DNA from: a virus
Direction: 5' to 3' (one strand)
IMG/VR virus record: IMGVR_UViG_3300037507_002457
Span: 1 to 64,000 of that record
Length of the DNA: 64,000 nucleotides
The notes below the pieces were generated by a model, which worked only from the letters and a program-made list of their open reading frames with translations, did no database searches and was not told the origin of the DNA. Position 1 is the stretch's first letter. Every line of letters starts with the position of its first letter. The translations under genes were made by a program, and so were the position numbers. Shown here piece by piece: positions 1 to 64,000 of the stretch.

Positions 1-167
1 CCAGCACTTCTACATCAATATATGTTGATATAGCAAGAAATGATGCCAGTATTTATGGAAAATATGGAAATCATAAAACTGGAAATGTAATGATATATAA
101 TCGAGCATTATCTGATGCAGAAATCCTTCAAAACTACGACTCAACAAGATCACGTTTTGGTTTATAA
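1..167 (+). CDS. Lectin-like (ConA/LamG) fibre protein, C-terminal fragment
   Basis: Only the last 54 codons are in the window; the frame starts at base 3 and ends with tandem stops (TAA TAA). The tail contains the pattern VMIYNRALSDAEILQNY, which is typical of the last strand and helix of concanavalin A-like/LamG lectin domains at the ends of phage tail fibres and virion surface proteins. This fits the adhesin-type genes that follow. By family knowledge such domains bind glycans, so a role in receptor or surface binding is inferred. The upstream architecture is not visible. Confidence 0.6.
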   Translation, partial: STSTSIYVDIARNDASIYGKYGNHKTGNVMIYNRALSDAEILQNYDSTRSRFGL

Positions 168-191
168 TAACCACAATAATTTTATATATCT

Positions 192-200
192 ATATTTATA
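192..200 (+). promoter_or_regulatory. Late-type promoter box ATATTTATA
   Basis: Copy of the recurrent ATATTTATA motif, 11 nt before the ATG of the fibre gene at 212. Inferred late promoter. Confidence 0.5.
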
Positions 201-211
201 TATAATAAATT

Positions 212-1036
212 ATGCCGTCAGACATTCTTATAATTCCAAATAGAAGTTCTACAACTGCTGCTCCTGTTATACAATTCAGCGGCAGTCAGGCTAATACAAT
301 AAGATTAGAAGTATTAACTTCAGGTAGTATTGCTTTTCTTGGTAATTCAGGAAGTTTGTTTAGCATATCAGATAGTCTTTCTGGTAGCTTGATGGCAGTA
401 AGTGATATTTCTGGATTACCTATTTTAGAAGTATTCAGCGACGACAGAGTAGTAATGGGACGATATAATACAAATGCTCTGGTTGTTACTGGCAGCAGTG
501 TTGGTGTAAGAAAATCTCCATTACATAATGCCGCGTTGGATATAAGTGGTAGTGTGTTCATAACCGGTTCATTGAGTATGAGCGGTAGCATGTTTATAAC
601 AGGGTCTATTCTTACTTCCGGCAGCATAGGTATAAATAAAGGCACTCCAAATTCTTCTTTGGATGTTAATGGGAGTGTACTTATCACCGGGTCTTTGTTT
701 GTTACTGGATCTATACTTGATTTTAATGGAAATGTAAGAGACATCCCTCAAAATTTGCAAACTGCCGGATATACTCTTGTCGGAACAGATAATGGAAAAC
801 ATATATTCACTACCGCAAGCATAACCGTACCTGCTTCTGTATTTAATATTGGTGATGTTGTTACCGTCATAAACAGCGGCTCAAGTACATTATCAATTAC
901 ACAAGGATCTTCTGTATTATTACGTCAGGCGGGCACCTCAAATACAGGAAGCAGAACTTTGGCATTATATGGTATTGCAAGCATTACTTGTGTATCAAGC
1001 AATACATTTTATGTAACAGGTACTGGACTGGTTTGA
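212..1036 (+). CDS. Putative tail fibre protein with Gly-Ser beta repeats
   Basis: The 274-residue product is built mainly of short repeats ending in Gly-Ser, such as SGSVFITGSLSMSGSMFITG (about residues 110-170). This spacing of small and hydrophobic residues is typical of beta-helical or triple-beta shafts of phage fibres. The C-terminal 100 residues are less repetitive (TVINSGSSTLSITQGSSVLL) and look like a small beta domain. There is no signal peptide or membrane segment. It lies between a lectin-like C-terminus and a glycine-rich adhesin, so a distal fibre role is inferred. No catalytic motif was seen. Confidence 0.55.
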   Translation: MPSDILIIPNRSSTTAAPVIQFSGSQANTIRLEVLTSGSIAFLGNSGSLFSISDSLSGSLMAVSDISGLPILEVFSDDRVVMGRYNTNALVVTGSSVGVRKSPLHNAALDISGSVFITGSLSMSGSMFITGSILTSGSIGINKGTPNSSLDVNGSVLITGSLFVTGSILDFNGNVRDIPQNLQTAGYTLVGTDNGKHIFTTASITVPASVFNIGDVVTVINSGSSTLSITQGSSVLLRQAGTSNTGSRTLALYGIASITCVSSNTFYVTGTGLV

Positions 1037-1044
1037 TATTGCTT

Positions 1045-1836
1045 ATGAGCATGAATTCCATAAATGTTTCGTTGCCGGGCCAAACATTTACAAATACCGT
1101 AAATTTTACTTCTACTACAACTTGGACGGTTCCATATAATGTTACTCAACTATATGTAAAATTGTGGGCAGGAGGAGGTGGTGGTAACGGAGATACCAGA
1201 ACTGGTGGCGGTAGTGGATTTATCGGAGGTTACTTAAGTGTTGCACCAAACGATGTGTTAAATATAGATATAGGAGCGGGGGGTCTCGCTAGAAATTTAA
1301 CGGAAAATTGCGACATTCCGAGAGGAAAAATTCATGCGGGGGCTGGTGGGGGAGGATCTAGAATATATAAAAATGTAGATTCGTATTTTATTGCGGGAGG
1401 TGGAGGTGGCGCGGGAGAAAGTGGGAATGGTGGTGTTGGGGGTGGTACAAGTAGTCTTGGCGGAAATGCTTATTGTACCGGCTGTCACGATGAAGACCCT
1501 ACGGCTGGGGCTAATGCTAATTTTTCTGGATCCATTATGGCTGGTGGCGAGCCAGGTAGAGATAATTCATGCCCAGATGAAGAAGACCCTCCAAATTATC
1601 AAACCTCGACCGTAGAATCTGGTGGGGGTGGTAGTGGATATGCTGGTGGTGGGGGTGGTGGGCAAGGTGCTGGAGGTGGCGGCGCAACTTCTGGCTTTGA
1701 AGGAGGCTATCTTGTATCAAATATAAGCGGTAGCGGAACCAATCCGGGAAATAATACCGATCCTGACTATACTAGTAATTATGGCCAAGGTGGAGGCGGG
1801 AGTGGTGTTCAAGGCTATATAGTAATAAAATATTAA
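1045..1836 (+). CDS. Glycine-rich fibre/adhesin protein
   Basis: The start is placed at ATG 1045 (MSMNSINVSLPGQTF), 8 nt after the preceding stop. The frame extends further upstream, but only through the end of the previous gene. Residues 20-45 (FTSTTTWTVPYNVTQLYVKL) form a beta lead-in found before glycine-rich domains of phage surface proteins. The rest is dense in Gly runs (GGGGGAGESGNGGVGGG). By analogy with T-even gp38-type adhesins, polyglycine segments can pack as a PGII sandwich that displays receptor-binding loops; this is inferred. Cysteines lie in the non-glycine loops. The end (GGGGSGVQGYIVIKY) is the usual closing strand of such domains. Confidence 0.6.
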   Translation: MSMNSINVSLPGQTFTNTVNFTSTTTWTVPYNVTQLYVKLWAGGGGGNGDTRTGGGSGFIGGYLSVAPNDVLNIDIGAGGLARNLTENCDIPRGKIHAGAGGGGSRIYKNVDSYFIAGGGGGAGESGNGGVGGGTSSLGGNAYCTGCHDEDPTAGANANFSGSIMAGGEPGRDNSCPDEEDPPNYQTSTVESGGGGSGYAGGGGGGQGAGGGGATSGFEGGYLVSNISGSGTNPGNNTDPDYTSNYGQGGGGSGVQGYIVIKY

Positions 1837-1848
1837 AAAATAAAACAT

Positions 1849-2160
1849 ATGAATATATCATGGCAATATAACAACTTCAATGTGTATAACACATATAATG
1901 GTTTAAACGATGTAGTTTATAGTTACGGTTATGTTGTAACTGCTACGGATAGCGCTTCTTCAGCATCCAATGTGGGTATAGTACGACTCGTACTAGGTGA
2001 ATTAAATTCTATAGTACCTTTTAATCAACTTACACAACAAATTGTACAAGGTTGGACCGAACAATTTCTTGATACGCAAAAAATAACAGACAATCTTATT
2101 GAACAAGTAATTGCTTCAACGGCACAAACCACACAAGGATTGCCAGCACCTTGGAATTAA
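1849..2160 (+). CDS. Small virion-region protein, unknown function
   Basis: The 103-residue product begins MNISWQYNNFNVYNTYNG and continues with a beta-rich half (VVYSYGYVVTATDSASS) and a helical C-terminal half with many Gln. It lies between fibre genes and the tail sheath, 12 nt after the adhesin stop. A structural or chaperone role is possible, but no family is recognised. No signal peptide, cysteine motif or membrane segment is seen. Confidence 0.5.
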   Translation: MNISWQYNNFNVYNTYNGLNDVVYSYGYVVTATDSASSASNVGIVRLVLGELNSIVPFNQLTQQIVQGWTEQFLDTQKITDNLIEQVIASTAQTTQGLPAPWN

Positions 2161-2221
2161 AATACTTGATTTTTTATACAAAATTCTGTATATATACATA
2201 TATAAACCGTTATAAAACATT

Positions 2222-2512
2222 ATGGAACTAAATACACCAAACATACAACAGCCTGCATCACTTGAGCAAAAAATATTTGATGCAGTAGAAATACAAGAAC
2301 TAACTGCTATTCGCGAAGCATATGAACAAGCTACTATTTCGCTTGGTCAATTAGAAATGCAAAAGCGTGAAATAGCCAAAACAGAAAAGCGACTTAATGA
2401 ACGATTGGCTGCTATAGAAGCCCAAGAAAAAGTATTTTTGGATAAGATCGTAGCCAAGTATGGCGAAGGTACGTTTGATATTAATACAGGCGCATTTACG
2501 CCAAGATCGTAA
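2222..2512 (+). CDS. Small coiled-coil protein upstream of the tail sheath
   Basis: The 96-residue product is largely charged helix (about residues 15-78) with heptad-like spacing, for example EMQKREIAKTEKRLNERLAA. It ends in a short non-helical tail (YGEGTFDINTGAFTP). A rho-independent terminator follows 29 nt after the stop, so this gene ends its own transcript before the sheath gene. The function is not recognised; a small tail or fibre accessory protein is inferred from position only. Confidence 0.5.
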   Translation: MELNTPNIQQPASLEQKIFDAVEIQELTAIREAYEQATISLGQLEMQKREIAKTEKRLNERLAAIEAQEKVFLDKIVAKYGEGTFDINTGAFTPRS

Positions 2513-2540
2513 TAATAGTTATATTTATTATAATACCCAA

Positions 2541-2569
2541 AATCCTCCATATTAGTGGAGGATTTTTTA
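2541..2569 (+). terminator. Rho-independent terminator
   Basis: Perfect 8-bp stem AATCCTCC/GGAGGATT, 8-nt loop, followed by a T run. Separates the coiled-coil gene from the tail sheath gene. Confidence 0.85.
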
Positions 2570-2590
2570 TTGTTTGAAAAATTAGTGTCA

Positions 2591-2598
2591 TATTTATA
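2591..2598 (+). promoter_or_regulatory. Late-type promoter box TATTTATA
   Basis: CATATTTATATT element between the terminator and the sheath gene, 32 nt before ATG 2631. The spacing leaves room for a Shine-Dalgarno sequence (ATAGGAG at about 2614-2620). Confidence 0.5.
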
Positions 2599-2630
2599 TT
2601 TACAACTTTTTATATAGGAGTTAAAAAACT

Positions 2631-5600
2631 ATGGCAATCGAACAAAATGGAACATATAGCCCTTCAGAACGAATCGTTTCGCCTGGTGTATTCACCAGAG
2701 AAGTAGATCAATCGTTTCTTGCACAGGGCGTAGCAGCAATCGGCGGCGTGGTAGTAGCCCCATTCCCAAAAGGACCGGGATTTTCACCAACCGTAATTAA
2801 CAGCGAAGGTGATTTAAGCACCATCTTCGGTGATGCGGACGGCACACTATACGGCCCAATCACAGCCCAGCAATATCTTCGTCAGCAAGGACAAGTCACA
2901 GTTGTCCGCGTTGGCGGTCTTTCTGGATACAATCAACAGAAAGCATTGTTTGTCACAGCTACACCTGGTCAATATGGACGCTTTCAAGAAAATTCGGTAG
3001 TTTCTGGTTCTCTACTTGACGCAACATTATATCCAAATTCTGCGGCAAATAGCGTATTCAAAATTACTGGTAGCGTTAGCGTAACATTTGATAGCGGTTT
3101 CTATGAGGATGAAACCATCGAAGTTGGTACACTACAAGTTGCTACATTTGCAAGCTCTTCAACAAACCTATACGGAGCAGTTACTGCTTCCGATGGTTGC
3201 TTGGATTACTTCTTTGCCACAGCTTCTGCGACAAATACCTCATTCACTATTTCTGGCGATGCTCCTTGGAACGGTTCAAGATTGTCTTCATTGACAATCC
3301 GCCGCATACCAGGTGCTTGCGATTTTGAACTTGAAATTGAAGGTGTATTAACTGGCTCATATGGTGCGTTCAATCCAAACGCATTTACTCCAGGTGTTGG
3401 ATTGACCGAGGATGGGTGTGGAAGTTCTTCTTATGCCACCGGAAGTGATAGCGTATTGTTGGCCGTATTGGCAAATACCGCATATGATCGCAGTCAGAAT
3501 CTATATGGATTCAGCGGATCTTTGCTATCAACATCGTCGGTCGTTTCTGTCACCGCCGATTTCTCGTTGGCGTTAAACACTATCTATACAGATGGAAGCG
3601 GAAATACGGCAAGTTCTTCTTATGGTACATATCAGTTCTCATTGGACGAAGAATCAAACAAATATATTACAAACGTGTTTGGTACTGATCCAAAAGCTGG
3701 TTATGTTCCTGTTGCTGCTGGTCAAAAGATTGAAGCAGCATACACATACAAAAACTTCAAACATCGTACCAAAACAATTATAAATCAAATGCTTGCTTCT
3801 GGTAGCTGGAAGATTGCTATTTTTTCTCGCGACGCAATGGATTTTGAAGATGGTATTGAGCCAGCAGATGGAACTTCCGCATTTGATCTCACAAATGCAT
3901 ATACTCCGTTCATTCGCTCACAGCTAATTGCTGCCTTTACTGGTAGCGGAGTGTCTTCGAGTGCTGCATATGATCTATTCAAGGTACATACTCTGACAGA
4001 TGGCACCGCTGCAAATACAGCATATAAACTTGAAATATCAAACGTAAAGTCACCTGGTTCTGTACCTGGCACCTCGTATGGTTCATTCACGTTGGCGGTT
4101 CGCAGCTATAGTGATACAGACCTAAAGCCTGTATATCTAGAACGTTTTGATAATCTAAACTTGGATGTCAATAGTGCAAATTATGTTGCTCGTCGTATTG
4201 GTGACACATACAACTATATCGACTTCAACGGTAAGATTCTGGAATTTGGAGACTTCCCACAAAAGAGCAAATATGTTCGTGTTGAAATGGCAACTGCTCC
4301 ATGGCCAGTTGACGCAATTCCATATGGATTTGGTCCATATGCCACACCAGTCGGCGGTGATTATGCTCGTTTGGGCAAGATTCCTGCGATGCAATACTGC
4401 TCTGCCTCGGCGTACTTGTTACAGCCAGGTAGATATGCTTCTGGTGTAGTATTCCAACCAGCACCAGCACAAGCAGACGCGGATCTTGCTGCTCTATATC
4501 CAAATGGATCTAGCGTCGGTCCAGAACTAGACAATAAGCAATACTTCGCTCCAGTACCACAAGGTTCTGCGGTAGGAGCTAATGTTGCGTTTGACCTAGA
4601 AACATATTGCGGAGTTTCTCCATTGTATGTTGCTTCTCAAGAAAATACAAATGTTAAGAAGCGTCGTTTTGTTCTAGGATTCCAAGGTGGATTTGATGGT
4701 CAATCGCCATCTGTTCCAGTATTAATTGGTAATGATATATTGCCAACAAATCAACAGGGACTAGATTGCTCTACGTCAACAAGTCGTGGTACATATGCTT
4801 ATAGACAATCAATTGCTGCTTTAAGCAATGCGGATGAGTTTGATTTCAACCTCATCACTGTTCCCGGCATTAACTACGAAGACCACGCATATGTAGCAAC
4901 TTCAATCGTTGATATGTGCGAACGTCGTGGCGACGCATTCTATATCATGGACATTGCTCCAAATCAAACAGCCGGTGCAACTGCTATTCAAAACGTAGTA
5001 GATCTGGCCGGTCAGTTTGATACAAACTATGCTGCAACATATTATCCTTGGGTCAAAGTTACTGAGACCAATAGTAACAAGATCATGAACGTTCCTCCTT
5101 CAGTAGTAATGATGGGCGTCTATGCCGCCAACGATAAAGTTGCCGCTGAGTGGTTTGCCCCAGCAGGTCTAAATCGAGGCGGTATCCCAACGGCTGTGTC
5201 TGTAGCAGATAGATTGACACACACTGAACGTGATACTCTATATGAAGGTCACGTAAACCCAATCGCCGCGTTTCCTGGTCAAGGCGTTGTGGCTTGGGGT
5301 CAGAAGACACTGCAACGTAATCCAAGTGCATTGGATCGCGTAAATGTTCGCCGTCTATTGATCGCGTTGAAGAAGTTCATCGCTTCTTCTTCAAGATTCC
5401 TAGTGTTTGAACAGAACGTAGCAACAACTCGTCAACGTTTCTTGAACATCGTCAATCCATACTTGGAAAGCGTACAGCAGCGTTCGGGTGTGTATGCCTT
5501 CAAGGTTGTTATGGACGACAGCAACAATACACCTGATCTAGTTGATCGTGGCATATTGTATGGTCAGATCTATATTCAGCCAACACGTACCGCTGAAATG

Positions 5601-5654
5601 ATTGTATTGGACTTCAATGTACTCCCTTCGGGTGCCGTTTTTCCGAGCGCATAA
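2631..5654 (+). CDS. Contractile tail sheath protein (gp18-like)
   Basis: The 1007-residue protein has a sheath N-terminus (SPGVFTREVDQSFLAQGVAAIGGVVVAP style, residues 17-45) and the phage sheath C-terminus, where the RRLLIALKKFIASSSRFLVFEQN segment is followed by TRQRFLNIVNPYL and a final strand pairing region (GQIYIQPTRTAEMIVLDFNV). These terminal regions form the inter-subunit mesh that drives contraction. It is much longer than T4 gp18 (659 aa). The extra length lies in the middle (about residues 110-420) and looks beta-rich, so it is probably an external decoration domain. It has a strong Shine-Dalgarno, its own late-type box and its own terminator, consistent with high late expression. 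Confidence 0.92.
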   Translation: MAIEQNGTYSPSERIVSPGVFTREVDQSFLAQGVAAIGGVVVAPFPKGPGFSPTVINSEGDLSTIFGDADGTLYGPITAQQYLRQQGQVTVVRVGGLSGYNQQKALFVTATPGQYGRFQENSVVSGSLLDATLYPNSAANSVFKITGSVSVTFDSGFYEDETIEVGTLQVATFASSSTNLYGAVTASDGCLDYFFATASATNTSFTISGDAPWNGSRLSSLTIRRIPGACDFELEIEGVLTGSYGAFNPNAFTPGVGLTEDGCGSSSYATGSDSVLLAVLANTAYDRSQNLYGFSGSLLSTSSVVSVTADFSLALNTIYTDGSGNTASSSYGTYQFSLDEESNKYITNVFGTDPKAGYVPVAAGQKIEAAYTYKNFKHRTKTIINQMLASGSWKIAIFSRDAMDFEDGIEPADGTSAFDLTNAYTPFIRSQLIAAFTGSGVSSSAAYDLFKVHTLTDGTAANTAYKLEISNVKSPGSVPGTSYGSFTLAVRSYSDTDLKPVYLERFDNLNLDVNSANYVARRIGDTYNYIDFNGKILEFGDFPQKSKYVRVEMATAPWPVDAIPYGFGPYATPVGGDYARLGKIPAMQYCSASAYLLQPGRYASGVVFQPAPAQADADLAALYPNGSSVGPELDNKQYFAPVPQGSAVGANVAFDLETYCGVSPLYVASQENTNVKKRRFVLGFQGGFDGQSPSVPVLIGNDILPTNQQGLDCSTSTSRGTYAYRQSIAALSNADEFDFNLITVPGINYEDHAYVATSIVDMCERRGDAFYIMDIAPNQTAGATAIQNVVDLAGQFDTNYAATYYPWVKVTETNSNKIMNVPPSVVMMGVYAANDKVAAEWFAPAGLNRGGIPTAVSVADRLTHTERDTLYEGHVNPIAAFPGQGVVAWGQKTLQRNPSALDRVNVRRLLIALKKFIASSSRFLVFEQNVATTRQRFLNIVNPYLESVQQRSGVYAFKVVMDDSNNTPDLVDRGILYGQIYIQPTRTAEMIVLDFNVLPSGAVFPSA

Positions 5655-5673
5655 ATCATAAAAAATTGATTAC

Positions 5674-5706
5674 AAGAAACCCACTTTTTAGTGGGTTTCT
5701 TTTTTA
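5674..5706 (+). terminator. Rho-independent terminator after tail sheath
   Basis: Perfect 12-bp stem AAGAAACCCACT/AGTGGGTTTCTT with a TTTT loop and a T run. Confidence 0.9.
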
Positions 5707-5742
5707 TATAGCAAGATTTCATCATTTTGCCTACCGGTTCAT

Positions 5743-5757
5743 ATATTTATATTTATA
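5743..5757 (+). promoter_or_regulatory. Tandem late-type boxes ATATTTATATTTATA
   Basis: Two overlapping ATATTTATA copies (5743-5751 and 5749-5757) immediately before the homing endonuclease start. The first copy is 5 nt from ATG 5757. Confidence 0.45.
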
Positions 5758-6554
5758 TGAAAACAAATTATGGAAACCCAATGTCAATAAATAAAATTTG
5801 CGAATGGACCGGTAAATCTTTTACTGTTGATTGGAAGCACAGAAATAAAAGATTCATAGATACAAAAGCAATGTATGCTTGGAGAAAATCGCAAAATCAC
5901 GAAATTGTAAATTGCTTAAATTGCAATAAACCGTTTGACAGATATAAAAGAATACTACACCCAAGATCTGGAAAATTGCAGCAATATTGCTCAAATGAAT
6001 GTAACAGAAGTTCAAAAGAAAAGAGAGAAAAACTTAAAATTTGGATAAATGACAACAATCCTATGAAAGATCCAATCTCGGTTGAGAAAATATCAAAAAC
6101 CAAACTAGAAAAATACGGAAATTATAAATACAACAACCCAGAAAAAGCTGCAAATACTTGTATGAAAAAATACGGAACCGCGTGCTATTTTGATAGCCCT
6201 TCTGCTATATTATCAAACGGAAAACGCATATCAAAGTTTCAAAAACAAACGTATGATCTTGTTTTATTAAAATATCCAGATGCAGTTCTTGAAAAATATC
6301 TAAAAGACGTTCATTGTTCTGTGGACATTTATATACCTTCGATCAAAAAAGTAATTGAGTGCTATGGGGATTATTGGCATTGCAATCCTAAAAAATACAA
6401 ATCAGATTATTATAATAAATCTTTGCGCATGACAGCAAAAGAAAAATGGGACAAAGATGCCATTAAAACAAATAAGTTAATGTCGGTCGGTTACGATGTC
6501 GAGATAGTTTGGGAAAACTCAAAGAAAAAACTTGTGCATTCAACAAAACCGTGA
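5757..6554 (+). CDS. Homing endonuclease, Vsr/EDxHD-like, with zinc finger
   Basis: The roughly 265-residue protein has an N-terminal Cys-rich zinc-finger-like segment (VNCLNCNKPFDRYK ... QQYCSNEC). Repeated MKDP/KYG-type motifs typical of free-standing phage endonucleases follow, then a C-terminal PD-(D/E)xK-type nuclease core (DVHCSVDIYIPSIKKVIECY, then GDYWHCNPKKY and IVWENSKKKL). By family knowledge this cuts a cognate site lacking the gene and drives gene conversion. ATG 5757 touches the promoter box; ATG 5781, preceded by TATGGAAACCCA, is an alternative start. It sits alone between the sheath terminator and the HAD gene. Confidence 0.75.
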   Translation: MKTNYGNPMSINKICEWTGKSFTVDWKHRNKRFIDTKAMYAWRKSQNHEIVNCLNCNKPFDRYKRILHPRSGKLQQYCSNECNRSSKEKREKLKIWINDNNPMKDPISVEKISKTKLEKYGNYKYNNPEKAANTCMKKYGTACYFDSPSAILSNGKRISKFQKQTYDLVLLKYPDAVLEKYLKDVHCSVDIYIPSIKKVIECYGDYWHCNPKKYKSDYYNKSLRMTAKEKWDKDAIKTNKLMSVGYDVEIVWENSKKKLVHSTKP

Positions 6555-6562
6555 TATTTATA
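6554..6562 (+). promoter_or_regulatory. Late-type promoter box ATATTTATA
   Basis: Exact copy 4 nt before ATG 6567. If placed as in T4 late promoters, transcription would begin at or next to the start codon. Confidence 0.5.
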
Positions 6563-6566
6563 AAAT

Positions 6567-7130
6567 ATGCATATACTCCTAAAAAATCTATTGAAAGAAG
6601 TAGAAGAAAAGTCTCCACTTAAATATCAAATGTATGTGGATATGGACGGAGTTCTTGTAAACCTTGATAAAGGATTCAAGGCAGTTTCTGGCGGATTATC
6701 TCCTCAAGACTATGAAGCAAAAAATGGCAAAAACACTTTTTGGAAAGTAGTAAATAAAAATCCTAATTTCTGGCTTGACCTAGAACCATTGCCAGACGCT
6801 AAAGTTCTTTGGGATTATATAAAAGATAGATTCAAAGATCCACCCGCTGTTGTACTGAGTGCAGGCATCGGCACAAAAATAAAAGAGCAGAAAACTGCAT
6901 GGATACGCAAGCATATAGACCCAAGTGTTCAAGTTATTATTGCTTCGTCCGGCGTATCAAAGCCACAATATATCATTGATAGAGCGGATGTCAGACTTAC
7001 TCATATACTACTTGATGATACAGACAAGAATATAACTGCTTGGGAAAATTCCGGTGAAAATAGAATTGCTATTTTACATAAAGATGCGGCGAGCAGCATA
7101 AATAAGATTAAACAGATTGTGTCTGTATGA
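6567..7130 (+). CDS. HAD-family phosphatase / 5'(3')-deoxyribonucleotidase-like, tagged N-terminus
   Basis: Residues 22-30 (MYVDMDGVL) are a HAD motif I with the nucleophile Asp25 and the acid Asp27. VVLSAG (about 95-100) is motif II and LLDDTDKN (about 149-156) is motif IV. The size (187 aa) and layout resemble small 5'-nucleotidases and polynucleotide phosphatases, so dephosphorylation of nucleotides or nucleic-acid ends is likely. The substrate is not shown. The first 15 residues (MHILLKNLLKEVEEK) lie before the catalytic domain and match the recurrent helical N-terminal peptide of this phage. The gene overlaps the next one by ATGA. Confidence 0.7.
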   Translation: MHILLKNLLKEVEEKSPLKYQMYVDMDGVLVNLDKGFKAVSGGLSPQDYEAKNGKNTFWKVVNKNPNFWLDLEPLPDAKVLWDYIKDRFKDPPAVVLSAGIGTKIKEQKTAWIRKHIDPSVQVIIASSGVSKPQYIIDRADVRLTHILLDDTDKNITAWENSGENRIAILHKDAASSINKIKQIVSV

Positions 7131-7375
7131 ATCACGTTTCGCTAAAATCTTTGCTGCTAAAAGAACAATTTCATGTATCCGACATGGTTATGCTTGAAAA
7201 GGCGTGCAAGGCTTTTGCAGACGTATTAATAAAAAACAATATTGTAGCACATCAACATAAAGACCTTACAGCAGCAGATACTCCTATATCTCAGTATTCA
7301 GAAGATATAGCAGAAGTTGTTCGCAATGAAGTAATCAAATGGATGGATGTAGCAAACAGACGAGGTGGAAGATGA
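7127..7375 (+). CDS. Small tagged protein, unknown function
   Basis: The 82-residue product starts with a variant of the recurrent peptide (MNHVSLKSLLLKEQ). It then has a charged helical region with His-Gln-His and a C-terminal GGR. It overlaps the HAD gene by 4 nt and the nucleotidyltransferase gene by 4 nt, so the three are probably co-translated. No catalytic motif was recognised. The position suggests an adaptor or antitoxin-like partner, but this is speculation. Confidence 0.5.
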   Translation: MNHVSLKSLLLKEQFHVSDMVMLEKACKAFADVLIKNNIVAHQHKDLTAADTPISQYSEDIAEVVRNEVIKWMDVANRRGGR

Positions 7376-8280
7376 ATTATCCTTTATACAACGACAAACT
7401 TGCTCCTATATGGAACATCAATGAAGATGGTGCGAGACTTGATGACGAAGTAAGAAAATCGCTCATCAAGATCGCGATGGATTTTGTGCAGGACTTAAAA
7501 AAGAACCAAGATATAAACATCAAGACAGAAGACATACTTCTTATTGGTTCTATTACCAATTATAACTGGACGCCATATTCAGATATTGATCTACATATAT
7601 CAACTGATTTTTCCAAACTTGATATGAGCAAAGAAGACGCACAGGCGATGTTTGATGCGATTAAAACTGGTTGGAATAGCAAGCACGACATTGTGATGAA
7701 AAACTTTGATGTTGAGTTATATGTTGAAGATATAGGGGCAGAACAGGTATCTGCATCAAAGTATAGTGTTCTACGAAACGAATGGATAAAAGAACCAAAG
7801 AAAGAAAGTCCAAACTTCAACAAGTCACTTATAAAAAAGAAGTATAAAGAGTACTCAAAGAAGATAGACGACTTGATGGATGCAGACAGCGAAAAGCCGC
7901 TAAAAGATTTACTTGACAAGATATACAAGTTTCGTCAAGCAGGATTAGACAAGGGCGGCGAACTAAGTGAAGAAAATATTGTATTTAAGATACTAAGAGC
8001 AAAAGGTAAGTTAGATAAACTAAAAGACACTATATCGGCGATTTACGACGATAAGATGAGTGTCGATGAAATCGCCATGAACAATAGTTATTATGAGAAG
8101 GATGTTCAAGACGCGGCAGATGATATATATGCGATTGCAAAAGCGTTAAAAGTATATCCAGATATTGAACCATATATCAAAAAGATATCATTAAAATACA
8201 AGAAGTATTCGGACGATGTGCATATAGACATCGCAAGGGCATTTTCAAAGCTTAGAAAACAACAAATAAAAACATCTTGA
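7372..8280 (+). CDS. Nucleotidyltransferase-fold protein (Pol beta-like)
   Basis: The start is ATG 7372, overlapping the previous stop. Residues 56-74 (LLIGSITNYNWTPYSDIDL) hold the Gly-Ser loop and the Asp-x-Asp pair (Asp71, Asp73) of the Pol beta nucleotidyltransferase superfamily. The FDVELYVED strand about 35 residues later can supply the third carboxylate. The rest (about residues 125-300) is Lys-rich helix. Members add a nucleotide to RNA, protein or a small molecule; the substrate here cannot be read. Neighbouring HAD phosphatase and RNA ligase genes make nucleic-acid end processing one possibility, and a toxin-like transferase another. Confidence 0.65.
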   Translation: MNYPLYNDKLAPIWNINEDGARLDDEVRKSLIKIAMDFVQDLKKNQDINIKTEDILLIGSITNYNWTPYSDIDLHISTDFSKLDMSKEDAQAMFDAIKTGWNSKHDIVMKNFDVELYVEDIGAEQVSASKYSVLRNEWIKEPKKESPNFNKSLIKKKYKEYSKKIDDLMDADSEKPLKDLLDKIYKFRQAGLDKGGELSEENIVFKILRAKGKLDKLKDTISAIYDDKMSVDEIAMNNSYYEKDVQDAADDIYAIAKALKVYPDIEPYIKKISLKYKKYSDDVHIDIARAFSKLRKQQIKTS

Positions 8281-8304
8281 CATAATATATCGGCGTGATA
8301 ATAT
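8277..8304 (+). promoter_or_regulatory. Sigma70-like promoter, leaderless layout
   Basis: TTGACA (8277-8282), 16-bp spacer, TAATAT (8299-8304). The next ATG (8311) begins 7 nt downstream, so the start of transcription should fall at the start codon. Confidence 0.65.
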
Positions 8305-8310
8305 GTCGGT

Positions 8311-9000
8311 ATGCTAAAGAATATCAAGTTTGCCCGGTTTGGTGGGCTTAGTTCAGTCAATCAAAAGGGATATGATTCGAACTGTGATGGCTATCATTCT
8401 CCTCCCGCCAAGCGTGGCTTTTATGCGTTTCTTTGGCCGTATTATGAGTTCTTTCTTCTCAGCGGTGGATTATGGACAAACTATCCTTGGTCAATAGGCA
8501 CCAAGTTCATTTACTTAAAAGACGCCAAGGGTAATATCATTGACGAAAATCATCCTGATCATGAATACTTTTCCAGCACAGGAAAGTATTGGAGCATTCC
8601 CACCAAAGAATGGTATTTTCATCATAAGAAACATCCTGAATATGAAGACCCCGAATATGATGCTAAGTTGGAGGCACATTGTATTGATTGGGAAACAAAT
8701 CACGGAGATAAGCCCAAGTGGGTGTTGGCTCAAAAGCCTTCGCCCAGAATCTTTGAGTACAAAGGAAATATCTGGCATCATTTGACCTGCTATCTCGGAC
8801 CTTCTGGTGCACTGAAGCAGAAAGGTGGTTGGACTCTTTCGCCATTTGACGAATACGCAAAAGCATTACAAAAAAACATGCACGCTGGTCGCAGGACACA
8901 GTGCGAATACAATTCCAACAAAGGACTACCGAAGTCCAACAAAAATCCTTATGTGGGAATATCCAAAGATCATCTGGAAGTTTTTATTGAGAAGTTGTAG
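8311..9000 (+). CDS. Conserved-looking soluble protein, unknown function
   Basis: The 229-residue protein is rich in Trp, Tyr, His and Pro, with segments such as GYDSNCDGYHSPPAKRGFYA (about residues 20-39) and IWHHLTCYLGPSGALKQKGG. The composition is that of a compact globular enzyme-like domain rather than a structural protein, but I do not recognise the family. It has its own sigma70-like promoter. Its 3' end overlaps the converging homing endonuclease gene by 17 nt. Confidence 0.6.
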   Translation: MLKNIKFARFGGLSSVNQKGYDSNCDGYHSPPAKRGFYAFLWPYYEFFLLSGGLWTNYPWSIGTKFIYLKDAKGNIIDENHPDHEYFSSTGKYWSIPTKEWYFHHKKHPEYEDPEYDAKLEAHCIDWETNHGDKPKWVLAQKPSPRIFEYKGNIWHHLTCYLGPSGALKQKGGWTLSPFDEYAKALQKNMHAGRRTQCEYNSNKGLPKSNKNPYVGISKDHLEVFIEKL

Positions 9001-10513
9001 AGCTTCTCCATATCCATTTTGTATGACCGCAATCCCATATACGGTCAAATCCGTTCAGTTTCATATTTTCCCATTCAGATAAGTTGGGATCAAATGTTTT
9101 TAACTTTTTTGCCAGTTTAGATTTTTGGAACATCTGTCGGTTGAATACTGTACTAAAGTCGGGAGATACATAATGATAACCTTGTGCTGTATTTCCTTCA
9201 AAGGTCATTCCTAGCTTAGAATACAAGTCTCCAGAGAACAATCTGCGGTCAGAGTAGCTTACTACGCTCTTTGGCTTATAATCCAATAGGAATATACTAA
9301 ACAACTTTGTTGCTCCACCGTGCACACGAGTATTCAACGCATTGCAGAACCTTGATATTTCCCATTCAACTTTTCGGTCAAATCTACTTCTACAAAACGT
9401 CATTATGCTGACCAAGGAGTTTTTATAGTATAAGCCATATGCGACAGATGATTTGTCCTCACCTTGCATATGACACTTGTTCAAGAACTCATTCTTTTCT
9501 TTGGTGTCTACTTTTCGTATTTCGCATTCTCGTCCGTGGATCTTGGCAACGTGCCCGCCAACATACTGACGTATGATTGACTTTACAATATTCTGCTTAT
9601 GCTTCCATTCGCTTTCAAGTATATGAATGAGGTGTATATTTTTCTCGGCACACTTCTCAGTCTTTTCCAGATGATAGTTTTTTGACATTCTGGGATGGCT
9701 GGCTCTGTGCCAATACAACCCGTTATATTCTATAGCGAACGAAAGATCGGGGATGTAAAAATCAAGCTCCTTGCCATCCAACACAACTCTATTATTTCGT
9801 AGTATAGTTTTACCCTTTACTTCAGACACCAAGAACTCTTGCAAACCAGTTTCTGCGGTTTCTTTCTTTTCAGGATGGCATAGTTCACAGAACACATCTG
9901 TTGGCACATATACTGTAGACTCGAATCCATTATTACATTTTTTACAATTAAACTTGTATCTATGCGAGAAATGATAGCCCGCATAGTCCTCTTGTTTGCA
10001 TAACCACTTTACATTTTGCGAATTAAACAGAGTTTTTAGTTTTTCATAATGGTTCTCTTGTTTGAGTTTACTTCGTTTTTGTATAACATCTCTAGATTTG
10101 CCGGGATTGTCCACACCGTACTTTTCAATCCAAGTTTCCATTATCCGCTGTCTTACAGGACTTTTTGACGACAATACATTTTCTACACCATAGTTTTGTA
10201 CATTGGTATATTTGGCTTTATCAAGTATAGCTTTTGATTGCAATGCGTGTTCTACACCATATTTGGTCATCATAGAGTTCTTGAAATTATTTACAACTTC
10301 AGAAGTCTTCATAGGATGATCCGTGCCGTACTTTTTTAGTGAGGTTTCTACCTGCGACGCTCGCATTTTTGCTAACACTTCTGGGTCTTTGTTAGAACAA
10401 GATTTACAGCAATACTTCTGCTTGTTTCGTTTCTGCCATTTCACTCTGAAATCTGTATTGCAAGTTTTACATTTTAGCTCTACAAAGTCTGGGTTTTTCT
10501 TGGGTCTGGCCAT
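8984..10513 (-). CDS. Large homing endonuclease with KYG repeats and Vsr-like nuclease core
   Basis: The 509-residue protein has an N-terminal zinc finger (CKTCNTDFRVKW ... CCKSC). It is followed by four KYG(V/T)(D/E)(H/N)-type repeats (about residues 55-145), a second Cys cluster (FNCKKCNNGF, VFCELCHPEK) and a PD-(D/E)xK nuclease core (ELDFYIPDLSFAIEYNGLYW, then HRASHP). The C-terminal part (residues about 320-500) resembles a GNAT-like or DNA-binding module common in T4-type free-standing endonucleases. It is the only minus-strand gene in the first 58 kb and lies just upstream of the tail tube gene, a typical site for such intruders. Confidence 0.8.
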   Translation of the reverse strand: MARPKKNPDFVELKCKTCNTDFRVKWQKRNKQKYCCKSCSNKDPEVLAKMRASQVETSLKKYGTDHPMKTSEVVNNFKNSMMTKYGVEHALQSKAILDKAKYTNVQNYGVENVLSSKSPVRQRIMETWIEKYGVDNPGKSRDVIQKRSKLKQENHYEKLKTLFNSQNVKWLCKQEDYAGYHFSHRYKFNCKKCNNGFESTVYVPTDVFCELCHPEKKETAETGLQEFLVSEVKGKTILRNNRVVLDGKELDFYIPDLSFAIEYNGLYWHRASHPRMSKNYHLEKTEKCAEKNIHLIHILESEWKHKQNIVKSIIRQYVGGHVAKIHGRECEIRKVDTKEKNEFLNKCHMQGEDKSSVAYGLYYKNSLVSIMTFCRSRFDRKVEWEISRFCNALNTRVHGGATKLFSIFLLDYKPKSVVSYSDRRLFSGDLYSKLGMTFEGNTAQGYHYVSPDFSTVFNRQMFQKSKLAKKLKTFDPNLSEWENMKLNGFDRIWDCGHTKWIWRSSTTSQ

Positions 10514-10587
10514 AGTATTCTTCGGTTTAAAAGCAGTTTATGATTATATATATTTAGCGTCAAATAAAAAATACTGTTTATTGTTAT

Positions 10588-10598
10588 TATTTATTATA
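10588..10598 (+). promoter_or_regulatory. Late-type promoter box, variant TATTTATTATA
   Basis: Variant of the late box between the converging endonuclease and the tail tube gene, 44 nt before ATG 10643. Confidence 0.4.
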
Positions 10599-10642
10599 CG
10601 TGATAAACACCCTGTATAAACAATTAACAGAAAGATAATACT

Positions 10643-11131
10643 ATGGCAGAGCTACTAGATCAAAATCAAATATTCTTTACGGCCTTCGAGCCCAAGGTAC
10701 AAAACCGTTTCATTATGAACATCGACGGCATTCCTGCATACCTAATCAAAGCTACAGGTCGTCCAAGCATACAGAACAATTCAATTACTCTAGATCATAT
10801 CAATTTGAAACGTAAACTCAAAGGAAAGAGTGAATGGCAAGATCTTTCTATTACATTATATGATCCAATCGTGCCATCTGGCGCACAGGCTGTGATGGAA
10901 TGGGTTCGCCTTGCTCACGAATCTGTTACTGGTCGTAACGGATATGCTGATATGTACAAGAAGGATGTCCAGATTCAAGTTCTTGGTCCTGTTGGCGACA
11001 TTGTTGAGAAGTGGGACTTGAAAGGTGCATTTCCTAGCTCGGTAAATTTCCAAAGCATGGACTGGGCAAATGCCGAAGCAATGACAATCGAAGTTACACT
11101 GACGATGGATTACTGCATCCTACAGTTCTAA
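10643..11131 (+). CDS. Tail tube protein (gp19-like)
   Basis: The 162-residue protein matches the gp19 family in length and pattern: a membrane-free beta fold, an N-terminal KVQNRFIMNIDGIPAYLIKA strand pair, the central LKGKSEWQDLSITLYDPI segment, and a C-terminal MTIEVTLTMDYCILQF strand. Stacked hexamers form the inner tube through which DNA passes. It is separated from the sheath gene by about 5 kb of accessory genes including two homing endonucleases; sheath and tube are usually adjacent, so insertion has split the pair. Confidence 0.93.
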   Translation: MAELLDQNQIFFTAFEPKVQNRFIMNIDGIPAYLIKATGRPSIQNNSITLDHINLKRKLKGKSEWQDLSITLYDPIVPSGAQAVMEWVRLAHESVTGRNGYADMYKKDVQIQVLGPVGDIVEKWDLKGAFPSSVNFQSMDWANAEAMTIEVTLTMDYCILQF

Positions 11132-11156
11132 TATTATTATAGTGTTCTTATACAGA

Positions 11157-11189
11157 ACCCTCACCATAAAAAGTGGGGGTTTTTTATTT
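11157..11189 (+). terminator. Rho-independent terminator after tail tube
   Basis: 8-bp stem ACCCTCAC/GTGGGGGT with one G-U pair, 8-nt loop, T run. Confidence 0.8.
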
Positions 11190-11193
11190 TATC

Positions 11194-11222
11194 TTGACAA
11201 GTTTCTGTCTACCCCCTATAAC
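11194..11222 (+). promoter_or_regulatory. Sigma70-like promoter with overlapping inverted repeat
   Basis: TTGACA (11194-11199), 17-bp spacer, TATAAC (11217-11222). The -10 box lies inside the perfect inverted repeat ATAACC-CC-GGTTAT (11218-11231), a possible operator. A late-type box follows at 11279, so the gene cluster may be read in both phases. Confidence 0.55.
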
Positions 11223-11278
11223 CCCGGTTATCACCTGAGTGAAACACAACTATATCATACTTTTTTATAGTATAGTTT

Positions 11279-11287
11279 ATATTTATA
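11279..11287 (+). promoter_or_regulatory. Late-type promoter box ATATTTATA
   Basis: Exact copy 16 nt before ATG 11304, downstream of a sigma70-like promoter. Confidence 0.5.
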
Positions 11288-11303
11288 TATACCTAAAAAA
11301 ATA

Positions 11304-11534
11304 ATGACTAAAGCAGAACTAAGAAAAATAATAGTTGAGGCTGTTAAAAAGGCAAAAGCCAAGAACACTCGCACTGCTGCGTCATATATAACTTCACCAA
11401 CAGAAACTAATCCAACATTGTATATTAATATAACTGTGTCTGGTTCTGATATGGATGAAACGGAAGATATGCGTGAAAAAATACTAAAAACGCTACAACA
11501 AGAGTTTAACATAAAACCAACTAAACAGGATTAA
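11304..11534 (+). CDS. Small tagged protein
   Basis: The 76-residue protein begins MTKAELRKIIVEAVKKAK, a clear member of the recurrent amphipathic N-terminal peptide. It continues as a short beta-alpha domain (TLYINITVSGSDMDETEDMR). It is the first of five genes (11304-15228) with only 0-6 nt between them, several of which share the same peptide. A head-internal or scaffold-bound protein is inferred; no enzymatic motif is visible. Confidence 0.6.
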   Translation: MTKAELRKIIVEAVKKAKAKNTRTAASYITSPTETNPTLYINITVSGSDMDETEDMREKILKTLQQEFNIKPTKQD

Positions 11535-11538
11535 TATT

Positions 11539-11910
11539 ATGAATAAATCAGAACTTAAAAAAATTATACGTGAAGTAGTTGAAGAAGTCATGAAAGATGA
11601 TTTTGCTCCACTTGGTGTAGCACAAGAATGGAGACTAGATGAAAAAGCTCCACCGGATTTTCCAAAGAAACTTCACGACAAACTGCTGAAACAGTATAAG
11701 GACGATGAAGGTAAAGCATATGCTACTATGTGGAAGATTTTTTATGCCAAGAAAGATGGTAATAAAAAGATAAATGAAATGTGGAAAGTATTTGAAGGTA
11801 AAGATCACGATGAAACTGATATGAATAATCCAGAAGAAAAACGTGAAGTTGAACTGGCCAAGAAAGCAAAAGCTGCTGCCGAAGAAATCTTAAAAATGCA
11901 CGGAAAATAA
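11539..11910 (+). CDS. Tagged protein with charged helical domain
   Basis: The 123-residue protein starts MNKSELKKIIREVVEEVM, the best example of the recurrent N-terminal peptide. A Lys/Asp/Glu-rich helical domain follows (PPDFPKKLHDKLLKQYKDD, AYATMWKIFYAKKDGNKKI), then a Glu-rich tail. There are no cysteines and no membrane segment. It overlaps the next gene at TAATG. The charged helical body fits a DNA-packing or scaffold-associated internal protein, by inference only. Confidence 0.6.
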   Translation: MNKSELKKIIREVVEEVMKDDFAPLGVAQEWRLDEKAPPDFPKKLHDKLLKQYKDDEGKAYATMWKIFYAKKDGNKKINEMWKVFEGKDHDETDMNNPEEKREVELAKKAKAAAEEILKMHGK

Positions 11911-12473
11911 TGAATAAGTCTACACTCAAAGAAGTAATTCAAAATGTGGTTGCTCATAAACTGGCGGAAACCAACGGTGATGCGTCAAAGTATGGATATA
12001 TTATTTCCGGAAAAGACACCAACGATCCGCACCTTCAGTTAATAGGTTATGGTAATATGCCAAAAAGTTATTGGCAAAAAAAACTTGACGGATACGCCGA
12101 CGAGTTGAAGAAGAGAATTAAAGCCGAAGACTGGAATGCGGCGGTATACTTTATGAAGCAAAGTAGTGTATTCAATCTCGCAGTCAATATGATGAACGAA
12201 ATATACGAAAAAGATCTTAATGAACTTGATACCACACTCGATTCATCTGCTGCTGAAACTGGATTGACTGACGCGGATAAAAAAGAACTAGCGAATCTAA
12301 AAGCTCAGAGTGACAAACTAACTGCTAATATTAAAAAAATAGAAGGCGATGTAGCCAAGCTACAACAAACCATCCAGCCAAAAATGCAAAGAGCGGAGCG
12401 CATGAAAGCAAAGCTGCAAAAGCAGCAGTCTGATAATATTCGCAAGCAACAGGCAATACAAGACAGAGCTTGA
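11910..12473 (+). CDS. Tagged protein with long coiled coil
   Basis: The 187-residue protein starts MNKSTLKEVIQNVVAHKL (recurrent peptide). A globular part follows (about 25-95; PHLQLIGYGNMPKSYWQKKL), then a C-terminal coiled coil (about 120-187; DKKELANLKAQSDKLTANIK). Its ATG shares a base with the previous stop. The coiled coil suggests oligomerisation. Function unknown. Confidence 0.6.
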   Translation: MNKSTLKEVIQNVVAHKLAETNGDASKYGYIISGKDTNDPHLQLIGYGNMPKSYWQKKLDGYADELKKRIKAEDWNAAVYFMKQSSVFNLAVNMMNEIYEKDLNELDTTLDSSAAETGLTDADKKELANLKAQSDKLTANIKKIEGDVAKLQQTIQPKMQRAERMKAKLQKQQSDNIRKQQAIQDRA

Positions 12474-12479
12474 TGTATT

Positions 12480-14270
12480 ATGGATAACATTGAGAAACAG
12501 CTTATTGAACTTGAAGAAAATCTTCACAAATGGTTCAAGGAGAAATGGGTAAGATTCGGACCAGATGGTAAGATACGTGGTCAATGTGCCAGAGAAAAAT
12601 CAAGCGAAGGTAAGCCAAAATGTCGTCCACTAAAGTCTGCACAAGCGATGGGAAAGAAAGGTAGAGCAACTGCTGCACGCAGAAAGAGACGTGAAGACCC
12701 AAATCCAGATCGTAGCGGCAAAGCAAAAAATGTAAAAACCGAGGCTGATAAGATGGATGAACTAAAGTGCTGGAAGGGATACTCACGAGTACGTGGTGTG
12801 CCTGCTGGTGCACCAGGTAGTTGTAAAAAGAAAACAGAGGAATCTATAACAGAATCTTCCAATTTCTCTATTGAACAACTGGCAACCATTAGCGATCAAG
12901 CACTGGATCAAGCATATGGATATGGTCGCAGCACGCCGGGTAATACTTTTGGTTGGCAGGCTAATATAATGTCTGCAATATATGCTAAAGAAGTAATTGA
13001 TATGGGCGTTACTGATATTGAAAAAATTGCGAATGCTATTCACAAAGGATGGAATGTTACAGCAAAAAAGTTTGTTGAAAATCCGGATCAATTTGATGAT
13101 ACTGAAAAACTACGCCAGTCTGGTAAACTGGATAGTAAGATACAACAAAGAAAAAAATTGATGAATATTGACTACAACCAACTAAGCGATGCCGAAAAAG
13201 AAAAGGATCGTGTTGTAGCTCGTGCTTTGTTGCAATCGTTGAAAAAAGAATTGAGCGAATATATAACACCAGAAACCATACATAAACTTGCAGACGACTT
13301 AGGTATTGAGTGGGACAACGAGCCAAGCTTTCTTGAACTTACAAAAGAGTTGACGGGTAAAGAACACTTGGACGATTTAAATCAATCAGAGTTGATGAAA
13401 GTTAAAAACCATTTAGAAAAACAAAATATAGCAGAAACAGAGGAATTTACTATGGATAATGTAAATGAAAATCATATGTGCCCTATTTGTGGTGGAGAAC
13501 TTGTGTCAGAACTATTGATGAACGAAAAGAAAGATGCTTGTTATTATAAAGTTAAATCGCGCTATAAAGTGTGGCCAAGTGCATATGCTTCTGGTGCATT
13601 AGTAAAATGCCGTAAAAAAGGAGTAAAGAACTGGGGCAACAAATCAGAAGGCGTTGAAGAACTTGATGAAAAATGGAGCAAAAAATACAAGCGTAGCATT
13701 GATTGTAGTCATCCAAAAGGATTCAGTCAAAAAGCACATTGCCAAGGCAGAAAAAAGAACGAGGAAACCCTTATGAAAGAAGAACAACTGAAGAATATAA
13801 TCAGAGAAATGGTAGAAGAGATGTATAACGAACAGAACCAGATGCAAGATGAATGTTGGGAATGTTATGAAGCTGCCATGGAAGAAGGTACCAACGAGGC
13901 TTATGAAGAATGCTATCGCAAGACCAACTGGGAAATGGTTCCAGAAGGTGAAGAGCATACTTGCGAAGGCGATGAGTTTTATGAGATTTATGGAGATATT
14001 AACGCCGATGCTAAAGAAAACTTGACAGAAGCAGAATATCGTGGTCGCAAGGTAAAACTTGGAAAACCAATGAGGGGCGATGTAAAAAAGTTCAAAGTTT
14101 TTGTTCGTAATCCAACAACCGGTAAAGTAAAGAAGGTAAACTTCGGCGATAAAAAGATGCGTATCAAGAAGAGTAATCCAAAGAGAAGGAAAAGTTTTAG
14201 AGCACGTCATAATTGCGCTAATCCAGGACCACGTACAAAAGCACGTTACTGGAGTTGCAGAAAGTGGTAA
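12480..14270 (+). CDS. Modular basic, Cys-rich protein with internal tag copy
   Basis: The 596-residue protein looks like a string of small modules. Residues 20-60 are basic with paired Cys (GPDGKIRGQCAREKSSEGKP). Residues 95-120 hold a second Cys pair (CWKGYSRVRGVPAGAPGSC). After a helical region (130-310) come a CPICGGEL zinc-ribbon-like segment with a YKVWPSAYASGALVKC stretch (about 330-385), a KRSIDCSHPKGFSQKAHC module (about 402-419) and a C-terminal RARHNC ... YWSCRKW module. At residue 432 an in-frame Met starts MKEEQLKNIIREMVEEMY, an internal copy of the recurrent N-terminal peptide. Basic Cys modules suggest nucleic-acid or metal binding. A precursor cleaved during head maturation is a hypothesis. 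Confidence 0.6.
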   Translation: MDNIEKQLIELEENLHKWFKEKWVRFGPDGKIRGQCAREKSSEGKPKCRPLKSAQAMGKKGRATAARRKRREDPNPDRSGKAKNVKTEADKMDELKCWKGYSRVRGVPAGAPGSCKKKTEESITESSNFSIEQLATISDQALDQAYGYGRSTPGNTFGWQANIMSAIYAKEVIDMGVTDIEKIANAIHKGWNVTAKKFVENPDQFDDTEKLRQSGKLDSKIQQRKKLMNIDYNQLSDAEKEKDRVVARALLQSLKKELSEYITPETIHKLADDLGIEWDNEPSFLELTKELTGKEHLDDLNQSELMKVKNHLEKQNIAETEEFTMDNVNENHMCPICGGELVSELLMNEKKDACYYKVKSRYKVWPSAYASGALVKCRKKGVKNWGNKSEGVEELDEKWSKKYKRSIDCSHPKGFSQKAHCQGRKKNEETLMKEEQLKNIIREMVEEMYNEQNQMQDECWECYEAAMEEGTNEAYEECYRKTNWEMVPEGEEHTCEGDEFYEIYGDINADAKENLTEAEYRGRKVKLGKPMRGDVKKFKVFVRNPTTGKVKKVNFGDKKMRIKKSNPKRRKSFRARHNCANPGPRTKARYWSCRKW

Positions 14271-14271
14271 T

Positions 14272-15228
14272 ATGGACAATTCACCAAAATATCTTTTTAA
14301 GATAGGTCAACTAGAAGCTAGTTTGACCGATCTTGCGTATGATGATATATTCTTGAAAGAACGTGATCCAAAAAAGAGAGAACAATATATCAAGAACATA
14401 ATAGATGCATCAACAAAAGCGGCAGAAGATTATGCCAGAAGAATTAACCTCAAAGAAAACACTATGAAAAAATCAGAACTAAAAGAACTACTAAAAGTAA
14501 TCGCAGAAGAAGTGATTGCTGTTAAAAAGTCAAAACTAGATGAAACAAAAGGATTATCTGGTTTCAAGAAAGCAAAGGAGTCAACAGAGCATACCGAAAA
14601 CGTAGCCGACTCAAAGTCGTTGACCACGACAGCAGAACCAAAAGAAAAGAAAGAAGGCAAAAAACTTCCTGTCGTTAAAAAGCCAGCTAACCCACAAAAA
14701 GTTGGTAGTCTAAAGGAAGAAATTCTTAAAATGATACGCGAAGAGATCGATGAAATGGCTCGTGTAAAAGGCGCGGTTGGTAGTAAATTCAAGGTAGAAG
14801 ATCCAAATTCTCCAACAGGTTGGGTTGTTAAAGGACACAAGACAATACCAGATGGTACACCAACAGAGGCTCCAAAAGGACCATATCAGCCAAAAGGCAT
14901 GACTGGAATGGGAAGACCAAAAGCATCCGCAGGAGACGAAGGAGGTGAAGAAGGCGAAGATATTTCTTCAGTATCATCGTCCGTTCCATCAAAAATTTCC
15001 GTTACATTCGACGGCGATGATGTGGGAGAAATTGATATGAACAAAATAAAAGGACCACTTATGGCACACCTGAAAACTTTGTTGGGCGGAGAATTGTCTC
15101 TGTATAAAATAGATCCATCTCTACAAGCAAAGCTGGATGCATATAGCGATATGTATGTTGATGATAAGCTACCAGCAGGCGCAAAACTAACCCTGCAAGT
15201 AGTAGGAGACACCGTAAAAGCAGTATAA
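14272..15228 (+). CDS. Tagged, low-complexity protein with two internal tag copies
   Basis: The 318-residue protein starts 1 nt after the preceding stop. At residue 65 there is an in-frame Met (14464) followed by KKSELKELLKVIAEEVI, and near residue 147 a second copy (SLKEEILKMIREEIDEM). Between and after these lie Lys/Glu/Pro-rich linkers. The C-terminal about 80 residues look folded (KISVTFDGDDVGEIDMNKIK). The arrangement tag-linker-tag-linker-domain suggests a polyprotein or a scaffold-associated cargo protein. Internal initiation at 14464 is an alternative. Confidence 0.55.
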   Translation: MDNSPKYLFKIGQLEASLTDLAYDDIFLKERDPKKREQYIKNIIDASTKAAEDYARRINLKENTMKKSELKELLKVIAEEVIAVKKSKLDETKGLSGFKKAKESTEHTENVADSKSLTTTAEPKEKKEGKKLPVVKKPANPQKVGSLKEEILKMIREEIDEMARVKGAVGSKFKVEDPNSPTGWVVKGHKTIPDGTPTEAPKGPYQPKGMTGMGRPKASAGDEGGEEGEDISSVSSSVPSKISVTFDGDDVGEIDMNKIKGPLMAHLKTLLGGELSLYKIDPSLQAKLDAYSDMYVDDKLPAGAKLTLQVVGDTVKAV

Positions 15229-15256
15229 TAAATAAAAAATATAAATAACCTCAATG

Positions 15257-15287
15257 TTCTGCCGCTTTTTAGCGGCAGAAACTTTTT
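15257..15287 (+). terminator. Rho-independent terminator
   Basis: Perfect 10-bp stem TTCTGCCGCT/AGCGGCAGAA with TTTT loop and T run. Ends the tagged-protein cluster before the baseplate genes. Confidence 0.9.
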
Positions 15288-15345
15288 ATATATACAAAAA
15301 CTAATTTTAGTTCATATATATGAATAAACAAACGTTATACTACAT

Positions 15346-16182
15346 ATGGATAATAATACAATACCTGTTACAAAGCAAAATACACAACCAGCAGCACCAC
15401 AAGTAGCTCCACCTGTACAAGCAGAACAGAAGCTCGATTTTCCAACGGAATATATTGATTTGCCATCGGAGGGTTATTTTTATCCGCTTTCTTCTCCACT
15501 TAGTTCTGGTCGTATACAATTGAAGTATATGACTGCTCGTGAAGAAGATATTCTTACCAATCAAAATCTTATTAAGAAGGGTGTAGTATTGGATGAATTG
15601 TTAAAGGCATTGATTGTAACGCCAAACGTAAAACTGGATGATATTTTTGTAGGAGACAAAAATGCAATATTTATAGCTGCCCGAAGACTTGCATATGGTG
15701 ATGAATATCCTGCAAAAATTACATGCCCAAAATGCGGCGAAGAAAATGAAGTAAAAATAAACTTGGGAGAACTAAAATCCAAGGAATTTGATTTTAGTAA
15801 ATATACCAAAGGAGAAAATGCGTTTTCTTTTGAGCTACCCGTATCAAAAAAGACTGTAGTTTATAGACTACTAACGCATAAAGACGAAGGGGATATTGAT
15901 GCAGAGCTAAAGGGTCTTGCAAAAATATCCAAAGCAAATACGCCAGAAATGACCACAAGATTAAAGTATAGCATTGTATCCGTTGACGGAAATAGTGACA
16001 GAGGAGTGGTCAAAAAATTTGTGGATAATATGTTAGCTAAGGATAGTATGGCACTAAGAAGATATATTCGTGAAAACACACCGGATATGGATATGACGTT
16101 TGACTTTACTTGCAGTGCCTGTGGGCATAATGAAAGGATGGCAATGCCACTGGGTGTTGACTTCTTTTGGCCTACCACCTGA
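15346..16182 (+). CDS. Baseplate hub assembly protein (gp26-like)
   Basis: The 278-residue protein carries the FPTEYIDLPSEGYFYPLSSP motif (residues 32-51), followed by LKYMTAREEDIL and KGVVLDELLKALI, a pattern I associate with the T4 gp26-type baseplate hub family. It also has two CxxC pairs (CPKCGEEN near 127-134 and CSACGHNE near 256-263) that can form one zinc site. T4 gp26 acts in assembly of the central baseplate hub. The next gene, gp51-like, overlaps its end, matching the T4-like order. Confidence 0.75.
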   Translation: MDNNTIPVTKQNTQPAAPQVAPPVQAEQKLDFPTEYIDLPSEGYFYPLSSPLSSGRIQLKYMTAREEDILTNQNLIKKGVVLDELLKALIVTPNVKLDDIFVGDKNAIFIAARRLAYGDEYPAKITCPKCGEENEVKINLGELKSKEFDFSKYTKGENAFSFELPVSKKTVVYRLLTHKDEGDIDAELKGLAKISKANTPEMTTRLKYSIVSVDGNSDRGVVKKFVDNMLAKDSMALRRYIRENTPDMDMTFDFTCSACGHNERMAMPLGVDFFWPTT

Positions 16183-16402
16183 GTATAAGATAAGTTTACA
16201 CGAAGAGATATTTACGCTGTGCTATTACAGCAATGGGGCATTTAGTCACACAGAGGCATATGCAATGCCTATACATTTACGTAGATTTTATATAAGAAAG
16301 CTCGTAGATACAAAGAAGCAAGAGGCGGACCAGCACGAAAATGCCGCCAAAGGTCCAAAATCGAGTGGTCCAAAAGTCGATAGACCCGGAATACGTAGGT
16401 AA
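16154..16402 (+). CDS. Baseplate hub assembly chaperone (gp51-like)
   Basis: The frame overlaps the end of the gp26-like gene. The conserved part begins LTSFGLPPEYKISLHEEIFT and continues with YYSNGAFSHTEAYAMPIHLR and RFYIRKLVDTKKQE, typical of gp51-like hub catalysts in T4-type phages. I chose the GTG at 16154 because residues before it are only an out-of-frame reading of the upstream gene's zinc motif; TTG 16157 and ATG 16130 are alternatives. It ends in a basic, Pro-rich tail. Hub assembly helper by homology and position. Confidence 0.65.
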   Translation: MLTSFGLPPEYKISLHEEIFTLCYYSNGAFSHTEAYAMPIHLRRFYIRKLVDTKKQEADQHENAAKGPKSSGPKVDRPGIRR

Positions 16403-16418
16403 AAATGGTGGTTATTAT

Positions 16419-16427
16419 ATATTTATA
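16419..16427 (+). promoter_or_regulatory. Late-type promoter box ATATTTATA
   Basis: Exact copy 20 nt before the tape measure start codon. Confidence 0.5.
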
Positions 16428-16447
16428 TAAGATAACCTATCATATAA

Positions 16448-19400
16448 ATGGCCGATAATAAGAACGTATCAATGACACAGGAAGAATATGATCGCGCAAA
16501 AGCGGCATTGGATGTATATGAAAAAATATCAGAGGTTGTAGATAAAACTCGCGGTGTTTCAAAAAAAAGAGCAGAAGATTTGCAGAAAGAAATACAAGGT
16601 AACGAAACAGTATTAGATTTAACTAAAAAAATTGAAGAAAAAAAGCAAAAAATTACAAAGCTAGAAACTACGTATAGTGCTATACAAAAAAATGAATATC
16701 AGTTGCAAGCATCCAATGAAAGATCTGGTATAATCAAGGATCAAGTCAAACTTCAACAAGAGCTACTTACCTGGAAAGAAAGACAATTTCAGCAAGAAAT
16801 AGCTTCCGGAAAAATTACAGAAAGAACAGCAGCGGCCAGAAGACGAGAAATACAAACAATTAAAGATACACTCGTCGCAAAGCAGCGAGAAGAAAAAATA
16901 GAAGATTATATACAATCTATACTAACGAAGAAAATTGCAGGCGGAAAGGCTGTGGCTGAAGATATAGCTCGCCGTCTAAAAACCGAAAAAGATGAACTTA
17001 AAACTTTAGAAGATCAACTAAAAATAACAAAAAACTTAATTAGAACGACTCAAGAAATTGAGCAGTTTGTCAGCGCGAACGCAGAAGAATATGGCAAAGT
17101 AAAAAAATTTTTATCGGATATTTCTAAAGGCGGAATGGCCGCTTGGTTGGCAATGTTAAACGCATCGTTGGCGAGATGGAAAGAACTTGATGTAGCTGCG
17201 TTTAATTTTAGACAAACTACTGGATTTTTGGTCAGTCAAACTAAAAATTTAGACAATGCAGTTAGACGAGTAAATGTGCAGATGGCAAATTTGGGCGTGG
17301 GATTGAAAGAATTGTATGAAATTGGACAGGCACTTACTGAAGAATTTCAAGTCATAGGACTTGTAACAGAAGAAGTAATTGCAAATACTGCAAAGGTCGC
17401 GGCGAATCTTGGACTTAATGTAAAAGATGCTGCAAAATTCAAGGGGTTGTTTGAATCTATTTCTCAATCTGTAGGAAGTTCTGGAGACTCGATGATAAAA
17501 TCTGCTGTGGCTTTGGCTGAAATGGGCGGAGTAGCACCAAGAGCAGTATTGAATGATATGGCAAACGCATCAGAAGATACTCTTGCATTTCTTGCCAAGA
17601 GTCCTATGGCTCTTATACGTGCTACCGTAGAAGCAAGAAGATTGGGAACTACGGTAAATTCGTTATCAAAATCTGCGAGAGGGTTTCTTAATTATCAAGA
17701 TTCTATTACGAGCGAGCTTGAAGCTTCTGCATTAATTGGAAAATCGTTAAATTTCCAAGAAGCCAGAGCAGCCGCATATGCCAGAGATGTAGTAAAGTCC
17801 AGAGAGCTTGCACTTAAGCAGATTGAAAAGGCAGGAGACTTTACAGGATTAAATGTATATCAACAAGAAGCACTTGCTAAAGCGGCAGGAATGACAACTG
17901 CCGAAATAATTAAGCAGCAAAATCAACAAAAACTTCTCGCGAAATTAGAACAGACAAAACCAGAATTGTATAAAAAGTACATGGAAATGCAGCAAAAAAT
18001 AAAGGAAAATGAAAAAGCTGCGGCGGCGGATCTGGAAAAACAAGCAGAAGAAATGGCAAAACAACAATTAATGCAAGGAGAGATTAATAAACTTACCAAC
18101 GCATTTTCTGGAATTTGGACAGACATATCAGATTCTCTTCTTGCCATAGCAAATACAATAATGCCACCAATAATAATTGCTGCAAGATTACTCGGAGCAA
18201 CGTTTAAAATTATTACGGCAATAATTCGTGGATTTTTATCTCCGTTTGATAAATTTGTAAGTAAATTAAGATCTGGAGAAGAAGGCGGACTGACGTTGGA
18301 AAAAATAATGACAAAGATAGGAGAAGGGGTGGAAAAAATTATTCCTTATGCGGAAAAACTTGGAGAATTGGTTAGCTTGGTAGTAAGAGGATTTATGTTC
18401 TTGGGCATAATCTCTGGAAAATTATTCACGGAATTAAAAGTATTTAAAGATATAGTTGGATATTTTTCTAATTTTGGTAGATCGGTACTCATGAATATTG
18501 GTTATATAAAAAATTTCGTTGATTACATAAAAAATTTAGGAAGTGCAGCGTCTATAGGTTTTGCTCGGATATTAAATGGGTTTGATAATATAAAAAGAGC
18601 AATTACATTTGTGAAATCTGGGCTTGATGTTGTACCTAAACTTTTTGGTGCAGTTGGTGGAATTGGTCAGCACCTAGGACCAGTGACAAAAGTGTTTGGA
18701 GTATTTGGAAAAATATTTGGTTCCGTAGGCAGATTTGTTGGATTATTCGCAAAAGCTATACCTGGCATAGGACAAGTTATAACTGCAATTCAAATATTGT
18801 GGGAGTTGGGAACAAGCTTGTTTAGTATATGGACCGACGATAATTTGAGTATTGGTCAAAAAATAATTGCGTCTCTTAAAGCTGTGCCGGGTGCTATATT
18901 CGACGTAATAGTTTCTCCGCTTATAGATATTGGAGCGTGGATATTAAAAATGTTTGGTGTAGATTTAACAGATGGTATGATTGATGGCTTTAAAGCAAGC
19001 GCAAAAAAAATATTTACATATCTCATGTTTCCATTTATTGGAGTTTATGAATGGATTTCGGAAAAATTTTTGGGAAATTCTCCATCGGAGATAGGACTTG
19101 GAATAGTCGATGGAATAAAATCTATAGGAGGAATGTTATTAGATGCGTTGATAGAACCATTTTCGAATGGATATAATTGGATTAAAAAGAAACTGATGGG
19201 GAAGTCCCCATCGCAAATAGGACTTGGAATAGTTGACGGTATAAAATCGGTCGGACGTATGGTGTTGGATGCACTTACTTCGCCATTTAAAGCTGTAGTA
19301 AATTTTATATCTAGGATATTTGGAGGAGACGGTTCTCTTGGCGATTCTATCATAAATGGTATAAAGAATATTATGGGCGGAGTATTTGACTTGTTAATCT

Positions 19401-19762
19401 CACCGTTTAAAAAAGCATCAGAATTTATTACAAATATTCCCGTTATTGGTAAATTGTTTGGCGGAGGAGATGCCACGGCAGCAGTAAATACTGAAGCAAC
19501 GGTTAATGTTGAAAAGCAAGTTGCGATGGCAGTCGAAGTTAAAAACCTCGATGAGCTTAAAGAAACAATAAATAAACTTATTGAAGCAATATCAAAACTT
19601 GGAGGAACGGCGGGCGGAGCATCTCCGGTGGTTAATGTAAACAATAATCAAAACGCGATGATCGAAAAATTAGATGAACTTATTGGTCTACTAAAAGATG
19701 GCGCAATCGCGGTTAATATGGACGGAGCGTTAGTTTCTAGAACATTGGCCAAGACATCTTAA
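16448..19762 (+). CDS. Tail tape measure protein
   Basis: The 1104-residue protein has an N-terminal coiled-coil half (residues 1-220, Lys/Glu/Gln-rich). Hydrophobic segments follow (about 570-600, IANTIMPPIIIAARLLGATF, and about 640-800). A C-terminal block of about five 40-residue repeats includes NSPSEIGLGIVDGIKSIGGM and KSPSQIGLGIVDGIKSVGRM, typical of tape measure proteins. It ends in a coiled coil and a short tail (NMDGALVSRTLAKTS). Such proteins set tail length during assembly and occupy the tube lumen. It lies directly after gp26/gp51-like genes, where T4-like phages carry hub and tape measure genes. Confidence 0.8.
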   Translation: MADNKNVSMTQEEYDRAKAALDVYEKISEVVDKTRGVSKKRAEDLQKEIQGNETVLDLTKKIEEKKQKITKLETTYSAIQKNEYQLQASNERSGIIKDQVKLQQELLTWKERQFQQEIASGKITERTAAARRREIQTIKDTLVAKQREEKIEDYIQSILTKKIAGGKAVAEDIARRLKTEKDELKTLEDQLKITKNLIRTTQEIEQFVSANAEEYGKVKKFLSDISKGGMAAWLAMLNASLARWKELDVAAFNFRQTTGFLVSQTKNLDNAVRRVNVQMANLGVGLKELYEIGQALTEEFQVIGLVTEEVIANTAKVAANLGLNVKDAAKFKGLFESISQSVGSSGDSMIKSAVALAEMGGVAPRAVLNDMANASEDTLAFLAKSPMALIRATVEARRLGTTVNSLSKSARGFLNYQDSITSELEASALIGKSLNFQEARAAAYARDVVKSRELALKQIEKAGDFTGLNVYQQEALAKAAGMTTAEIIKQQNQQKLLAKLEQTKPELYKKYMEMQQKIKENEKAAAADLEKQAEEMAKQQLMQGEINKLTNAFSGIWTDISDSLLAIANTIMPPIIIAARLLGATFKIITAIIRGFLSPFDKFVSKLRSGEEGGLTLEKIMTKIGEGVEKIIPYAEKLGELVSLVVRGFMFLGIISGKLFTELKVFKDIVGYFSNFGRSVLMNIGYIKNFVDYIKNLGSAASIGFARILNGFDNIKRAITFVKSGLDVVPKLFGAVGGIGQHLGPVTKVFGVFGKIFGSVGRFVGLFAKAIPGIGQVITAIQILWELGTSLFSIWTDDNLSIGQKIIASLKAVPGAIFDVIVSPLIDIGAWILKMFGVDLTDGMIDGFKASAKKIFTYLMFPFIGVYEWISEKFLGNSPSEIGLGIVDGIKSIGGMLLDALIEPFSNGYNWIKKKLMGKSPSQIGLGIVDGIKSVGRMVLDALTSPFKAVVNFISRIFGGDGSLGDSIINGIKNIMGGVFDLLISPFKKASEFITNIPVIGKLFGGGDATAAVNTEATVNVEKQVAMAVEVKNLDELKETINKLIEAISKLGGTAGGASPVVNVNNNQNAMIEKLDELIGLLKDGAIAVNMDGALVSRTLAKTS

Positions 19763-19770
19763 TATTTATA
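19762..19770 (+). promoter_or_regulatory. Late-type promoter box ATATTTATA
   Basis: Exact copy spanning the tape measure stop and ending 4 nt before ATG 19775. Confidence 0.45.
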
Positions 19771-19774
19771 ACTT

Positions 19775-21904
19775 ATGGCAGACAATACATTTTTAGCTCC
19801 ACTATCACCTATACAGCGAAGTACACCTGCGCAAAATCTGATAGCATTCCAAAAGAATGAATATAATTTATATAATAAGTTTAGTCCATATTATCAAGCT
19901 GGTGGGGATATTGGATCTAACCAGCCTTATATATACACGAAGCTTACTGACTCAAACTTTCAAAAGAATTTAACTAGATACGACACGACAGCATTTCCCG
20001 TAGGTTCTACCGCAAGAGATGTCATAAGAATGACAAAGTTTTCAACAAGCGGTATTGGTTTATTATACACGGGGAAACAATTATTACTTCAGCAGCAAAA
20101 CGCATTCAACGAAACAAGAATCTATAATCCATTAAGTTTATTGAAAGCAACGGCAAGACCCGGTTCGCTTGGGTTAATAGGATATCCACAAAGACATTTG
20201 GAAACAAGCGGAGGGTTGCTAAACTTCTTCAAAGATTCTCTATTAAGTACGTTTGGGTTTTCTACCAAAGACTCGGAAAAACCGAGACTGGATGGTACTG
20301 CTACTGGAGAAAATGGAGTTCCATATTCTGAATATGCAAGTAAAAGAGGTGGAGCAAAATATGGGTTGCTAAGATACCCCACTGCGTCAAAAGCTGTTTC
20401 AAATTTTAATGAAATTTGGGCATCAAATGCTGGTCAAAATGATAATGGAGGAGGATTTTTACAAAAGTTGGCAAGCGGACTGGTGGATAAACTTCGCAAA
20501 CTTATACCAAGTACGAATCCACTTGGGGCATTTGGAGGAAGTGTCGGAGAAACATGGAAATATAGACCAGAGTATGAAACCGGAAAAGAAGGTATTTATT
20601 ATTCATTTTTAAACGATAGATCGGGGCTATTAAAAACCACAGCATATAATCAACCGCAGACCTTTTATAATGATAGATATGCAACAACGGGTACACAAAC
20701 TGGAGGTACATCTCCTATAGGAAATTTAGGTGCATCCGATTATCACAAATACTATCCAGCAAAACAAGATCCTAGAGATACTTCCACACAATATGCACCT
20801 AGTGTAAAGATACAAATGGATTCCGTCGGAATAACCGATTTTGAAATTGACCGCGCAATCGGGAGACCGGCATATAATAATTTAAAAGATTTGTATTCAA
20901 AAATGGTGGTCGCAATGCTACCATACAATCAAACTACGGGAGGCGGTCAATTTAGATCTTCTGCGGAAAGATACACAGAAAATCCGATAATAGGAGTCAA
21001 CAGTAACAATAATTATGAGTCTATTCCAAATGGAACAGGTGCACAACCTACCGTAGTTGATAAATCATCTGTAGCAGAAGGTCCGTATTTAAAATATTTG
21101 AGAGAACAAGGTGGAATAGTAAATGAAATAAGAATAGACAACAGAGGGTTTGCAAAAGCGTCAAAAAAACTTAATGAAACAGGAACGCCGGACGATTACA
21201 ACTTATTGACTCCAACTGGAGACATAGATGAGTTATTTTTGGCCCAAGGATCGAATCAGTCAAGAGACCTTATTTTCTTTTACTTTTACGACTTGATTAA
21301 TCAAATTTATATTCCATTTAGAGCCACTCTCGGAAGCATACAAGATAACAATACTGCTGATTGGGATGACATTAAATACATGGGTCGTGCAGACAAGCTT
21401 TTTGTATATAAAGGGTTTAGCAGAGACTTAAGTTTTAATTTTAGAGTATACGCAAATAGTATATACGAGTTGGTCCCTAACTGGGAAAGAGTTAATTATT
21501 TAGTAGGATTAACTAGACCAAGTAAATACACAGACAGAGCAATAGTTACTAATGAAGAAATCTTACTATCAGAAGATCCAGACACTGCAACCACGGGGAG
21601 AGAAAGTGGATTTATATATCCGCCTATGATTGAATTCAGAATAGGAGACTTATACGTAGACCAGCCAGCTATATTAAGAAGCGTAGGCGTAACCGTTCCA
21701 GACGACGCGCACTGGGAAACACTAAGAGATAACAAATATACGTATGTATACGGAAAAGAAAAAACCATAACGCAAGATAATGTATATTCTCGACAGCTTC
21801 CAACCATGATAGATGTATCGGTACAACTAAGTGTCATTGAAAGAGAACAATCACAGACAAAAAATTATCACTTTGGTCCTCAAGTAGGATGGAGTACATT
21901 GTAA
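19775..21904 (+). CDS. Putative baseplate / tail tube cap protein
   Basis: The 709-residue protein has low-complexity N-terminal segments followed by a more folded C-terminal third (about residues 490-709). That part includes RDLIFFYFYDLINQIYIPFR, DLYVDQPAILRSVGVTVPDD and LPTMIDVSVQLSVIEREQSQ. The last strand pattern (a preferred symmetry statement followed by an internal-tube-like beta fold) resembles tube-cap proteins such as T4 gp48/gp54, and the gene follows the tape measure as gp48 does in T4. It is roughly twice the T4 length. Assignment rests mostly on position and the C-terminal pattern. Confidence 0.5.
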   Translation: MADNTFLAPLSPIQRSTPAQNLIAFQKNEYNLYNKFSPYYQAGGDIGSNQPYIYTKLTDSNFQKNLTRYDTTAFPVGSTARDVIRMTKFSTSGIGLLYTGKQLLLQQQNAFNETRIYNPLSLLKATARPGSLGLIGYPQRHLETSGGLLNFFKDSLLSTFGFSTKDSEKPRLDGTATGENGVPYSEYASKRGGAKYGLLRYPTASKAVSNFNEIWASNAGQNDNGGGFLQKLASGLVDKLRKLIPSTNPLGAFGGSVGETWKYRPEYETGKEGIYYSFLNDRSGLLKTTAYNQPQTFYNDRYATTGTQTGGTSPIGNLGASDYHKYYPAKQDPRDTSTQYAPSVKIQMDSVGITDFEIDRAIGRPAYNNLKDLYSKMVVAMLPYNQTTGGGQFRSSAERYTENPIIGVNSNNNYESIPNGTGAQPTVVDKSSVAEGPYLKYLREQGGIVNEIRIDNRGFAKASKKLNETGTPDDYNLLTPTGDIDELFLAQGSNQSRDLIFFYFYDLINQIYIPFRATLGSIQDNNTADWDDIKYMGRADKLFVYKGFSRDLSFNFRVYANSIYELVPNWERVNYLVGLTRPSKYTDRAIVTNEEILLSEDPDTATTGRESGFIYPPMIEFRIGDLYVDQPAILRSVGVTVPDDAHWETLRDNKYTYVYGKEKTITQDNVYSRQLPTMIDVSVQLSVIEREQSQTKNYHFGPQVGWSTL

Positions 21905-21905
21905 T

Positions 21906-22208
21906 ATGAATAGATATATTGAAAATGAAACTAATGTTTTTAAACGCTATGATGGTAAGCGCGTATTTAAAACAACTAGATATCCAAAAATACCTGTTGC
22001 TGCGAACGACATATATATTGTAGCAAATGAAACAGATTATCTTGACAACCTTGCACACAGGTTTTATAATGATAGTACTTTGTGGTGGGTACTTGCTCAA
22101 GCAAATGGCGTAAAAGCAACACTCAAGGCACCCACAGGACAACAAATAAGAATACCACAAAACATAGATAATATTATTCTAAAATTTAGAAGAGAAAACA
22201 ACACATAA
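21906..22208 (+). CDS. LysM-like baseplate wedge protein (gp53-like)
   Basis: The 100-residue protein has an N-terminal strand region (KTTRYPKIPVAANDIYIVAN), then a LysM-like helix-loop-helix (DYLDNLAHRFYNDSTLWWVL) and a final TGQQIRIPQN strand. This layout matches gp53 of T4 and LysM-type tail proteins that join wedges around the hub. It starts 1 nt after the upstream stop and is followed after 5 nt by the next baseplate gene, so translation is coupled. Confidence 0.72.
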   Translation: MNRYIENETNVFKRYDGKRVFKTTRYPKIPVAANDIYIVANETDYLDNLAHRFYNDSTLWWVLAQANGVKATLKAPTGQQIRIPQNIDNIILKFRRENNT

Positions 22209-22213
22209 TTGTT

Positions 22214-24520
22214 ATGAGCAACGTAACTGTAGTACCGTGGGGATTGCATCCACTATCACCGTGGGTAGTAGATGAGCTTAAACGAAGGGCACGAGAATAT
22301 GGGCAAAACCCTACCCCGACAGAAGCTAAACCATATAGTGGACCGAGAACTGCATGGGCGAGATTTTTTTCAAATGGGATATCTTCGCTACCAGATGCTA
22401 AAGGTAAAGACGGTTTTGTTTTGGGAGGAACATACGGGTTTAATGAAAGTTATGGATTTAACGCAGATGGAAAAATTACTATAGGAGTAGACGCAAGGGG
22501 AAATCCACATCAAATACCGTTTGATAAATCTTCTGCTCTTGGACCAAACCAACAATTAAAACAGAGAACGGATTTTCCACACCGTCCACCACCTAGCTTA
22601 GAGTCGGTGTCTTGTGAATTCAGCGGAACAAATTCTAGTTTCCCCAGCTTATGTAGAAAAATAACCATAAATTGGAAATGTTATTCTCTCGCGCAATTGA
22701 ATTATCTTATTCCATATTTTTTAACTCCGAGAATAACTTGTTTAATTGAATGGGGATGGAACAATTATGATACAGTATCATTAGTAGATTTGACCGACCT
22801 AGACTGGATAAATCAAATGTTTGTTGACCCAAGTTATACGCTCGAATATATAAAAAAATCCAACGGAAATTATGACGCTGGGCTGGGGTTTATCGTAGAT
22901 TACGGGTTTAAGATGAATGATAATGGTGGATATGACTGTCATACTACATTAATTAATGCAAATAAACTTATAGAAGGCGAACAAATCGCAAACAAAGATG
23001 TTACCATAAAACAGCAACAGGACTATCTTTCGGTAAAAAGTTTTCATTCTTTTGCAAACGATAACATGAAAAACATAGATTCTAAGGAAGATAAGTATAA
23101 ACAACTAAGAAAAGAATTGAGGATCGGTGACAAGACCTTTGAAGAAGAAAAAAGAGTATTTAGAATACAAGATACTCCGATATCAAAGAATACTCCAAAT
23201 TTTTGGTTGAGGATGGATTTAGTACAGGACATAATTAATGCATTTTTTAAAATTGAAATGCGTGGAACGCAAAATGCAATTATACGTGAACTTGATATAT
23301 TGGAAACGAGAGTTTGCGCAAATCCGTTATTGAAATCGGCCAACACGAATGTATTGGTACCAAATAGGTATGCTCCTAGGTTTGTATTTGAAGAAAATAA
23401 AGGTGAAGGCACAGCCAATAATTATAAACCAGAAGATGAAAAATATAACCTTCTGTTTAAAGATAAAGTAGAAGATATCTTAAAAGAATATTATTTAGAC
23501 ACAACAAAATTTGACAATTTGCAAGAAATAATAAATCCAAATGGAGAATCATTTCCGGTGTATCGAGACGAGCAAGTTCTTGATTCTGACGGCAAGGTTG
23601 CGCAAAATCTAAAAGCGGGATATTGGGGACTTCTAAAAGATTTATTTATAAATGAAGAATATTTTAGAGCGCTGGTTAAAAAAAATGATTCCGTATTAAA
23701 ACTAATAGAAGAACTGTTGCAAGGAATAAACCAGTCATTATGCCAGATATGTCAACTTAAACTAATACCCGCCGAATATGGAAACAGAAAATATTCCGTT
23801 TATGACGAAAATTTGCCAGGTATAGCCGTAAAAAATGATGCAAAAAATTTGCCAATAATAACTCTTGGTGCGATAGATTCTGCATTTTTGCGAGCCGCGT
23901 CGTTTGATGTAAAGCTTAGTTCGGAAATGATGAATCAGTTGGTAATGCAAAGTGCAAACCCGGAACAAGATCCAGATGGATCCACGCAGACAAAAAATGT
24001 CGCTGCTACACCTATAGTAAGCAGGTATTCCGCAGGAGACAGATTATATAGAAAAGGAGAACTACCAACGGTGGTTGTATCGGGAAATACTCCATCTGAA
24101 AGTGCCGTTGATGCTCATATCAAAAAACAGGACGAACTTGTAAAGAAACGTCAAACTCGCAGCAATAAAAACAAAAATGCTTTTTATGTATATTATGCAC
24201 AAGATAAAAATAACCCAAAGAAAGATCTAGAATATTTTATATGTGAAAAAAATTCTACATTTTTGAATTATATCTTGAAACTGCCAAATAAAAAATCTCC
24301 ATACTTGAATAATGCAATAATGCCAGGAACCACACTGACGTTGGAACTATTGGGAATATCGGGTGTAAACTATCTTTCTCAATTTTTGATAGACCATGCA
24401 CCAGAAGCATATAATTTTGAAAATGCGGTATGGCAAATATCAGATGTCAAGCAAAATATTGAAGATAAAATGTGGATTACTACACTAGTTGCACAGGTAA
24501 GACCACTCACAGTATTATGA
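22214..24520 (+). CDS. Putative baseplate hub-region structural protein
   Basis: The 768-residue protein contains a beta-rich region about residues 130-260 (SLESVSCEFSGTNSSFPSLC, YFLTPRITCLIEWGWNNYDT, FIVDYGFKMNDNGGYDCHTT) that reads like a tail-hub barrel. Helical and charged parts follow, with a further domain near the end (LNYILKLPNKKSPYLNNAIM). It sits between the gp53-like gene and a small gene in a block with 1-5 nt gaps or overlaps. I do not recognise the family with certainty; a hub (gp27-type) or wedge role is inferred from context. Confidence 0.45.
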   Translation: MSNVTVVPWGLHPLSPWVVDELKRRAREYGQNPTPTEAKPYSGPRTAWARFFSNGISSLPDAKGKDGFVLGGTYGFNESYGFNADGKITIGVDARGNPHQIPFDKSSALGPNQQLKQRTDFPHRPPPSLESVSCEFSGTNSSFPSLCRKITINWKCYSLAQLNYLIPYFLTPRITCLIEWGWNNYDTVSLVDLTDLDWINQMFVDPSYTLEYIKKSNGNYDAGLGFIVDYGFKMNDNGGYDCHTTLINANKLIEGEQIANKDVTIKQQQDYLSVKSFHSFANDNMKNIDSKEDKYKQLRKELRIGDKTFEEEKRVFRIQDTPISKNTPNFWLRMDLVQDIINAFFKIEMRGTQNAIIRELDILETRVCANPLLKSANTNVLVPNRYAPRFVFEENKGEGTANNYKPEDEKYNLLFKDKVEDILKEYYLDTTKFDNLQEIINPNGESFPVYRDEQVLDSDGKVAQNLKAGYWGLLKDLFINEEYFRALVKKNDSVLKLIEELLQGINQSLCQICQLKLIPAEYGNRKYSVYDENLPGIAVKNDAKNLPIITLGAIDSAFLRAASFDVKLSSEMMNQLVMQSANPEQDPDGSTQTKNVAATPIVSRYSAGDRLYRKGELPTVVVSGNTPSESAVDAHIKKQDELVKKRQTRSNKNKNAFYVYYAQDKNNPKKDLEYFICEKNSTFLNYILKLPNKKSPYLNNAIMPGTTLTLELLGISGVNYLSQFLIDHAPEAYNFENAVWQISDVKQNIEDKMWITTLVAQVRPLTVL

Positions 24521-24906
24521 TATACAATCAAACATTACCTAGTCAGTACGGCACGTTTCCAGAGATTGGTGAAATAACAAATATTTTAATCACCAAACCA
24601 AAACCATCCCCCGAAGATTATAACAAGGGATATATTACTCGCGTATTTGTAAAAAAGATAAATGAAAACGTGATTAATGAAATATCTTATGTGGATAAAT
24701 CTTCTATTAATTTAAATTTGTATAAAACAGTCCAAGTAAAGTGGAAAATTACTGGACCAAAGAATAACATATATAAAGGCAACATTCTTGACAAAGCTGG
24801 CGTAACTGAGCAAAATAGGTTTGAGATAGATAGAATAAAAAAAGAAGAAGGTATAGATCTTTCTGGAGTATTGAACAACCCGCTTGAGTATTGGAGAGGT
24901 AACTAA
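24517..24906 (+). CDS. Small baseplate-operon protein
   Basis: The start is ATG 24517, overlapping the upstream stop by ATGA. The 129-residue product is a beta-rich N-terminal part (GEITNILITKPKPSPEDYNK, ITRVFVKKINENVINEISYV) with a charged helical end (ITGPKNNIYKGNILDKAGVT, IDLSGVLNNPLEYWRGN). It is the last gene of the tail operon before a sigma70-like promoter. A small baseplate protein is likely by position; no family is recognised. Confidence 0.5.
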   Translation: MIYNQTLPSQYGTFPEIGEITNILITKPKPSPEDYNKGYITRVFVKKINENVINEISYVDKSSINLNLYKTVQVKWKITGPKNNIYKGNILDKAGVTEQNRFEIDRIKKEEGIDLSGVLNNPLEYWRGN

Positions 24907-24912
24907 AATAAG

Positions 24913-24940
24913 TTGACATTGTTCGCAGATATGCCATATT
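24913..24940 (+). promoter_or_regulatory. Sigma70-like promoter, leaderless layout
   Basis: TTGACA (24913-24918), 16-bp spacer, CATATT (24935-24940). The GTG start at 24947 begins 7 nt later. Confidence 0.65.
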
Positions 24941-24946
24941 GCTCAT

Positions 24947-26314
24947 GTGCATATTGTAGAAACAACCGAAGACTATAACAATCTGTGTTCAATCATAAAC
25001 TCTGAACACGTTTATATCAGTGCTGTTTGTTTGGATAATCAAAAGCATGTGTCCAACAACAACATATCACTATTATTCTTCTACTTTTATGTCAGCGACG
25101 ACTATTGGTGTTTGCCCATAGATCATAACGAGTGCATCTGCTTGGATAATATTCTTGAGAGCGTCAAGGTTGTATTGCGTAATGCCAAGTTTCATAACAA
25201 GATAGTTTCGGACAAGAAGAATATTGTTCAGTTGTTTGGCGAGGATTATAACTTCATAGACATAGATGTGTTTAGATTTCTTGAGAATGGCCAACTGCCG
25301 TCTGAAATTGAGACGACCAACTCGCACAGTTTCATTGATTTTCATTTCAAGAATATGTTTGATCTGAACAAGTGTGTGCCGGTATATAAGCACGCCAAAG
25401 TATTCACCAATAATGTTCAGAAGATAAAGAACATATACTTGTCTAATATTCGCGAGAAGGGATTTGTATTCACCAACAATGTTATGACTGACTTGTTTGC
25501 CAAGTTAGAGTCAAATGGATTGTGCGTGAATGAAGATTTTACTGATATTTTCGGCGAGGAACAAAATCGCCATATCAAAAACAATTTTGTATTTTCGCAA
25601 TACAACCTGCTTACATCAACTGGCAGACCCTCTAATAGATTTGGCGGCGTCAATTATGCGGCGTTGAATAAGAATGATGGTAGCAGAAACTGCTTTGTAA
25701 GCAGATATGGCGACGATGGTATGCTTGTGATGATGGACTATAATGCGTTTCATCCGCGTCTTATTGCTCACTTATCCAACTTCCAAATGGACGCCGCTGA
25801 AAATCCATACGCATATCTATCCAAGTATTATTTCAACAAGTCCAATATAACCGACGAAGATATTGCTGTCGCTAAAGGATTTACATTTACACAGATATAT
25901 GGCGGCATTGATAAGAAATGGATACATATTCCATATCTAAAGAAGGTGCAGGAATATATTGACCATCGCTGGAAGTTCTTTGAGGAAAATGGATATATAG
26001 AAACGCCAAAGTATGGCAGAAAAATCAAACATTGTCATATTCAAGATCCTACTCCCAATAAACTATTCAACTATATACTACAGGCGTTTGAGACAGAAAT
26101 GGCAGTAGATGTGCTTGGCGAACTAATGAATTATCTAAATGATAAACAAACCAAGCCGGTGCTATATACATACGATAGCATATTGTTTGATGCTCATAAA
26201 AGCGATAAGATGCCTGTTATAAAAAGAATAAAGAGCATAATGGAACGCGACAAGTTTCCGGTAAAAGTATATGCAGGCAAGAATTATGGTGATATGAAAC
26301 AGATCTCTATATAA
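24947..26314 (+). CDS. Short family A DNA polymerase-like protein
   Basis: The 455-residue protein has recognisable Pol I-type motifs. Motif A is DYNAFHPRLIAHLS (Asp264), preceded by STGRPSNRFGGVNYAAL, which matches the T.GR.SS..PN.Q region. The O-helix (motif B) is AVAKGFTFTQIYGG (Lys310, Phe314, Tyr318), and motif C is YTYDSILFD (Asp410). Both metal-binding aspartates are kept. The usual motif B Arg is Ile306, and the Glu after motif C Asp is Ser411. Residues 1-170 may be a worn 3'-5' exonuclease domain without clear catalytic acids. The protein is short for the family. The phage also encodes a complete family B polymerase, so repair, specialised synthesis or a regulatory role is possible. 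Start is GTG. Confidence 0.7.
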   Translation: MHIVETTEDYNNLCSIINSEHVYISAVCLDNQKHVSNNNISLLFFYFYVSDDYWCLPIDHNECICLDNILESVKVVLRNAKFHNKIVSDKKNIVQLFGEDYNFIDIDVFRFLENGQLPSEIETTNSHSFIDFHFKNMFDLNKCVPVYKHAKVFTNNVQKIKNIYLSNIREKGFVFTNNVMTDLFAKLESNGLCVNEDFTDIFGEEQNRHIKNNFVFSQYNLLTSTGRPSNRFGGVNYAALNKNDGSRNCFVSRYGDDGMLVMMDYNAFHPRLIAHLSNFQMDAAENPYAYLSKYYFNKSNITDEDIAVAKGFTFTQIYGGIDKKWIHIPYLKKVQEYIDHRWKFFEENGYIETPKYGRKIKHCHIQDPTPNKLFNYILQAFETEMAVDVLGELMNYLNDKQTKPVLYTYDSILFDAHKSDKMPVIKRIKSIMERDKFPVKVYAGKNYGDMKQISI

Positions 26315-26356
26315 TATTTATAATAAGCGTATATCTCATATATACGAATATTTATA
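26314..26356 (+). promoter_or_regulatory. Two late-type boxes ATATTTATA
   Basis: Copies at 26314-26322 and 26348-26356. The second ends 4 nt before ATG 26361. They separate the polymerase-like gene from the next tagged gene. Confidence 0.5.
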
Positions 26357-26360
26357 TATC

Positions 26361-27761
26361 ATGGAAAAAAGTAAGATTATAGAGTATGTTCTCAATGAAT
26401 GGGCGATGCGTTCGCCAGATGGTTTGGCGAGTGGACATGACACCCCAGAAAATATTTCTATATTAAATGAAATACTGGCAGAACGAGATGAGATCAATCC
26501 ACTTGCTTCTAAATATTTTGTAAATAAAGGAGGATCGTTAATCGCAAAAAATCATCCGATGTATCAAGACGGAACGAGCATAGAAATGATAAAGTCGGGG
26601 CAAGCGGCTAAAAAATGGCATAAAACTTTTGGCGCAAAGGCAAAATGGGATGTAAATTTTCTCACGCAAGAAAAAGGTTTTAATCAAAACTCCGCAGAAA
26701 AAATTATTGATGCATTGGATGAGCTTTCTGCACAGAATAAAATGGATTTTCTTGAACACTTGGATAATGAAACGCCGGAAAGTGCAGTAAGTTATATAAA
26801 CGAGAAAATAAAACAATCGGACTTCTTGAACTTTATGAAAGCATTGGACGGTGCAAGATCGTCGGCGAAAAAAGTAGATTCTACTGGTTCTGCGGGTCGT
26901 GGAGAATATATAATTGTATTGTTGATCAAAGACGCGAAAAGTGCAGGAACGAAGTCTGGGGATATTTTGCTGGCCGATGGTAGAAAAATAGATGTAAAAG
27001 AAGGTTCTGACATTTTTAGAATAACCGTTGCGGCATTCGGTAGAGGAGGATTTGATAAAGTTCCCTACATACGAGCACTCACAGAACTCATGGAATATTG
27101 TAGAAAAGATGAATATAAGGAAGCATTGATTGATCTTTTAAAAGAATCCGGTGCAGAAGACGGTTTAGGCTCGCTAGGAAAGAAAAGAAGCGATTATACT
27201 GCAACCGAAGATTTTATAAAAAATCCTTCATTATTTAGTTTGGGAGTTTCTGTAATATATGGTTTAGAAACTTTGCGATTATATGTAAGAGGACTTTCAG
27301 AAAAAGAATATGGAACGGTTACTGGTACCGAGAAGGTAGAATTTGATTTAGACGATAGCACAAAAGTTCTTAAATTGAAAGACCTTGATGCAGAGAATGA
27401 AAAAAAGATAAAAGAACCAGCACCAGAAGGATCAACTGTTCAAATAAAAGTATCTCCAATTGAAAAACAAGCAAGAAAAATGGAAATAATAATTCCACAA
27501 ATAAAAAGACTTGAGTTTTTCAAATATCATCCCCAAGTTGATAAAGACATTTACGACCCAGTTAAAGTTGCAAGTGAAATGCTCAAGGCTGTATCCTCAT
27601 CGGGGGGAAGTTATACTGGCGGAATTATTTTATTCAAAGAAAATGGCACATTTGAATATGAATCAAATCTAGAAAACTGGTTTGGAGACTGGATGTTTTA
27701 TGGTTATGCGCAGAGTGGACCAGTTCTTATCAAACGAAAAAGTAGCGGAGATGTACAATGA
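26361..27761 (+). CDS. Large soluble protein with tag-like N-terminus, unknown function
   Basis: The 466-residue protein starts MEKSKIIEYVLNEWAMR, similar in pattern to the recurrent N-terminal helix. Residues about 35-130 are mixed helical. A central region (about 170-225) contains DSTGSAGRGEYIIVLLIKDA and a KSGDILLADGRKIDVKEG strand pair that could be a nuclease- or protease-like fold (polar residues Glu and Lys on strands), but no family is assigned. The C-terminal part is beta-rich. It overlaps the next gene by ATGA. Confidence 0.5.
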   Translation: MEKSKIIEYVLNEWAMRSPDGLASGHDTPENISILNEILAERDEINPLASKYFVNKGGSLIAKNHPMYQDGTSIEMIKSGQAAKKWHKTFGAKAKWDVNFLTQEKGFNQNSAEKIIDALDELSAQNKMDFLEHLDNETPESAVSYINEKIKQSDFLNFMKALDGARSSAKKVDSTGSAGRGEYIIVLLIKDAKSAGTKSGDILLADGRKIDVKEGSDIFRITVAAFGRGGFDKVPYIRALTELMEYCRKDEYKEALIDLLKESGAEDGLGSLGKKRSDYTATEDFIKNPSLFSLGVSVIYGLETLRLYVRGLSEKEYGTVTGTEKVEFDLDDSTKVLKLKDLDAENEKKIKEPAPEGSTVQIKVSPIEKQARKMEIIIPQIKRLEFFKYHPQVDKDIYDPVKVASEMLKAVSSSGGSYTGGIILFKENGTFEYESNLENWFGDWMFYGYAQSGPVLIKRKSSGDVQ

Positions 27762-28636
27762 AAAATGAAATTGAAAAATTAATAGAAAACGTAATACTTG
27801 ACTGCGAATCTGACGATAGAATATCGTCCGGAGTATTTGATATACACAACGCCGATCACTTGGCTGTTTTTGTAGAACGCTCTGTGCGATTTGGGTTGAC
27901 CGAGGAAATAGCAGAAAATCTACTCGACACGGCAATGTTTGCAGAAGGAAAATATCCAGACCGCCAAGCTTATAACAAGGAAGGATGGTTGGTTACATTT
28001 CCATCTAAAGAATATCGTGACGCTGCAATAAAAAAAGGAACACACGCTGTATCGGACCCAACCCACGGTAAGGGTGGTATGAATCTTTACTATAAACGCA
28101 AGGGAAAACAAAGACGACAGACGGCACAGGCAACAACCTCTGTAGATCAACAAGTTAATACCGGTCAGACAGCAAAACAATCCGCGCCAGTTGCGCAACC
28201 AACAAATAAAAAAACTGTACAAACAGGAACTCCCTCGGATGCTCCAAAAGATTCTAAGCCAAAGTCGCAAGCTCCCGAAGAAGATTTGGATGTAGATTCA
28301 AGAAGTGACGCGCTATTGAAATATGCCGCAAAAAAACTTGGACCTACTTATAAAGGAAAGTATTCACAAGAACCAAGTTCGGAAGCACCAGCCGCACCAG
28401 CCTCAGCCGCCGCTCCCGCTATAGACGTTCCTGTGGTAACAACTCCTCCCGAACAATATTCTTCTGTATCAAAGAAATTTGCCGCTAAAAAAGGTTGGAG
28501 AGCGGAACCATATGGTGAATATAGAGATGTTGAAGGAAATACTGTAGCCGTTGTTGGATTGAGCGGTGAAGTTGTGCCGGTTAAGAGTGTTGACAGAGAT
28601 GAATACAAAATCTTTGCAGAAAAGAACATGACGTAA
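27758..28636 (+). CDS. Tagged protein with Pro/Ala-rich linker
   Basis: The 292-residue protein starts MKNEIEKLIENVILDCE (tag-like helix). A small domain follows at about 70-115 (GWLVTFPSKEYRDAAIKKGT, HGKGGMNLYYKRKGKQRRQ), then a long linker rich in Gln, Thr, Pro and Ala (about 120-215) and a small C-terminal domain (KKFAAKKGWRAEPYGEYRDV). Such linker-joined layouts fit flexible virion-internal proteins. Function unknown. Its start overlaps the upstream stop. Confidence 0.5.
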   Translation: MKNEIEKLIENVILDCESDDRISSGVFDIHNADHLAVFVERSVRFGLTEEIAENLLDTAMFAEGKYPDRQAYNKEGWLVTFPSKEYRDAAIKKGTHAVSDPTHGKGGMNLYYKRKGKQRRQTAQATTSVDQQVNTGQTAKQSAPVAQPTNKKTVQTGTPSDAPKDSKPKSQAPEEDLDVDSRSDALLKYAAKKLGPTYKGKYSQEPSSEAPAAPASAAAPAIDVPVVTTPPEQYSSVSKKFAAKKGWRAEPYGEYRDVEGNTVAVVGLSGEVVPVKSVDRDEYKIFAEKNMT

Positions 28637-28637
28637 T

Positions 28638-29036
28638 ATGGCAGGCAGCAACGCACAACTTCTTTGCACTTTCGCAAAGTATAATACATATCAAAACGAA
28701 ATAGATGCGTTGTCTGAGTATTACAACATACTTGAAAAGAAAGTGTATGTATTACAAAACGTCGCCAATAAGGACGAAATATTTCTGACATATAATGCTG
28801 AAAAGAACGGTAGTCAGTTTTATACCAACACCATTTCTGTTCATCGTAAAAAAGAACATAATATTATATACAGCATCAATGCTCTGAATGAACTTATCAA
28901 AGAGCAGAATAACGGCATAGTATCAAATACATTTCAGATAAACTGGGAACAATATAAGAACTCATTCATTACTGCCAGAGAAGGCAAAATAAAAGTCACG
29001 CCAACACGGTTGATGAAAATTTATCAGATAAGTTAA
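28638..29036 (+). CDS. Small protein, unknown function
   Basis: The 132-residue product starts 1 nt after the preceding stop (TAATATGG). It is a mixed alpha/beta protein (NIIYSINALNELIKEQNNGI, KIKVTPTRLMKIYQIS) without cysteine motifs, signal peptide or membrane segment. It is the last gene before the gp32 promoter region. No family is recognised. Confidence 0.5.
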   Translation: MAGSNAQLLCTFAKYNTYQNEIDALSEYYNILEKKVYVLQNVANKDEIFLTYNAEKNGSQFYTNTISVHRKKEHNIIYSINALNELIKEQNNGIVSNTFQINWEQYKNSFITAREGKIKVTPTRLMKIYQIS

Positions 29037-29122
29037 GCATAAACTTTCTTTAGTTTATAGTTATAGATACTTAACGAATGACTGATTAACGATTGAAAAA
29101 ATAGCCAACGGCTTCTTATAGA

Positions 29123-29151
29123 TTGACGATTATCATTTATTGAGTCATAGT
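29123..29151 (+). promoter_or_regulatory. Sigma70-like promoter of the gp32-like gene
   Basis: TTGACG (29123-29128), 17-bp spacer, CATAGT (29146-29151). The predicted start, about 29158-29160, coincides with the left arm of a hairpin. Confidence 0.55.
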
Positions 29152-29159
29152 ATTCAACA

Positions 29160-29209
29160 TTGACCGAGTTGAGTATTTTCAAATTGGTCAAAACACATTA
29201 ACAATTAAC
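29160..29209 (+). promoter_or_regulatory. gp32-like leader: 5' hairpin plus AT-rich repeat
   Basis: TTGACC (29160-29165) pairs with GGTCAA (29186-29191), with an inner TTGA/TCAA pair, giving a hairpin at the predicted 5' end of the mRNA. It is followed by ATTAACAATTAAC (29197-29209). T4 gp32 represses its own translation through a structured element followed by an unstructured AU-rich leader; this arrangement is similar. The 13-nt element recurs at 46506-46518. Confidence 0.45.
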
Positions 29210-29221
29210 GAATAAATAATT

Positions 29222-30046
29222 ATGTCATTAGACCTTAACAAAATTAAGTCGCGTCTTGATTCGCTCAAGAGCACACAAAACAAGACCACCGCCGTGTGGA
29301 AGCCAACACCGGGCAAGAACGTAATCCGAATCGTTCCTTATGCTCACAATCCTGAAAATCCGTTCATTGAACTGCTTTTCCACTATAATATGAACGGTAA
29401 GACATATCTGTCTCCTGCTTCATTTGGTCGCCCCGATCCTATCGTTGAGTTTGCCAACAAGCTCAAGAAGAGCGGAGACAAGGAAGAGTGGAAGACTGGT
29501 CGCTCGCTTGAGCCCAAGCTTCGTACATATGTACCTGTTCTCGTTCGTGGAGCAGAGCACGAAGGTGTGAAGTTCTGGGGTATGGGCAAGCAGGTGTATC
29601 AGGAAATCTTGAGCATTATTGCTGATGCTGACTATGGCGATATTACTGATCTGCGTGCAGGTCGTGACATTGTCGTGGAGTTCAAGACTGCCGAAGAAAC
29701 TGGCAAGAGCTTCCCCGAGACCACAATTCGCGTAAAGCCAAATCAGACTCCCGCGTTTGACCCTTCTGATGCCGCCATCAAGGAGAAGGTCAAGAACCAG
29801 AAGAACGTGACAGAACTGTTTCCGGAACTGTCTTACGAAGAACTGGCCGCTGTAATGGATACTTGGTTGAACTCTTCGCAGGAAGCTGCTGAAGATGGCG
29901 AGACTGTTTCCGCCACTGCTGCTACTACTGAAGCAGAACCCGCCGATGTTCCTGCACCAAAAAGTGCTACGACCAAGGCTGCGGTCAAGGCTCCTTCCAG
30001 CACTAAGGAAATTGCTGACGAATTCAACAATTTGTTCAACTCGTAA
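29222..30046 (+). CDS. 32: Single-stranded DNA-binding protein (gp32-like)
   Basis: The 274-residue protein has the gp32 layout: a short basic N-terminus with a LAST-like LDSLKSTQNKTT segment (cooperativity), an OB-fold core beginning AVWKPTPGKNVIRIVPYAHN, and a long C-terminal linker ending ADEFNNLFNS (the protein-interaction tail). The core contains no cysteines, so the structural zinc site of T4 gp32 is absent. It coats single-stranded DNA and recruits polymerase, helicase and recombinase. It has its own promoter and leader element, and the next gene is UvsX-like. Confidence 0.9.
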   Translation: MSLDLNKIKSRLDSLKSTQNKTTAVWKPTPGKNVIRIVPYAHNPENPFIELLFHYNMNGKTYLSPASFGRPDPIVEFANKLKKSGDKEEWKTGRSLEPKLRTYVPVLVRGAEHEGVKFWGMGKQVYQEILSIIADADYGDITDLRAGRDIVVEFKTAEETGKSFPETTIRVKPNQTPAFDPSDAAIKEKVKNQKNVTELFPELSYEELAAVMDTWLNSSQEAAEDGETVSATAATTEAEPADVPAPKSATTKAAVKAPSSTKEIADEFNNLFNS

Positions 30047-30079
30047 GTTGAACATAGTAGTAGAATAAATGATGAGAAG

Positions 30080-30111
30080 ATGGTGCGCCAGATGGAGTAC
30101 TGGCGCACCAT
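30080..30111 (+). other. Strong hairpin after the gp32-like gene, no U-tract
   Basis: Perfect 12-bp stem ATGGTGCGCCAG/CTGGCGCACCAT with an 8-nt loop (ATGGAGTA). There is no T run after it, so it may be an mRNA 3'-end stabiliser or processing site rather than a standard terminator. Confidence 0.7.
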
Positions 30112-30132
30112 TACTCAAACATACTATCATAT

Positions 30133-31353
30133 ATGAAAAAGAAAACTATTGAACACGAGATTGAATCATCTCGCGATGAACTGGCAGAAGCATTGGCTGA
30201 CTCCATCAATAAGAACAGCGACGGCAAAGTTGCTTTCTTCCTTGATGCAGAAGATGATCCTTCGCAAATTACTGACTGGGTTTCTACCGGAAATAGTCTC
30301 GTTGACTTGACTATTGCCAATCGACCAAATGGTGGATTGCCTGTAGGTAGAATTACTGAACTGACTGGTCTTGAAGCATCTGGTAAGAGCCTTATGGGCG
30401 CTCACCTGCTTGCTGAAACTCAAAAGAAGGGCGGACTGGCAGTATTCATTGATACAGAAACTTCCGTATCTACGGATTTTCTAACAGCCATTGGTGTAGA
30501 CGTTCCAAAGATGCTATACATCAATGTTGATACAGTAGAAGATGTTTTTGATAAGGTTGAAGAAATCATCACTCTTGTTCGCAAGAGCAGCAAGAATCGT
30601 CTTGTGACTATTCTGGTTGACTCTGTTGCCGCTGCTTCTACCAAGAAGGAACTGGCAAGCGATCACGGTGCGGATGGTTATGCCACCGGCAAAGCCATTG
30701 CTATCAGCAAGGCGATGAGAAAGATCACAGGACTTATTGCTAAACAGCGTGTATGCTTGTGCTTTACCAATCAACTTCGTCAAAAGGTAGGATTTGTTGG
30801 ACTTGGCGATCCTTGGACAACCAGTGGTGGTAAAGCCATTGCGTTCCACGCTTCGCTTCGCCTACGTCTAAAGCAGTTGAATCAAATCAAAAACGCTGAT
30901 AAACAGACGGTTGGTATTCGTACCAAGTGCACTGTTGTCAAAAATCGTATGGGACCACCTATGCGAAGTGCTGAATTTGACATCTACTTTGACCGAGGCA
31001 TCGACAACTTCAGCAATTGGTTGGAACATCTCATTGAATGGGATATTGTAACCAATGCCAAGAAGCCAAAGGTTGCAGGTGAAAAGAAGACAAAGAAGCA
31101 GTTGGAAGAAGAAAAAGAAGAAGATAAGAAGGCAAAGAACCTACAATTCATTATGCCTGTTGAAGGTAAAGAACCCGAGACAGTTGTATTTGAAAAGAAG
31201 GACTTGCCCAAGCTGCTCAAGGACAGACCAGAGTGCAGAGACTATCTTTATAACAAACTCGTTGAGAACTTTGTTATGAAGTATAAGGCTCCTAACTCTG
31301 AAATGGCTGATGACGTTGAATACGACGAAGCATCAGAAGGAGCAGACGACTAA
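30133..31353 (+). CDS. uvsX: UvsX/RecA-like recombinase
   Basis: The 406-residue protein carries a RecA-type core: Walker A GLEASGKS (residues 79-86), a Walker B-like strand VTILVDSVAA, and the GKAIAISKAMRKITGLIAKQ and GLGDPWTTSGGKAIAFHASL segments of loops L1/L2 and the NQ-containing motif (CFTNQLRQKV). It catalyses strand exchange in recombination-dependent replication. A charged Lys/Glu insert occurs near 310-345. It lies between the gp32-like gene and a hairpin. Confidence 0.9.
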   Translation: MKKKTIEHEIESSRDELAEALADSINKNSDGKVAFFLDAEDDPSQITDWVSTGNSLVDLTIANRPNGGLPVGRITELTGLEASGKSLMGAHLLAETQKKGGLAVFIDTETSVSTDFLTAIGVDVPKMLYINVDTVEDVFDKVEEIITLVRKSSKNRLVTILVDSVAAASTKKELASDHGADGYATGKAIAISKAMRKITGLIAKQRVCLCFTNQLRQKVGFVGLGDPWTTSGGKAIAFHASLRLRLKQLNQIKNADKQTVGIRTKCTVVKNRMGPPMRSAEFDIYFDRGIDNFSNWLEHLIEWDIVTNAKKPKVAGEKKTKKQLEEEKEEDKKAKNLQFIMPVEGKEPETVVFEKKDLPKLLKDRPECRDYLYNKLVENFVMKYKAPNSEMADDVEYDEASEGADD

Positions 31354-31359
31354 AATGAT

Positions 31360-31390
31360 CGTGTGGAGTGAAATACCTCCACACGGTTTT
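31360..31390 (+). terminator. Hairpin/terminator with GGAG and TGAAATAC loop
   Basis: Perfect 9-bp stem CGTGTGGAG/CTCCACACG (31360-31368 and 31377-31385), loop TGAAATAC, followed by GTTTTT. The same loop and inner stem recur at 31785. Confidence 0.75.
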
Positions 31391-31411
31391 TATTATTACG
31401 AAAGGAAACAT

Positions 31412-31777
31412 ATGAGCGAAGATGCACACGACATAAATAATCAGATAGAAGAAACGGCTATTGAGCCAAAGAATAAATTAAAAAAGACCAAGGCAGAAAA
31501 AAAGCCTAAAGCTAAGAAGACAAAGGTTGCAAAAACCCCAAAAGTAAAATTGACCCCTTTGACTGAAATGTCCTATGAGGACTTTGAAAAGCTTCTGGCA
31601 GAAAAGGGCGAAGAGGGCGTATTTGAGATGTATGCAGACGAAATCCGAGAACACGGCGATTGGATTTGGCGTGAACAAGATCGCGGAGGACCAATGTATG
31701 AACTAGACAGTTGCATCCGAATGGCCGAACAAGAACTGTTGGATGGTCTCTGGGGTCCAAGAGAAGAAGATATATAA
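31412..31777 (+). CDS. Small Lys-rich acidic-tailed protein
   Basis: The start is ATG 31412, preceded by AAAGGAAACAT (good Shine-Dalgarno). The frame is open further upstream, but that part would pass through the terminator hairpin. The 121-residue product has a Lys-rich N-terminal half (residues 20-50) and a folded acidic C-terminal part (LTEMSYEDFEKLLAEKGEEG, YELDSCIRMAEQELLDGLWG). It is bracketed by two hairpins with identical loops. Function unknown; a small DNA-associated or UvsX-associated factor is possible. Confidence 0.55.
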   Translation: MSEDAHDINNQIEETAIEPKNKLKKTKAEKKPKAKKTKVAKTPKVKLTPLTEMSYEDFEKLLAEKGEEGVFEMYADEIREHGDWIWREQDRGGPMYELDSCIRMAEQELLDGLWGPREEDI

Positions 31778-31784
31778 AAATAAT

Positions 31785-31810
31785 CATATGGAGTGAAATA
31801 CCTCCATATG
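31785..31810 (+). other. Second hairpin with the same loop
   Basis: Perfect 9-bp stem CATATGGAG/CTCCATATG (31785-31793 and 31802-31810) with loop TGAAATAC. There is no T run. The stem differs from the copy at 31360 by compensatory changes, while the GGAG and loop are unchanged. Confidence 0.7.
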
Positions 31811-31853
31811 GTTCACAATAATAGATTTATATGATGTTTGACAGTAATACCTA

Positions 31854-31862
31854 ATATTTATT
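31854..31862 (+). promoter_or_regulatory. Late-type promoter box ATATTTATT
   Basis: Near-exact copy 5 nt before the homing endonuclease start at 31868. Confidence 0.4.
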
Positions 31863-31867
31863 AATAT

Positions 31868-32806
31868 ATGAAAAATCAAACATTTATTCCGAGCGATCAA
31901 TTAATTACATCATTATATGAGGAGTTCAAACGAGACGATACTATTATTAGTATGATGGCATTAAGAAAAAAAAACAATTTCGGTTCTAAGACGGGAAGAA
32001 AGGTTCAGTTGGCTATTTACAAAAAGTATGGAGAAAACAATATAAAGAAAATATGCTTGAGTAGGTGTGGAAAAAGTAGAAGAGCAAAATCTAAAGGAAC
32101 CTACAAACCATCGCCAGAAACAATACAAAAAAGAGCTAAAGCAATAAAGCAATCGTATATCAATGATCCAAAACTTATAGAATTGAGAAGAAAAAACGCA
32201 TACAATACGATAGTGGGAAGGAAACAGACGGACGAAGAAAAAGAAAAACGTGCCAATTTGTTGCGAGGAAAAAAAAGGAGTCAAGAAACGAAACTTCGCA
32301 TGTCTTTGGCGAAAAAAGGAATTCCTCTGTCAGAAAAGCATAGAAATAGTCTAATAGGAATATCCAGAAAGAAAGTAAATAGAAGTTATCCGAGAAGCGA
32401 AGAAACAAAAAAGAAGTTATCTATCATAGCAAAACAACAATGGAAAGATGGTATTCATACACCGACATATAGGTCAAAAGGTCAAATGGAGATGGAATAC
32501 ATTATTAAAACGATGGGGTATAACGTCGAACCCGAATTTATAATAAATGGACGACCATACGATACTTATATACCCGCAAAAAATCTGTTGGTGGAATATA
32601 ATGGAACATATTGGCACAGAGATCCTCGTTTCTACAAAATTACGGAAGAAGTAAAGTTAATACACCGGAAAGATGCCGAAAAAATAAACTTGGCAAAATC
32701 CCACGGATATGATATAGTAGTTGTTTGGCAACACGACTGGGAAAGTTGCGTGGATAAAAAACAATATCTTAAAGATATTTTAAACAAACATGGAAAACAA
32801 ATATAA
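31868..32806 (+). CDS. Homing endonuclease with NUMOD3-like repeats and Vsr-like core
   Basis: The 312-residue basic protein has NUMOD3-type DNA-binding repeats (KRSQETKLRMSLAKKGIPLS, PLSEKHRNSLIGISRKK, RSEETKKKLSIIAKQQWKDG; residues about 135-195). A PD-(D/E)xK-like nuclease core follows (YDTYIPAKNLLVEYNGTYWH, then IVVVWQHDWE). It is inserted between the UvsX region and RNase H, and its last codons overlap the RNase H start by 17 nt. The late-type box at the start resembles the T4 practice of late expression of such genes. Confidence 0.8.
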   Translation: MKNQTFIPSDQLITSLYEEFKRDDTIISMMALRKKNNFGSKTGRKVQLAIYKKYGENNIKKICLSRCGKSRRAKSKGTYKPSPETIQKRAKAIKQSYINDPKLIELRRKNAYNTIVGRKQTDEEKEKRANLLRGKKRSQETKLRMSLAKKGIPLSEKHRNSLIGISRKKVNRSYPRSEETKKKLSIIAKQQWKDGIHTPTYRSKGQMEMEYIIKTMGYNVEPEFIINGRPYDTYIPAKNLLVEYNGTYWHRDPRFYKITEEVKLIHRKDAEKINLAKSHGYDIVVVWQHDWESCVDKKQYLKDILNKHGKQI

Positions 32807-33845
32807 ATCAATTTTTGATAAAATAAAAAAAGAACACAATACATCGTCGTCCTCGGGATCTAAAAAATTAAACGACGACATATTGGTGGTTGATGGGCTG
32901 AACCAGTTTATAAGAACATGGATTGCCGTACCTACGTTGAGTGCAAACGGTGACCACGTTGGCGGAGTAACTGGATTTCTTACCAGTCTTGGATATGCTA
33001 TAAAACTATTACGTCCTACAAGAGTTATTGTAGTATTTGACGGTAAAGGCGGAAGCCAACGCCGCCGAGACATATATCCAGAATATAAGAACAATCGTAA
33101 AGTATCTGTTCGTGTAAATAGAGCATATGAAGAAATGAGCGATCCTAAGACAGAACAGGAAGCGATGATAAATCAAATGGTGAAACTGATTGATTTTCTT
33201 CGCAGCCTGCCTGTAAGTGTAATTTCTATTGATTATATAGAAGCAGACGACGCTATTGCTTATATTGCCACACAGATGTATTCAACATCCAAGATTACCA
33301 TAATGAGTGGTGATAAGGATTTTATTCAACTTATCAACGATAGAGTATGTATCTGGAGTCCTATCAAAAAGAAGATATATGGCGTGCAGGATGTAATCAA
33401 TGAATATGGCGTTCATCCTACCAACTTCATTTACTATCGTATATTAGAAGGCGATAGTTCTGATAATATTGATGGCGTCAAGGGAGTTGGACTCAAAACT
33501 GCTATCAAATGCTTTCCTATGCTTACAGAAAACAAAGAAACTTCAGTCGAAGAACTATTGCTTCGTGCCAAGGATTGTATAAACGAAAAGAAGATATATT
33601 CAAGTATTGTGGAACATTCCAAGATCTTGAATAGAAACTATATGCTTATGCAACTAAAGAACCCAAGTTTTGCAGGTTCGTTGCAAATGAAAATATCTGA
33701 TGCTGTAGAGAATGTATATGACTACAACAAGTTTCATTTTATACAAAAACTTACAGCACACGGTATGCACTCCACTATACCAAACTATCATGTATGGTTG
33801 CAGGAAGTATTCTATCCTTTGCACGTTATGGCAAAAACTGAATAA
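32790..33845 (+). CDS. rnh: 5'-3' exonuclease / RNase H (FEN family, T4 Rnh-like)
   Basis: The 351-residue protein shows FEN-type acidic motifs: DDILVVDGLNQF, VIVVFDGKGGSQRRR, DYIEADDAIAYI, MSGDKDFIQL, and the helix-hairpin-helix region EGDSSDNIDGVKGVGLKTA. T4 Rnh removes RNA primers and flaps on the lagging strand. The start overlaps the upstream endonuclease gene. The order UvsX region, rnh, helicase is consistent with replication function. Confidence 0.88.
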   Translation: MENKYKSIFDKIKKEHNTSSSSGSKKLNDDILVVDGLNQFIRTWIAVPTLSANGDHVGGVTGFLTSLGYAIKLLRPTRVIVVFDGKGGSQRRRDIYPEYKNNRKVSVRVNRAYEEMSDPKTEQEAMINQMVKLIDFLRSLPVSVISIDYIEADDAIAYIATQMYSTSKITIMSGDKDFIQLINDRVCIWSPIKKKIYGVQDVINEYGVHPTNFIYYRILEGDSSDNIDGVKGVGLKTAIKCFPMLTENKETSVEELLLRAKDCINEKKIYSSIVEHSKILNRNYMLMQLKNPSFAGSLQMKISDAVENVYDYNKFHFIQKLTAHGMHSTIPNYHVWLQEVFYPLHVMAKTE

Positions 33846-33860
33846 TTTTTCTGAATCAAA

Positions 33861-33889
33861 TTGACGAAACTCCAAATGCGTCGTAATAT
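33861..33889 (+). promoter_or_regulatory. Sigma70-like promoter of the helicase gene
   Basis: TTGACG (33861-33866), 17-bp spacer, TAATAT (33884-33889); about 11 nt leader before ATG 33907. Confidence 0.6.
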
Positions 33890-33906
33890 TCTAAACATCA
33901 TCATTT

Positions 33907-35304
33907 ATGGCTCCAGTAATCATCGACAATCTACACAAATATGGTCTTGAATTTCAAGTCAAGATCATCGCAAGCATCCTTACGGACAAGACGTTTCTTG
34001 AACGTGTTGTTGACATCATAGAGATTGATGCCTTTGAGAACGAGGCACATCGCTGGATTGTAAAGGAAATCATTCAATATCACGCGGAATACAAGGACTT
34101 GCCTACTATGCAAGTTTTCAAGGTGCGTGTTGATACTATTGAAAATGCCGACTTCAAGGCAACGGTGACAGATCACCTAAAGAGTGTATATCTCAAGATT
34201 AGTGAAAAGGATCTACAGTTTGTGCGTGAGCAGTTTCTTGAGTTCTGCAAGAACCAGAAACTCAAGAACGCCATTATTGAGTCTGTCGATCATCTCAAGA
34301 CAGGTGAATATGACAAGATCAAGGGTCTTGTTGATAAGGCAATGAAGGCGGGTATGGAACGCAACCTCGGCCATAACTATCACAAGGACGTTGCTACTCG
34401 TATGAGTGAAATGTGCCGCAACACCATTCCTACTGGCTGGGATGTCATTGACTCTCTTATGGACGGCGGTCTTGGACCTGGCGAACTGGGTATTGTTGTT
34501 GCCCCTGCTGGCATTGGCAAGAGTTGGCTGCTGTGCAGCCTTGGTGCCAAGGCAATGAAGCGTGGCAAGAACATCGCACACTTCACGCTTGAACTGAATG
34601 AAAACTATGTTGGACTACGATATGATTGCTGCTTTACACATATTGACTTTCAGGAAATCAAGCATCGCCAAGGCGAAGTTGAAGATGTCATCAAGAAGAT
34701 TGATGGTAAGTTGTTTGTGAAGTATTTTCCGCTAAAGACGGTTAGTGCTCAATCGCTCAAGTTTCATATTGAACGCATTCAGGCACTTGAGAATGTCAAA
34801 ATCAATGAAATGATTGTTGATTATGCCGACATTCTTCGTCCGCAGGAAAAGGAAAAGAACAGCAACAGTTATAGCGAGGCAGGAAACATCTATGAAGAAC
34901 TGCGGCAAGTTGCAGGAGAACTACAGATTCCTGTATGGACTGCTTCACAAACAAACCGAAGCGGCGGTCAGGAAGACGTTGTTCAGGCACATAATATTGC
35001 TGACTCGTATCGTAAGATCATGACTGCCGATTTTGTGTTCAGCGTAACACGAAACATGCAAGACAAAGCCAACAATACTGCTCGTTGTCACGTAATCAAG
35101 AACCGCTTTGGTCCTGATGGCATCACTTTGTATGCCAAAATGAATACCGGCAACGGCGAGATTGAGATCTATGATTCTAAGTCAAAAGAAGCAATGGCTA
35201 TTCAGTCCGGTATGGAAGATGACGAGTCTTCTATGAAGACGATGTTGAAGAATAAATGGAATAGTTCTCGCCAAAATCAAAATGGCGAAAACGTCAATTT
35301 GTGA
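33907..35304 (+). CDS. 41: Replicative DNA helicase (gp41/DnaB-like)
   Basis: The 465-residue protein has an N-terminal helical domain (residues 1-150) and a RecA-type helicase domain: GELGIVVAPAGIGKSWLLCS (Walker A 199-206), HFTLELNENYVGLRYDCCFT (H1a-like), MIVDYADILRP (Walker B), and PVWTASQTNRSG (H3/arginine-finger region). Hexamers unwind DNA ahead of the fork and recruit primase. No primase domain is fused to it. Confidence 0.9.
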   Translation: MAPVIIDNLHKYGLEFQVKIIASILTDKTFLERVVDIIEIDAFENEAHRWIVKEIIQYHAEYKDLPTMQVFKVRVDTIENADFKATVTDHLKSVYLKISEKDLQFVREQFLEFCKNQKLKNAIIESVDHLKTGEYDKIKGLVDKAMKAGMERNLGHNYHKDVATRMSEMCRNTIPTGWDVIDSLMDGGLGPGELGIVVAPAGIGKSWLLCSLGAKAMKRGKNIAHFTLELNENYVGLRYDCCFTHIDFQEIKHRQGEVEDVIKKIDGKLFVKYFPLKTVSAQSLKFHIERIQALENVKINEMIVDYADILRPQEKEKNSNSYSEAGNIYEELRQVAGELQIPVWTASQTNRSGGQEDVVQAHNIADSYRKIMTADFVFSVTRNMQDKANNTARCHVIKNRFGPDGITLYAKMNTGNGEIEIYDSKSKEAMAIQSGMEDDESSMKTMLKNKWNSSRQNQNGENVNL

Positions 35305-35392
35305 GAAAATTTTGTAAAATTTTTTTGCATAATTTATTTTTTATAACACGTATTTATTCTCCACACAATAATACCAAGCGGAGGAAATTTTT

Positions 35393-36367
35393 ATGACAAT
35401 CTTTGACGAACAAATCGCTCGTAAGCCAAATCGCTATCCCTGGGCACAAGAATATATTGATGCCATGTGGGCTGGACACTGGACTCCAAACGAGTTCACA
35501 TTCACATCCGACTTACAGCAATACAAAACTGAACTAACTCCGCAAGAGCAGGTCATTATCAAGAATGCTTTGAGTGCAATCGGACAGATAGAAATATCTG
35601 TAAAGAAATTTTGGACGAAACTTGGTGATACATTGCCACATCCAGCATTATCTGATCTTGGCATTACTATGGGCAATATTGAAGTTATTCATAACAATGC
35701 GTATGAAAAACTATTGGATGTGCTACAAATGCAGGATGTGTTTGAAGAAAACCTAAAACTTGACATTATTCAAGGTCGAGTAAAGTATCTTCGTAAATAT
35801 CTTGATAAGGTATATACAGACAATCGTAAGCAGTATATATACTCGCTGATCCTTTTCACGCTTTATGTTGAAAACGTGTCTCTATTTAGCCAGTTTTATA
35901 TTATCAACTGGTTCAATCGTTATAAAGGATTATTGAAGGATACTGCCCAGCAGGTTGCATACACGGCAAAAGAAGAAACACTACACGGTCTGGCCGGTGG
36001 AAAGATTGTAAATACTATTCGCCAAGAACTACCGGAGTTGTTTGATGCTGAACTTGAAGAAAAAATTATTCACGAAGCTCAAGAATCATATAATGCTGAA
36101 TGCAAACTTATTGATTGGATGATCGGTGATTATGCTGATGAAAAGATTAGTGCAGATATTCTAAAGGGATATGTACAGCGTCGTCTAAATGATTCGCTTG
36201 AGATGATTGGCTTCAGAAAAATATTTGATGTGCCGCAAAGCATTATTGAGTTGACTACTTGGATGGATGAGGATGTAATGGGTAATACTATGACTGATTT
36301 CTTCCATAAGAGACCGGTCGAATACGCAAAGAAAACACAGTCTATACAAGCAGACGACCTATTTTAA
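35393..36367 (+). CDS. nrdB: Ribonucleotide reductase class I small subunit (NrdB)
   Basis: The 324-residue protein has the ferritin-like di-iron ligands: probably Glu67, Glu97-x-x-His100 (NIEVIHNNAY), Glu160 (LYVENVSLF) and Glu195-x-x-His198 (AKEETLHGLAGG). Tyr104, four residues after His100, is at the tyrosyl-radical position. The C-terminus (SIQADDLF) fits docking to the large subunit. There is a strong Shine-Dalgarno (GCGGAGGAAA) and the NrdA gene follows after 5 nt. Confidence 0.92.
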   Translation: MTIFDEQIARKPNRYPWAQEYIDAMWAGHWTPNEFTFTSDLQQYKTELTPQEQVIIKNALSAIGQIEISVKKFWTKLGDTLPHPALSDLGITMGNIEVIHNNAYEKLLDVLQMQDVFEENLKLDIIQGRVKYLRKYLDKVYTDNRKQYIYSLILFTLYVENVSLFSQFYIINWFNRYKGLLKDTAQQVAYTAKEETLHGLAGGKIVNTIRQELPELFDAELEEKIIHEAQESYNAECKLIDWMIGDYADEKISADILKGYVQRRLNDSLEMIGFRKIFDVPQSIIELTTWMDEDVMGNTMTDFFHKRPVEYAKKTQSIQADDLF

Positions 36368-36372
36368 TATAT

Positions 36373-38022
36373 ATGAGTAAGGACATTTATTGGCTGAACA
36401 AGGACAGCATCACATTCCTTGAAAGAGGATATTTGCCCAAAGGGCAGACCGCAGAAGAAAGAATCCACGAGATTTCCAAGGCTGCGGAAAAGATCCTAAA
36501 AAAGAAAGGATTCGCTGAAAAGTTTGAGTCCTATATGCACAAAGGATGGTATTCATTGTCATCTCCTGTTTGGGCAAACTTTGGTAATGGACGCGGACTA
36601 TCTATTTCTTGTAATGGTTCATATGTGTCTGACACTATGAATGCTATTCTTGAAAAGACTGCTGAAGTTGGTATGCTTACAAAGTATGGTGCCGGTACTT
36701 CTGGTTATTTTGGTGATCTTCGTAGCAGAGGTACGCCTATTAGCGTAGGCGGCACAAGTTCTGGTCCTGTCCATTTTATGGAAATGTTTGATGCGGTTAC
36801 TCGCGTAGTATCGCAGTCAAATGTACGCCGTGGCAGTTTTGCGGCATATCTTCCAATTGAACATCCAGATATTATGGAGTTCCTTGGTATTCGTGAAGAA
36901 GGGCACGCTATTCAAGACTTGAGCATTGGTGTTTGCGTTAGCAATAAGTTCATGAAGAAGATGATTGAAGGCGATAAGGACGCTCGTGCTGTTTGGGCGA
37001 AAGTGCTCAAAAAGCGGTTTGAGTCTGGCTATCCTTACATTTTCTTCAGTGATAATGTAAATGATAATGCCCCAGAAGTATATAAGGACAAGAAGATGAA
37101 GATTCACGCTTCTAATCTATGTTCTGAAATCTGCCTGAGTTCTTCTGCTGAAGAAACATTCGTGTGCAATCTATCTTCTATGAATCTACTTCATTATGAG
37201 GATTGGAAGAGCACGGACGCTGTAGAAACAATGACATACTTCCTTGATGCGGTTATGGAAGATTATATTCAGGCAACTGAAAATATTCCTTTTCTAAAGG
37301 CTGCTCATACCTTCGCCAAGAATCAGCGAGCACTTGGTATTGGTGTGCTTGGATGGCATTCATTCCTACAAAGCAAAATGATTCCGTTTGAGAGCTTGGA
37401 AGCCAAACTTCTGAATACTCAAATCCATAAGGTCATTCGTGACAAGAGTTATGCTGCCAGTAAGGAAATGGCCAAGGAATATGGTGAGCCACCGCTACTA
37501 AAGGGATATGGTCGTCGTAATGTTACTACAATGGCGATTGCTCCTACTACAAGCAGTTCATTCATCCTTGGTCAAGTTTCGCCAAGTATCGAGCCGCTGA
37601 ATAGCAATTATTATACAAAGGACTTGGCTAAAGGTAAGTTCACTTATCGCAACCCATATCTTGAAGCAGTACTTGAAAAGCACGGCAAGAATAATGCAGA
37701 TACTTGGAAGAGCATTCTTCTCAAGGGTGGCAGTGTTCAACACCTTGAGTTCCTGTCAGAACACGAAAAGGATGTATTCAAGACGTTTGGTGAGATTAGT
37801 CAGAAGGAAGTCATTATTCAGGCTGCTGCACGCCAAAAGTATATTGATCAAGGTCAATCTCTCAATCTAATGATTCATCCCAAGACTCCAGTCAAAGATG
37901 TAAATCAATTGGTTATATTCGCTTGGGAACAGGGTATAAAGTGCCTTTATTATCAACGAGGCACAAATCCTGCCCAAGAACTGGGTAGAAGCATCCTAGA
38001 ATGCAAGAGTTGCGAAGCATAA
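36373..38022 (+). CDS. nrdA: Ribonucleotide reductase class I large subunit (NrdA)
   Basis: The 549-residue protein reduces ribonucleotides with NrdB. Visible are Cys80 (LSISCNGSY) and Cys265 (FVCNLSSMN) as the redox pair, the active-site loop ASNLCSEICL (Asn248, Cys250, Glu252), and the C-terminal CKSC pair used for re-reduction. It lacks the N-terminal ATP-cone and is shorter than E. coli NrdA (761 aa), so dATP feedback control is probably absent. A terminator follows. Confidence 0.92.
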   Translation: MSKDIYWLNKDSITFLERGYLPKGQTAEERIHEISKAAEKILKKKGFAEKFESYMHKGWYSLSSPVWANFGNGRGLSISCNGSYVSDTMNAILEKTAEVGMLTKYGAGTSGYFGDLRSRGTPISVGGTSSGPVHFMEMFDAVTRVVSQSNVRRGSFAAYLPIEHPDIMEFLGIREEGHAIQDLSIGVCVSNKFMKKMIEGDKDARAVWAKVLKKRFESGYPYIFFSDNVNDNAPEVYKDKKMKIHASNLCSEICLSSSAEETFVCNLSSMNLLHYEDWKSTDAVETMTYFLDAVMEDYIQATENIPFLKAAHTFAKNQRALGIGVLGWHSFLQSKMIPFESLEAKLLNTQIHKVIRDKSYAASKEMAKEYGEPPLLKGYGRRNVTTMAIAPTTSSSFILGQVSPSIEPLNSNYYTKDLAKGKFTYRNPYLEAVLEKHGKNNADTWKSILLKGGSVQHLEFLSEHEKDVFKTFGEISQKEVIIQAAARQKYIDQGQSLNLMIHPKTPVKDVNQLVIFAWEQGIKCLYYQRGTNPAQELGRSILECKSCEA

Positions 38023-38040
38023 TACTATAAAAACACACAT

Positions 38041-38067
38041 AACCGCCAATAATACGGCGGTTTTTTG
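38041..38067 (+). terminator. Rho-independent terminator after nrdA
   Basis: Stem AACCGCC/GGCGGTT with 8-nt loop and T run. Confidence 0.88.
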
Positions 38068-38077
38068 TTATATAATA

Positions 38078-38086
38078 ATATTTATA
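38078..38086 (+). promoter_or_regulatory. Late-type promoter box ATATTTATA
   Basis: Exact copy 21 nt before ATG 38108, just after the nrdA terminator. Confidence 0.5.
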
Positions 38087-38107
38087 TACTAAACCATATA
38101 TACATTT

Positions 38108-38815
38108 ATGAATCGTGAACTTCTAAAAAAAGCCATCAAAAAGTTAGTATTGCAAGAAATCACCAACAATCAGTTTGGTACACCTATTCAATCAGATAAG
38201 AAGGATTTGACTGGCGAAGAAGCACTAACCAAGGCAATGGGCAAGGACGCCAACGTAATGAAAATCCGTGGCACAGGAAAAACCGCAGGAATGAAAGGCA
38301 ACCAAGAAGTTCAACTAAGCAAAAACTGCGATCATTGCTATGACGTTGTGTCTATTACAAATGAATCTGAAAGAAAGATTGCTCGTGGTATTTCTCTTGA
38401 AGCAGCAATGGAACTTGTAAAACAACATGCTGAAAGTTCAGATAAGACATATGTCCAAAAAGCATATGATAAGAGTCTAAAAGGATTTGGTAAGAAGCCA
38501 TCCGAAAAAGAAGAAGCCAATGAAGCCGACAAGATGGATGATGCCGATGAAGAAACTCAAGTTGAAATAGCAGATGATACTACGGTAAAGGCGGAAGAGA
38601 AAGTAGATAAAGAAAATGCTCCTATCAACAAAGACGTTGCTCCAGCCCTCGGCGGAAGCATCGTTGACAAGATTGAAAAGATTGTAGATAAGGTATTGAA
38701 AGATAAAGCAGACGCCAAATCCGCATATCTAAAACACGATAAAAGCACAGAAAGCCCAGACAAGCTATCTGTAAAACTAAAAGACACTCCTGCTCTAAAA
38801 GAAAAGAAAGCATAA
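38108..38815 (+). CDS. Tagged, charged low-complexity protein
   Basis: The 235-residue protein starts MNRELLKKAIKKLVLQEI (recurrent peptide). A small region with CDHCYDVVSITNES (about 75-90) follows, then a long Lys/Glu/Asp/Ala-rich C-terminal half. The hexapeptide EADKMD occurs near residue 140 and also in the modular protein at 12480 (residues 88-93). The shared tag and shared motif suggest the two proteins go through the same pathway. A head-internal role is inferred. Confidence 0.55.
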   Translation: MNRELLKKAIKKLVLQEITNNQFGTPIQSDKKDLTGEEALTKAMGKDANVMKIRGTGKTAGMKGNQEVQLSKNCDHCYDVVSITNESERKIARGISLEAAMELVKQHAESSDKTYVQKAYDKSLKGFGKKPSEKEEANEADKMDDADEETQVEIADDTTVKAEEKVDKENAPINKDVAPALGGSIVDKIEKIVDKVLKDKADAKSAYLKHDKSTESPDKLSVKLKDTPALKEKKA

Positions 38816-38816
38816 T

Positions 38817-39248
38817 ATGAAACAAAAAAGCATAATCAACGACACATTTGAAAAGCACAAAAAATTGGTGCTTGAGCATTTGAACGAAAAACGCAGAGTT
38901 CCTGCAAGCGTAGATACAACATTTGATACGATGGTAGACATAGATCCAAAGAAACTAGGAAAAAATTTACCTGAACAAATAGAAGTCAATGTTGAAGTAT
39001 ACGCCGAAGGAGAATATGCCGATGCGAGCTTTGACCATGAATTTGGAACACATGATCCGGGAAGTGGATACGAAATAACTAAGGTTATAGTAACTGCAAA
39101 AGAAGATACATATGTGTTTGATGCAGAAGGAAATCAAACAAGCGAGATATTATTTAATGCTGGAGACACTATAGATCAAAAATCCATAGTATCTAACATA
39201 GACGACGAGATTTATGAAAAGCTCGCTGGCGCTGGAAGCGATTATTGA
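38817..39248 (+). CDS. Protein with TFEKHKKLVLE N-terminal tag
   Basis: The 143-residue protein begins MKQKSIINDTFEKHKKLVLE, which shares an 11-residue stretch with the N-terminus of the protein at 57755. The remainder is acidic and beta-rich (DIDPKKLGKNLPEQIEVNVE, ITKVIVTAKEDTYVFDAEGN). It starts 1 nt after the preceding stop and ends at a strong terminator. Function unknown. Confidence 0.55.
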   Translation: MKQKSIINDTFEKHKKLVLEHLNEKRRVPASVDTTFDTMVDIDPKKLGKNLPEQIEVNVEVYAEGEYADASFDHEFGTHDPGSGYEITKVIVTAKEDTYVFDAEGNQTSEILFNAGDTIDQKSIVSNIDDEIYEKLAGAGSDY

Positions 39249-39275
39249 TAAGTCTTAATAATCAACAACTTAAAG

Positions 39276-39302
39276 ACCCCACACAAAAATGTGGGGTTTT
39301 TT
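39276..39302 (+). terminator. Rho-independent terminator
   Basis: Stem ACCCCACA/TGTGGGGT with 6-nt loop and T run; separates the tagged genes from the CobS-like unit. Confidence 0.9.
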
Positions 39303-39303
39303 A

Positions 39304-39332
39304 TTGACTTCATATAAAAAGTGTACCATAGT
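39304..39332 (+). promoter_or_regulatory. Sigma70-like promoter, near-leaderless
   Basis: TTGACT (39304-39309), 17-bp spacer, CATAGT (39327-39332), ATG 8 nt later at 39341. Confidence 0.6.
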
Positions 39333-39340
39333 ACATACAT

Positions 39341-39640
39341 ATGAATAAGACCAAAAAGAATATGCCCACCGACACCAAGACGTTTATCGACCAGTCTGCT
39401 GACATCAAGCCCAGCAAGCTATATATGAAGGATATCAAGTGGAAGTATCTTGTTCGCAGTGCTCTGCGTGGCAAGAATATTCTTATTGTTGGTCCAACAG
39501 GACATGGGAAAACCTTCGCGGTCCAATGCTTGGTTGAAGCCCTTTCTGAAACTATTGAAGAAGAGGTTACGGAAGAACGCCTTAACGAACTCAAGGCTAC
39601 AGAAAATATCACTATTATAAAAACAGAAGAACTAAAATAA
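39341..39640 (+). CDS. CobS/MoxR-like AAA+ ATPase, N-terminal part of split gene
   Basis: The 99-residue product contains a basic N-terminus, a helix (KDIKWKYLVRSALRGKNILI) and Walker A GPTGHGKT (51-58), then ends after a Glu-rich helix (SETIEEEVTEERLNELKATE) and the strand NITIIKTEELK. Walker B, sensor 1 and the arginine finger are missing here and are found in the next plus-strand frame but one (40254-41021). The gene is interrupted by a GIY-YIG endonuclease gene. Whether the two parts assemble into an active ATPase cannot be told from sequence; split but functional phage enzymes with inserted endonuclease genes are known. Confidence 0.75.
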   Translation: MNKTKKNMPTDTKTFIDQSADIKPSKLYMKDIKWKYLVRSALRGKNILIVGPTGHGKTFAVQCLVEALSETIEEEVTEERLNELKATENITIIKTEELK

Positions 39641-39664
39641 TGGCGTGGAATATTCTACTGACTT

Positions 39665-39673
39665 ATATTTATA
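39665..39673 (+). promoter_or_regulatory. Late-type promoter box ATATTTATA
   Basis: Exact copy 6 nt before the GIY-YIG gene, inside the broken ATPase gene. Confidence 0.45.
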
Positions 39674-39679
39674 TATGTC

Positions 39680-40285
39680 ATGATAATATACAAAACTACT
39701 AATATTCTTAATGGAAACTATTACATCGGAAAAGACAGCAGAAACAACCCACATTATTACGGGTCTGGACTTGCTCTTAAATCCGCGATAAAAAAATACG
39801 GCAAAAATAACTTCGTAAAAGAAACTCTGGAAGTTGTGGTGGGTAAAGATTTATCAAACCTATTGGAACGAGAGATATACTGGATTGATAAATACAATGC
39901 GATAAATGACCAAAACTCATACAATTTACAAAGAAACAGTGGTTTACGACCAAAGATAGTCACCAAAGAAGAAACACGAAAAAAAATAAGCCGAGCAGTT
40001 AAGCGAGCATTTAAAAACGAAGAATATAGAAAAAAAATAACAGAACACAATCAAGGAGAGTCAAATCCAATGTTCGGAAAATCTCAATCCGAATATCAAA
40101 AAAAACGAGCAAGTGAAGCAAATAAAGGAAAAGTTTATTCAAAAAAGACAAGACAAAAAATTAGTGATGCAAGAAAAGGAAAATCATTCTTGACAAAAGA
40201 AGGTAAAAAAAATATTGCAGAAGCAACAAAAAAAAGATGGGAAATATATCGTCGTGAAAAACAAAACATACAAAGTAACTTATAA
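39680..40285 (+). CDS. GIY-YIG homing endonuclease with NUMOD3-like repeats
   Basis: The 201-residue protein has the GIY-YIG signature in the form MIIYKTTN ... NGNYYIGKDS (residues 1-20), the catalytic Glu in LEREIYWIDKY (near 65), and NUMOD3-type repeats in the C-terminal half (NPMFGKSQSEYQKKRASEAN, YSKKTRQKISDARKGKS). It is inserted into the CobS-like ATPase gene and its last codons overlap the start of the second ATPase part. It has its own late-type box, as for I-TevI in T4. Confidence 0.85.
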   Translation: MIIYKTTNILNGNYYIGKDSRNNPHYYGSGLALKSAIKKYGKNNFVKETLEVVVGKDLSNLLEREIYWIDKYNAINDQNSYNLQRNSGLRPKIVTKEETRKKISRAVKRAFKNEEYRKKITEHNQGESNPMFGKSQSEYQKKRASEANKGKVYSKKTRQKISDARKGKSFLTKEGKKNIAEATKKRWEIYRREKQNIQSNL

Positions 40286-41021
40286 GAAACATCGGCCATT
40301 TATGGCCATTAACCTTGGGAGTACGCAAGATGCCCGAGCTACGCTAATTGGAAATACTCAATTCTCCAAAGAAACTGGGACATTCTTCCAAGAATCTCCA
40401 TTTGTGAAGGCCATCTCTACACCGAATTCAATTATTCTACTCGACGAGTTGAGCAGAGCCCATCCCGACGCTATGAATATTTTAATGCCAGTGCTCGACA
40501 ATCAAAAGTATTTGCGACTGGACGAATCGGGTGGAAAAGTTGTGAGAGTTGCTGATGGGGTATGTTTTATCGCAACCACCAACATTGGCAACGAATATAC
40601 CGCTACCCGCGTGATGGACAAGGCTTTACTTGATCGTTTCACCGTCAAGATTGAGGTTGATATTCTTTCGCAGAATACAGAGATGGAACTCATCAAGACC
40701 CACTGCCCCGATGCCAATATGAACACCATGCTGGCGGTTACGGAAATTGCTGCTGCTACCCGCGAGTTTGCTTCTCAGGGCAAGTTGAGTAAGTTCATTT
40801 CTACTCGTAGCGTCAAGGAAATGGCCGAACTTACCGTCGATGGATTCAACCTCACAGAACTTGCTGATATGGTTATTTATCCCGATTATCCGGATGATGG
40901 TGGACTTGATTCCGAACGTACTCTGGTAAAGCAGGTTGTGCAAAAGTATATCAGCACCGAGACCAACAACAATCTTTATACCGCTACCGCCAATACTCCT
41001 GACGGCAGCACCCCCTTCTAA
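40254..41021 (+). CDS. CobS/MoxR-like AAA+ ATPase, C-terminal part of split gene
   Basis: The 255-residue product has the conserved RPFMAINLGSTQDARATLIG segment, Walker B SIILLDELSRAHPDAMN, sensor 1 VCFIATTNIGNEY, and ALLDRFTVKIEVD with the arginine finger. It belongs to the CobS/MoxR clade of AAA+ ATPases, whose rings work with VWA-domain partners. The start is uncertain: GTG 40254 keeps the KTYKVTYKKHRPF strand, TTG 40215 lies inside the endonuclease gene and ATG 40302 trims the strand. It ends 2 nt before the CobT-like VWA gene. Confidence 0.75.
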   Translation: MKNKTYKVTYKKHRPFMAINLGSTQDARATLIGNTQFSKETGTFFQESPFVKAISTPNSIILLDELSRAHPDAMNILMPVLDNQKYLRLDESGGKVVRVADGVCFIATTNIGNEYTATRVMDKALLDRFTVKIEVDILSQNTEMELIKTHCPDANMNTMLAVTEIAAATREFASQGKLSKFISTRSVKEMAELTVDGFNLTELADMVIYPDYPDDGGLDSERTLVKQVVQKYISTETNNNLYTATANTPDGSTPF

Positions 41022-41023
41022 TA

Positions 41024-43087
41024 ATGAAAAAGAAATACGCAGAGTATTCCAAGTTCTGGCTTGGTGAGGACTTTTCTAAAGAAAAGTTGGATGTAGATAC
41101 TACATACGGACTTATCAAGTTGTCTGAGTACCGCCGTGCGGTCAGTAATTTTGTGTATATTCTTACCGGCAAGAACATTCCTGTTCGTTTTGCAGAAAAG
41201 AGTACGTCAATGACTGATGGCAAGGTTGTGTATATTGGAGGCGAAATCTCCAAGGGTGAGTTTGATCCTACCGTTGGTATTGCTCTACACGAAGCCGCTC
41301 ACATCGTAAAGTCTGACTTTTCTCTTATCAAGACGCTGTGGGGCAAGGTTCCCAATAATCTTGTCAAATCCGCCAACGGTTTGATGAACCACAACGATAT
41401 TGGCGAACTTTGTAAGTATATTCTCAACGTCGTTGAAGATAGATACATTGATGCTTGGGCATATCAGATTGCTCCTGGCTATCGTGGTTATTATCACGCC
41501 TTGTATGATAGATATTTCAATCTTCCTGAGATTGGTCAGGCTATTCAGTCTGACAACTATCGTACTCCTACTCTTAGCAATTATAAGTTTCATTTTACAA
41601 ACCTTGTAAATAAGAACTACGATCCAGATGCTTTGCCTGGTCTTCGCAAGATTACGGAGATGCTGGATGTTAAGAACATTCTTAGAAATGAACTTTCTAC
41701 TGCTGTGAGCAGGCGAGATCTTTCTATGGAGATCGTCGAAGAGATTATCAAGAATGTGATTGATGGTCACAATAACTCCAATTCTTCTCAAAAGAATAGC
41801 ACCAAGTCAGAAGACGGTGATGATTCTTCTTCTGATTTCCTTGGCGGAACCGAGGATTCGGTGGATAGTATTCCAGATTCCGATGATTCGGGGGACGGCG
41901 ATGACGCTAATGGCGAAGACGACTCGGATGATGCCGACAATACTGGCGATGGAGACAAAGAGGATACGGATAATGAAAAGTCCGATAAGCCTGCCAAGGC
42001 AGAGAAAAAAGTTTTGACCGATAAGAAGATGGCTGCTATTGAAAAAATTATCAAGAAGCAAGAGTCTTTTATCAACAGAACCGCTGCTGTGTCTCCTTTC
42101 AAGAGCAAGGTTATCAGTAAGTTGAATACACTTGAAAAGAGTGGCGTCAATATCGAAGTCGTTGGCGGAGAAGATGGTATTCCTCCCGTTGAGTGTATCG
42201 TTGTTACTAATCTTACAAAGGAACTTATGAACTCCAACGAGTTTCCGTATACCAACGGCTATACGTCCTTACAAGAAAATATGATGGGGACTCGCGGAGT
42301 GCGTAGTGGAATTGCTATTGGTACAATGCTTGGTCGCCGCCTACAAATCCGAAACGAAGTCAAGACTACAAAGTTTACCCGACAGGATAGTGGTAGAATT
42401 GACAAGCGACTGATTGCTTCTATTGGCTATCAGAACGAAAACCTGTTCTATCAGACCAGCGTAGATAAGTACAAGAATGTTCATCTACATATTTCTGTTG
42501 ATGCCTCTAGTTCAATGAGCAGCAAGTGGGAAAACACAATCTCTACCCTCGTCGCTATTGCCAAGGCTGCTAGTATGATCAACAACGTCTCTGTATCTAT
42601 TTCTTTTAGAAGTGGAGTCAGACTAAGCACCAGACAAAGTGAACTTCCTTATGTGGTAATCGCATATGATTCCAGAAAAGACAATTTTACCAAGATCACC
42701 AGCCTATTCCCGCTTCTTTTTCCTTCGGGTTCTACTCCAGAAGGTCTGGCGTTTCAGGCTATTCTGGAGCATATTCCGCAATCTACATATGAATCTGACT
42801 CGTACTTTGTGAATATTTCCGACGGTGAGCCTGCGTTCAATATTGGCAATATTGTTTATGTTGATACAATTGCATCCAACCATACACGCAAGCAAGTTCG
42901 CAAGATGATGGAGAAGGGCACAGAAGTAATCAGTTATTATGTTGAAGCGGATAAATATAATACGGATAATAATGTAAAGAATTTCAAGAGCATGTACGGC
43001 AAAGATTCGCATTTCATTGATGTAAAGAATGTTGTGCAGATTGCTCATACGCTCAACAAGAAGTTTTTGTCTAAAGCAACTGCCTAA
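41024..43087 (+). CDS. CobT-like VWA protein with HExxH motif
   Basis: The 687-residue protein has an N-terminal domain with HEAAH (residues 89-93) in GIALHEAAHIVKSDF and a downstream VVEDRYID (Glu138), the arrangement of a zinc-metallopeptidase-like site. A very acidic Asp/Ser-rich linker follows (about 262-320), and a C-terminal VWA domain has the MIDAS DASSSMSS (Asp493, Ser495, Ser497). It follows the CobS-like gene after 2 nt. In CobS-CobT and MoxR-VWA pairs the ATPase remodels a target bound through the VWA protein. T4-like cyanophages carry cobS, but its role is uncertain. The metallopeptidase-like motif suggests proteolysis, which is untested. Confidence 0.75.
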   Translation: MKKKYAEYSKFWLGEDFSKEKLDVDTTYGLIKLSEYRRAVSNFVYILTGKNIPVRFAEKSTSMTDGKVVYIGGEISKGEFDPTVGIALHEAAHIVKSDFSLIKTLWGKVPNNLVKSANGLMNHNDIGELCKYILNVVEDRYIDAWAYQIAPGYRGYYHALYDRYFNLPEIGQAIQSDNYRTPTLSNYKFHFTNLVNKNYDPDALPGLRKITEMLDVKNILRNELSTAVSRRDLSMEIVEEIIKNVIDGHNNSNSSQKNSTKSEDGDDSSSDFLGGTEDSVDSIPDSDDSGDGDDANGEDDSDDADNTGDGDKEDTDNEKSDKPAKAEKKVLTDKKMAAIEKIIKKQESFINRTAAVSPFKSKVISKLNTLEKSGVNIEVVGGEDGIPPVECIVVTNLTKELMNSNEFPYTNGYTSLQENMMGTRGVRSGIAIGTMLGRRLQIRNEVKTTKFTRQDSGRIDKRLIASIGYQNENLFYQTSVDKYKNVHLHISVDASSSMSSKWENTISTLVAIAKAASMINNVSVSISFRSGVRLSTRQSELPYVVIAYDSRKDNFTKITSLFPLLFPSGSTPEGLAFQAILEHIPQSTYESDSYFVNISDGEPAFNIGNIVYVDTIASNHTRKQVRKMMEKGTEVISYYVEADKYNTDNNVKNFKSMYGKDSHFIDVKNVVQIAHTLNKKFLSKATA

Positions 43088-43105
43088 TGTTATAATAAAA
43101 AGTAT

Positions 43106-43133
43106 TTGACTTTATATATTATGTCTCCATAAT
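43106..43133 (+). promoter_or_regulatory. Sigma70-like promoter of rIIA
   Basis: TTGACT (43106-43111), 16-bp spacer, CATAAT (43128-43133); short leader before ATG 43157. Confidence 0.55.
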
Positions 43134-43156
43134 AGGTACATAATTAAGCAATACCT

Positions 43157-45361
43157 ATGATTATCAACGAAGCCGTATCTTCTCCTGTTCTTAGCAATGT
43201 TCTTGCTGCGCCCAGCCGCTTCAAGATCAAGGCTAGTGCCAAGGCGTTCAAGATCCTCTCTGGATTCTATAGCGAGCCTATTCTTGCTATTCCGCGTGAA
43301 CTTGGTGCTAATGCTTGGGATAGCCACGTAAAGGCTAGTAATACAAACAAGATGTTTGAGGTTCATGCTCCTAACACGCTGGAGCCTTGGTTTGCTATTC
43401 GTGATTATGGCACGGGGCTTAGTGCGGATGATATTGACTCTATCTATACTACCTACTTTGAGTCCACCAAGACTGGTGATAATGACAGCGATGGTTGCAT
43501 GGGACTGGGCAGCAAGACTCCCTTCAACTATACCGACAACTTCAATGTTGTTTCTTGGCATAAGGGCAAGAAGCATGTATATAACTGCTTTATTGATGAA
43601 ACTGGCTCGCCCAACATCATGCACATTTCTACTCAAGACAGCAATGAGCATAGCGGTCTTGAAGTCAAGTTCTCTGTAAAGATTGCCGACATCAATATGT
43701 GGCACACCAATATTCAGCGTGCATATAGCGTCTTTCGCTATCGCCCTGTTATTGTTGGTGCTAATATCCAGTATACTGAGCACCAGTATATTATCCGTAA
43801 TAACCATTGGGCACTTAGAAAGGTTGATCGCGGTTATAGTTACGGAAATCCGTGTAATGCTTATATGGGTAACTATTCTTACCCCATCAGTGCAGATGTC
43901 ATCACCCGAGCCGCTTCTAATAGTAATTTGATTTCGTCTGCTGTTGCAAGGCGTATGCTCGACACTGGTGCTATTGATTTGTATTTTGATATTGGCGAAC
44001 TGGAAGTTGCTCCTAACAAGGAACAACTTCAGTATGATGACACTAATAGCAAGACCGCTAATGCTATTCTGCACGCACTTCGTCGTATGTTTGTCGAAAT
44101 GTCTGAGTATGTAAAAAAGAACATGGAAGTCCCCGTTTCTTTGTGGGATGCTATGTGTGTTTATAACAAGTACAATTCGCACACCAGCGAGCACAAAGTT
44201 TTGACCAATATTCTTGGCGACATTCAAGTTTCTTATAACGGAAGTTCTGTAAATTCTAGCAACGATAATGCTCGCAGAATTATCAACAATACTTTCAAGA
44301 ACGACGATGCATCCAAAAATTTTAAGACGTATAGTGTAAATTATACAAAGTCGGCTATTTGGAAGGTTGTTAGCGATGCGAATACAATCGCATTGTCTGA
44401 TAGGAAGCTGTATGTGTTTCATACCGCAAAGAATGTATTCAACAAGTTAAAGGTCTTGGATTATCTCAACAAGCTTGATGATGCTATCAAGAAGAACTGC
44501 ACGGTGCTTGCTATTATTGATAACACTGCTGGCAAGAAGGTATATTCTACTTTGGTCAATTATTTTGGCTGGGACAAGACGCCATATGCAACGTTGATCG
44601 ATATTGATGCTATGCCGCGTGTTGTTGCTGCTCGCAAGGCCATTACAACTGCCCGCACCGATGAAGTTCATATTGCCAACATTTCTCGCGCCTCTAAGAC
44701 AAACAGAGTGAATGTTTCTTGGAGCCGCACCGCACATGATTTTGATCTCAACAATACTTACTATTATTTCAATTTTCATTACAATACTCCCAGCATTGTA
44801 AATAATGGTGGTGAGCCGCAGGACATTTCTATACACGTTGATGAACTTGTAGATATTCTAATCCATAACAATGTGAATCTGGGAACGCATATCTATGGCA
44901 TCAATGTAAAGAATAAGCATATGCTTTCTGTTGGTAAGTGGATCAATATCGTTGATGCCGCCAAGAGTGTTGTGGCCAATGATATTGCTACATACGAGCA
45001 TAAACTTTACTTGAATGGAGAGATGGAAAACTATCAAGTGCTTCAGAATCTACACGCAAAGTTGTCTTCACATCCATCAATCATTCAGAATATTAAGAAT
45101 GAAAATACTCGTGATATGCTTATGACGTTTGTTCGTACATACACCAATCTTCATAAGGTGTATAATACATCTCCGACTGCATCATTTCTTCATTTCCTTG
45201 GCGTCAAGAAAAAGCAGCACGCTGCTATGCCAATGAATCTTGAAGAGTTCAAGACTGTCATCAATGACAAGTACTTCAATATCCTTGATGCTATTCCTGC
45301 TTATTCTAATCAAATCGCGACTTTATATAACATCATCAACTTTATTGATGAGAAGTCATAA
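43157..45361 (+). CDS. rIIA: rIIA-like GHKL ATPase-fold protein
   Basis: The 734-residue protein matches T4 rIIA in length and N-terminal pattern. It carries a GHKL ATP-binding fold: N box PRELGANAWDSH (Glu48, Asn52, Asp55), G1 box IRDYGTGLS (Asp83), and G2 box GCMGLGSKTPFNYTD (115-126). In T4, rIIA and rIIB protect the cell membrane and energy state during infection and exclude superinfecting phage; the biochemical role is still unclear. It is followed by rIIB in the same order as in T4. Confidence 0.88.
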   Translation: MIINEAVSSPVLSNVLAAPSRFKIKASAKAFKILSGFYSEPILAIPRELGANAWDSHVKASNTNKMFEVHAPNTLEPWFAIRDYGTGLSADDIDSIYTTYFESTKTGDNDSDGCMGLGSKTPFNYTDNFNVVSWHKGKKHVYNCFIDETGSPNIMHISTQDSNEHSGLEVKFSVKIADINMWHTNIQRAYSVFRYRPVIVGANIQYTEHQYIIRNNHWALRKVDRGYSYGNPCNAYMGNYSYPISADVITRAASNSNLISSAVARRMLDTGAIDLYFDIGELEVAPNKEQLQYDDTNSKTANAILHALRRMFVEMSEYVKKNMEVPVSLWDAMCVYNKYNSHTSEHKVLTNILGDIQVSYNGSSVNSSNDNARRIINNTFKNDDASKNFKTYSVNYTKSAIWKVVSDANTIALSDRKLYVFHTAKNVFNKLKVLDYLNKLDDAIKKNCTVLAIIDNTAGKKVYSTLVNYFGWDKTPYATLIDIDAMPRVVAARKAITTARTDEVHIANISRASKTNRVNVSWSRTAHDFDLNNTYYYFNFHYNTPSIVNNGGEPQDISIHVDELVDILIHNNVNLGTHIYGINVKNKHMLSVGKWINIVDAAKSVVANDIATYEHKLYLNGEMENYQVLQNLHAKLSSHPSIIQNIKNENTRDMLMTFVRTYTNLHKVYNTSPTASFLHFLGVKKKQHAAMPMNLEEFKTVINDKYFNILDAIPAYSNQIATLYNIINFIDEKS

Positions 45362-45367
45362 TATCTA

Positions 45368-45396
45368 TTGACAAAATAATAAAATCCACATAATAT
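45368..45396 (+). promoter_or_regulatory. Sigma70-like promoter of rIIB
   Basis: TTGACA (45368-45373), 17-bp spacer, TAATAT (45391-45396); about 18-nt leader before ATG 45421. Confidence 0.65.
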
Positions 45397-45420
45397 AATA
45401 TCCGTTAAATAAAAACTATC

Positions 45421-46467
45421 ATGAGTACTACTACCAATACTACTATTCCATATGTCATCAAGACAAATGGCTCCGTCACACTCTATCTCAATGGCGAGTG
45501 TTTGACTGTGGCTACTGACCATCCCAACTATAATAAGATCATTGAGAGTATCAAGGCTGGTGATTTCTCTAATATTGATAATCTTGTCAATATTGCCAAG
45601 GCTATAGTTTCTTTTACTTATGGCCAATCCGTCTCGGTGGTGAATGGCGAGATTTTCTATAATGGCTTTGCTATTCATAATACACTTACCACTCGCATTC
45701 TCAAGATGATGACAGATGGTTTCAAGTTTGACCATATGGTCAAGTTCCTTGACAACCTGATGCAGAATCCCAGTAAGCGTGCGGTGGATGAAACATACTG
45801 GTTCCTTGAGAACTATGGTCTGCCTATCACCGATGATGGTTGCTTCCTTGCCTATAAGGCGGTTCGTAGCAACTATACCGATATTTATAGTGGCAAGTTT
45901 TTCAATGGCATTGGTGGTGTAGTTTCGATGCCTCGTAATATGGTGGACGACAACTATGGTATTGATTGTAGCAATGGTCTGCACGTTGGTGCTCTTGACT
46001 ATGTTGTTCAGTATGGTCATTTCAAGAAGGGCGAGGCTCCTGCTGCTGGCGGAAATCGCCTGCTCATCGTCAAGGTCAACCCCAAGGATGTGGTCAGCGT
46101 GCCCAAGTACGAGGGTCATACCAAGATGCGTGTGTGTGAATACACCGTCGCGTCCGAAATCAACGACGTAATCAAGGAACTGGATAAGGTTGTTTATACC
46201 AGCAAGGCAGAAGAAATCCAGCCCGACAATGATGATTATGACTCGGAGGAAGATTACAGCGATTCCAACGACGATTTGTGCGACAATAGTGCGTGCAGTT
46301 GCTCTTCTGAGCAGAATGATTGCGACGTTGTTGAGCAAGAGTATATTGCTGGAACAAAGGACGGAAAGAATGATCGTTCTTCTGGTCTTGACTATGGCAC
46401 AAATATGCGTTCTGAATCCAGTATGGATTATCACAACGGATATTTTGATGGCTATTATATGAGCTAA
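45421..46467 (+). CDS. rIIB: rIIB-like protein
   Basis: The 348-residue protein matches the T4 rIIB core: NLMQNPSKRAVDETYWFLEN, ITDDGCFLAYKAVRSNYTDI, SNGLHVGALDYVVQYGHF and NPKDVVSVPKYEGHTKMRVC. Unlike T4 rIIB it has no N-terminal helix-turn-helix; instead it has an extra acidic and Cys-containing C-terminal tail (residues about 265-348). It works with rIIA at the membrane by family knowledge. Confidence 0.88.
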   Translation: MSTTTNTTIPYVIKTNGSVTLYLNGECLTVATDHPNYNKIIESIKAGDFSNIDNLVNIAKAIVSFTYGQSVSVVNGEIFYNGFAIHNTLTTRILKMMTDGFKFDHMVKFLDNLMQNPSKRAVDETYWFLENYGLPITDDGCFLAYKAVRSNYTDIYSGKFFNGIGGVVSMPRNMVDDNYGIDCSNGLHVGALDYVVQYGHFKKGEAPAAGGNRLLIVKVNPKDVVSVPKYEGHTKMRVCEYTVASEINDVIKELDKVVYTSKAEEIQPDNDDYDSEEDYSDSNDDLCDNSACSCSSEQNDCDVVEQEYIAGTKDGKNDRSSGLDYGTNMRSESSMDYHNGYFDGYYMS

Positions 46468-46505
46468 AATTTGGTAAGGTAAACTAACTAAAAACAAATA
46501 ACATA

Positions 46506-46518
46506 ATTAACAATTAAC
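46506..46518 (+). repeat. ATTAACAATTAAC leader element, second copy
   Basis: 13-nt element identical to 29197-29209 in the gp32-like leader. Here it lies 11 nt before the next start codon (46530). Confidence 0.5.
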
Positions 46519-46529
46519 ATATTAAACTT

Positions 46530-46892
46530 ATGTCTAATAAAAAGAAGAATACAATAAACATCGAGTGGCCCACAAACCGCCACTTTACTATCGACGACAT
46601 CCAGAACTTGTATCCGGATGCCGTGAACATCACTCTTCGTTTCAGAGTGAACAAGGCAGTTGAAAGCAAGCAGATCGTTGCTATCGGCAAAATCAAGCCT
46701 GCTATTGGTCGTCCCAAGATGGTGTTTGCTTCGGCAAATCCTTCTAAGGAAGTCCTCGATGCTGCCAAGGCTGCTGGTGTTATCTTCAACGACGAGCCCA
46801 AGGCTGCTATTACTGTTGCCGAGGTCAAGTCTGAAAAGAAGACCAAGGCTACACCAGCCTCTGTTCCTGCGGTCAATGTTGCCGCTAGTTAA
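46530..46892 (+). CDS. Small basic protein after rIIB, unknown function
   Basis: The 120-residue protein has a folded N-terminal part (NTINIEWPTNRHFTIDDIQN, NITLRFRVNKAVESKQIVAI) and an Ala/Lys/Pro tail. The fold-like region could be a small DNA-binding domain, but this is not established. Its leader carries the 13-nt element shared with the gp32-like gene and it ends at a strong terminator, suggesting an abundant product. Confidence 0.5.
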   Translation: MSNKKKNTINIEWPTNRHFTIDDIQNLYPDAVNITLRFRVNKAVESKQIVAIGKIKPAIGRPKMVFASANPSKEVLDAAKAAGVIFNDEPKAAITVAEVKSEKKTKATPASVPAVNVAAS

Positions 46893-46914
46893 TAAATAAC
46901 AAAGGTTATGCGCG

Positions 46915-46950
46915 AAGCCGCTATGGTGAAAAACCATAGCGGCTTTCTAT
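46915..46950 (+). terminator. Rho-independent terminator
   Basis: Perfect 12-bp stem AAGCCGCTATGG/CCATAGCGGCTT, 7-nt loop, short T run. Confidence 0.9.
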
Positions 46951-47005
46951 TTATATGCATAAAAGACTGGTCAAAAGTAATTTTGATCTCTAATATAGGT
47001 TATAT

Positions 47006-47218
47006 ATGATCGACGCAATAACAGAAATAATTAAATCTTGGCATGGTGCTTGGCAGTTTGTGTTTTTATTTGGAACAGCGTTCTTGTTTATGGTAGTGAA
47101 TGTATCACTGATAGATCTCGTATCTTCTTTTTTCAACAATACGCTGCCAATATTATTAAGAGGATATCCACCGGCACATTTATCTGAAGAAAAAGAATCA
47201 GAGAAAGACGATGATTAA
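47006..47218 (+). CDS. Small membrane protein
   Basis: The 70-residue protein has one clear membrane segment (WQFVFLFGTAFLFMVVNVSL, about 16-35) and a charged acidic C-terminus. It overlaps the following zinc-ribbon gene by 8 nt. Function unknown; position at the head of the sugar gene block suggests a membrane anchor or accessory role, by inference. Confidence 0.5.
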   Translation: MIDAITEIIKSWHGAWQFVFLFGTAFLFMVVNVSLIDLVSSFFNNTLPILLRGYPPAHLSEEKESEKDDD

Positions 47219-47459
47219 AATCATTATTAATTCCAACGATACCTGTTTGGCAAAGCATATAGACAAGCCAATAGTATCATTATATCCACGCACAAAGATA
47301 AACGTGGTATGTGGAAACTGTAATTTAACATTTGCTACAAGCGACTATATACCAGATAAAAACAGGTATATATCAAATTGTCCGCACTGCGGTAAATGGA
47401 ATAGGCTAAATTTATATACTATGGGGGTAAAAGAACGGCGTTTTTTGACCACCTCTTGA
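47211..47459 (+). CDS. Small zinc-ribbon protein
   Basis: The 82-residue product has two CxxC knuckles (VVCGNCNLTFATSDYIP and NCPHCGKWNRLN) separated by about 25 residues, the pattern of a zinc ribbon. It overlaps the membrane-protein gene and lies 18 nt before the Thr/Pro-rich gene. Nucleic-acid or protein binding is possible; nothing more can be said. Confidence 0.55.
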   Translation: MIKIIINSNDTCLAKHIDKPIVSLYPRTKINVVCGNCNLTFATSDYIPDKNRYISNCPHCGKWNRLNLYTMGVKERRFLTTS

Positions 47460-47477
47460 TAGTTATAATAATACAGA

Positions 47478-48263
47478 ATGAGCCTTTTTATAAAAAGAAA
47501 TCCACCATCAGATGGAAACCCAGAGGGAATTATATATGCCCCTAAAGATGCATTGTTTTTTAAAACTGGTTCTTTTTATAGAATAAATTATTCTGGGTCA
47601 AATCACAATGGTGCATGGGAAAATGTATTTTTTACAAAAACGGAATATCCTTTTTATCTTAGAGTATTAGCCGATATAGGTTTGTTGAGACAGGCAGATA
47701 CAGGTTCTTATGTATATGTTAAAACTACATCCAACGTCGCAAATACTGGTTGGAAGTTGGTCAGTAAAAAATCAATACTATTTCTGCAACCTACTCCCAC
47801 ACCAAGTGTCACTCGCACAGTGACACCAACGCCTACTCAGACCAGAACAAATACACCAACTCCCACCGTAACTGCTACTGTAACTGTTAGTGTAACAACA
47901 AGTCCGACACATACTCCAACTCATACACCAACAAGAACTCCTACGCCGACTATAACTCCAACGTTAACTCCAACTTCAACGTCAAACCCGACGCCAACGC
48001 CTACTCCATTTCCAACAGGAACTCCGTCAAATACTCCCACAAAGAGTGTCACACCCACACCAGGATCTTCTCTAACGCCAACACTAACGGTCACTCCGAC
48101 AATTACCGGCACACCTACTACAACGCCAACAAATACTACGACACCAACGATTACTGTTACTGCAACAACAACTCCAACAAAAACGCCCACGGCAACATCT
48201 ACGGCGACACCAACAAACACGCCAACAACGACTCCAACGGAAAGTCCCCCATATAGTATTTAA
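47478..48263 (+). CDS. Mucin-like Thr/Pro-rich surface protein
   Basis: The 261-residue protein has a globular N-terminal domain (residues 1-100; [52 protein letters not shown] at the junction). A 155-residue tail follows, made almost entirely of Thr-Pro-rich repeats ([20 protein letters not shown] and variants), ending SPPYSI. There is no signal peptide or membrane segment. Such Thr-rich extended tails are typical O-glycosylation substrates or stiff linkers. The gene is followed after 1 nt by a glycosyltransferase operon, so a glycosylated virion or surface protein is the leading idea. Confidence 0.55.
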
Positions 48264-48264
48264 T

Positions 48265-50013
48265 ATGTTTAAATGGTTACATAATGTTATAAAAAAAAGA
48301 TACGAGGTATCAATCGTAATTCCTACCTACAAAAATACAAAATTTTTGGAGGAATGTATTGATTCCATAATTATTTCGGCGAAGAGGTGCGATTCTTTCG
48401 AAATATTACTAGGTATAGACAATTGCAATGAGACGTTAGTGTTTTTGAACAGCCATAAAATTTTTAAAAATAGTTGTATTAAAATATTTTATTTTTCAAA
48501 AAATGTTGGTCCATATATAATAAGAAATACTTTACTTAAAAAGGCAAAATATAAAAATATTTTATTTTTTGATTCGGACGACGTAATGATGCCAGATTCG
48601 ATAAAAAAAATAAACGAAGCATTGTTGCAGAATGATATTGTAAAATATAAATTTTATAATTTTGACCACGGAAAAAATTTTTCTGGTGATAAAAATTTGA
48701 GTAAATCGTCAATATATTCCCACGGATGTTTTGGTATAAAAAAACAACTATTGATTGATATGAATGGATTTCGTCCGTGGACATGCGCGGCAGATGCAGA
48801 ATTCTCGGAACGATGTGCGGCTCAATCTATTCCGGTCCATAAAATAGAAGATCCATTATTTTATAGAAGATATCACGAAAACAATTTGTCTAAACAGTTG
48901 CGACCAAATTCAATATCTTCCACAAAAGATAAATATTCTAATATGATATATGACTTACGTGCACACGACGTATGGCCAAATCCAGAATATTTATTCACTG
49001 AAAATTATAGCACTATTCAATTGTTCGGCGAATTGAATTATGTAATCTCGAAAAAAAATGAAAAACCCATCGATACTTTCACGATATATGGGTTAGGAAA
49101 TGATGGAAAATTAAAAATGAACGAATCGCACGTACACAATGATATGGCAGTAATGTGCTGCTATTATAATTGGTGCGGGTTTGAGCATCCAAAAAATAAT
49201 TTTTACAGATTTCTGGGAAGAATGAAATATGACGGCGTTCCTTTATATGGAATAGAACTGTCACTTACGGATAAATTTGAAACTACGGATATGGATGGAT
49301 TTATACAGATCAAGGTAAATAGAAATAATATTTGTTTTCAAAAAGAAGCTGCATTAAATTTATTGGAAAAATATATACCAGAACATTTTACAAAGATTGC
49401 GTGGATAGACACCGACCTTATTTTTACAAATAAAAAATGGTATATAGATACTTCCAACGCACTAACAAAGTATAAGTTGGTACAAATGTATCAAACTGGA
49501 AACCTGACAAACAGATATGGTGGTATTATAAAAAATACATTGGGAAACATCCACGCGGGTGGTCCGACTAAGACAAACGAGGGTCATCCCGGTGGTGCAT
49601 GGGCAGCAAATAGAGAATTTTGGAAACACGGGGGATTATATCCGTATTGTGCCGTTGGAGGAGGAGACACATTATTTTTATATTCGTTGTTTGAAAACTG
49701 TATAAATGATAGGCCCGTGTTTAAAAACTTAAGTGGTAAGTCCCACACAGAATATACAGCCTGGAAAGAAAAGATATATGCTTATGTGAACGAATCGGTA
49801 ACCTGTATAAAGGGTGGATTCATTCACGAATGGCACGGAGAGAAAGAAGGAAGAAATTATAAGTTTAGACATAAAATATTAAAAAAATTAGATATTGCAA
49901 ATTGCATAAAATTAAATAGTATTGGTTTATTGCAGATTGACAATGTAGAAGAATCGGTATACAAGGATATATTCGAATATTTCTTAAATAGAAATGAAGA
50001 TGGAATTTTATGA
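48265..50013 (+). CDS. Two-domain glycosyltransferase (GT-A family 2-like)
   Basis: The 582-residue protein has an N-terminal GT2-type domain: YEVSIVIPTYKNTKFLEECI (residues about 14-33), then NILFFDSDDVMMPDSI with the DxD-like nucleotide-sugar site. A second GT-like domain lies in the C-terminal half (IAWIDTDLIFTNKKWYIDTS, HPGGAWAANREFWKHGG, GGGDTLFLYSLF), also with a DTD motif. Both domains appear catalytically complete, so it may add two sugars in succession. It starts 1 nt after the Thr/Pro-rich gene and overlaps the next gene by ATGA. Confidence 0.75.
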   Translation: MFKWLHNVIKKRYEVSIVIPTYKNTKFLEECIDSIIISAKRCDSFEILLGIDNCNETLVFLNSHKIFKNSCIKIFYFSKNVGPYIIRNTLLKKAKYKNILFFDSDDVMMPDSIKKINEALLQNDIVKYKFYNFDHGKNFSGDKNLSKSSIYSHGCFGIKKQLLIDMNGFRPWTCAADAEFSERCAAQSIPVHKIEDPLFYRRYHENNLSKQLRPNSISSTKDKYSNMIYDLRAHDVWPNPEYLFTENYSTIQLFGELNYVISKKNEKPIDTFTIYGLGNDGKLKMNESHVHNDMAVMCCYYNWCGFEHPKNNFYRFLGRMKYDGVPLYGIELSLTDKFETTDMDGFIQIKVNRNNICFQKEAALNLLEKYIPEHFTKIAWIDTDLIFTNKKWYIDTSNALTKYKLVQMYQTGNLTNRYGGIIKNTLGNIHAGGPTKTNEGHPGGAWAANREFWKHGGLYPYCAVGGGDTLFLYSLFENCINDRPVFKNLSGKSHTEYTAWKEKIYAYVNESVTCIKGGFIHEWHGEKEGRNYKFRHKILKKLDIANCIKLNSIGLLQIDNVEESVYKDIFEYFLNRNEDGIL

Positions 50014-50702
50014 AAAACATTGAACTAATAGTAGGGTTTGGAGAAATAGGAAAGTCTATGTATAATATACTTAAAGAAAAGTATGAAGTATATTCCGTCG
50101 ATTATAACCAATCCATAGATGTAAAAGATGTGAATGTAATGCATATCTGCTTCCCATACAGCAAAGAGTTTGTGCGTGAAGTTAAAAAATATAAGAAGTT
50201 GTATAAGCCAACGTATACTGTTATTCATAGCACGGTTCCGATGAAAACCGCTAAGAAATGTAAAGCATACTATTCTCCGGTACGTGGCATACATCCACAC
50301 TTGGAACAGAGTTTAAAAACGTTTGTCAAATATTTGGCTCCAAGATGCGAATATTTGGTAAAGTACTTCAACGAAGTCGGTGTCGCCGTTGAAGAACACG
50401 ACAGCCAAGAATCACTTGAAGTCATGAAGTTGTATTGTACGACTTTATACGGGCTTAATATAATCGCGGAAAAGGAGATATACAACTTCTGTAAGAAGCA
50501 TAATCTTGATTTTGACATGGTGTATATAAAATCAAATCGGACATACAATATAGGATATGAAAAGTTAGGATTTCCGCAATATGCACGATATAATCTGAAG
50601 CACGAGGATGGAAAGATTGGTGGTCATTGTGTTATACCAAATTGCGATTTGCTGAAAACGGATATTGCCAAGTTCATAGTCAAGCAGAACAATAAACTAT
50701 GA
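50010..50702 (+). CDS. Nucleotide-sugar dehydrogenase-like protein
   Basis: The 230-residue protein begins with a Rossmann GxGxxG-like site (LIVGFGEIGKSMYNILKEKY), followed by TVIHSTVPMKTAKKC, SPVRGIHPHLEQSLKTFVKY and, near the end, GGHCVIPNC. These match the NAD-binding and catalytic Cys regions of UDP-glucose/UDP-ManNAc dehydrogenases in a shortened form. It may oxidise a nucleotide sugar for the neighbouring transferases, or may be a dehydrogenase relative with a new role. It overlaps both neighbours by ATGA. Confidence 0.6.
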   Translation: MKNIELIVGFGEIGKSMYNILKEKYEVYSVDYNQSIDVKDVNVMHICFPYSKEFVREVKKYKKLYKPTYTVIHSTVPMKTAKKCKAYYSPVRGIHPHLEQSLKTFVKYLAPRCEYLVKYFNEVGVAVEEHDSQESLEVMKLYCTTLYGLNIIAEKEIYNFCKKHNLDFDMVYIKSNRTYNIGYEKLGFPQYARYNLKHEDGKIGGHCVIPNCDLLKTDIAKFIVKQNNKL

Positions 50703-51313
50703 AACATATAATCCTCAGTCGATGTAACTTTGTAGACGATGGATTATTCAGGAAATATTTTGAAGTAATGAAAAATACGTTCATACCTTCGGTAAAAAAA
50801 CAAATTTGCAAAAACTTTAAATTGTTTTTTAATACCAACAATGAAAAGTATCCACATCATCAAGAACTAATACATCAAGAGTTTAAAGAAAGTGGAATAG
50901 ATGTAGATACAACGTTAAGCGATTTTGGAAACTATGTAATCGGCAACGGCTATAACATTCAGACCCGTCACGATTGCGACGATTATATGGATCCCAAATA
51001 TATTCAAAAAATACAAGAAATTTATAATGAGAATATAGAAAAATATGATGAGTTTCTGATTCACGCCCAGCCAACAAAACTCGATTTTAATACTGGAGAG
51101 GAATATACTACAAAAACGTATCCAGATAACTGTACATCTATGTTTCTCACGTTATGCCAGAGAACACCAAACAAACATATATTACACACATATCACGGTC
51201 AGTTTCCTAAATTTGTGTCAAAAGTGATTTCAATAGAGACTGGATACGTAAAACTAGTAATACACGACAACAATAAATCATCAAAAATATCCGGTATAGA
51301 TAAAAAAATATGA
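50699..51313 (+). CDS. Putative glycosyltransferase (GT-A-like, rhamnosyltransferase-type)
   Basis: The 204-residue protein starts MKHIILSRCNFVDDGLFRKY, then YNIQTRHDCDDYMDPKYIQK with an acidic DCDD cluster like the metal site of GT-A transferases, and MFLTLCQRTPNKHILHTYHG. It is a clear paralogue of the N-terminal half of the next protein. It overlaps both neighbours by ATGA, so the pair likely arose by tandem duplication. The sugar donor is not known. Confidence 0.6.
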   Translation: MKHIILSRCNFVDDGLFRKYFEVMKNTFIPSVKKQICKNFKLFFNTNNEKYPHHQELIHQEFKESGIDVDTTLSDFGNYVIGNGYNIQTRHDCDDYMDPKYIQKIQEIYNENIEKYDEFLIHAQPTKLDFNTGEEYTTKTYPDNCTSMFLTLCQRTPNKHILHTYHGQFPKFVSKVISIETGYVKLVIHDNNKSSKISGIDKKI

Positions 51314-52554
51314 AACACGCAATTGTAACTAGATGTAACTTCGCAGATGACAAGCTGTTTATGCGGTATTTTATACCCATGAGAAAATTTTTTATACCGT
51401 CAATATGCGCTCAGTCTAATAAAGATTTTACATTATATATTACGACGAATCAACAAATACCAAAGCACGCGGAAATGATTAAAAAAGAATTTATTAAAAA
51501 CAATTCTAAAGTTAATGTCGTTTGCAACCAAAGTAGCTATAAACAAATTATACTCGCAGAAGGATATAACATACAAACTAGACACGACTGTGACGATTAT
51601 ATGGAAAATAATTATGTTCAATCGATACACGAAAGTTATTTAAAACATATTGAAAAGTACAAAAAATTTTTATTATTCGCGCAACCTACAAAAGTAGATA
51701 TGCATACGGGTGAAGAATATATGGGCAGAATATATACCGACAGGTCTCCTTCCATGTTTTTATCGTTGTGCCAAGAAACTCCAGAAATATGGTTAATGAC
51801 TGAACAGCACGATAAATTTTATTCTATTGTTAAAAAATCATTCGAGCTTCCAAAAAATTTGGTAAAACTTATTGTTCACGGATACAATGCAGCAACTACG
51901 ATACAAAAAAATAACACCAAGATTGGAAGAAATTTGATGGTATTGGCAGAAAAATACAATACAGATAAAAAAGTTCCAAATAGTATTTTGCCAAAAAATG
52001 GTATCAAGGGACATGGATATGTAGAACATTATCAAAAAATATTAAAAAATAGAAACATACAAGATATGCTTGAGATTGGTGTTAGTTTTGGAAGTTCTTT
52101 GAAGATGTGGGACGATTATTTTGACAAAAAGTGTAATATTACCGGAATAGATATTAATGAGAATAGATTTAAAAAGAGTGAGTTGGAAAGTGACACGATA
52201 AAAATAAAAATTGGTGATCAATCAGATCCTTCTTTTCTAAGAAGTTTACGAGATAAAAAGTACGATTTTATATTAGATGACGGTAGTCATGTTCACGAAC
52301 ATCATATAATTTCTTTCAATGAATTATTTTGTACGCTGAATGCTGGAGGAGTATATGCCATAGAAGATCTGCACGTTGCATTAAATACTATAAAAGTATT
52401 TAAGGCTATACAAGCACGATCTATGGAGTTTAACAATAAAATTAATCCTGATGTGATATCTATGGTTGACAAAATAGAGTTTTATTCTAATGATAAGCTG
52501 TGTATAATATACAAAAAACACGACATAGAACCACGACGTATCGGAGTACAATAA
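51310..52554 (+). CDS. Glycosyltransferase-methyltransferase fusion
   Basis: The 414-residue protein has an N-terminal half paralogous to the preceding gene (MKHAIVTRCNFADDKLFMRY, YNIQTRHDCDDYMENNYVQS). Its C-terminal domain is class I methyltransferase-like (residues about 250-400): DMLEIGVSFGSSLKMW (SAM-binding Gly-rich loop), ITGIDINENR (acidic strand end), FILDDGSHVHEHHIISFNEL and GGVYAIEDLHVAL. It could transfer and then methylate a sugar. It is the last gene of the operon before the polymerase promoter. Confidence 0.7.
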   Translation: MKHAIVTRCNFADDKLFMRYFIPMRKFFIPSICAQSNKDFTLYITTNQQIPKHAEMIKKEFIKNNSKVNVVCNQSSYKQIILAEGYNIQTRHDCDDYMENNYVQSIHESYLKHIEKYKKFLLFAQPTKVDMHTGEEYMGRIYTDRSPSMFLSLCQETPEIWLMTEQHDKFYSIVKKSFELPKNLVKLIVHGYNAATTIQKNNTKIGRNLMVLAEKYNTDKKVPNSILPKNGIKGHGYVEHYQKILKNRNIQDMLEIGVSFGSSLKMWDDYFDKKCNITGIDINENRFKKSELESDTIKIKIGDQSDPSFLRSLRDKKYDFILDDGSHVHEHHIISFNELFCTLNAGGVYAIEDLHVALNTIKVFKAIQARSMEFNNKINPDVISMVDKIEFYSNDKLCIIYKKHDIEPRRIGVQ

Positions 52555-52604
52555 TTGCGTGAAAATTTGTGGTATACTGTAGATCGTACTATTCGTATTA
52601 AACC

Positions 52605-52632
52605 TTGACAATTGTATCTATTCTGTTAGAGT
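52605..52632 (+). promoter_or_regulatory. Sigma70-like promoter of the family B polymerase, leaderless layout
   Basis: TTGACA (52605-52610), 16-bp spacer, TAGAGT (52627-52632), ATG 52640 after 7 nt. Confidence 0.6.
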
Positions 52633-52639
52633 TTTTGGT

Positions 52640-55156
52640 ATGTATCAAGCCATATTCTATGATCGCAAGGCCAACTTTGTGCACGTTTGGGATGACCAAA
52701 ATGGTTATGCCAGAGTGAAGTATGTGCCATATGCGTATAAAAAGAAGAAGGGCGGAAAATATAAGTCCATTTATGGTCAAGAACTTGAGCGAGTTGAGAA
52801 GTTCAATCCGCGAGATTCTTCGTTGCTTGAGTCGGATGTTCCTGTTGAAACTCGTTTTCTGATAGATGTTTATGGAAGCAGCGATGATGTATCATCCAAC
52901 CATCGTCTTGCGGTGCTTGACATTGAAGTGGATTCTACTGGCGGATATCCCAACGTGGAAAATCCTGTGCAGAAGATTACTGCTATTGCGTTGTGCGATG
53001 TAGCAAATAACAAATACTATTGCTTTGTTCTTGATGAAGATGGTGTTGTAAAAGATGGCGTAATGCACGGTGCAGAAGTAACTGCGTATCTGCACGAACA
53101 AGATTTGCTCAAGGCGTTCTTGACCAAGTGGAGAGAAGTCAATCCTACTATTGCTACTGGATGGAACATTGACGGCTTTGACTTTCCTTATCTTCACGCT
53201 CGACTGCTCAAAGTGTTTGATGAAGAAACTGCTGGGCAGTTGTCTCCCATCGGAGTTTGCTATTTCAACAAGTTCAAGAACAAGATGACCATCGCTGGCG
53301 TGAATACGCTGGACTATATCTTGCTGTATAAGAAATATAGCCAGAAGAACTTGCCCAACTATCGTCTTGATACTGTCGCCAAGGAAGAACTGGGTGTTGG
53401 TAAGGTTGATTATGATGGTTCTCTGGACAACTTGAAGAAGACCGACATCAACAAGTTTATTGAGTATAACTTGCACGACATTGTGCTTGTTCGCAAGATG
53501 AATGACAAGTTGCAGTTCATTGACCTTGCTCAGAGCATCTGCCACGTTTGTCACACGGGTTATGAAGAATTCAGCATTTCCAGCAAGATTCTTGAAGGTG
53601 CGTTGCTTACATATCTTCGCCGCAAGAAACTTGTTGCTCCAAACAAGCCACAACAAAAAGATGACGAAGACTCTGTTGGAGACGACGAGGATGATAGTGA
53701 AGAAGGATTTGTTGGTGCGTATGTAAAAGATCCTGTACCTGGTCGATATGATTGGGTATGTTCTGCCGACATCAACTCGCTGTATCCCAGCGTGATCATG
53801 AGCATCAACATCTCTCCAGAGACCAAGATGGCAGTAATCAATAACTGGAGTGCGGAGAAGTTTGCCAAGCAGACAGAAGATGTTGTTGATTTTGCCGACG
53901 ACAAATATACATACAAGCAACTCAACACGTTCTTTGCGGAAAACAACCTGTCTGTAAGTGCCAACGGGGTGGTATATGATCAGAAAAAGATTGGTTGTAT
54001 TCCAGATATTCTAAAGAAGTGGTTTGCTGAACGTGTAGAATACAAGAACAAGATGAAAGAAGCGTCTGATAGTGGAGACAAGGCGGCTACTGCATTCTGG
54101 AAGCGTCGTCAGCAAGTGCAGAAGATTTTGCTTAACTCGTTGTATGGTGTTCTTGGTCTTCCCATTTTCAGATTCTATGATCTTGATAATGCCGCCGCTG
54201 TTACACTTACTGGACAGGAAATCATCAAGACCAGTGCCAAGTTTGTAAATGCCCGCTTCAACAAACGCTGCGATACAAAAGACAAGGACTATGTAATCTA
54301 TATTGATACTGACTCGCTGTATCTTGACATCAACTCTCTTGCCAAGCACGAGAAGATAATAGACATCAAGCCATATGCCATCAATACTATCAATGAGGTT
54401 GCTGACGGCTTGAATGACTTTTACAAGGTGATGATGGTAAAGATGTTCAATAGCACAGACAATCGCATCAAGATTGCTCCCGACGTTGTTGCTCAAGCCG
54501 CATTCTGGATAGTCAAGAAGCGTTATGCAATGCTCAAGGTGTATAATATGGAACTGGGTAAGGACACCAACGACATTGAAATCAAGGGTCTGGACGTTGT
54601 GCGTTCAAGTTACCCCAAGAAGTTCAGAGATTTTATGAGTTCGGTGCTGGAAGACATATTGCGTGGTACAGACAAGAAGCAACTGGATAAGAAGATTCTG
54701 GACTTCAAGTCGTCTATGAAGTCGTTCAACCTTGAAGACATTGCCAAGAATACTTCTGTTCGGTTCATCGCCAATACCGACGCCAAGACAGATTTCAATC
54801 CCAAGGATAGAGAACTATTTCATTTCGTTGATGGTTCTACTGCTCAGTGTAAGGCTGCTCTCGCATATAACGATATGCTAAAGAGATATAATCTTACAGA
54901 AACAGAACCCATTATGAGCGGCGGAAAAATCAAATGGGCATATGTAAAAAGTAATCCATTTGGCTTGGATGGACTTGCGTTCAAGGATGATGGTAAAGAC
55001 CCCAAGATTGTTATGGACTTTATCAATCAGTATATTGACCGTAACCGTATCTGGGATGCTGAGTTAGAAAAGAAACTCAAGCACTTTTATGAAGCACTAA
55101 ACTGGACATTATACAGCGAAGATGAAGAAGCAATCAGTGAGTTCTTTGCTTTTTGA
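52640..55156 (+). CDS. 43: Family B replicative DNA polymerase (gp43-like)
   Basis: The 838-residue protein has complete exonuclease motifs: LAVLDIEVDS (Asp94, Glu96), GWNIDGFDFPYL (Asp178), YNLHDIVLVRK (Asp280). The polymerase motifs are also complete: A SADINSLYPSVIMSIN (Asp377), B KILLNSLYGVLG (Lys495), and C IYIDTDSLYLDI (Asp556, Asp558). It synthesises both strands with proofreading, using the gp45-like clamp. An acidic insert sits between exonuclease and palm (about 339-356). It heads a replisome block with clamp and clamp loader. It lacks a visible clamp-binding tail beyond EEAISEFFAF. Confidence 0.93.
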   Translation: MYQAIFYDRKANFVHVWDDQNGYARVKYVPYAYKKKKGGKYKSIYGQELERVEKFNPRDSSLLESDVPVETRFLIDVYGSSDDVSSNHRLAVLDIEVDSTGGYPNVENPVQKITAIALCDVANNKYYCFVLDEDGVVKDGVMHGAEVTAYLHEQDLLKAFLTKWREVNPTIATGWNIDGFDFPYLHARLLKVFDEETAGQLSPIGVCYFNKFKNKMTIAGVNTLDYILLYKKYSQKNLPNYRLDTVAKEELGVGKVDYDGSLDNLKKTDINKFIEYNLHDIVLVRKMNDKLQFIDLAQSICHVCHTGYEEFSISSKILEGALLTYLRRKKLVAPNKPQQKDDEDSVGDDEDDSEEGFVGAYVKDPVPGRYDWVCSADINSLYPSVIMSINISPETKMAVINNWSAEKFAKQTEDVVDFADDKYTYKQLNTFFAENNLSVSANGVVYDQKKIGCIPDILKKWFAERVEYKNKMKEASDSGDKAATAFWKRRQQVQKILLNSLYGVLGLPIFRFYDLDNAAAVTLTGQEIIKTSAKFVNARFNKRCDTKDKDYVIYIDTDSLYLDINSLAKHEKIIDIKPYAINTINEVADGLNDFYKVMMVKMFNSTDNRIKIAPDVVAQAAFWIVKKRYAMLKVYNMELGKDTNDIEIKGLDVVRSSYPKKFRDFMSSVLEDILRGTDKKQLDKKILDFKSSMKSFNLEDIAKNTSVRFIANTDAKTDFNPKDRELFHFVDGSTAQCKAALAYNDMLKRYNLTETEPIMSGGKIKWAYVKSNPFGLDGLAFKDDGKDPKIVMDFINQYIDRNRIWDAELEKKLKHFYEALNWTLYSEDEEAISEFFAF

Positions 55157-55181
55157 CATTGACAAACCATACATTTTATAC
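55153..55181 (+). promoter_or_regulatory. Sigma70-like promoter of the sliding clamp
   Basis: Overlapping TTGACATTGACA (55153-55164) with a -10-like TTATAC at 55176-55181. The first box overlaps the polymerase stop (TGA 55154-55156). Confidence 0.45.
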
Positions 55182-55201
55182 ATCATATAAACACTACTAC
55201 T

Positions 55202-55930
55202 ATGAATAAATCAGAACTAAACAAGTTCATTGACCTTTACAATCTAAACGGGACGATTGAGTCCGTGAAGATTGTATCTGACGGAAGTGCCATCAAGACG
55301 AACTTCGTATCCGAGGATCGTACTCTTGCCGGTATTGTTTCCTTTTCCAACATCAAGATTGATAACGGCGAGTATGGCATTCACGATACTGCTCAAGTCA
55401 AGAAGATGATTGGCGTGCTGGACGAAACTATTGAAATCGCCGTGAATAAGATTGATGACCGACCCATCAGTTGGTCTGTGTCTGATGGCTCCACTGACTC
55501 CACGGTATTGCTGGCGGACCTGTCTATTATTCCATCCGCCCCCAAGGTCAAGGAAATCAAGTCATATGATGTTGAGATTCCTATGGATGATATTTTCATT
55601 GAGAAGTATATCAAGGCCAAGAATGCTCTGCCGGAAGTTGAGACATTTACTCTTCTTATGAACAAGAAGGACAAGATGGAACTGGTGATCGGATATAGCA
55701 ACATCAATACCAGCCGCATCAAGTTGGATGTGTCGCCGATTGCTGGCAAGGACAAGTTGGACAAGCCCATCAGTTTTAATGCCAACTATTTCAAGGAGAT
55801 CATCAGCAAGAGTCGTGGTCTTGGCGGAGTCATCTTCAAGGTCGCTGCTGCTGGCATTTCCAACATATCATTCAAGAACAAGGACTTTGAAGCGTCCTAT
55901 TTCCTCATCAAGAAGGAGATTGACAACTAA
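55202..55930 (+). CDS. 45: Sliding clamp (gp45-like)
   Basis: The 242-residue protein has the size and pattern of gp45: two similar clamp folds, N-terminal helix (MNKSELNKFIDLYNLNGTIE), KIDDRPISWSVSDGSTDSTV at the interdomain, and a second half with MNKKDKMELVIGYSN and SFNANYFKEIISKSRGLGGV. Trimers ring the DNA and tether polymerase; in T4 gp45 also activates late transcription. It is adjacent to the gp44-like loader as in T4. Confidence 0.88.
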   Translation: MNKSELNKFIDLYNLNGTIESVKIVSDGSAIKTNFVSEDRTLAGIVSFSNIKIDNGEYGIHDTAQVKKMIGVLDETIEIAVNKIDDRPISWSVSDGSTDSTVLLADLSIIPSAPKVKEIKSYDVEIPMDDIFIEKYIKAKNALPEVETFTLLMNKKDKMELVIGYSNINTSRIKLDVSPIAGKDKLDKPISFNANYFKEIISKSRGLGGVIFKVAAAGISNISFKNKDFEASYFLIKKEIDN

Positions 55931-55931
55931 A

Positions 55932-56885
55932 ATGAACTTTCTTGAAGAGACCGAAAATACAAACACCAACATCGAGCATTCACTTTGGTGCGAAAAGTAT
56001 CGCCCAATAAGTTTGGCTGATTATGTTGGCAACGACGTTCTGAAGGAAAAGGTAAAGCAATATATCAACGAAAATGACATACCACATCTACTCTTATATG
56101 GTGGCGCTGGAACTGGCAAAACTACTCTTGCGAAACTTATCACGAAGAGCATCAAGTGTGATGTACTCTACATCAATGCTTCGGATGATAACGGTATTGA
56201 TACGATTCGTGTAAAGATCAAGAACTTTGCTTCTACCATTGGCTTCAATGGCTTGAAGGTCATTATTCTTGACGAGGCCGACTATTTGACCGCCGCTGGT
56301 CAGGCAGGTCTGCGTAATACGATGGAGACATATAGTATGAACACTCGCTTCATACTTACTTGTAACTATCACGAACGCATCACCGAACCTATTCAATCTC
56401 GTTGTCAATCTTATGCTATTCATCCTCCGACCAAGAAGGATGTTGCTGCCAACCTTGTGAAGATTCTACAAAAGGAAAATATCAAGTTTGATAAGGAGAG
56501 TGTTGTATTGCTCGTCAATAGTCATTATCCAGACATTCGTGCCATCATCAATACCGCACAGCGTGGAGTAATCAATGCTGAACTCAAACTTGCCAAAGAA
56601 GATGTATTACAGGGTGATATCAAGTCCAAACTGATTGATATGCTCAAGAATACAAACAAGAAACAGGCATTCACAGACATTCGCCAACTTGTGGCAGATA
56701 ACAGTCTAAAGAACTTCAGCGACCTTTATACAGAGATGTATGAAAAGATTGATGTATATGCCGGTAATGCTCAAGGCGAAGTTATTCTTGCTCTCGCAGA
56801 AGGTCAATATCAAGAAGCATCTGTGGCAGATAGAGAAATATGCTTTATGGCAACTATTTATAAGGTACTAACAATCACCAAATAA
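55932..56885 (+). CDS. 44: Clamp loader large subunit (gp44-like AAA+ ATPase)
   Basis: The start is ATG 55932, 1 nt after the clamp stop; earlier in-frame codons lie inside the clamp gene. The 317-residue protein has Walker A GGAGTGKT (57-64), Walker B IILDEAD (111-117), sensor 1 FILTCNYHERI and the SRC motif (SRCQSYAIHPP) of clamp loaders. It opens and places the gp45 ring at primer junctions. In T4 it acts with gp62, but no gp62-like gene follows here. Confidence 0.9.
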   Translation: MNFLEETENTNTNIEHSLWCEKYRPISLADYVGNDVLKEKVKQYINENDIPHLLLYGGAGTGKTTLAKLITKSIKCDVLYINASDDNGIDTIRVKIKNFASTIGFNGLKVIILDEADYLTAAGQAGLRNTMETYSMNTRFILTCNYHERITEPIQSRCQSYAIHPPTKKDVAANLVKILQKENIKFDKESVVLLVNSHYPDIRAIINTAQRGVINAELKLAKEDVLQGDIKSKLIDMLKNTNKKQAFTDIRQLVADNSLKNFSDLYTEMYEKIDVYAGNAQGEVILALAEGQYQEASVADREICFMATIYKVLTITK

Positions 56886-56886
56886 T

Positions 56887-57060
56887 ATGAAGTTAGCCGA
56901 CAATCCTAAACTTGAAGCAAGGATCCAGTCACGCATCAAAGTGTGGAAAAATACACCACAGGGCGAAGACTTGCATGAATCTTTGGGATTGTCGCTTGAA
57001 GAATATGCTTTGTTCGTTATAAAGAACGAAGTGCCAGACAACTATCAACTACCAGAATAA
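56887..57060 (+). CDS. 57-residue protein after the clamp loader gene
   Basis: ATG 56887 to TAA 57060, starting 1 nt after the gp44-like stop. The product is charged and helical (KLEARIQSRIKVWKNTPQGE, SLGLSLEEYALFVIKNEV). It occupies the place of gene 62 in T4 but is only a third of that length, so it is not an obvious gp62. The next gene starts 1 nt after its stop. Confidence 0.6.
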   Translation: MKLADNPKLEARIQSRIKVWKNTPQGEDLHESLGLSLEEYALFVIKNEVPDNYQLPE

Positions 57061-57061
57061 T

Positions 57062-57463
57062 ATGTATACCGCTGTTGTATTAGACGAAAAGTCGCATCTA
57101 AAGTTAGTCAAATGGGCAGATGACAATATCAAAGTAAATGGCGTTAGATTGCCTATTCTTGCGCGTGATAATGGCTGGGAAATGATTTGCCATCATATGA
57201 CCATAGGTATGGGTAATGCTCCTGAGTTTATAAAACAATATCTTGGCACCAAGCAAAAACTTGATATTACTCATTATGGTATCAGCGACAAGGCTATTGC
57301 GGTAAGAGTAGTTGGTTTTTATAGCAAGAATACTATACCGCATATCACGGTGGCAGTAAATAGACGAATTGGTGGCAAGCCTGTAGATAGCAACAAAATA
57401 ACAAACTGGATACCAGTTGATGGATTGATTACACTAAGTGGCGAAGTAAAAGAAGTATCATGA
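57062..57463 (+). CDS. 2H phosphoesterase-like protein
   Basis: The 133-residue product has two His-x-Thr motifs (CHHMTIGMG with His45/Thr47, and PHITVAVN with His94/Thr96) about 49 residues apart. This is the paired signature of the 2H phosphoesterase superfamily. Members cleave 2',3'-cyclic phosphates or cyclic oligonucleotides. T4 Acb1 (57B), which destroys CBASS signal molecules, belongs to the same superfamily. A tRNA or RNA end-healing role is the other option, given the RNA ligase gene at 60917. It overlaps the next gene by ATGA. Confidence 0.6.
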   Translation: MYTAVVLDEKSHLKLVKWADDNIKVNGVRLPILARDNGWEMICHHMTIGMGNAPEFIKQYLGTKQKLDITHYGISDKAIAVRVVGFYSKNTIPHITVAVNRRIGGKPVDSNKITNWIPVDGLITLSGEVKEVS

Positions 57464-57678
57464 AAATAACAGACGCTGTATTTTTTACAGACAATAAGGT
57501 TGTTAGATTAGAAGCAGGCGAAAAAAAGTATTATCTCACTGACAATGGTAAGATATATGACATGCATCCTGTAAATGTGATGGCAGAAGAAATCAAAGGC
57601 GATGAAATGAAGAAAATCAAAGCACTTGCCAAGCAGGGTGGATATAAAAACGATACTGAAGTAAAGAAGTGGCTGTAA
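57460..57678 (+). CDS. Small protein, unknown function
   Basis: The 72-residue protein is charged with a beta-hairpin-like N-terminus (ITDAVFFTDNKVVRLEAGEK) and a helical end (MKKIKALAKQGGYKNDTEVK). It overlaps the 2H gene by ATGA and ends at a terminator. No family is recognised. Confidence 0.5.
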   Translation: MKITDAVFFTDNKVVRLEAGEKKYYLTDNGKIYDMHPVNVMAEEIKGDEMKKIKALAKQGGYKNDTEVKKWL

Positions 57679-57681
57679 TAT

Positions 57682-57718
57682 AAAAACCCACCAAAAACGG
57701 TGGGTTTTTGTTTTTTTA
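57682..57718 (+). terminator. Rho-independent terminator
   Basis: Perfect 11-bp stem AAAAACCCACC/GGTGGGTTTTT with 6-nt loop and a T-rich tract; ends the replisome block. Confidence 0.9.
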
Positions 57719-57721
57719 TAT

Positions 57722-57730
57722 ATATTTATA
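57722..57730 (+). promoter_or_regulatory. Late-type promoter box ATATTTATA
   Basis: Exact copy 24 nt before ATG 57755, after a terminator. Confidence 0.5.
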
Positions 57731-57754
57731 CACATAACCTTATTATAAACCAGT

Positions 57755-58747
57755 ATGAATATATTTGAATCTACTTTCGAAAAGCATAAAAAGTTGGTAT
57801 TGGAAGCGACCGAACAGCAGTCCGACTCAAAAAGTGATACTCAACAAGATTCTAAAAATTTGGATCAAAAATTTAAAGCGGAATTTTGGAATGACTTTAA
57901 AGAAATATCGGTATCTCAGTTTGTTCAAAAATACAATACCTTGGTCGCTGACCCAAAGGTACATGCGTTTATTACTTCTGGAACAAAAGAAAAAGACAAT
58001 GACGATGTAGAAAATTTTACGGTGAAGAGAGCATCGGGTGTGGTTGGTAAATTAATACCGTCCCAAACTGAAATAGGATTTGGAAATAGTTTAGATGATA
58101 TTATTGGAACCGGTAAATTTGGAACTACCGCCGATCTTAATCAAATACTTACTGGCCAAAATGTACTGCTTTCTACAAAGAATGGAGAAGTACCACTAAT
58201 AACTTATGCGGGAAAATATATAATAGACGGCCACCATAGATGGAGTAAAATTTGCTGCGCAAATCCAAACGCAACTGTGGTATGTTTGGATTTTAATAAT
58301 AAAGCAATCGGAGACAATCCAGAAATGGCATTGAAGGCGTTTCATCTAGCAATCGCAGCCGAATTGAAAGGAATGCCAACGGAGAAGCCGGTGGGACAAA
58401 ATTTGATGAAAAGTTCCGAAGAAGCTGTTCGTGAATATGTAAATAGCAATTTAAAGCCAGAATTTCTTGAAGTATATAATCGATATAAAGATCAAATTTA
58501 CAGGGGAGTTGATAAATTGCAGAACGACAATGTCGCGCAATATTTAGCGAGAAATGCAAAGGCAACAATTATAGAGCGAAATCCGGCAACGGATACTCCA
58601 AGAATAAATATGCCACAGGTCGATCAAGCACGTTCTACTCAAAAATCTTTAGAAACGGGAATAGTAAATTTTTCTCCAGATAAGGTAACAGAAACCTCTC
58701 TGTTTGAATCTACTTTCAATAAGTTCAAAAACTTGTATACCAAATAA
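57755..58747 (+). CDS. Tagged ParB-like protein
   Basis: The 330-residue protein has an N-terminal FESTFEKHKKLVLE tag (residues 4-17) and a C-terminal partial copy (SLFESTFNKFKNLYTK). The core contains YAGKYIIDGHHRWSKICCAN (residues 151-170), with the DGHHRW motif of the ParB/sulfiredoxin fold, preceded by EVPLITYAG. ParB-type folds bind or cut nucleic acid or use nucleotides. The gene has a late-type box and a terminator, so it is probably a late, virion-associated protein. The internal residues beyond the core are polar. Confidence 0.6.
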   Translation: MNIFESTFEKHKKLVLEATEQQSDSKSDTQQDSKNLDQKFKAEFWNDFKEISVSQFVQKYNTLVADPKVHAFITSGTKEKDNDDVENFTVKRASGVVGKLIPSQTEIGFGNSLDDIIGTGKFGTTADLNQILTGQNVLLSTKNGEVPLITYAGKYIIDGHHRWSKICCANPNATVVCLDFNNKAIGDNPEMALKAFHLAIAAELKGMPTEKPVGQNLMKSSEEAVREYVNSNLKPEFLEVYNRYKDQIYRGVDKLQNDNVAQYLARNAKATIIERNPATDTPRINMPQVDQARSTQKSLETGIVNFSPDKVTETSLFESTFNKFKNLYTK

Positions 58748-58774
58748 CTTCTTTTATATTAAAACATAAACAAG

Positions 58775-58801
58775 AAGCCCGCCTATTTGGCGGGCTTTTT
58801 T
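58775..58801. terminator. Bidirectional terminator between converging genes
   Basis: Stem AAGCCCGCC/GGCGGGCTT with 5-nt loop and a T run on the plus strand. The minus-strand gene at 58805 ends next to it. Confidence 0.85.
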
Positions 58802-58804
58802 GTA

Positions 58805-59251
58805 TCATCTTATTTCAAACACTGTCAAATTTGGTCCATCCGGTTCACCAAAAGTAAAGTTGCTGCCAGCAATTGATGTAACTTTTAGAGAATATGTATA
58901 TGTACCGGCAGGCGGATTGTCAATGCACGTAATTCCATATGGCACGTTTTCGTTGCTATCAGAACTTTCTGCTTGAACTTTCTTTCCAATTGCGGTGCTG
59001 CCTCTGTATAGTTGAAATACACACCATCCTCCGCCTGTTGCTGGGTTTGCGTCTCCAGTACACGATACAAAAACAGGATTTCCCGTGGTAGTTATTGAAA
59101 CATTAACAACGGACGCAGGAGTAGTTGAACTACTTGCTATTGTTACACTTCCTGTATCTGATTGTACATAGTTTGAAGTAAATCCATACCGAGTAGGTAA
59201 AGATCCTGTAATCAGTTGATTGTTTGGTCCTGGTACGATTGGTAGGCTCAT
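58805..59251 (-). CDS. Putative fibre-tip or surface beta protein
   Basis: The 148-residue protein is rich in Thr, Ser, Gly and Val, with NITTTGNPVFVSCTG-like strands, a GGGWCVFQLYRGSTAIGKKV motif and PPAGTYTYSLKVTS, a pattern of the C-terminal beta-sandwich of phage fibre or head-decoration proteins. Cysteines near 64, 77 and 109 may be free or paired. It lies 6 nt downstream of the larger minus-strand gene. A structural role is inferred; the exact organelle is unknown. Confidence 0.5.
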   Translation of the reverse strand: MSLPIVPGPNNQLITGSLPTRYGFTSNYVQSDTGSVTIASSSTTPASVVNVSITTTGNPVFVSCTGDANPATGGGWCVFQLYRGSTAIGKKVQAESSDSNENVPYGITCIDNPPAGTYTYSLKVTSIAGSNFTFGEPDGPNLTVFEIR

Positions 59252-59257
59252 ATGATG

Positions 59258-60835
59258 TTATGTTTTATAGTTTAAAATCCAATCAAGAACTTTCTTGAGT
59301 GTTTCTGCTCTGTTTGCTCCATCGATTGATTGTATCGGCTTCTTTTTGGATATTTTCAGATTGTATATATCCGCCTTATTGTCGCTTACCATACCAACTT
59401 TGATTTTGGTATAATCAATCGTAGAGCCCTTGTCTTTCTTTGCTTTGGCGATTTTTGGTGGCAGAAAATATACCTTTTCATATCTTTCTGCGTTTTCTAT
59501 TGTATCAACAACCTGTTGTGGATTGGTGAACTTGAATCTTGGTCCAGATGAAAGTATCTTGATCGTGTTCATCACCGAGTTGATGTTTGGATCTATTGCC
59601 ATAACTGTGCTGGCAGCATCTCTGGCATATTCCATAACATCTTCAAACTTAGCGAACTTGGCAGCAGGTTCATCATATCTTTCACGTATATTTACCCAAG
59701 CAAGTGCCTGTAGTTGATATGATGTAAGACCAATCTTTTGTGCTTCTTCGTGTAGTATCTTTACCAGGTTCTGACGTATATAATCATCGCCAAACAGCTT
59801 CATTACTATTTTGTTTACGATGGCATTTTTCTTTTTTTCCAATGATTTCTTTTTCTTGGCAAGCATTTCTTCTTCCGGCGAAAGCTTTGGCTTTTTTGGT
59901 TTCTTTGGCTTTGCTTCATCGACCTTTTCTTCTTCATCTTCATCGTCTGGGATATGAGCAATCCAATCTGTGATGTCATTTTCAACCATGTTCTTCAATG
60001 GTTCATCAAAGAATACACGTATCATCCAGCGGTCAATGGTCGCAGGGTCAATCTTGCCTGCCCATTTTTTGCCAGGAAATATAAGATTGATAAGAAATGA
60101 ATTGATTTTTGTTCCGCTAATGGTAAATGTGCCCGATTCAAGGTCGTTGTATAGTTCTTCTTTTGATACATTTCCATTATGCTGTAGATAATACTTTACA
60201 TATGTATTGAAGTTTGGAATCTTGGCGTTTGACACGGTAACTTCACTAAAGATGTCATCTTGACCTTTCTTTGGCCCCTTTTCAATCTTCTTGCCAGTAT
60301 AGTCTTTCTTTGGAAGAAGTAGATTGGCATATGCACTGTTTGGATATTTTGCCAGAAATGCCAGATCCTTGTCTTTTAGGTTACTCTTTACATTGGCGGC
60401 AATATCTGAAAGTGCCTGCTTACCTTCTTCACTACCAAAATCTTTTTTTACTGCGGTGTATAGTTTAGCGGCCTCAAGAATGTTTTGGTCAAGTGCGGTG
60501 TTGGCAGAACAATAGCCGCACGCCGCCAAGAACAAACAACCATCACTTTCTCCCATACTTTCAAACACAAGCTTATTGAAGTTATCATACCAGTAGGCAT
60601 ATGTATCAAGCTTGGTTTTCATTTCACCAGGAGCCTGCAAGTATTGGTCAACTTCACGCTTTAGATTATTCATGGTAATCTTTATAGGAATACTTACTTC
60701 TACTTTCTTATTATCAACAATAAAGTCTATCTTTACTGGGAATGTATCCTGTGTTCTGAACGAAGGACTTACAAGCTGGTCATAAAATCCTTTGCCGCTA
60801 AGTGCTTCTTGTAATAGAGAAAGTAGTGAAATCAT
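59258..60835 (-). CDS. Large tagged protein with unknown function
   Basis: The start is placed at ATG 60835 (minus), giving MISLLSLLQEALSGKGFYDQ. This start matches the recurrent tag-like N-terminal helix; the longer frame only adds AT-rich leader codons. The 525-residue protein has segments such as MGESDGCLFLAACGYCSANT (about 105-124), a Lys/Glu-rich linker (about 300-345) and a C-terminal alpha/beta part. It is not recognised. It forms a minus-strand pair with the following surface protein. Confidence 0.5.
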   Translation of the reverse strand: MISLLSLLQEALSGKGFYDQLVSPSFRTQDTFPVKIDFIVDNKKVEVSIPIKITMNNLKREVDQYLQAPGEMKTKLDTYAYWYDNFNKLVFESMGESDGCLFLAACGYCSANTALDQNILEAAKLYTAVKKDFGSEEGKQALSDIAANVKSNLKDKDLAFLAKYPNSAYANLLLPKKDYTGKKIEKGPKKGQDDIFSEVTVSNAKIPNFNTYVKYYLQHNGNVSKEELYNDLESGTFTISGTKINSFLINLIFPGKKWAGKIDPATIDRWMIRVFFDEPLKNMVENDITDWIAHIPDDEDEEEKVDEAKPKKPKKPKLSPEEEMLAKKKKSLEKKKNAIVNKIVMKLFGDDYIRQNLVKILHEEAQKIGLTSYQLQALAWVNIRERYDEPAAKFAKFEDVMEYARDAASTVMAIDPNINSVMNTIKILSSGPRFKFTNPQQVVDTIENAERYEKVYFLPPKIAKAKKDKGSTIDYTKIKVGMVSDNKADIYNLKISKKKPIQSIDGANRAETLKKVLDWILNYKT

Positions 60836-60849
60836 ATATGCTTGATTAT

Positions 60850-60858
60850 AATAAATAT
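60850..60858 (-). promoter_or_regulatory. Late-type promoter box ATATTTATT on the minus strand
   Basis: The same sense-strand motif as on plus-strand genes, 14 nt before ATG 60835 on the minus strand. Its orientation follows the gene. Confidence 0.45.
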
Positions 60859-60879
60859 ATATCAAGGGCTAAAAACATA

Positions 60880-60909
60880 TTGACAAAAGGTTATTATAGT
60901 GTATGGTAA
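60880..60909 (+). promoter_or_regulatory. Putative sigma70-like promoter of the RNA ligase
   Basis: TTGACA (60880-60885) followed by a weak -10 (TGGTAA, 60904-60909). ATG 60917 lies 7 nt later. The -10 is poor, so confidence is low. Confidence 0.35.
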
Positions 60910-60916
60910 TAGCATT

Positions 60917-61939
60917 ATGGACCGAAAACTGGCATCTATTCAACTTATCAAGGAACTGAACCCTATAAATGGTGCAGATGCCATTCTTTGTGCCAAAGTT
61001 CTTGGCTGGGAATGTGTTGTAAAAAAGAATGAGTTTCAGCCCAATGACAAGTGTGTATATTTTGAGATTGATAGTGTACTTCCTATCGCAAGTTGGAATG
61101 ATCATCTTCGTAAGGAAGTAGATAAGAAACTGCGTGTAAAAACTATTCGTCTTCGTGGCCAACTTTCGCAAGGATTGGCATTGCCGCTTTCTATTCTGCC
61201 CCAAGGTGAATATGAAGTTGGTCAGGATGTTACATCACTTGTTGGTGTTGAAAAATACGAACCTGTTGTGCCTGCTCATTTGAGCGGAATGGTCAAAGGG
61301 AACTTTCCATCTTTCTTACATAAGACAGATGAAGTTCGTCTGCAATCTGAGCCAAATGTGCTTGTTGAAGCAAGCAATAAAGGATTGGTGCTTATTGGCA
61401 CACTAAAGATGGACGGCACAAGTTTTACAGCATATCGGCGTGATGATGAGTTTGGTGTATGCTCTCGTAATCTCAACCTAAAAGAAACAGAAGACAATGC
61501 TCATTGGAAGATGGCTCGCAAGCTCAAACTTGAAGAGATTCTTCGTGGCGAAGATCGTAATCTATGTATTCAAGGTGAAATGGTTGGACCGGGTATTCAA
61601 GCAAATCGTCTTGGGCTCAAAGAGATTGAATTATATCTTTTCAATCTATACGACATTGATAGTGGCAAATACCTGAACAGAGAAGATTTGATTAGTTTTG
61701 GCAAGAAACATAACATCAAGATTGTAGATACTGTGCATATTATTCAACTTGGTAATGACATTGTGCCCAAGAGTGTTGATTATTTTTTGAGCATTGCCAA
61801 TGAACTGAACTATAACAACGGTACTCCCGCTGAAGGTATTGTTTGGCGTCCAGCAGTTGAGACACACAGCGATGTGCTAAAAGGCCGCTTGAGTTTCAAG
61901 ACAATATCAAACCGCTTCTTGGAGAAATACAAAGAATGA
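60917..61939 (+). CDS. RNA ligase (Rnl5/DraRnl-like, with N-terminal OB domain)
   Basis: The start at ATG 60917 gives MDRKLASIQLIKELNPINGA; the upstream GTG is within the promoter region. Residues 1-120 look like the N-terminal OB-type domain (WECVVKKNEFQPNDKCVYFE). The nucleotidyltransferase domain has motif I LKMDGTSF (Lys164), motif III YLFNLYDI, motif IV EGIVWRP and motif V LSFKTIS. Such ligases seal RNA 3'-OH/5'-phosphate breaks. With the HAD phosphatase and 2H phosphoesterase elsewhere, the phage could repair cleaved RNA. Confidence 0.8.
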   Translation: MDRKLASIQLIKELNPINGADAILCAKVLGWECVVKKNEFQPNDKCVYFEIDSVLPIASWNDHLRKEVDKKLRVKTIRLRGQLSQGLALPLSILPQGEYEVGQDVTSLVGVEKYEPVVPAHLSGMVKGNFPSFLHKTDEVRLQSEPNVLVEASNKGLVLIGTLKMDGTSFTAYRRDDEFGVCSRNLNLKETEDNAHWKMARKLKLEEILRGEDRNLCIQGEMVGPGIQANRLGLKEIELYLFNLYDIDSGKYLNREDLISFGKKHNIKIVDTVHIIQLGNDIVPKSVDYFLSIANELNYNNGTPAEGIVWRPAVETHSDVLKGRLSFKTISNRFLEKYKE

Positions 61940-62148
61940 AAAACGCATACGCAGAACATCATTTCGCTGAAAATGAACGACTTGTTCATATTCCTACGGG
62001 AAAAATGGCAACATATACGGGCACAAAACAAGTAAAAGACACACAGTTTGATTTTATCAAGTTTGATGACGGCCAAACTTTCTTTTATTATCCGTATGAG
62101 ATAACTGAAAGGTTTAGGCGGTTATACAATAATGAAAAAAGTACTTGA
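61936..62148 (+). CDS. Small soluble protein, unknown function
   Basis: The 70-residue product overlaps the ligase gene by ATGA. It is polar with aromatic strands (AEHHFAENERLVHIPTGKMA, FDFIKFDDGQTFFYYPYEIT). No family is recognised; a ligase partner or unrelated small protein are both possible. Confidence 0.5.
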   Translation: MKNAYAEHHFAENERLVHIPTGKMATYTGTKQVKDTQFDFIKFDDGQTFFYYPYEITERFRRLYNNEKST

Positions 62149-62173
62149 CTTTTACTTTATATAACTGTATATA
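62145..62173 (+). promoter_or_regulatory. Sigma70-like promoter of the glycine-zipper gene
   Basis: TTGACT (62145-62150), 17-bp spacer, TATATA (62168-62173); about 13-nt leader before ATG 62193. Confidence 0.6.
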
Positions 62174-62192
62174 TTATTAGTAAACTACACAT

Positions 62193-62787
62193 ATGAAAAA
62201 TACACTAATGTCCGTGGTTCTGTTATTGTCTGCTACACAAACGTTTGCCCAGTCTGATTTATTTGGGCGAAATGCTGATACCGGTGCGATTGTTGGAGGA
62301 ATTGTTGGTGCCGTAGTTGGTCATCATAATGGGAATGCGTGGAAGGGCGCAGCAATTGGCGCTGGTGTGGGATTAGTGGCTGGAGCTATTGCGGACAACC
62401 ATACATATCATACTTCTGGAAACCATCAACCAGTTTATCAGGAAACATATTCTTCATATGACGATTATTATGATCGTGATTTTTATCCTTCGTATGGACA
62501 GGTAGTTGTGCGCCAGCCTCCTTCCCGCATTATCGTGATGAGTCCTCCCCCGCCCCCCTCCCCGAGTCATTGTAATTCACCGCCCAACTCCGGTTTATAC
62601 ATATCCTAATCACAGATATACAGAGATTCGCAGTTCTCCTCCCTGCGTTGTACAAAACAACTACCATCGTCCTCCCAGTCATAACTTCAACAATCGTCCA
62701 CCGGCAAATAACTATCGTCCTCCCGTGAACAATCACCCCCGTGATAATCGCCGCGACGACCGCCGAGATCACGACCGTAGACGCTAA
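62193..62787 (+). pseudogene. Exported glycine-zipper protein with frame break at a C-tract
   Basis: The first frame (62193-62609) codes a Sec-type signal peptide (MKNTLMSVVLLLSATQTFAQ), a glycine zipper (VGGIVGAVVGHHNGNAWKGA, AIGAGVGLVAGAIADN) of the 17-kDa antigen type, and a Tyr/Asp-rich region, and ends PPPPPSPSHCNSPPNSGLYIS. In the next frame the sequence continues without interruption as PRVIVIHRPTPVYTYPN ... to TAA 62785-62787, with basic repeats (RRDDRRDHDRRR). The switch lies in CCTCCCCCGCCCCCCTCCCC (62534-62553). Thus the gene is either broken, phase-variable at the C-tract, or a sequencing error. The mature protein would be periplasmic or in the outer envelope. Confidence 0.6.
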
Positions 62788-62796
62788 AAATAGTTA

Positions 62797-62825
62797 TTGA
62801 CTTTTGAGTATTTCCATACCATATT
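62797..62825 (+). promoter_or_regulatory. Sigma70-like promoter of a mini unit
   Basis: TTGACT (62797-62802), 17-bp spacer, CATATT (62820-62825), leading to the 23-codon frame at 62841. Confidence 0.6.
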
Positions 62826-62840
62826 ACTATTTATTAACAA

Positions 62841-62912
62841 ATGAATAGCCGACCAAACAGTTCAAACTACCAGATCGCCCAATGGGGTGACTATGGTGTT
62901 GGTGTGGCTTAA
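62841..62912 (+). CDS. 23-residue microprotein candidate
   Basis: ATG 62841 to TAA 62912 encodes a 23-residue peptide (MNSRPNSSNYQIAQWGDYGV plus three residues). It is the only frame in a short unit with its own promoter and its own terminator (62942). A strong Shine-Dalgarno-like AAAAGGAG follows the stop without a start codon after it. The transcript may instead be a small RNA, and the peptide has no recognised family. Confidence 0.35.
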   Translation: MNSRPNSSNYQIAQWGDYGVGVA

Positions 62913-62941
62913 AAGGAGAAAATAACTTTCAACTTAAACAG

Positions 62942-62969
62942 CCCCACCAGTAAAAAGGTGGGGTTTTTA
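62942..62969 (+). terminator. Rho-independent terminator of the mini unit
   Basis: Stem CCCCACC/GGTGGGG with 8-nt loop and T run. Confidence 0.9.
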
Positions 62970-62993
62970 TTTGGAGAAAAATGAAAATAGTGT

Positions 62994-63021
62994 TTGACAA
63001 AGTATAAAAAGTGTGTAGAGT
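62994..63021 (+). promoter_or_regulatory. Sigma70-like promoter of a structured noncoding region
   Basis: TTGACA (62994-62999), 16-bp spacer, TAGAGT (63016-63021). The same -10 variant is used by the polymerase gene promoter at 52605. Confidence 0.55.
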
Positions 63022-63027
63022 GTTAGT

Positions 63028-63335
63028 CGTTCTTTAGAAAAATCAATTTTGTTAGGGATAGAGGTAAAAGCGCACCTTTAAGCGTTAAAATAGCCACCGG
63101 ACTCATAATAGAGAGGACCGTTTTGTGGGAAGCAAATCAACAAGTTTAGGATAGGATAGTGACAGAGATAACTTGTTGTGAGCACGAAGTGAATATATTG
63201 TTCTTATAAATGAAAGAATATATCAATAAGATGGGTAATCAACCCCGTTGAGATATATTCTTTTAGTGTTCCGAGTTTTTACAAACCTCCACGCGGTTCG
63301 GAATGGGAAATACGTAGTATTACGTATTTGCTAAT
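63028..63335 (+). ncRNA. Candidate structured RNA
   Basis: The 62913-63394 interval has no credible gene beyond short frames. Downstream of a promoter it contains four perfect stems: CAACAAGTT/AACTTGTTG (63138-63146 with 63170-63178), AAAGAATATATC/GATATATTCTTT (63213-63224 with 63252-63263, with an inner GGGT/ACCC), TTCCGA/TCGGAA (63269-63274 with 63298-63303) and AAATACGTA/TACGTATTT (63308-63316 with 63321-63329). The arms are longer than expected by chance in this AT-rich sequence, although three are AT-rich. No tmRNA, RNase P or tRNA signature was recognised. The last stem is not followed by a T run, so the 3' end is uncertain. Confidence 0.5.
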
Positions 63336-63358
63336 TGTAAATAATTTTATATAGTTTT

Positions 63359-63387
63359 TTGACATATATATTATATCTATAGATATA
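63359..63387 (+). promoter_or_regulatory. Putative promoter of the holin-like gene
   Basis: TTGACA (63359-63364) with an AT-rich region at the -10 position (GATATA, 63382-63387). ATG 63395 follows after 7 nt. Confidence 0.4.
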
Positions 63388-63394
63388 CAAATAT

Positions 63395-63715
63395 ATGGCA
63401 GATGATAAAGACCTGATAAGAGAGTTTTTGACTGGCGGATGGCTTGTAGCACTGGTAGGTGCGGCAGGAATGGTCGCAAGATTACTTACAGACGACAGTA
63501 AAATGCCGTGGGTAGAACAACTCAAAAAGATATTTGCTGCATCTATATGCTCTATAATAGCGTGGTTTATGTTGGAACAAACTGACATATCCAGCCTAAC
63601 CAAAGCAATAATATATGGTGTTGTTGGTGTAATATCACCTGAGTTATTACAAGGATTGGCAAGATTAGCAAAGCAAGTATCCAAAAACCCAGCAAAGTTT
63701 ATCAATAAAAAATGA
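63395..63715 (+). CDS. Holin-like membrane protein
   Basis: The 106-residue protein has about three hydrophobic segments (TGGWLVALVGAAGMVARLL, IFAASICSIIAWFML, AIIYGVVGVISPELLQGLA) and a basic C-terminus. This size and layout match phage holins of the LydA/Hol type, which form the membrane hole for lysis. It overlaps the next membrane-anchored gene by ATGA, as in lysis cassettes. No endolysin gene is seen in this window. Confidence 0.6.
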   Translation: MADDKDLIREFLTGGWLVALVGAAGMVARLLTDDSKMPWVEQLKKIFAASICSIIAWFMLEQTDISSLTKAIIYGVVGVISPELLQGLARLAKQVSKNPAKFINKK

Positions 63716-64000
63716 AATCAAAACACGCCATTATTGTAATGCTTTTTATTGTGTCCATTTTTGTATCAAAGGGGCTATACACAAGTTCAATGCTGCGTTC
63801 AAAGATTGATCATTCGTATAAAGAATTTGAGGTTGTAACAAATACACTTAGTCCGTTGTTTGACTCATATGGTCTTACGCTTGTAGATAGTCAAGTCAAA
63901 GTATCGCACGATCTTATAACACTAGATCAGTTTAGAAACACGCTAACAAAAACGCTACAACAGCAACAAACTTTACTTACGTCATACAAGAAAAATGTAG
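63712..64000 (+). CDS. Membrane-anchored protein, cut by the window end
   Basis: The ATG at 63712 overlaps the preceding stop. The visible 96 residues begin MKSKHAIIVMLFIVSIFVSK (signal anchor), followed by a coiled-coil-like region (LDQFRNTLTKTLQQQQTLLT). It has the layout of an i-spanin-like or lysis accessory protein, but only the N-terminal part is available. Confidence 0.5.
   Translation, partial: MKSKHAIIVMLFIVSIFVSKGLYTSSMLRSKIDHSYKEFEVVTNTLSPLFDSYGLTLVDSQVKVSHDLITLDQFRNTLTKTLQQQQTLLTSYKKNV

What the first reader, a model, noticed from the sequence alone, without database searches (positions are those of the whole stretch)
39341..41021. CobS/MoxR-like ATPase split by a GIY-YIG endonuclease gene
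Walker A lies in the 99-residue product at 39341; Walker B, sensor 1 and arginine finger lie in the product at 40254. Between them is a GIY-YIG gene (39680-40285) with its own late-type box. Only about 40 bp separate the first part from the endonuclease, and the endonuclease end overlaps the second part, so there is no space for a normal group I intron core. The ATPase may work as two chains, as reported for an endonuclease-split NrdA in Aeromonas phage.
Basis: partly seen in the sequence, partly recalled or inferred. Interest (0 to 1): 0.72.

Follow-up and report, generated by a model that had tools for sequence, protein, structure and literature searches.

The report
Homing gene that splits and staples ATPase
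In at least nine phage lineages a selfish DNA-cutting gene sits inside an ATPase gene and breaks it into two proteins, and the insertion appears to bring its own matching 'staple' ends that let the two halves fit back together, so it needs neither RNA splicing nor protein splicing.

Summary
In detail: Walker A is on one ORF (39341-39640), Walker B, sensor 1 and arginine finger on another (40254-41021), with a GIY-YIG/NUMOD3 endonuclease gene between. I found eight more split lineages in IMG/VR, all cut at the same residue. Every split copy adds a ~30-residue acidic tail to the first chain and a ~10-residue basic tail to the second; none of 111 distinct intact homologues has room for them. The first tail is conserved as protein (median dN/dS 0.26), so it is translated, not intron. 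In one lineage the same tails flank a different GIY-YIG gene on the opposite strand. AlphaFold2 orders the C-tail strand (pLDDT ~85) only when the N part is present (34 without). Near-isogenic intact genomes and conflicting trees show that tails, endonuclease and ~300 nt of downstream exon moved between lineages by homing with co-conversion. No group I intron, intein or constant frame relation was found. Closest precedent: mobE-split NrdA of Aeromonas phage Aeh1. Assembly and ATPase activity are inferred, not shown.

The parts
39341..39547 (+). First chain, ATPase body: N-terminal segment, beta1, Walker A (GPTGHGKT) and helix alpha1 of a MoxR/CobS-type AAA+ ATPase
   Evidence: ORF; 90-93% nt identical to intact allele L009 except the last ~20 codons
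39548..39640 (+). N-tail of the first chain (ETIEEEVTEERLNELKATENITIIKTEELK*), acidic, predicted strand-helix-strand; absent from all intact homologues
   Evidence: Gap-free alignment of 8 lineages plus L278; dN/dS median 0.26, codon-position entropy test p<5e-5; AF2 pLDDT ~83 in L109
39666..39673 (+). TATTTATA box 6 nt upstream of the endonuclease start; recurrent motif upstream of ORFs in this phage, probable late promoter element
39680..40285 (+). GIY-YIG homing endonuclease with NUMOD3 motifs
   Evidence: dN/dS ~0.09 against L034 homologue
40254..40289 (+). C-tail of the second chain (start codon GTG, (M)KNKTYKVTYKK), basic, predicted strand; overlaps the 3' end of the endonuclease gene
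   Evidence: Start position and tail conserved in nine lineages; disordered when the C part of L109 is folded alone, ordered strand when the N part is present
40290..41021 (+). Second chain, ATPase body: beta2, Walker B (IILLDELSR), sensor 1, arginine finger, sensor 2/lid
   Evidence: Pfam AAA_5, PDB relatives Midasin/CobS/CbbQ/NorQ, NorQ/CbbQ as best fold matches for the read-through model of the L109 pair
39434..40654 (.). Stretch with no difference between this phage and L012/L015, although the flanks differ by ~4-5%; within it roughly 39470-40593 is diverged from the resident allele L009: putative co-conversion tract
41024..43087 (+). Partner gene: CobT/NorD-like protein with invariant DxSxS (DASSS) MIDAS motif, adjacent in split and intact relatives
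   Evidence: alignment (motif by eye; no Pfam or PDB profile hit)

Best explanation
A homing cassette made of N-tail codons, stop, GIY-YIG endonuclease gene, start and C-tail codons has inserted between helix alpha1 and strand beta2 of a MoxR/CobS-type AAA+ ATPase gene. The endonuclease cuts uninterrupted alleles in co-infecting phages, and repair copies the cassette together with flanking exon DNA (shown as a sequence footprint; cutting itself inferred). The ATPase is then made as two chains: chain 1 carries Walker A, chain 2 carries Walker B, sensor 1 and the arginine finger. The acidic strand-helix-strand tail of chain 1 and the basic strand tail of chain 2 pair into a small mixed sheet at the break point and hold the two halves as one AAA+ protomer, which works with the neighbouring VWA-type protein (assembly and activity inferred). 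The insertion is tolerated through protein re-assembly, not RNA or protein splicing.
For: Nine split lineages share the break point and homologous tails; of 111 distinct intact homologues none has the tails (P-loop to GxTQDxR always 27-29 residues). The N-tail is translated and selected: codon-position entropy 0.86/0.67/1.30, permutation p<5e-5, median dN/dS 0.26. Both chains keep their catalytic motifs across deep divergence. In L106 the tails persist although a different GIY-YIG gene (PF22945) on the opposite strand lies between them. In AF2 the C-tail is a strand with pLDDT ~85 when the N part is present and has pLDDT 34 with no strand when the C part is folded alone. Tail charges are opposite in 9/9 lineages. 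Homing: intact near-isogenic alleles L009 and L211, with a sharp switch from 90-98% to 55-78% nt identity over ~100 codons right of the junction; 1,221 identical bp in genomes ~4-5% diverged on both sides; the tract tree makes window, L034, L106 and L203 one clade (99/94) while the distal tree rejects that (dlnL 268, AU p=0.003). No Rfam intron.
Against: No experiment. The N part was not folded alone. The window phage's own tract is identical in all its carriers, so it says nothing about selection in that phage; selection is shown across lineages. C-part start codons have weak or no Shine-Dalgarno. Endonuclease activity is untested.
Confidence: 0.8

Rival explanations
1. Self-splicing intron: the endonuclease lies in a group I intron too degenerate for Rfam; splicing joins the exons and a single ATPase chain is made.
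For: By eye, joining after codon 68 (..GAAGCCCTT) to AAACATCGGCCA restores an in-frame ATPase-like sequence; GIY-YIG genes often sit in group I introns.
Against: No Rfam match even at E<=5 in the window insert, and none at the gathering threshold in seven other loci. Outside the ORFs the insert leaves only ~39 nt. The 5' ~90 nt of the insert is conserved as protein up to the stop. L106 has an antisense gene as filler.
Confidence: 0.05
2. Broken gene: the insertion inactivated the ATPase, and the fragments are decaying passengers of a recent homing sweep.
For: In the window's own phage group the cassette is recent and identical in all carriers, so no time for decay.
Against: Both chains are intact in nine lineages with deeply diverged bodies, keeping Walker A/B, sensor 1 and arginine finger and selected tails; the partner gene stays intact next to them in the loci examined (and ORF lists).
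Confidence: 0.08
3. Ribosome bypass, frameshift or read-through joins the two parts into one chain, with the tails as an internal insertion.
For: Phage T4 gene 60 bypasses 50 nt (established knowledge); in L109 both parts happen to be in one frame.
Against: The frame relation of the two parts differs between lineages (0, +1 or +2, from coordinates); the gap is ~600-1,000 nt and full of stops (27 in L109); an antisense gene fills it in L106.
Confidence: 0.03
4. Split intein: the tails are intein halves that trans-splice the ATPase.
For: Fractured phage genes with split inteins and endonuclease genes between the halves are known (Dassa et al. 2009, cited in PMC3653736).
Against: The tails total only ~40 residues; the first tail residue is not a conserved nucleophile (S/T/E/K/A); there is no terminal Asn and no Cys/Ser/Thr +1 residue.
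Confidence: 0.01

Closest known systems
nrdA-A / mobE / nrdA-B of Aeromonas phage Aeh1 (genes-in-pieces ribonucleotide reductase)
   Same: Endonuclease gene splits a conserved enzyme gene without splicing; same layout (short gap before the endonuclease, second half starting inside its 3' end: gap 46 nt, overlap 14 nt); charge-complementary tails at the break (+6 and -10 by my count). PMC2988022 and PMC3653736 report a functional two-chain enzyme.
   Different: HNH, not GIY-YIG, endonuclease; ribonucleotide reductase, not AAA+; tail sequences unrelated and charge polarity reversed. There it is reported as one phage's insertion; here one cassette is in nine lineages with evidence of repeated horizontal transfer and one cargo exchange.
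Split gene 43 with a seg-like endonuclease (Aeromonas phage 25) and the split T4 topoisomerase 39/60 with mobA (PMC2988022)
   Same: Endonuclease-associated gene splitting; the two chains co-purify or form an active enzyme.
   Different: No shared tails or cassette transfer described in that review; in phage 25 the order of splitting and invasion is unclear.
Fractured genes with split inteins (Dassa et al. 2009)
   Same: Gene halves separated by an endonuclease gene.
   Different: There the halves are rejoined by protein trans-splicing; here no intein features.
Phage group I introns with GIY-YIG endonucleases (td / I-TevI)
   Same: GIY-YIG with NUMOD3-type DNA-binding motifs, homing with co-conversion of flanking exon.
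   Different: No intron core detectable; the 5' part of the insert is protein-coding and selected.
NorQ-NorD / CbbQ-CbbO / CobS-CobT MoxR AAA+ with VWA partner
   Same: Best fold and sequence relatives of the ATPase; neighbour carries a DxSxS motif.
   Different: Those ATPases are single chains.

Membership tests
Endonuclease-split genes re-assembled as two chains (Aeh1 nrdA type) | An uninterrupted orthologue exists in close relatives | tested here: met
   L009 and L211 intact in near-isogenic genomes
Endonuclease-split genes re-assembled as two chains (Aeh1 nrdA type) | A homing endonuclease gene separates the two coding parts | tested here: met
Endonuclease-split genes re-assembled as two chains (Aeh1 nrdA type) | No intron or intein signature | tested here: met
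   (Rfam); tail sequences
Endonuclease-split genes re-assembled as two chains (Aeh1 nrdA type) | The two chains associate and the enzyme is active | not testable with these tools
   Only inferred: conserved motifs, selected tails, AF2 contrast
GIY-YIG homing endonuclease | GIY-YIG domain and DNA-binding motifs | tested here: met
   Window: NUMOD3 1e-7, GIY-YIG 17.8 bits, below its cut-off 22.6, PHROGs 5e-30; L109 homologue passes the GIY-YIG cut-off
GIY-YIG homing endonuclease | Biased inheritance with co-conversion | tested here: met
   Sequence footprint only; no genetic cross
Group I intron | Conserved catalytic core | tested here: not met
   No Rfam hit at E<=5 over 39300-40500; none in seven further loci at gathering threshold
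Split intein | N-terminal nucleophile, C-terminal Asn, +1 nucleophile and ~130 residues in total | tested here: not met
MoxR/CobS-type AAA+ ATPase | Walker A, Walker B, sensor 1, arginine finger; MoxR-like fold | tested here: met
MoxR/CobS-type AAA+ ATPase | Adjacent VWA partner | tested here: inconclusive
   DxSxS motif invariant but no profile hit to a VWA family

The most novel reading that the evidence does not exclude
A third way for a homing endonuclease to live inside an essential coding sequence, besides self-splicing introns and inteins: a non-splicing 'split-and-staple' cassette whose coding ends specify complementary protein strands, so that each homing event turns a one-chain enzyme of the recipient into a working two-chain enzyme, and whose staple outlives replacement of the endonuclease.
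Probability: 0.6. Interest if true: 0.82.

Novelty: new variant of a known kind. Interest (0 to 1): 0.7.

Why it matters
Endonuclease-split genes have been treated as rare one-off accidents; PMC10448857 (2023) mentions 'at least one instance', Aeh1 NrdA. Here the same split recurs in nine lineages at one site, moves horizontally, and brings its own assembly tails, which makes it a heritable strategy rather than an accident. It puts Walker A and Walker B of one P-loop site on different polypeptides. It would also give a natural set of short, charge-complementary, non-covalent staples for split proteins, and a testable model of how new two-subunit enzymes arise from parasitic insertion.

Tried and rejected
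Group I intron: Rfam at gathering and at E<=5; rejected. Split intein: no nucleophile or Asn. Bypass/read-through: frame relation not constant. One alignment that mixed intact and split rows misplaced the tails; it was not used for folding. Genome contigs gave only three distant matches. The PDB profile search with the partner gene found no VWA relative. Friedrich 2007 and Crona 2011, the primary papers on Aeh1, were not held (the identifier tried for Crona was a guess).

Full report
1. Observation. The window (68-kb IMG/VR virus contig) carries exactly the three ORFs described. The C part matches AAA_5 (7e-12), and the middle gene matches NUMOD3 and, weakly, GIY-YIG; PHROGs names it homing endonuclease at 5e-30 and puts the ATPase in the CobS-type phrog_249. 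The N-part stop is 39 nt before the endonuclease start, and the C-part GTG lies inside the endonuclease 3' end.

2. Intact alleles. L009 is an 81-kb contig 92-97% identical to the window on either side, with one uninterrupted ATPase ORF of 315 aa. Aligning the two shows that the insert starts inside the first ORF: the last ~30 codons of the '99-aa product' are foreign to the ATPase, and the C part starts with ~12 foreign codons. The foreign codons and the endonuclease gene have 31-32% GC, the ATPase bodies 45-46%.

3. The split is widespread and uniform. Searching viral contigs with the two parts gave nine distinct split lineages: the window group (L004-L008, L011, L012, L015), L034, L106, L203/205/206/207, L108, L109/110, L144, L216 and L278. 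In all, the break is between helix alpha1 and strand beta2 of the AAA+ core. All have an N-tail of the form ..EVxxEEVTEEQLNxLKxDPxIxIxKIEEx-stop and a C-tail of the form M(K)xKYKVTYKK; the first eight align almost without gaps. Among 111 distinct intact homologues the distance from the P-loop to GxTQDxR is always 27-29 residues, so tails and splitting always go together.

4. The N-tail is protein. Over 29 aligned codons in eight lineages, column entropy at codon positions 1/2/3 is 0.86/0.67/1.30 (permutation p<5e-5); median dN/dS is 0.26 in 14 finite pairs; other frames hold stops. Splicing would need no such conservation. The endonuclease is also selected (dN/dS ~0.09, window against L034).

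5. Cargo exchange. In L106, whose distal ATPase and flanks match L203 and the intact L211, the tails flank a different GIY-YIG gene (PF22945, 27.0 bits, at its cut-off) on the opposite strand. In L278 an extra 76-codon ORF lies between endonuclease and C part. The split and its tails therefore outlive or tolerate changes of what lies between.

6. Movement. Window against L009, and L106/L203 against L211, switch sharply from 90-98% to 55-78% nt identity over ~100 codons right of the junction and at most ~20 codons left (in L106 the left side hardly changes). The right breakpoint is at the conserved sensor-1 stretch in each case. Window and L012/L015 have no difference over 39434-40654, although the flanks differ by ~4-5%. 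A tree of the tract from junction to sensor 1 unites window, L034, L106 and L203 (99/94); the tree of the distal part places L034 with intact L125, the window with L009 and L106/L203 with L211, and rejects holding the four together (dlnL 268, AU p=0.003). On the whole-body tree the split label needs five changes, all forced by supported branches. These are the marks of homing with co-conversion as known for T4-type endonucleases (PMC2988022). That the endonuclease drives it, and where it cuts, is inference.

7. Mechanism of tolerance. Because N and C parts of L109 are in one frame, the read-through protein (stops read as Gly) could be folded as a computational device with the chains of other lineages as alignment. 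AlphaFold2 leaves the 264-residue filler disordered but orders both tails: strands 71-79 and 92-100 with helix 80-88 in the N-tail (pLDDT ~83) and strand 371-379 in the C-tail (pLDDT ~85). When the C part is folded alone, its first 10 residues have pLDDT 34 and no strand. The likely reading is that the C-tail strand completes a sheet with the N-tail strands at the break. I had no coordinates and could not fold the N part alone, so this is inferred. Tail charges are opposite in all nine lineages (N-tail -2 to -7, C-tail +2 to +6) and opposite, with reversed polarity, in Aeh1 NrdA-A/NrdA-B.

8. What the ATPase is. Sequence relatives in the PDB are Midasin, CobS, CbbQ and NorQ, and the best fold matches for the L109 read-through model are NorQ and CbbQ, MoxR ATPases that work with VWA partners. 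The next gene (41024-43087) has an invariant DASSS motif, but no VWA profile match.

9. Known and new. Endonuclease splitting without splicing is known for Aeh1 nrdA, and phage 25 gene 43 and T4 gene 39/60 are treated as similar cases (PMC2988022, PMC3653736). From memory, not read here, Crona et al. 2011 described element-derived interaction tails in Aeh1 NrdA. New here: a different enzyme (AAA+, with Walker A and Walker B on different chains), a different endonuclease family, homologous tails in nine lineages, transfer of the whole cassette with co-conversion, and one exchange of the endonuclease. It is a new variant of a known kind, and the mobile staple idea can be tested directly.

10. 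Limits. All evidence is sequence-based; metagenome contigs may hide assembly errors (L023 is frameshifted and was left out); contigs of one phage group from different samples are not independent; the IMG/VR scans use peptide patterns and are not exhaustive.

Noticed in passing
window, + strand, 18 sites, e.g. 2591, 16420, 19763, 26349, 38079, 39666, 57723: TATTTATA occurs 18 times on the + strand against 3 for TATAAATA; both together 21 against 7.5 expected. Ten of the 18 lie 4-38 nt upstream of an ORF start. Probable late-promoter motif, reverse complement of the T4 consensus.
   Followed up: partly
window 39641-39679 and equivalents in L034, L203, L108, L109, L144, L216: A TGGAATAT-type block right after the N-part stop is conserved in most same-strand split loci (a variant in L108) although it is not coding; function unknown, possibly control of endonuclease expression.
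   Followed up: partly
L106 3160-3921: A different GIY-YIG gene (PF22945) on the opposite strand occupies the split site.
   Followed up: yes
L278 3872-4099: An extra 76-codon ORF between the endonuclease and the C part in the ninth split lineage.
   Followed up: no
window 5727-6554, 8984-10513 (- strand), 31868-32806: Further endonuclease-like genes: 31868 with weak NUMOD3, 8984 with DUF7487, 5727 with a Vsr-like end by eye.
   Followed up: no
L012 and L015 1964-3008, replacing window 38806-39261: About 1 kb of different DNA just upstream of the ATPase in two carriers of the same cassette.
   Followed up: no
L216, L178, L127, L132: Walker A variant with GPSGCAKT or GPTGCAKT (Ala for Gly before Lys) in split L216 and in three intact relatives.
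   Followed up: no
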